Shown here: piece by piece, positions 1 through 5,602 of the stretch | Layout: every line of letters begins with the position of its first letter | How positions within the stretch are numbered: position 1 is the stretch's first letter | From: Evtepia sp. | GTDB lineage: Bacteria > Bacillota > Clostridia > Oscillospirales > Oscillospiraceae | NCBI GenBank assembly: GCA_029256465.1 | Contig: JAQSXW010000063.1 | Span: forward strand, 1-5,602 | Direction of reading: 5' to 3' | Length of the DNA stretch: 5,602 bases | Translations under genes and position numbers: made by a program | Notes under the pieces: model-generated | Told to the model about the DNA's origin: nothing | What the model saw: the letters and a program-made list of their open reading frames with translations, nothing else | The model's database searches: none

Positions 1-54
1 GTCACAATTTCACCAATGGGTTCAGAAGCCTTTGCAACAGATGCAAATGTTTAA
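1..54 (+). CDS. Possible C-terminal tail of a plus-strand gene entering from the left (unidentified)
   Basis: Reading from base 1 gives 17 codons (ending ...GSEAFATDANV) and a TAA stop at 52-54. I do not recognise the product. The main support is indirect: a rightward intrinsic terminator lies about 36 bases downstream, so a rightward transcript should end here. The frame is uncertain. The frame starting at base 2 is also open to a TGA at 71-73 and would fit the terminator equally well. Only sequence to the left of the window can decide. Confidence 0.25.
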   Translation, partial: VTISPMGSEAFATDANV

Positions 55-90
55 TGACTTATCGTTATACTGATGTAAAACTGATTTATT

Positions 91-130
91 TGCCGCCAAG
101 GCCTGCCCAACTTTAGGCGGCATCTTTTTT
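91..130 (+). terminator. Intrinsic terminator of the upstream rightward gene
   Basis: TGCCGCC (91-97) pairs perfectly with GGCGGCA (116-122). AAG/CTT (98-100 with 111-113) can add inner pairs. The stem is followed by TCTTTTTT (123-130). The T tract lies only on the right, so it ends plus-strand transcription. Confidence 0.75.
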
Positions 131-271
131 ACCGCTTCAAGGCACATGGAATGTGTAGAATTAATACAAGAGCGGATGCCTGCGGAGGGAATGGAGAATA
201 ACAATTTTGTATTGTCTTTCCAGGAACCATACTGGTACCACTGTAGCAGCCATCATATGATTGAGTATGAG

Positions 272-322
272 AAAAAAATCACCAGCCCCGCCGTAAAACA
301 GACTTTCGCGGCGAGGCTGGTG
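272..322 (-). terminator. Strong intrinsic terminator of the rrf2-acd-fprA cluster
   Basis: On the minus strand a 14-bp stem, CACCAGCCTCGCCG (322-309) with CGGCGGGGCTGGTG (293-280), has one G-U pair and no mismatch. The loop is 15 bases and seven T follow (278-272). It begins 10 bases past the fprA stop codon, so it marks the 3' end of the cluster. Confidence 0.92.
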
Positions 323-331
323 TACACAAGC

Positions 332-1546
332 TTATTGCATGGATGTGAGAATCGCGTTGGCCAGAGTCGCAAGCTCCGTTTCCTTGTCCGATCCGAGAGA
401 GGACGCTATGCTCACGCGTTCATTGAGCACGTTCATGTTCTTCATCTCCTCGCTTAAGAACTTCTGCATCAGGTCGCCAGACTTGACTGCCCAAGATCCA
501 TTTTCTATAACGGCTACCGTCCGGTTCTGAACATTCAGTGCCTTCATATGCATGAGGAAATTGTGCATGGACGGATACATTCCCAGATTATAAGTTACGG
601 AAGCCAGCACCATATGGCTGTATTTAAAGGACTCGGAAATCAGCTGAGAGACATCCGTAGAAGAAACGTCATAAATGGCAACGTTCGTCATGCCCTTGTC
701 GCAAAGCCTGGCAGCCAGGGCCTGGGCTACGGATTCGGTGTTGCCGTACATGGAAGCGTACGCCACGAGTACCCCTTTTTCCTCCGGCTCATAGCGGCTC
801 CAAGTGTCGTACTTCTGGATGAAATACTTGAGATCTTTGCGCCATACGGGTCCATGAAGAGGGCAAATGTACTTGATCTGGTCGAGGATAGCGCCTGCCT
901 TTTTCAGAAGAAGCTGAATATGCGGCCCATATTTCCCAACGATGTTGGTCAGATAGCGGCGGGCATCATCCAGCCAATCCCGATCGAAATTCACTTCGTC
1001 AGCAAATAGTTTGCCGTCCAACGCGCCAAAGGTTCCAAATGCGTCCGCGGAAAAAAGTACGCCGTTGGTGATATCGAAGGTCACCATGACCTCCGGCCAA
1101 TGAACCATGGGTGCAAAGACAAAGGTGACGGTATGCTTGCCAAAGCTGAAGGTATCGCCTTCCGCGACTTGGATGATTTCGTGGTCATCCACGTGGAACC
1201 CGAACTGACGCATCAGCATAAACGCCTTTTCATTGCTGATGACAACCACTTTGGGCCAGCGGAGCAGGATTTCCTCGATCGAACCGGCGTGATCCGGTTC
1301 CAGATGGTTGATAATCAGATAGTCCAGGGGCCGTCCGGCGAGAACATGCTCCATGTTTTCCAAGAGCTGTCGGCAGGCAGACCAATCTACGGTATCGAAC
1401 AGAGCCGTCTTTTCATCCAACAGAAGATAGGAGTTATAGGAAACGCCTCTGGGAATCGGATACGCATTTTCAAAGAGGGCGAGACGGTGGTCGTTGGCGC
1501 CCACCCAGTATAGATCTTCGGTCACATTTCTTACGTTGTACATCAT
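332..1546 (-). CDS. fprA: FprA-type flavodiiron protein (O2/NO reductase)
   Basis: Cytoplasmic flavodiiron protein, 404 residues, the usual length for the two-domain (class A) form. Residues 1-250 form the metallo-beta-lactamase-like diiron domain. Its ligand set is complete: H81, E83, D85 and H86 in the NHLEPDH motif, H149 in MVHWPE, D168 in LFSADAFG and H231 in PLHGPVW. Residues 258-404 are a flavodoxin domain with the FMN phosphate loop YASMYGNTE (263-271). Family members reduce O2 to water, and some reduce NO to N2O, using electrons from rubredoxin. There is no rubredoxin domain here, but the gene starts 15 bases after a gene whose protein ends in one. The two are likely co-transcribed and work as a donor-acceptor pair. 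It begins with two Met codons; the second (1541-1543) is better spaced from the Shine-Dalgarno. Whether O2 or NO is the physiological substrate cannot be read from sequence. Confidence 0.95.
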   Translation of the reverse strand: MMYNVRNVTEDLYWVGANDHRLALFENAYPIPRGVSYNSYLLLDEKTALFDTVDWSACRQLLENMEHVLAGRPLDYLIINHLEPDHAGSIEEILLRWPKVVVISNEKAFMLMRQFGFHVDDHEIIQVAEGDTFSFGKHTVTFVFAPMVHWPEVMVTFDITNGVLFSADAFGTFGALDGKLFADEVNFDRDWLDDARRYLTNIVGKYGPHIQLLLKKAGAILDQIKYICPLHGPVWRKDLKYFIQKYDTWSRYEPEEKGVLVAYASMYGNTESVAQALAARLCDKGMTNVAIYDVSSTDVSQLISESFKYSHMVLASVTYNLGMYPSMHNFLMHMKALNVQNRTVAVIENGSWAVKSGDLMQKFLSEEMKNMNVLNERVSIASSLGSDKETELATLANAILTSMQ

Positions 1547-1550
1547 TATT

Positions 1551-1557
1551 CCTCCTT
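1551..1557 (-). promoter_or_regulatory. Ribosome binding site of fprA, bearing on its start
   Basis: AAGGAGG lies entirely in the 15-base gap between the fusion gene and fprA. It is 4 bases from the first ATG (1544-1546), which is tight, and 7 bases from the second (1541-1543), which is ideal. The protein may therefore really start at the second Met (403 residues). The tight spacing suggests translation following on from the upstream gene. Confidence 0.8.
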
Positions 1558-1561
1558 CCGC

Positions 1562-3472
1562 TTATGCCTCAATAAATTGATCAACGGCCTCGGCACACTC
1601 AGGGCAGACCCAGCCTTCTGGAAGATCCTTGAACAGTGTGCCTGGTGCCACTCCGCTTTCCTCATCGCCCTCATCCGGCACATACTCGTAACCGCAGCCG
1701 CTGCACACGTAACGGGGGCCGATTGGCTCCGGCTTGGGCATCTGTGGTCTCTTCATCTTCACCATGGGAGGTGCGGTCTGCTTCTCACCGGTATCCAGCG
1801 CGGCTGCCAAAAGAGGCAGAATCTCATTCACATCCCCCACGATTCCATAGTCACAGTTCTTGAAAATCGGCGCGTTGCCGTTTTTGTTGATAGCCACAAT
1901 GATGGAGGCATCCTTAATACCCTTGAGGTGCTGGCTGGCGCCGGAGATGCCGCAGGCGATGTATAGATTCCCGGTGAATTTCTGGCCGGACATACCGACA
2001 TAACGGTTCAAAGGCAGATACTTCAGCGTCTCAGCAACAGGACGGGAGGAAGCAACGGCTGCGCCGGCGGCCTTCGCAAGGTTTTCCACCAACTTCATAT
2101 TTTTTTTCTCTCCGATGCCCTTACCGGCTGACACCACGCGTTCCGCTTGGGCGATGGGTGTATCCATGGGAATGCCGACCGTGAAATCAAAGCCATCCTT
2201 TTTCAGTGCTTCCACCAGCGAAGCGACCTGAGCCTTGGCATCGCCGTCGCGGAATATCTCCTTCTTACGGATGCCTGTGATGGGCGCAGGCTTCTTGGGA
2301 AGGCTGGAGGAGGAACCAGCCTCCTTGGGCTGCTTGCCCAAAATGTGCGAAGCAATCACCATACGCTGGATTTCATTTGTACCCTCATAGATTGTGGTAA
2401 TCTTGGCATCGCGGTACATCCGCTCCACTTCCATACCCTTGAGATAGCCGGAGCCGCCGAAGATCTGCAGCGCATCATTGGTGACCTCCAACGCAATGTC
2501 GGAGGCATATTGTTTGGCCATGGCGGATTCCATACCGAAGGGTTCGTGATGCTCCTTGAGCTCTGCTGCAGAGTAGACGAGGAACCGGGCGGTGCGCAGT
2601 TTAGTAGCCATGTCAGCAATCTTGAATGAAATCGCCTGATGGAAGCCGATGGGCTTACCGAACTGGACGCGCTCCTTGGCATAATCCACCGCCTGATCGA
2701 ATGCACCCTGAGCAATGCCCAGCGCCTGCGCCGCGATGCCGATACGGCCGCCGTCCAGCGTAGCCATGGCGATCTTAAAGCCATCGCCTTCCTTGCCCAG
2801 AAGGTTCTCCTTGGGAACCTTTACGTCGTTGAACAGAAGCTCCGCAGTGGAAGAGGAACGGATACCCATCTTGTCATAGTGGTCCCCGAACGCAAAGCCT
2901 TTCCAGCCCTTTTCCAGAATGAAGGCGGAGATGCCGCGGGTACCGATGTCGGGAGTCGTAACCGCAAAGATCACATAGGTATCGGCCTTGGGGGCGTTGG
3001 TAATGAAAACCTTTCCGCCGTTTAGGAGATAATAGTCTCCCTTGTCCACGGCAGTGGTCTCGGTGCCGCCGGCATCGGAACCGGCGTTGGGTTCTGTCAG
3101 GCCGAAAGCGCCGATCTTTTCACCATTGCATAGAGGGATCAGATACTTTTGCTTTTGTGTTTCATTGCCGAACGCAAAGATGGGCCAAGTACCCAGTGAT
3201 GTGTGTGCGGACAGAATCACGCCCGAACCGCCGTCCACCCGGGCCAGCTCCTCCACCGCGATGGCATAGCTGATCATATCCAGTCCTGCACCACCGTACT
3301 CCTTTGGAAAGGGAATTCCCATAAGGCCCATTTTGCCCAGCTTAGCCACCGCGTCATCGGGAAACTCGTTCTCCTTGTCCATGAGGAAGGCCAAGGACCT
3401 AATTTCTTCCTCCGCGAATGTTCGGACCTTGGCTCGGAGCAATTCCTGCTGTTGTGTGATCGTAAATAACAT
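1562..3472 (-). CDS. Acyl-CoA dehydrogenase - EtfA FAD domain - rubredoxin fusion
   Basis: A 636-residue, three-module flavo-iron protein, probably cytoplasmic. Residues 1-384 are a complete short-chain-type acyl-CoA dehydrogenase. They carry the flavin motif AFGLTEPNAGSD, KVFITN, LDGGRIGIAAQALGIA, ERVQFGKP, and YEGTNEIQR with the expected catalytic base at E363. After an SSSS/Pro linker, residues about 444-558 match the C-terminal FAD-binding domain of EtfA: SR at 476-477, GMSGQ, GISGASQHL (508-516), AINKNGNAPIF and DYGIVGD. A Pro/Lys linker (564-586) leads to a rubredoxin (587-636) with Cys 590, 593, 623 and 626. The EtfA N-terminal domain and EtfB are absent. Inferred job: oxidise an acyl-CoA, perhaps butyryl-CoA, and pass electrons by way of FAD to rubredoxin and then FprA, encoded next. 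The start at 3472 was chosen for its AGGAGG 8 bases upstream and its match to normal dehydrogenase N-termini. The reading frame stays open 17 codons further upstream, to 3523, but that stretch overlaps the operator and Shine-Dalgarno. Confidence 0.93.
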   Translation of the reverse strand: MLFTITQQQELLRAKVRTFAEEEIRSLAFLMDKENEFPDDAVAKLGKMGLMGIPFPKEYGGAGLDMISYAIAVEELARVDGGSGVILSAHTSLGTWPIFAFGNETQKQKYLIPLCNGEKIGAFGLTEPNAGSDAGGTETTAVDKGDYYLLNGGKVFITNAPKADTYVIFAVTTPDIGTRGISAFILEKGWKGFAFGDHYDKMGIRSSSTAELLFNDVKVPKENLLGKEGDGFKIAMATLDGGRIGIAAQALGIAQGAFDQAVDYAKERVQFGKPIGFHQAISFKIADMATKLRTARFLVYSAAELKEHHEPFGMESAMAKQYASDIALEVTNDALQIFGGSGYLKGMEVERMYRDAKITTIYEGTNEIQRMVIASHILGKQPKEAGSSSSLPKKPAPITGIRKKEIFRDGDAKAQVASLVEALKKDGFDFTVGIPMDTPIAQAERVVSAGKGIGEKKNMKLVENLAKAAGAAVASSRPVAETLKYLPLNRYVGMSGQKFTGNLYIACGISGASQHLKGIKDASIIVAINKNGNAPIFKNCDYGIVGDVNEILPLLAAALDTGEKQTAPPMVKMKRPQMPKPEPIGPRYVCSGCGYEYVPDEGDEESGVAPGTLFKDLPEGWVCPECAEAVDQFIEA

Positions 3473-3480
3473 ATCGTAAT

Positions 3481-3486
3481 CCTCCT
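3481..3486 (-). promoter_or_regulatory. Ribosome binding site fixing the fusion-gene start
   Basis: A perfect AGGAGG lies 8 bases before the ATG at 3470-3472. The alternative upstream ATG (3521-3523) has no such site and would add a 17-residue stretch foreign to the family. Confidence 0.85.
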
Positions 3487-3498
3487 CTTCAAGCTTCA

Positions 3499-3504
3499 AT
3501 AATA
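3499..3504 (-). promoter_or_regulatory. Candidate -10 element for the fusion gene and fprA
   Basis: TATTAT (5 of 6 match to TATAAT) lies 26 bases before the start codon, which leaves a short leader containing the ribosome site. No good -35 hexamer lies 16-18 bases upstream. The promoter may therefore be weak, activator-dependent or not real, with read-through from the regulator gene as the alternative. It overlaps the operator-like sequence at 3502-3526. Confidence 0.35.
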
Positions 3505-3526
3505 CTTGACAAGATTTATCCACTAT
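3502..3526 (+). promoter_or_regulatory. Operator-like site A upstream of the fusion gene (Rrf2/IscR-type)
   Basis: A 25-bp imperfect inverted repeat whose left half, ATACTTGAC, fits the ATASYYGAC half-site known for IscR type 1 sites. The right half ends in TCCACTAT and fits the mirrored half-site at most positions. It shares ATAATACTTGACAA (3499-3512) and a following TATCCA, at the same spacing, with the site in the regulator's own promoter. It overlaps the candidate -10 of the fusion gene. Binding by the local Rrf2 protein is inferred. Confidence 0.6.
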
Positions 3527-3532
3527 GTTTGC

Positions 3533-3558
3533 AAAAAAATTACCTACTCGCCGAATAG
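3533..3558 (-). terminator. Weak intrinsic terminator or attenuator after the regulator gene
   Basis: On the minus strand CTATTC (3558-3553), loop GGC and GAGTAG (3549-3544) form a 6-bp stem with one T-G pair, overlapping the regulator's TAG stop. TTTTTTT (3539-3533) follows after four bases. The stem is short, so termination would be partial. It would lower read-through from the regulator into the fusion gene and fits a separate promoter for the latter. Confidence 0.4.
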
Positions 3559-3954
3559 TATTTTCTGTAAGCTGTGCGTATCCAGTTCCTCATTCAGCTT
3601 CTTCTGAATAGACGACAAGTGATTATGAGCATGACACAAGTCATTCCCATGGGCTTTGCGCCACTCGCATTGATAACTTGGTTTCATGCAGGAACTGACC
3701 GAGAAACCTTCCTCCATGATCTGCATTAAGCGGTACAGGGTTACCTTCTCCAGTTCCGTTGCAAGAACGTAGCCGCCACCCGCCCCCCGCAAGATGTGGA
3801 TGATGCCGCCTTTCTGGAGCTTTTTTAGAATTTTGTAGGCAAATTGCTTTGGAATCTGCTCATTCCGAGCCAACTCTTCCGCAGTCAGGTGTACCCCGTC
3901 TGTAAGTGCCCGCAGTATCCGCAGTGCATAGTCCGTTTCCTTTGTAATCAGCAA
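3544..3954 (-). CDS. Rrf2-family transcriptional regulator with three candidate cluster cysteines
   Basis: A 136-residue DNA-binding regulator of normal length for Rrf2/IscR/NsrR proteins. Residues 1-65 are the winged helix: the typical N-terminus LLITKETDYALRILRAL, a recognition helix around 34-46 (IPKQFAYKILKKL) and a wing with RGAGGGYVLA (56-65). A long helix follows. C89, C96 and C107 lie where IscR and NsrR hold an iron-sulfur cluster, but their spacing (six then ten residues) differs from IscR (five and five); H108, H110 and H112 adjoin. The start is TTG at 3952-3954, with GGAGG 8 bases upstream and a family-like N-terminus. A further upstream TTG at 4005 falls inside the -35 box and is unlikely. 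It probably represses its own gene and the fusion-fprA pair in response to O2, NO or cluster status. This is inferred from context and shared operators, and the signal is unknown. Confidence 0.9.
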   Translation of the reverse strand: MLITKETDYALRILRALTDGVHLTAEELARNEQIPKQFAYKILKKLQKGGIIHILRGAGGGYVLATELEKVTLYRLMQIMEEGFSVSSCMKPSYQCEWRKAHGNDLCHAHNHLSSIQKKLNEELDTHSLQKILFGE

Positions 3955-3976
3955 GCAATCATCCTCCTTTTTTTCC

Positions 3977-4005
3977 ACTGTATCAAACTGGATATAATTT
4001 GTCAA
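3977..4005 (-). promoter_or_regulatory. Promoter of the Rrf2 regulator gene
   Basis: A perfect -35 TTGACA (4005-4000) and a -10 TACAGT (3982-3977, 4 of 6) are separated by 17 bases. Initiation around 3970 would leave a leader of only about 16 bases, filled by the AAAGGAGG ribosome site. The -35 and spacer lie inside operator-like site B, which fits autorepression. Confidence 0.65.
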
Positions 4006-4009
4006 GTAT
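3985..4009 (-). promoter_or_regulatory. Operator-like site B in the regulator promoter (Rrf2/IscR-type)
   Basis: On the minus strand it begins ATACTTGACAAATTAT and ends TATCCAGTTT, a 25-bp imperfect inverted repeat. The ATACTTGAC half matches the IscR type 1 half-site. The second half matches it partly, at about six of ten positions. It covers the -35 and spacer of the regulator promoter and is near-identical to site A at 3502-3526. The position suggests autorepression. Confidence 0.6.
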
Positions 4010-4022
4010 TATGGAGTCCATA
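4010..4022. repeat. Short perfect palindrome beside the regulator promoter
   Basis: TATGGA-G-TCCATA is a perfect 6-bp inverted repeat with a one-base centre, just upstream of the -35 of the regulator gene and directly abutting operator B. It could be a second protein site in the divergent region. It is short enough to have arisen by chance. Confidence 0.35.
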
Positions 4023-4125
4023 CACAAGTTGAGTTCATAGCCCTGTTACTGGAAGTGCTGAATATACTTAAACGAAATAAAGCGTGCAATAAAGGGGAAT
4101 ACGGACGAAAAGCTCCCGCAGACGG

Positions 4126-4154
4126 TTATTTTACAGCTGGCTGTGCAAAATACT
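4126..4154 (+). promoter_or_regulatory. Candidate rubredoxin promoter with inverted repeat in its spacer
   Basis: TTATTT (4126-4131, poor) and AATACT (4149-4154, 4 of 6) are 17 bases apart and would start transcription near 4161, just before the rubredoxin ribosome site. The spacer holds ACAGC-TG-GCTGT (4133-4144), a perfect inverted repeat placed where a repressor could block. A rival -10, TATACT at 4063-4068 (5 of 6), has no clear -35. I cannot choose firmly between them. Confidence 0.3.
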
Positions 4155-4178
4155 TTTGTTTCTTTTAAAAGGAGTATT
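4149..4178 (+). promoter_or_regulatory. Possible hairpin covering the rubredoxin ribosome binding site
   Basis: AATACTTTT (4149-4157) can pair with AGGAGTATT (4170-4178) through nine pairs, two of them G-U, around a 12-base loop. The right arm contains most of the Shine-Dalgarno AAAAGGAG (4167-4174), so the fold would hide it. The stem is AU-rich and weak. It forms only if transcription starts upstream of 4149, for example at the 4063-4068 element. Confidence 0.3.
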
Positions 4179-4182
4179 GCAA

Positions 4183-4335
4183 ATGAAGTATGAGTGCCCA
4201 TGCGGTTACGTCTATGATCCAAGCGAGGGCGATCCTGAAAACGGTATTGCTCCTGGAACTGACTTCGAAAGCCTCCCTGATGATTGGGTTTGCCCTGTAT
4301 GCGGAGCAGATAAAAGCGTTTTTGAAGCACTTTGA
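4183..4335 (+). CDS. Rubredoxin (stand-alone, 50 residues, CxCG first knuckle)
   Basis: A small cytoplasmic one-iron electron carrier, of typical size for a rubredoxin. It carries GYVYDP (8-13), [12 protein letters not shown] (15-26), [12 protein letters not shown] and a C-terminal phenylalanine region. The iron cysteines are C5, C7, C37 and C40. The first pair reads C-P-C-G-Y, one residue shorter than the usual C-x-x-C-G-Y, while the second pair (CPVCG) is normal. A Shine-Dalgarno AAAAGGAG ends 8 bases before the ATG. It is divergent from the regulator cluster and convergent with the NorV-like gene, whose product lacks its own rubredoxin. It may supply electrons to either flavodiiron protein in the window. 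The family call is secure; the partner is inferred. Confidence 0.93.
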
Positions 4336-4343
4336 TTAAATGC

Positions 4344-4378
4344 AAAGGGCGGAGCTTCAATTGAGAGCTCCGTCCTTT
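4344..4378. terminator. Terminator hairpin between the convergent rubredoxin and NorV-like genes
   Basis: AAAGGGCGGAGCT (4344-4356) pairs with AGCTCCGTCCTTT (4366-4378) along 13 bp with one G-T pair and a 9-base loop. The A and T ends of the stem give a partial T tract in both directions, but no long T run follows on either strand. It begins 8 bases past the rubredoxin stop and lies about 55 bases past the stop of the opposing gene, so it probably serves both, better for rubredoxin. Confidence 0.75.
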
Positions 4379-4433
4379 CATCTTGCCTCGGGTCTTTATT
4401 CTATAAAGTGGTAGAGTAAATCTTCATGAGTTC

Positions 4434-5602
4434 TTACAGTTTTGCAATTCTTTTGCCGTATTCTATTGCTGATCTCGTTGCATCTTGATCGGGGTTCCAT
4501 AGATTTTTATAGCCTTCATCCATCATCTGAAAACCTGCATTTTCCATGAGTTCATTCATGACTTTTACGCTTTCTCCGCTCCAGCCATAACATCCAAAAG
4601 CTGCAAACTTTTTATTCTTAAATTTTAGAGATTGCATCAGACTAATGAATCCAGCTACGGAATGCAAAATTCCGTTTGAATACGTCGGAGAACCAATCAT
4701 TACTGCTTTGGATTTGAAAACTTCGGTAATGATATCATTCTCATCATGCTTAGCAATATTATAAACCTTAACAACCACAGTGGGGTCTTCCAGCTCGATG
4801 CCTTCTGCAATCTGTTCTGCCAAAACCTTTGTTCCGTTCCACATCGTATCATAAACGATGGTAATTTGATTTTCCTGATAATCGTTAGCCCACTGAGTAT
4901 ATTTTTCAATAATTTGCAGGGGGTTTTCACGCCAAATGATACCATGGCTTGTCGCAATCATATCAACCTGCAAATTCAAGGACATAATCTCTTCTAGCTT
5001 TTTTCTAAGCATTGCGCTAAATGGGGTTAAAATATTTGCATAATATTTGATTGCTTCGCTAAAAAGGTCACAGGGATCAACTAAGTCATTAAATAGCTTT
5101 TCACTTGCATAATGTTGTCCAAATGCATCATTGCTGAATAGAATATGATCTTTTGTCAAATAAGTTGCCATGCTATCTGGCCAATGCAGCATTCGCATTT
5201 CAACGAAAATTAGTTCTTTTCCATTGCCTACTTCCAGTTTATCCCCCGTCTTGACCATATGGAAATTCCAATCTTGATGAAATTGTCCTTTCAATGATTT
5301 AACTGCGTTCGATGTGCAATAAATAGGCTTATCTGGGATACGCTTCATAAGCTCAGGTAACGCTCCGCTATGATCAATTTCGCCATGATTGACAATAATA
5401 TAATCAATTTGATTCAGGTCAATTTCTTTAGATAAGTTCTCAACAAATTCCTGGGCATATGGAATCCAAACCGTATCAATGAGTACCGTTTTTTCTTCTT
5501 GAATTAAATAAGAATTGTAGGAAGAGCCTTTATGGGTTGAATATTCTTCTCCATGAAACTTCTTTAGCTCCCAATCAACCTTGCCGACCCAATATACATT
5601 GT
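4434..5602 (-). CDS. NorV-like flavodiiron protein core, N-terminus outside the window
   Basis: A second flavodiiron protein with 388 residues visible. The frame is open to the window edge, so the ATG at 5348 is internal, not the start. By alignment from memory with E. coli NorV (GSSYNSYLI, EKxVLIDTV, IPDxPIYCT, MLHWPDSM, LFSNDAFGQHY, YYANILTPF, VDMIATSHG), about seven N-terminal residues are missing. Diiron ligands in visible numbering are H72, E74, D76 and H77 (HGEIDH), H139, D158 and H219. The flavodoxin domain starts near residue 245 with YDTMWNGT (250-257) and has FGCYGWSGES later. It ends at RIAKL, where NorV would continue into its rubredoxin domain. NorV reduces NO to N2O anaerobically; relatives also reduce O2. 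The convergent rubredoxin gene next door is a natural electron donor. The gene is much more AT-rich than fprA. Family is certain; NO versus O2 preference is inferred from similarity only. Confidence 0.93.
   Translation of the reverse strand, partial: NVYWVGKVDWELKKFHGEEYSTHKGSSYNSYLIQEEKTVLIDTVWIPYAQEFVENLSKEIDLNQIDYIIVNHGEIDHSGALPELMKRIPDKPIYCTSNAVKSLKGQFHQDWNFHMVKTGDKLEVGNGKELIFVEMRMLHWPDSMATYLTKDHILFSNDAFGQHYASEKLFNDLVDPCDLFSEAIKYYANILTPFSAMLRKKLEEIMSLNLQVDMIATSHGIIWRENPLQIIEKYTQWANDYQENQITIVYDTMWNGTKVLAEQIAEGIELEDPTVVVKVYNIAKHDENDIITEVFKSKAVMIGSPTYSNGILHSVAGFISLMQSLKFKNKKFAAFGCYGWSGESVKVMNELMENAGFQMMDEGYKNLWNPDQDATRSAIEYGKRIAKL

Follow-up and report, generated by a model that had tools for sequence, protein, structure and literature searches.

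The closest described system is the butyryl-CoA oxygen oxidoreductase (BOOR), a pair of BCR and flavodiiron protein (FDP) reported by Bystrom and Wolthers in 2024 and summarized in a review (PMC12288474). According to this review the Fusobacterium nucleatum BOOR (FN1423-FN1424) forms an alpha4beta4 complex which oxidizes butyryl-CoA and reduces O2 to water, and NO reductase activity was absent from the complex. An Rrf2-family protein, C0FN14, is located beside BOOR in Roseburia, and Eisenbergiella and Faecalibacterium encode homologues of it (preprint PMC13404960). Two further systems are relevant to the locus described here. The type 1 sites of the regulator IscR are well-conserved inverted repeats at promoters which are repressed (PMC8593673). 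Furthermore, a rubredoxin in which all four cysteines were replaced by serine is reported to resemble apo-rubredoxin, cited under the title 'Rubredoxin Variant Folds without Iron' (PMC3945938).

We analyzed a stretch of 5,602 bp from Evtepia sp., here referred to as the window. It represents an entire contig (C46), one of the 130 contigs of an assembly with a total length of 873,951 bp and a completeness of 54.28%. Very probably the window carries the BCR and FDP homologues of BOOR, with predicted electron transfer from butyryl-CoA to O2 and a likely Rrf2 switch. Genes, domains, ligand residues, gene order, conservation and two operator-like sites were observed directly. The enzyme pair itself is of an already known kind, and the question whether the fusion had been characterized before, left open by the first-pass annotation, is answered by the F. 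nucleatum publication. Four neighbours were missing from that annotation, namely the Rrf2 regulator, a free rubredoxin, a second FDP and the repeated operator-like site.

The BCR-type fusion (1562..3472, minus strand) encodes 636 aa from an ATG at 3472, immediately preceded by GGAGG, to a stop at 1562; with GTG as an alternative start the gene could extend to 3523. Its N-terminal acyl-CoA dehydrogenase part (residues 6-377; 2342..3457, minus strand) matched the Pfam domains Acyl-CoA_dh_N, _M and _1 with E-values of 6.5e-39, 2.2e-23 and 1.7e-53, respectively, and contained the motif YEGTNE at 362-367, in which we take Glu363 to be the catalytic glutamate. EtfA domain II (residues about 440-559; 1796..2155, minus strand) was detected as ETF_alpha (457-537 in a 653-aa numbering, E = 2.3e-26). 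It carried SSRP at 475, GMSGQ at 493 and GISGASQH at 508, presumably the motifs of FAD contact. No match to EtfA domain I or EtfB was seen within the window. The rubredoxin domain (residues 587-633; 1574..1714, minus strand) was found at 604-650 in the 653-aa numbering (E = 2.2e-17) with all four cysteines (Cys590, 593, 623 and 626). The dehydrogenase, ETF_alpha and rubredoxin domains were present together in all of the best 120 of 5702 significant protein matches, so the three-domain architecture is not a product of chance. Compared over its full length of 636 aa with a Fusobacterium BCR, that of Fusobacterium gastrosuis, the fusion was 73% identical.

Downstream on the same strand, after an intergenic gap of 15 bp, follows a class A FDP/FprA of 404 aa (332..1546, minus strand), the predicted O2-reducing subunit. 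Pfam assigned to it an ODP beta-lactamase domain (5.2e-18) and Flavodoxin_1/5. The motifs HLEPDH (81), MVHWP (147), DAFG (168) and PLHG (229), which we assume to hold the diiron ligands, gave a complete set of H-E-D-H, H, D and H. By pattern these motifs were complete in 95 of 100 FDPs (97 distinct) with at least 55% identity. The dehydrogenase-EtfA-rubredoxin fusion beside an FprA-type FDP, as first annotated, was thus confirmed for both genes, which are encoded on the minus strand with their domains supported by Pfam.

Adjacency of fprA to the fusion, named in the first-pass annotation as a genome-wide check, was found to be conserved. Of 66 named loci, 62 had an FDP downstream of BCR and on the same strand, at a distance of at most 150 bp in 57 and at most 0.9 kb in all 62; three of the four other loci were contig ends. 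The same arrangement was present in all 36 class-sampled genomes (assembled from batches of 30, five and one) and in 29/29 Anaerococcus loci. Allobaculum mucilyticum carried a BCR without adjacent FDP, and its sole FDP, 44% identical, was located elsewhere. This conservation bears on the direction of the reaction. In NCBIfam the dehydrogenase part scored best against the acryloyl-CoA reductase AcrC (489 bits, below the cut-off of 640), which would fit the opposite direction, with the fusion reducing enoyl-CoA by electrons from rubredoxin and FprA lying next to it without functional relation. However, an FDP adjoins the fusion in nearly all loci examined and the published homologue oxidizes butyryl-CoA in complex with its FDP (PMC12288474), and we regard the reverse reaction as extremely improbable.

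Chemistry and complex formation have been published for the homologue, and from these we infer substrate and activity in Evtepia. By analogy, the pair would oxidize butyryl-CoA or another short-chain acyl-CoA of this type to the enoyl-CoA and pass the electrons to O2, yielding water. The route suggested by F. nucleatum would lead from the acyl-CoA over the dehydrogenase FAD, the FAD of the EtfA domain, the rubredoxin iron and the FDP FMN to the diiron site and O2. The enoyl-CoA may be re-reduced by the bifurcating Bcd-Etf with conservation of energy, as has been proposed for F. nucleatum.

It had been annotated that every cofactor step of this path is present. This holds for the window, with the caveat that in Anaerococcus the rubredoxin cysteines are lost while the rest is kept. 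All four cysteines were kept in 98 of 130 sequences, which argues that the iron is normally used. The rubredoxin pattern was missing in 8 of 99 sequences; four of these had cysteine-free domains, two (L087 and L013) had no such domain and two (L039 and L079) had all cysteines. In 29/29 Anaerococcus fusions the four cysteines were replaced by D, S, S and S, and these fusions formed one clade with a support of 1.0. Purifying selection was found to act on the domain, with a dN/dS of 0.10 compared to 0.09 for EtfA. An adjacent FDP with its diiron ligands was likewise present in 29/29. A loss of the FAD-site motifs in Anaerococcus was ruled out as a pattern artefact, as the residues SSRPVAE and GVSGAGQH were kept in 29/29.

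These data suggest that BOOR might do without the iron step. The rubredoxin iron would then be no obligatory relay in BOOR and the domain mainly a docking arm, with electrons passing from the EtfA FAD to the FDP FMN directly or via free rubredoxin. The uniform replacement in a single clade, the selection on the domain and the intact partner sites are consistent with such a role, as is L087, a Tissierellia MAG in which the rubredoxin domain was absent and the FDP kept. On the other hand, most sequences retain the four cysteines, a free rubredoxin was found in all 31 Anaerococcus genomes and could substitute, and a change of function in the Anaerococcus enzyme is conceivable. A docking arm is a tentative proposal, possible though somewhat unlikely for BOOR as a whole, and the route proposed for the window includes the rubredoxin iron. 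We found no prior description of the cysteine replacement in the BOOR rubredoxin of Anaerococcus in the literature examined.

Upstream of bcr an Rrf2-family regulator of 136 aa with a TTG start is encoded (3544..3954, minus strand; Pfam Rrf2, E = 5.2e-25). It contained Asp8 and three cysteines (Cys89, 96 and 107), residues which point to a redox-sensitive Fe-S cluster that the protein likely holds. An rrf2 next to BOOR was found in 25 of 73 loci, all with three cysteines, and in the other 48 no rrf2 was scored, so the switch is not general among BOOR loci. The three-cysteine motif was present in 25 of 26 Rrf2-like neighbours; the remaining Rrf2-like match (L051) was left out.

A dyad of 25 bp overlaps the rrf2 promoter and recurs in inverted orientation between rrf2 and bcr. 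Operator-like site 1 (ATACTTGACAAATTATATCCAGTTT; 3985..4009, minus strand) lies over the predicted rrf2 promoter with a -35 box TTGACA (4005-4000) and a -10 box TACAGT (3982-3977). Site 2 (ATACTTGACAAGATTTATCCACTAT; 3502..3526, plus strand) is the inverted copy in the rrf2-bcr gap. Across the 874 kb available for this genome (54% complete), the pattern had no exact match other than these two, and a reversed-pattern control had none. The 3.2 Mb genome of locus L034 carried two sites as well, both at its BOOR locus. Upstream of rrf2 an exact site was found in 12 of 24 loci compared to a shuffle mean of 0.01, a contrast to be read with the pattern having been derived from the same loci that were shuffled and with its left half doubling as a sigma-70 -35 box. 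Another 10 of these 24 regions had at least two mismatches, five of them in Oscillibacter-type loci. Upstream of BCR without rrf2 no exact site was found (0/46). When up to two mismatches were allowed, the window contained 5 sites, little above the mean of 2.66 expected by chance, and 23 of 200 shuffles reached 5.

From these features we infer DNA binding and sensing for this organism. The Rrf2 protein likely represses its own promoter by binding across the -35 box and spacer at site 1, and may also act on bcr-fdp through the inverted site 2. Damage of the cluster by O2 or oxidants would then induce the operon. A broad regulon was rejected: of the 40 exact matches found among 15 genomes, 26 lay off the BOOR loci, fewer than the 40 matches of the reversed control, and a regulon beyond BOOR is for this reason not claimed. 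The non-BOOR sites of L118, L134, L122 and L123 had no clear O2-related target among the listed ORFs. In one relative (G104) a perfect palindrome with 12-bp arms was located upstream of cydA. This is a single case, with a cydA match in 1 of 20 genomes, and the target is not certain because cydA and an MFS transporter gene diverge from the palindrome. A combined reading, in which BOOR is able to work without rubredoxin iron (the Anaerococcus fold being a tether, with flavin-to-flavin transfer or free rubredoxin) and BOOR loci with the switch are governed by a dedicated Fe-S Rrf2 repressor through the 25-bp dyad, which might also recruit further O2 reductases such as cytochrome bd, appears unlikely.

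The regulator also bears on the choice between O2 and NO as acceptor. The pair might reduce NO, or NO and O2, with an NsrR-like regulator placing it under nitrosative control. FDPs of anaerobes reduce O2 and/or NO (PMC12288474), and the Asp8 of the window protein corresponds to a cluster ligand in NsrR (PMC13404960). However, the F. nucleatum complex had no NO reductase activity (PMC12288474). Moreover, the published NsrR motif gATGyAT-N5-ATrCATc was at chance level in the window (two matches with 2 mismatches, chance mean 1.16), both matches being inside the second FDP gene, and the extra palindrome of the relative precedes cydA, an O2 reductase gene. We consider this reading very unlikely; NO reduction was dropped as the main reading on the published inactivity and the chance-level motif, and NO is probably no substrate of the window pair. 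The acyl-CoA-driven O2/NO reductase of the first-pass annotation is thus supported in its O2 part, by the F. nucleatum homologue, and not in its NO part.

A free rubredoxin of 50 aa with four cysteines (4183..4335, plus strand; Pfam Rubredoxin, 3.9e-23) and a second FDP of the canonical type (4434..5600, minus strand), truncated at its 5' end where the contig stops, complete the window. The two FDPs shared 30% identity. Against NF008887, the anaerobic NO reductase flavorubredoxin, the second FDP scored 677.7 bits, above the cut-off of 635, and the BOOR FDP 215.1 bits, below it. The GC content of the second FDP was 37%, compared to 51-55% for the BOOR pair and 46% for the genome (56 kb of it). 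The low GC content might point to acquisition of this gene from elsewhere, but that of BCR (55%) deviates equally upward.

BOOR makes O2 an acceptor for butyryl-CoA instead of a poison in anaerobes, butyrate producers included, and through its control oxygen becomes linked to the output of butyrate. With the operator-like site, the known Rrf2-BOOR neighbourhood gains a concrete candidate DNA target. Likewise, the cysteine-free rubredoxin of Anaerococcus provides a natural test of whether the iron carries electrons or the domain only docks the enzymes.

Compared with known systems, the regulatory part is closest to Roseburia, where C0FN14 is also an Rrf2 protein with three cysteines and Asp8 beside BCR-FDP. 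The main text of that preprint (PMC13404960) mentions no operator, binding site, motif, palindrome or promoter, whereas sites are described here, and in the literature examined we found no prior description of the predicted 25-bp operator-like dyad at an rrf2-BOOR locus.

IscR belongs to the Rrf2 family as well and binds its cluster by cysteines. Its type 1 sites have the spacing GAC-N7-GTC, which is common to the window sites, and the sequence GACT..AGTC. The window sites differ in reading GACA..TGTC and in being located at an O2 reductase operon.

The designed iron-free rubredoxin PFRD-XC4 (PDB 1qcv), which we take to be the variant of Strop and Mayo, shares the replacement of four cysteines with the Anaerococcus domain. 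It was engineered, whereas the latter is natural, part of BCR and found in every fusion examined of the genus.

Class A FDP/FprA proteins fed by NAD(P)H via rubredoxin have the same FDP domains and ligand motifs; in the window the predicted donor is instead an acyl-CoA via the fused EtfA-rubredoxin. The F. nucleatum BOOR shares both the three-domain fusion and the adjacent class A FDP. The window differs in having rrf2 together with both operator-like sites ahead of bcr. At the F. gastrosuis locus the only Rrf2-like match was weak, 639 bp off and without the three cysteines.

Four genes lie on the minus strand of the window, an entire contig of 5602 bp from a genome assembly whose 130 contigs total 873,951 bp (completeness 54.28%). 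In transcription order these were a second, canonical flavodiiron protein (FDP; 4434-5600, truncated by the contig end), the Rrf2 regulator gene rrf2 (3544-3954, TTG start), the fusion protein BCR (1562-3472) and a divergent FDP (332-1546). Pfam domains were found in both genes of the proposed pair of a three-domain fusion beside FprA, which confirmed this reading: acyl-CoA dehydrogenase domains, an EtfA FAD-binding domain and rubredoxin in BCR, and ODP beta-lactamase and flavodoxin in the adjoining FDP. The gap between them is 15 bp, that between rrf2 and BCR 71 bp. The canonical FDP (4434-5600) fits the NO-reductase flavorubredoxin model, so that NO and O2 reduction may be divided between the two FDPs of the window. 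This gene has a GC content of 37%, and a free rubredoxin of 50 aa (4183-4335, plus strand) also lies beside the locus.

A scan of genome contigs confirmed at least 580 candidate stretches, of which the best 80 loci were taken. These comprised 66 BCR fusions (L033-L097, L099) and 14 plain dehydrogenases (L098, L100-L112). The carriers among these best 80 of at least 580 include Bacillota, Fusobacterium, Brachyspira and a Synergistaceae MAG. The adjacency of fprA, for which the first-pass annotation had suggested a genome survey, was borne out: a same-strand FDP followed BCR in 62 of the 66 named loci from this best-80 set, at a distance of at most 150 bp in 57 and at most 0.9 kb in all 62. In L093 and L097, which lack the FDP, BCR itself is truncated by the contig end, and in L059 the contig stops 440 bp downstream. 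A true exception is Allobaculum mucilyticum (L085), where BCR (5932-7869) has an intact rubredoxin and no adjoining FDP; the sole FDP match is located elsewhere in the genome (44% identity). The FDP was present in eight of L004-L013, ten relatives of the window; L012 is truncated, and L013 is a fusion without rubredoxin in whose genome no FDP match was found. Across the window's class 393 genomes were surveyed, counting the window's own and otherwise restricted to a completeness of 90% or more; the EtfA-rubredoxin part was present in 36 genomes and in 24 of 220 genera. The FDP adjoined it in all 36 (30 plus five loci, and genome G409 with locus L199).

Some fusions of dehydrogenase and EtfA end before the rubredoxin. 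In a Tissierellia MAG (L087:86-1771) such a fusion is followed about 110 bp downstream by a BOOR-type FDP (BOOR, butyryl-CoA oxygen oxidoreductase), and L013 and L217 had no FDP within the fetched stretch. A paralogue like the latter two was present in several Anaerococcus genomes.

A full rubredoxin domain without Cys was found in four of the 99 single-segment fusions compared (97 distinct), all from Anaerococcus. The full fusion was present in 29 of 31 Anaerococcus genomes, and in all 29 (28 distinct) the four rubredoxin Cys are replaced by Asp, Ser, Ser and Ser (DSSS) within the C-terminal 60 residues of BCR (L074, L075, L094, L178, L188-L216). In total, 130 sequences (127 distinct) comprised 98 with all four Cys, 29 DSSS and three domain-less forms. 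In a tree made without the rubredoxin columns the DSSS sequences formed one clade (support 1.0), with the four-Cys L082 as sister (0.864). The remaining parts of the system were conserved: dehydrogenase YEGTNE, EtfA SSRPVAE and GVSGAGQH, an adjoining FDP and complete FDP ligand motifs were each present in 29/29. A free rubredoxin is kept in 31/31 genomes, with four Cys in 30/30 loci checked.

The rubredoxin domain had a dN/dS ratio (Nei-Gojobori, pooled pairs, dS about 0.9) of 0.103, compared with 0.091 in EtfA and 0.061 in the dehydrogenase. This low value indicates, at the sequence level, that selection maintains the domain. The model of the domain (pLDDT 85.8) matched D. gigas rubredoxin with a TM of 0.84 (query length) and an rmsd of 0.9. 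A Cys-to-Ser rubredoxin mutant is said to resemble apo-rubredoxin (PMC3945938). No related report on Anaerococcus rubredoxin or Cys loss near flavodiiron proteins was found in the literature searched, most subscription papers lying outside the search. As far as seen, this natural, predicted iron-free rubredoxin variant goes beyond print, although its absence from print is not proven.

The regulator was analyzed in the 66 named fusion loci, L004-L013 and the window, 77 in all, of which 73 had a usable BCR start (L011, L053, L077 and L078 were dropped). An Rrf2-like gene was located at most 1 kb upstream of BCR in 26 of the 73. That of L051, 639 bp away and without the three-Cys motif, was dropped; the motif was present in all 25 others. 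The window protein carries Asp8 and Cys89/96/107. A preprint (PMC13404960) already reports the link between Rrf2 and BOOR: of the 149 neighbourhoods of an Rrf2 cluster, 123 contain BCR.

Reading of the upstream regions yielded a candidate operator pattern, CTTGACANNNNNNRTCNA. In the window two 25-bp operator-like sites flank rrf2: site 1 (3985-4009, minus strand) lies over the predicted -35 (4005-4000) and spacer, and site 2 (3502-3526, plus strand), inverted relative to it, in the rrf2-BCR gap. Exact matches were found upstream of rrf2 in 12/24 regions and in the rrf2-BCR gap in 3/24 (L040, at a contig end, left out of both), and in 0/46 regions upstream of BCR in loci without rrf2 (L051 counted in; L079 and L087, too short, dropped). 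With at most one mismatch the counts were 14/24, 6/24 and 2/46. In dinucleotide shuffles an exact site occurred on average in 0.01, 0.0 and 0.01 loci, respectively, a test that is not independent since the pattern was derived from the same loci. The left half of CTTGACANNNNNNRTCNA coincides with a -35 box, but a promoter does not explain the right half or the inverted copy in the gap. Taken as a whole, promoter prediction gave seven promoters, no excess over the shuffle mean of 7.2.

Genome scans provided a look separate from the locus shuffles. The recovered part of the window's own genome held two exact matches, both in the window (control 0), and the genome of L034 (3.2 Mb) two, both at its BOOR locus. 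In 15 genomes, 14 of 40 matches were at BOOR loci, spread over 12 genomes, with none at the loci L005, L069 and L073; the 26 elsewhere were no excess over the reversed-pattern control (40). Only the scarcity of matches elsewhere is informative here, since the genomes were picked by a match at the locus (14 for a loose match, L005 for a near match). As far as seen, the operator-like site, a predicted DNA target, goes beyond what is in print.

The gene cydA encodes cytochrome bd oxidase subunit I. In one relative (genome G104) the site takes the form of a perfect palindrome, each arm 12 bp long, CTATTCTTGACA-N5-TGTCAAGAATAG (L131:1496-1524), located upstream of cydA, between it and a divergent MFS gene; of 20 genomes, this one alone had a match at cydA. 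The host is a Lachnospiraceae MAG in which BOOR and rrf2 are also present. The CTTGACANNNNNNRTCNA-type site was lacking at five Oscillibacter-type loci (L046, L047, L049, L050, L052), though their rrf2 has the three Cys. Upstream of rrf2, the latter four share by eye a different dyad-like stretch past the -10 box, about ACYAAAAWRGTACTRTTTAG, to which L046 bears a weaker likeness. This stretch is perhaps a second operator type.

Bystrom & Wolthers 2024 is reportedly the primary paper on the F. nucleatum BOOR. The BCR of Fusobacterium gastrosuis shares 73% identity with the window BCR over the full length. The first-pass annotation had left open whether the fusion was characterised elsewhere; it has been, as the BOOR of F. 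nucleatum, in which the BCR fusion and its adjoining FDP form an alpha4beta4 complex that converts butyryl-CoA to crotonyl-CoA and O2 to water (review PMC12288474). Of the acyl-CoA-driven O2/NO reductase proposed in the first-pass annotation, the O2 part is supported by this homologue and the NO part is not, as the same review states that the complex lacked NO reductase activity. Judged by its genes, the window BOOR is an ordinary, well-formed representative of an enzyme kind that was described recently; it has a known regulator neighbour, and the same fusion type and adjoining FDP as the BOOR of F. nucleatum.
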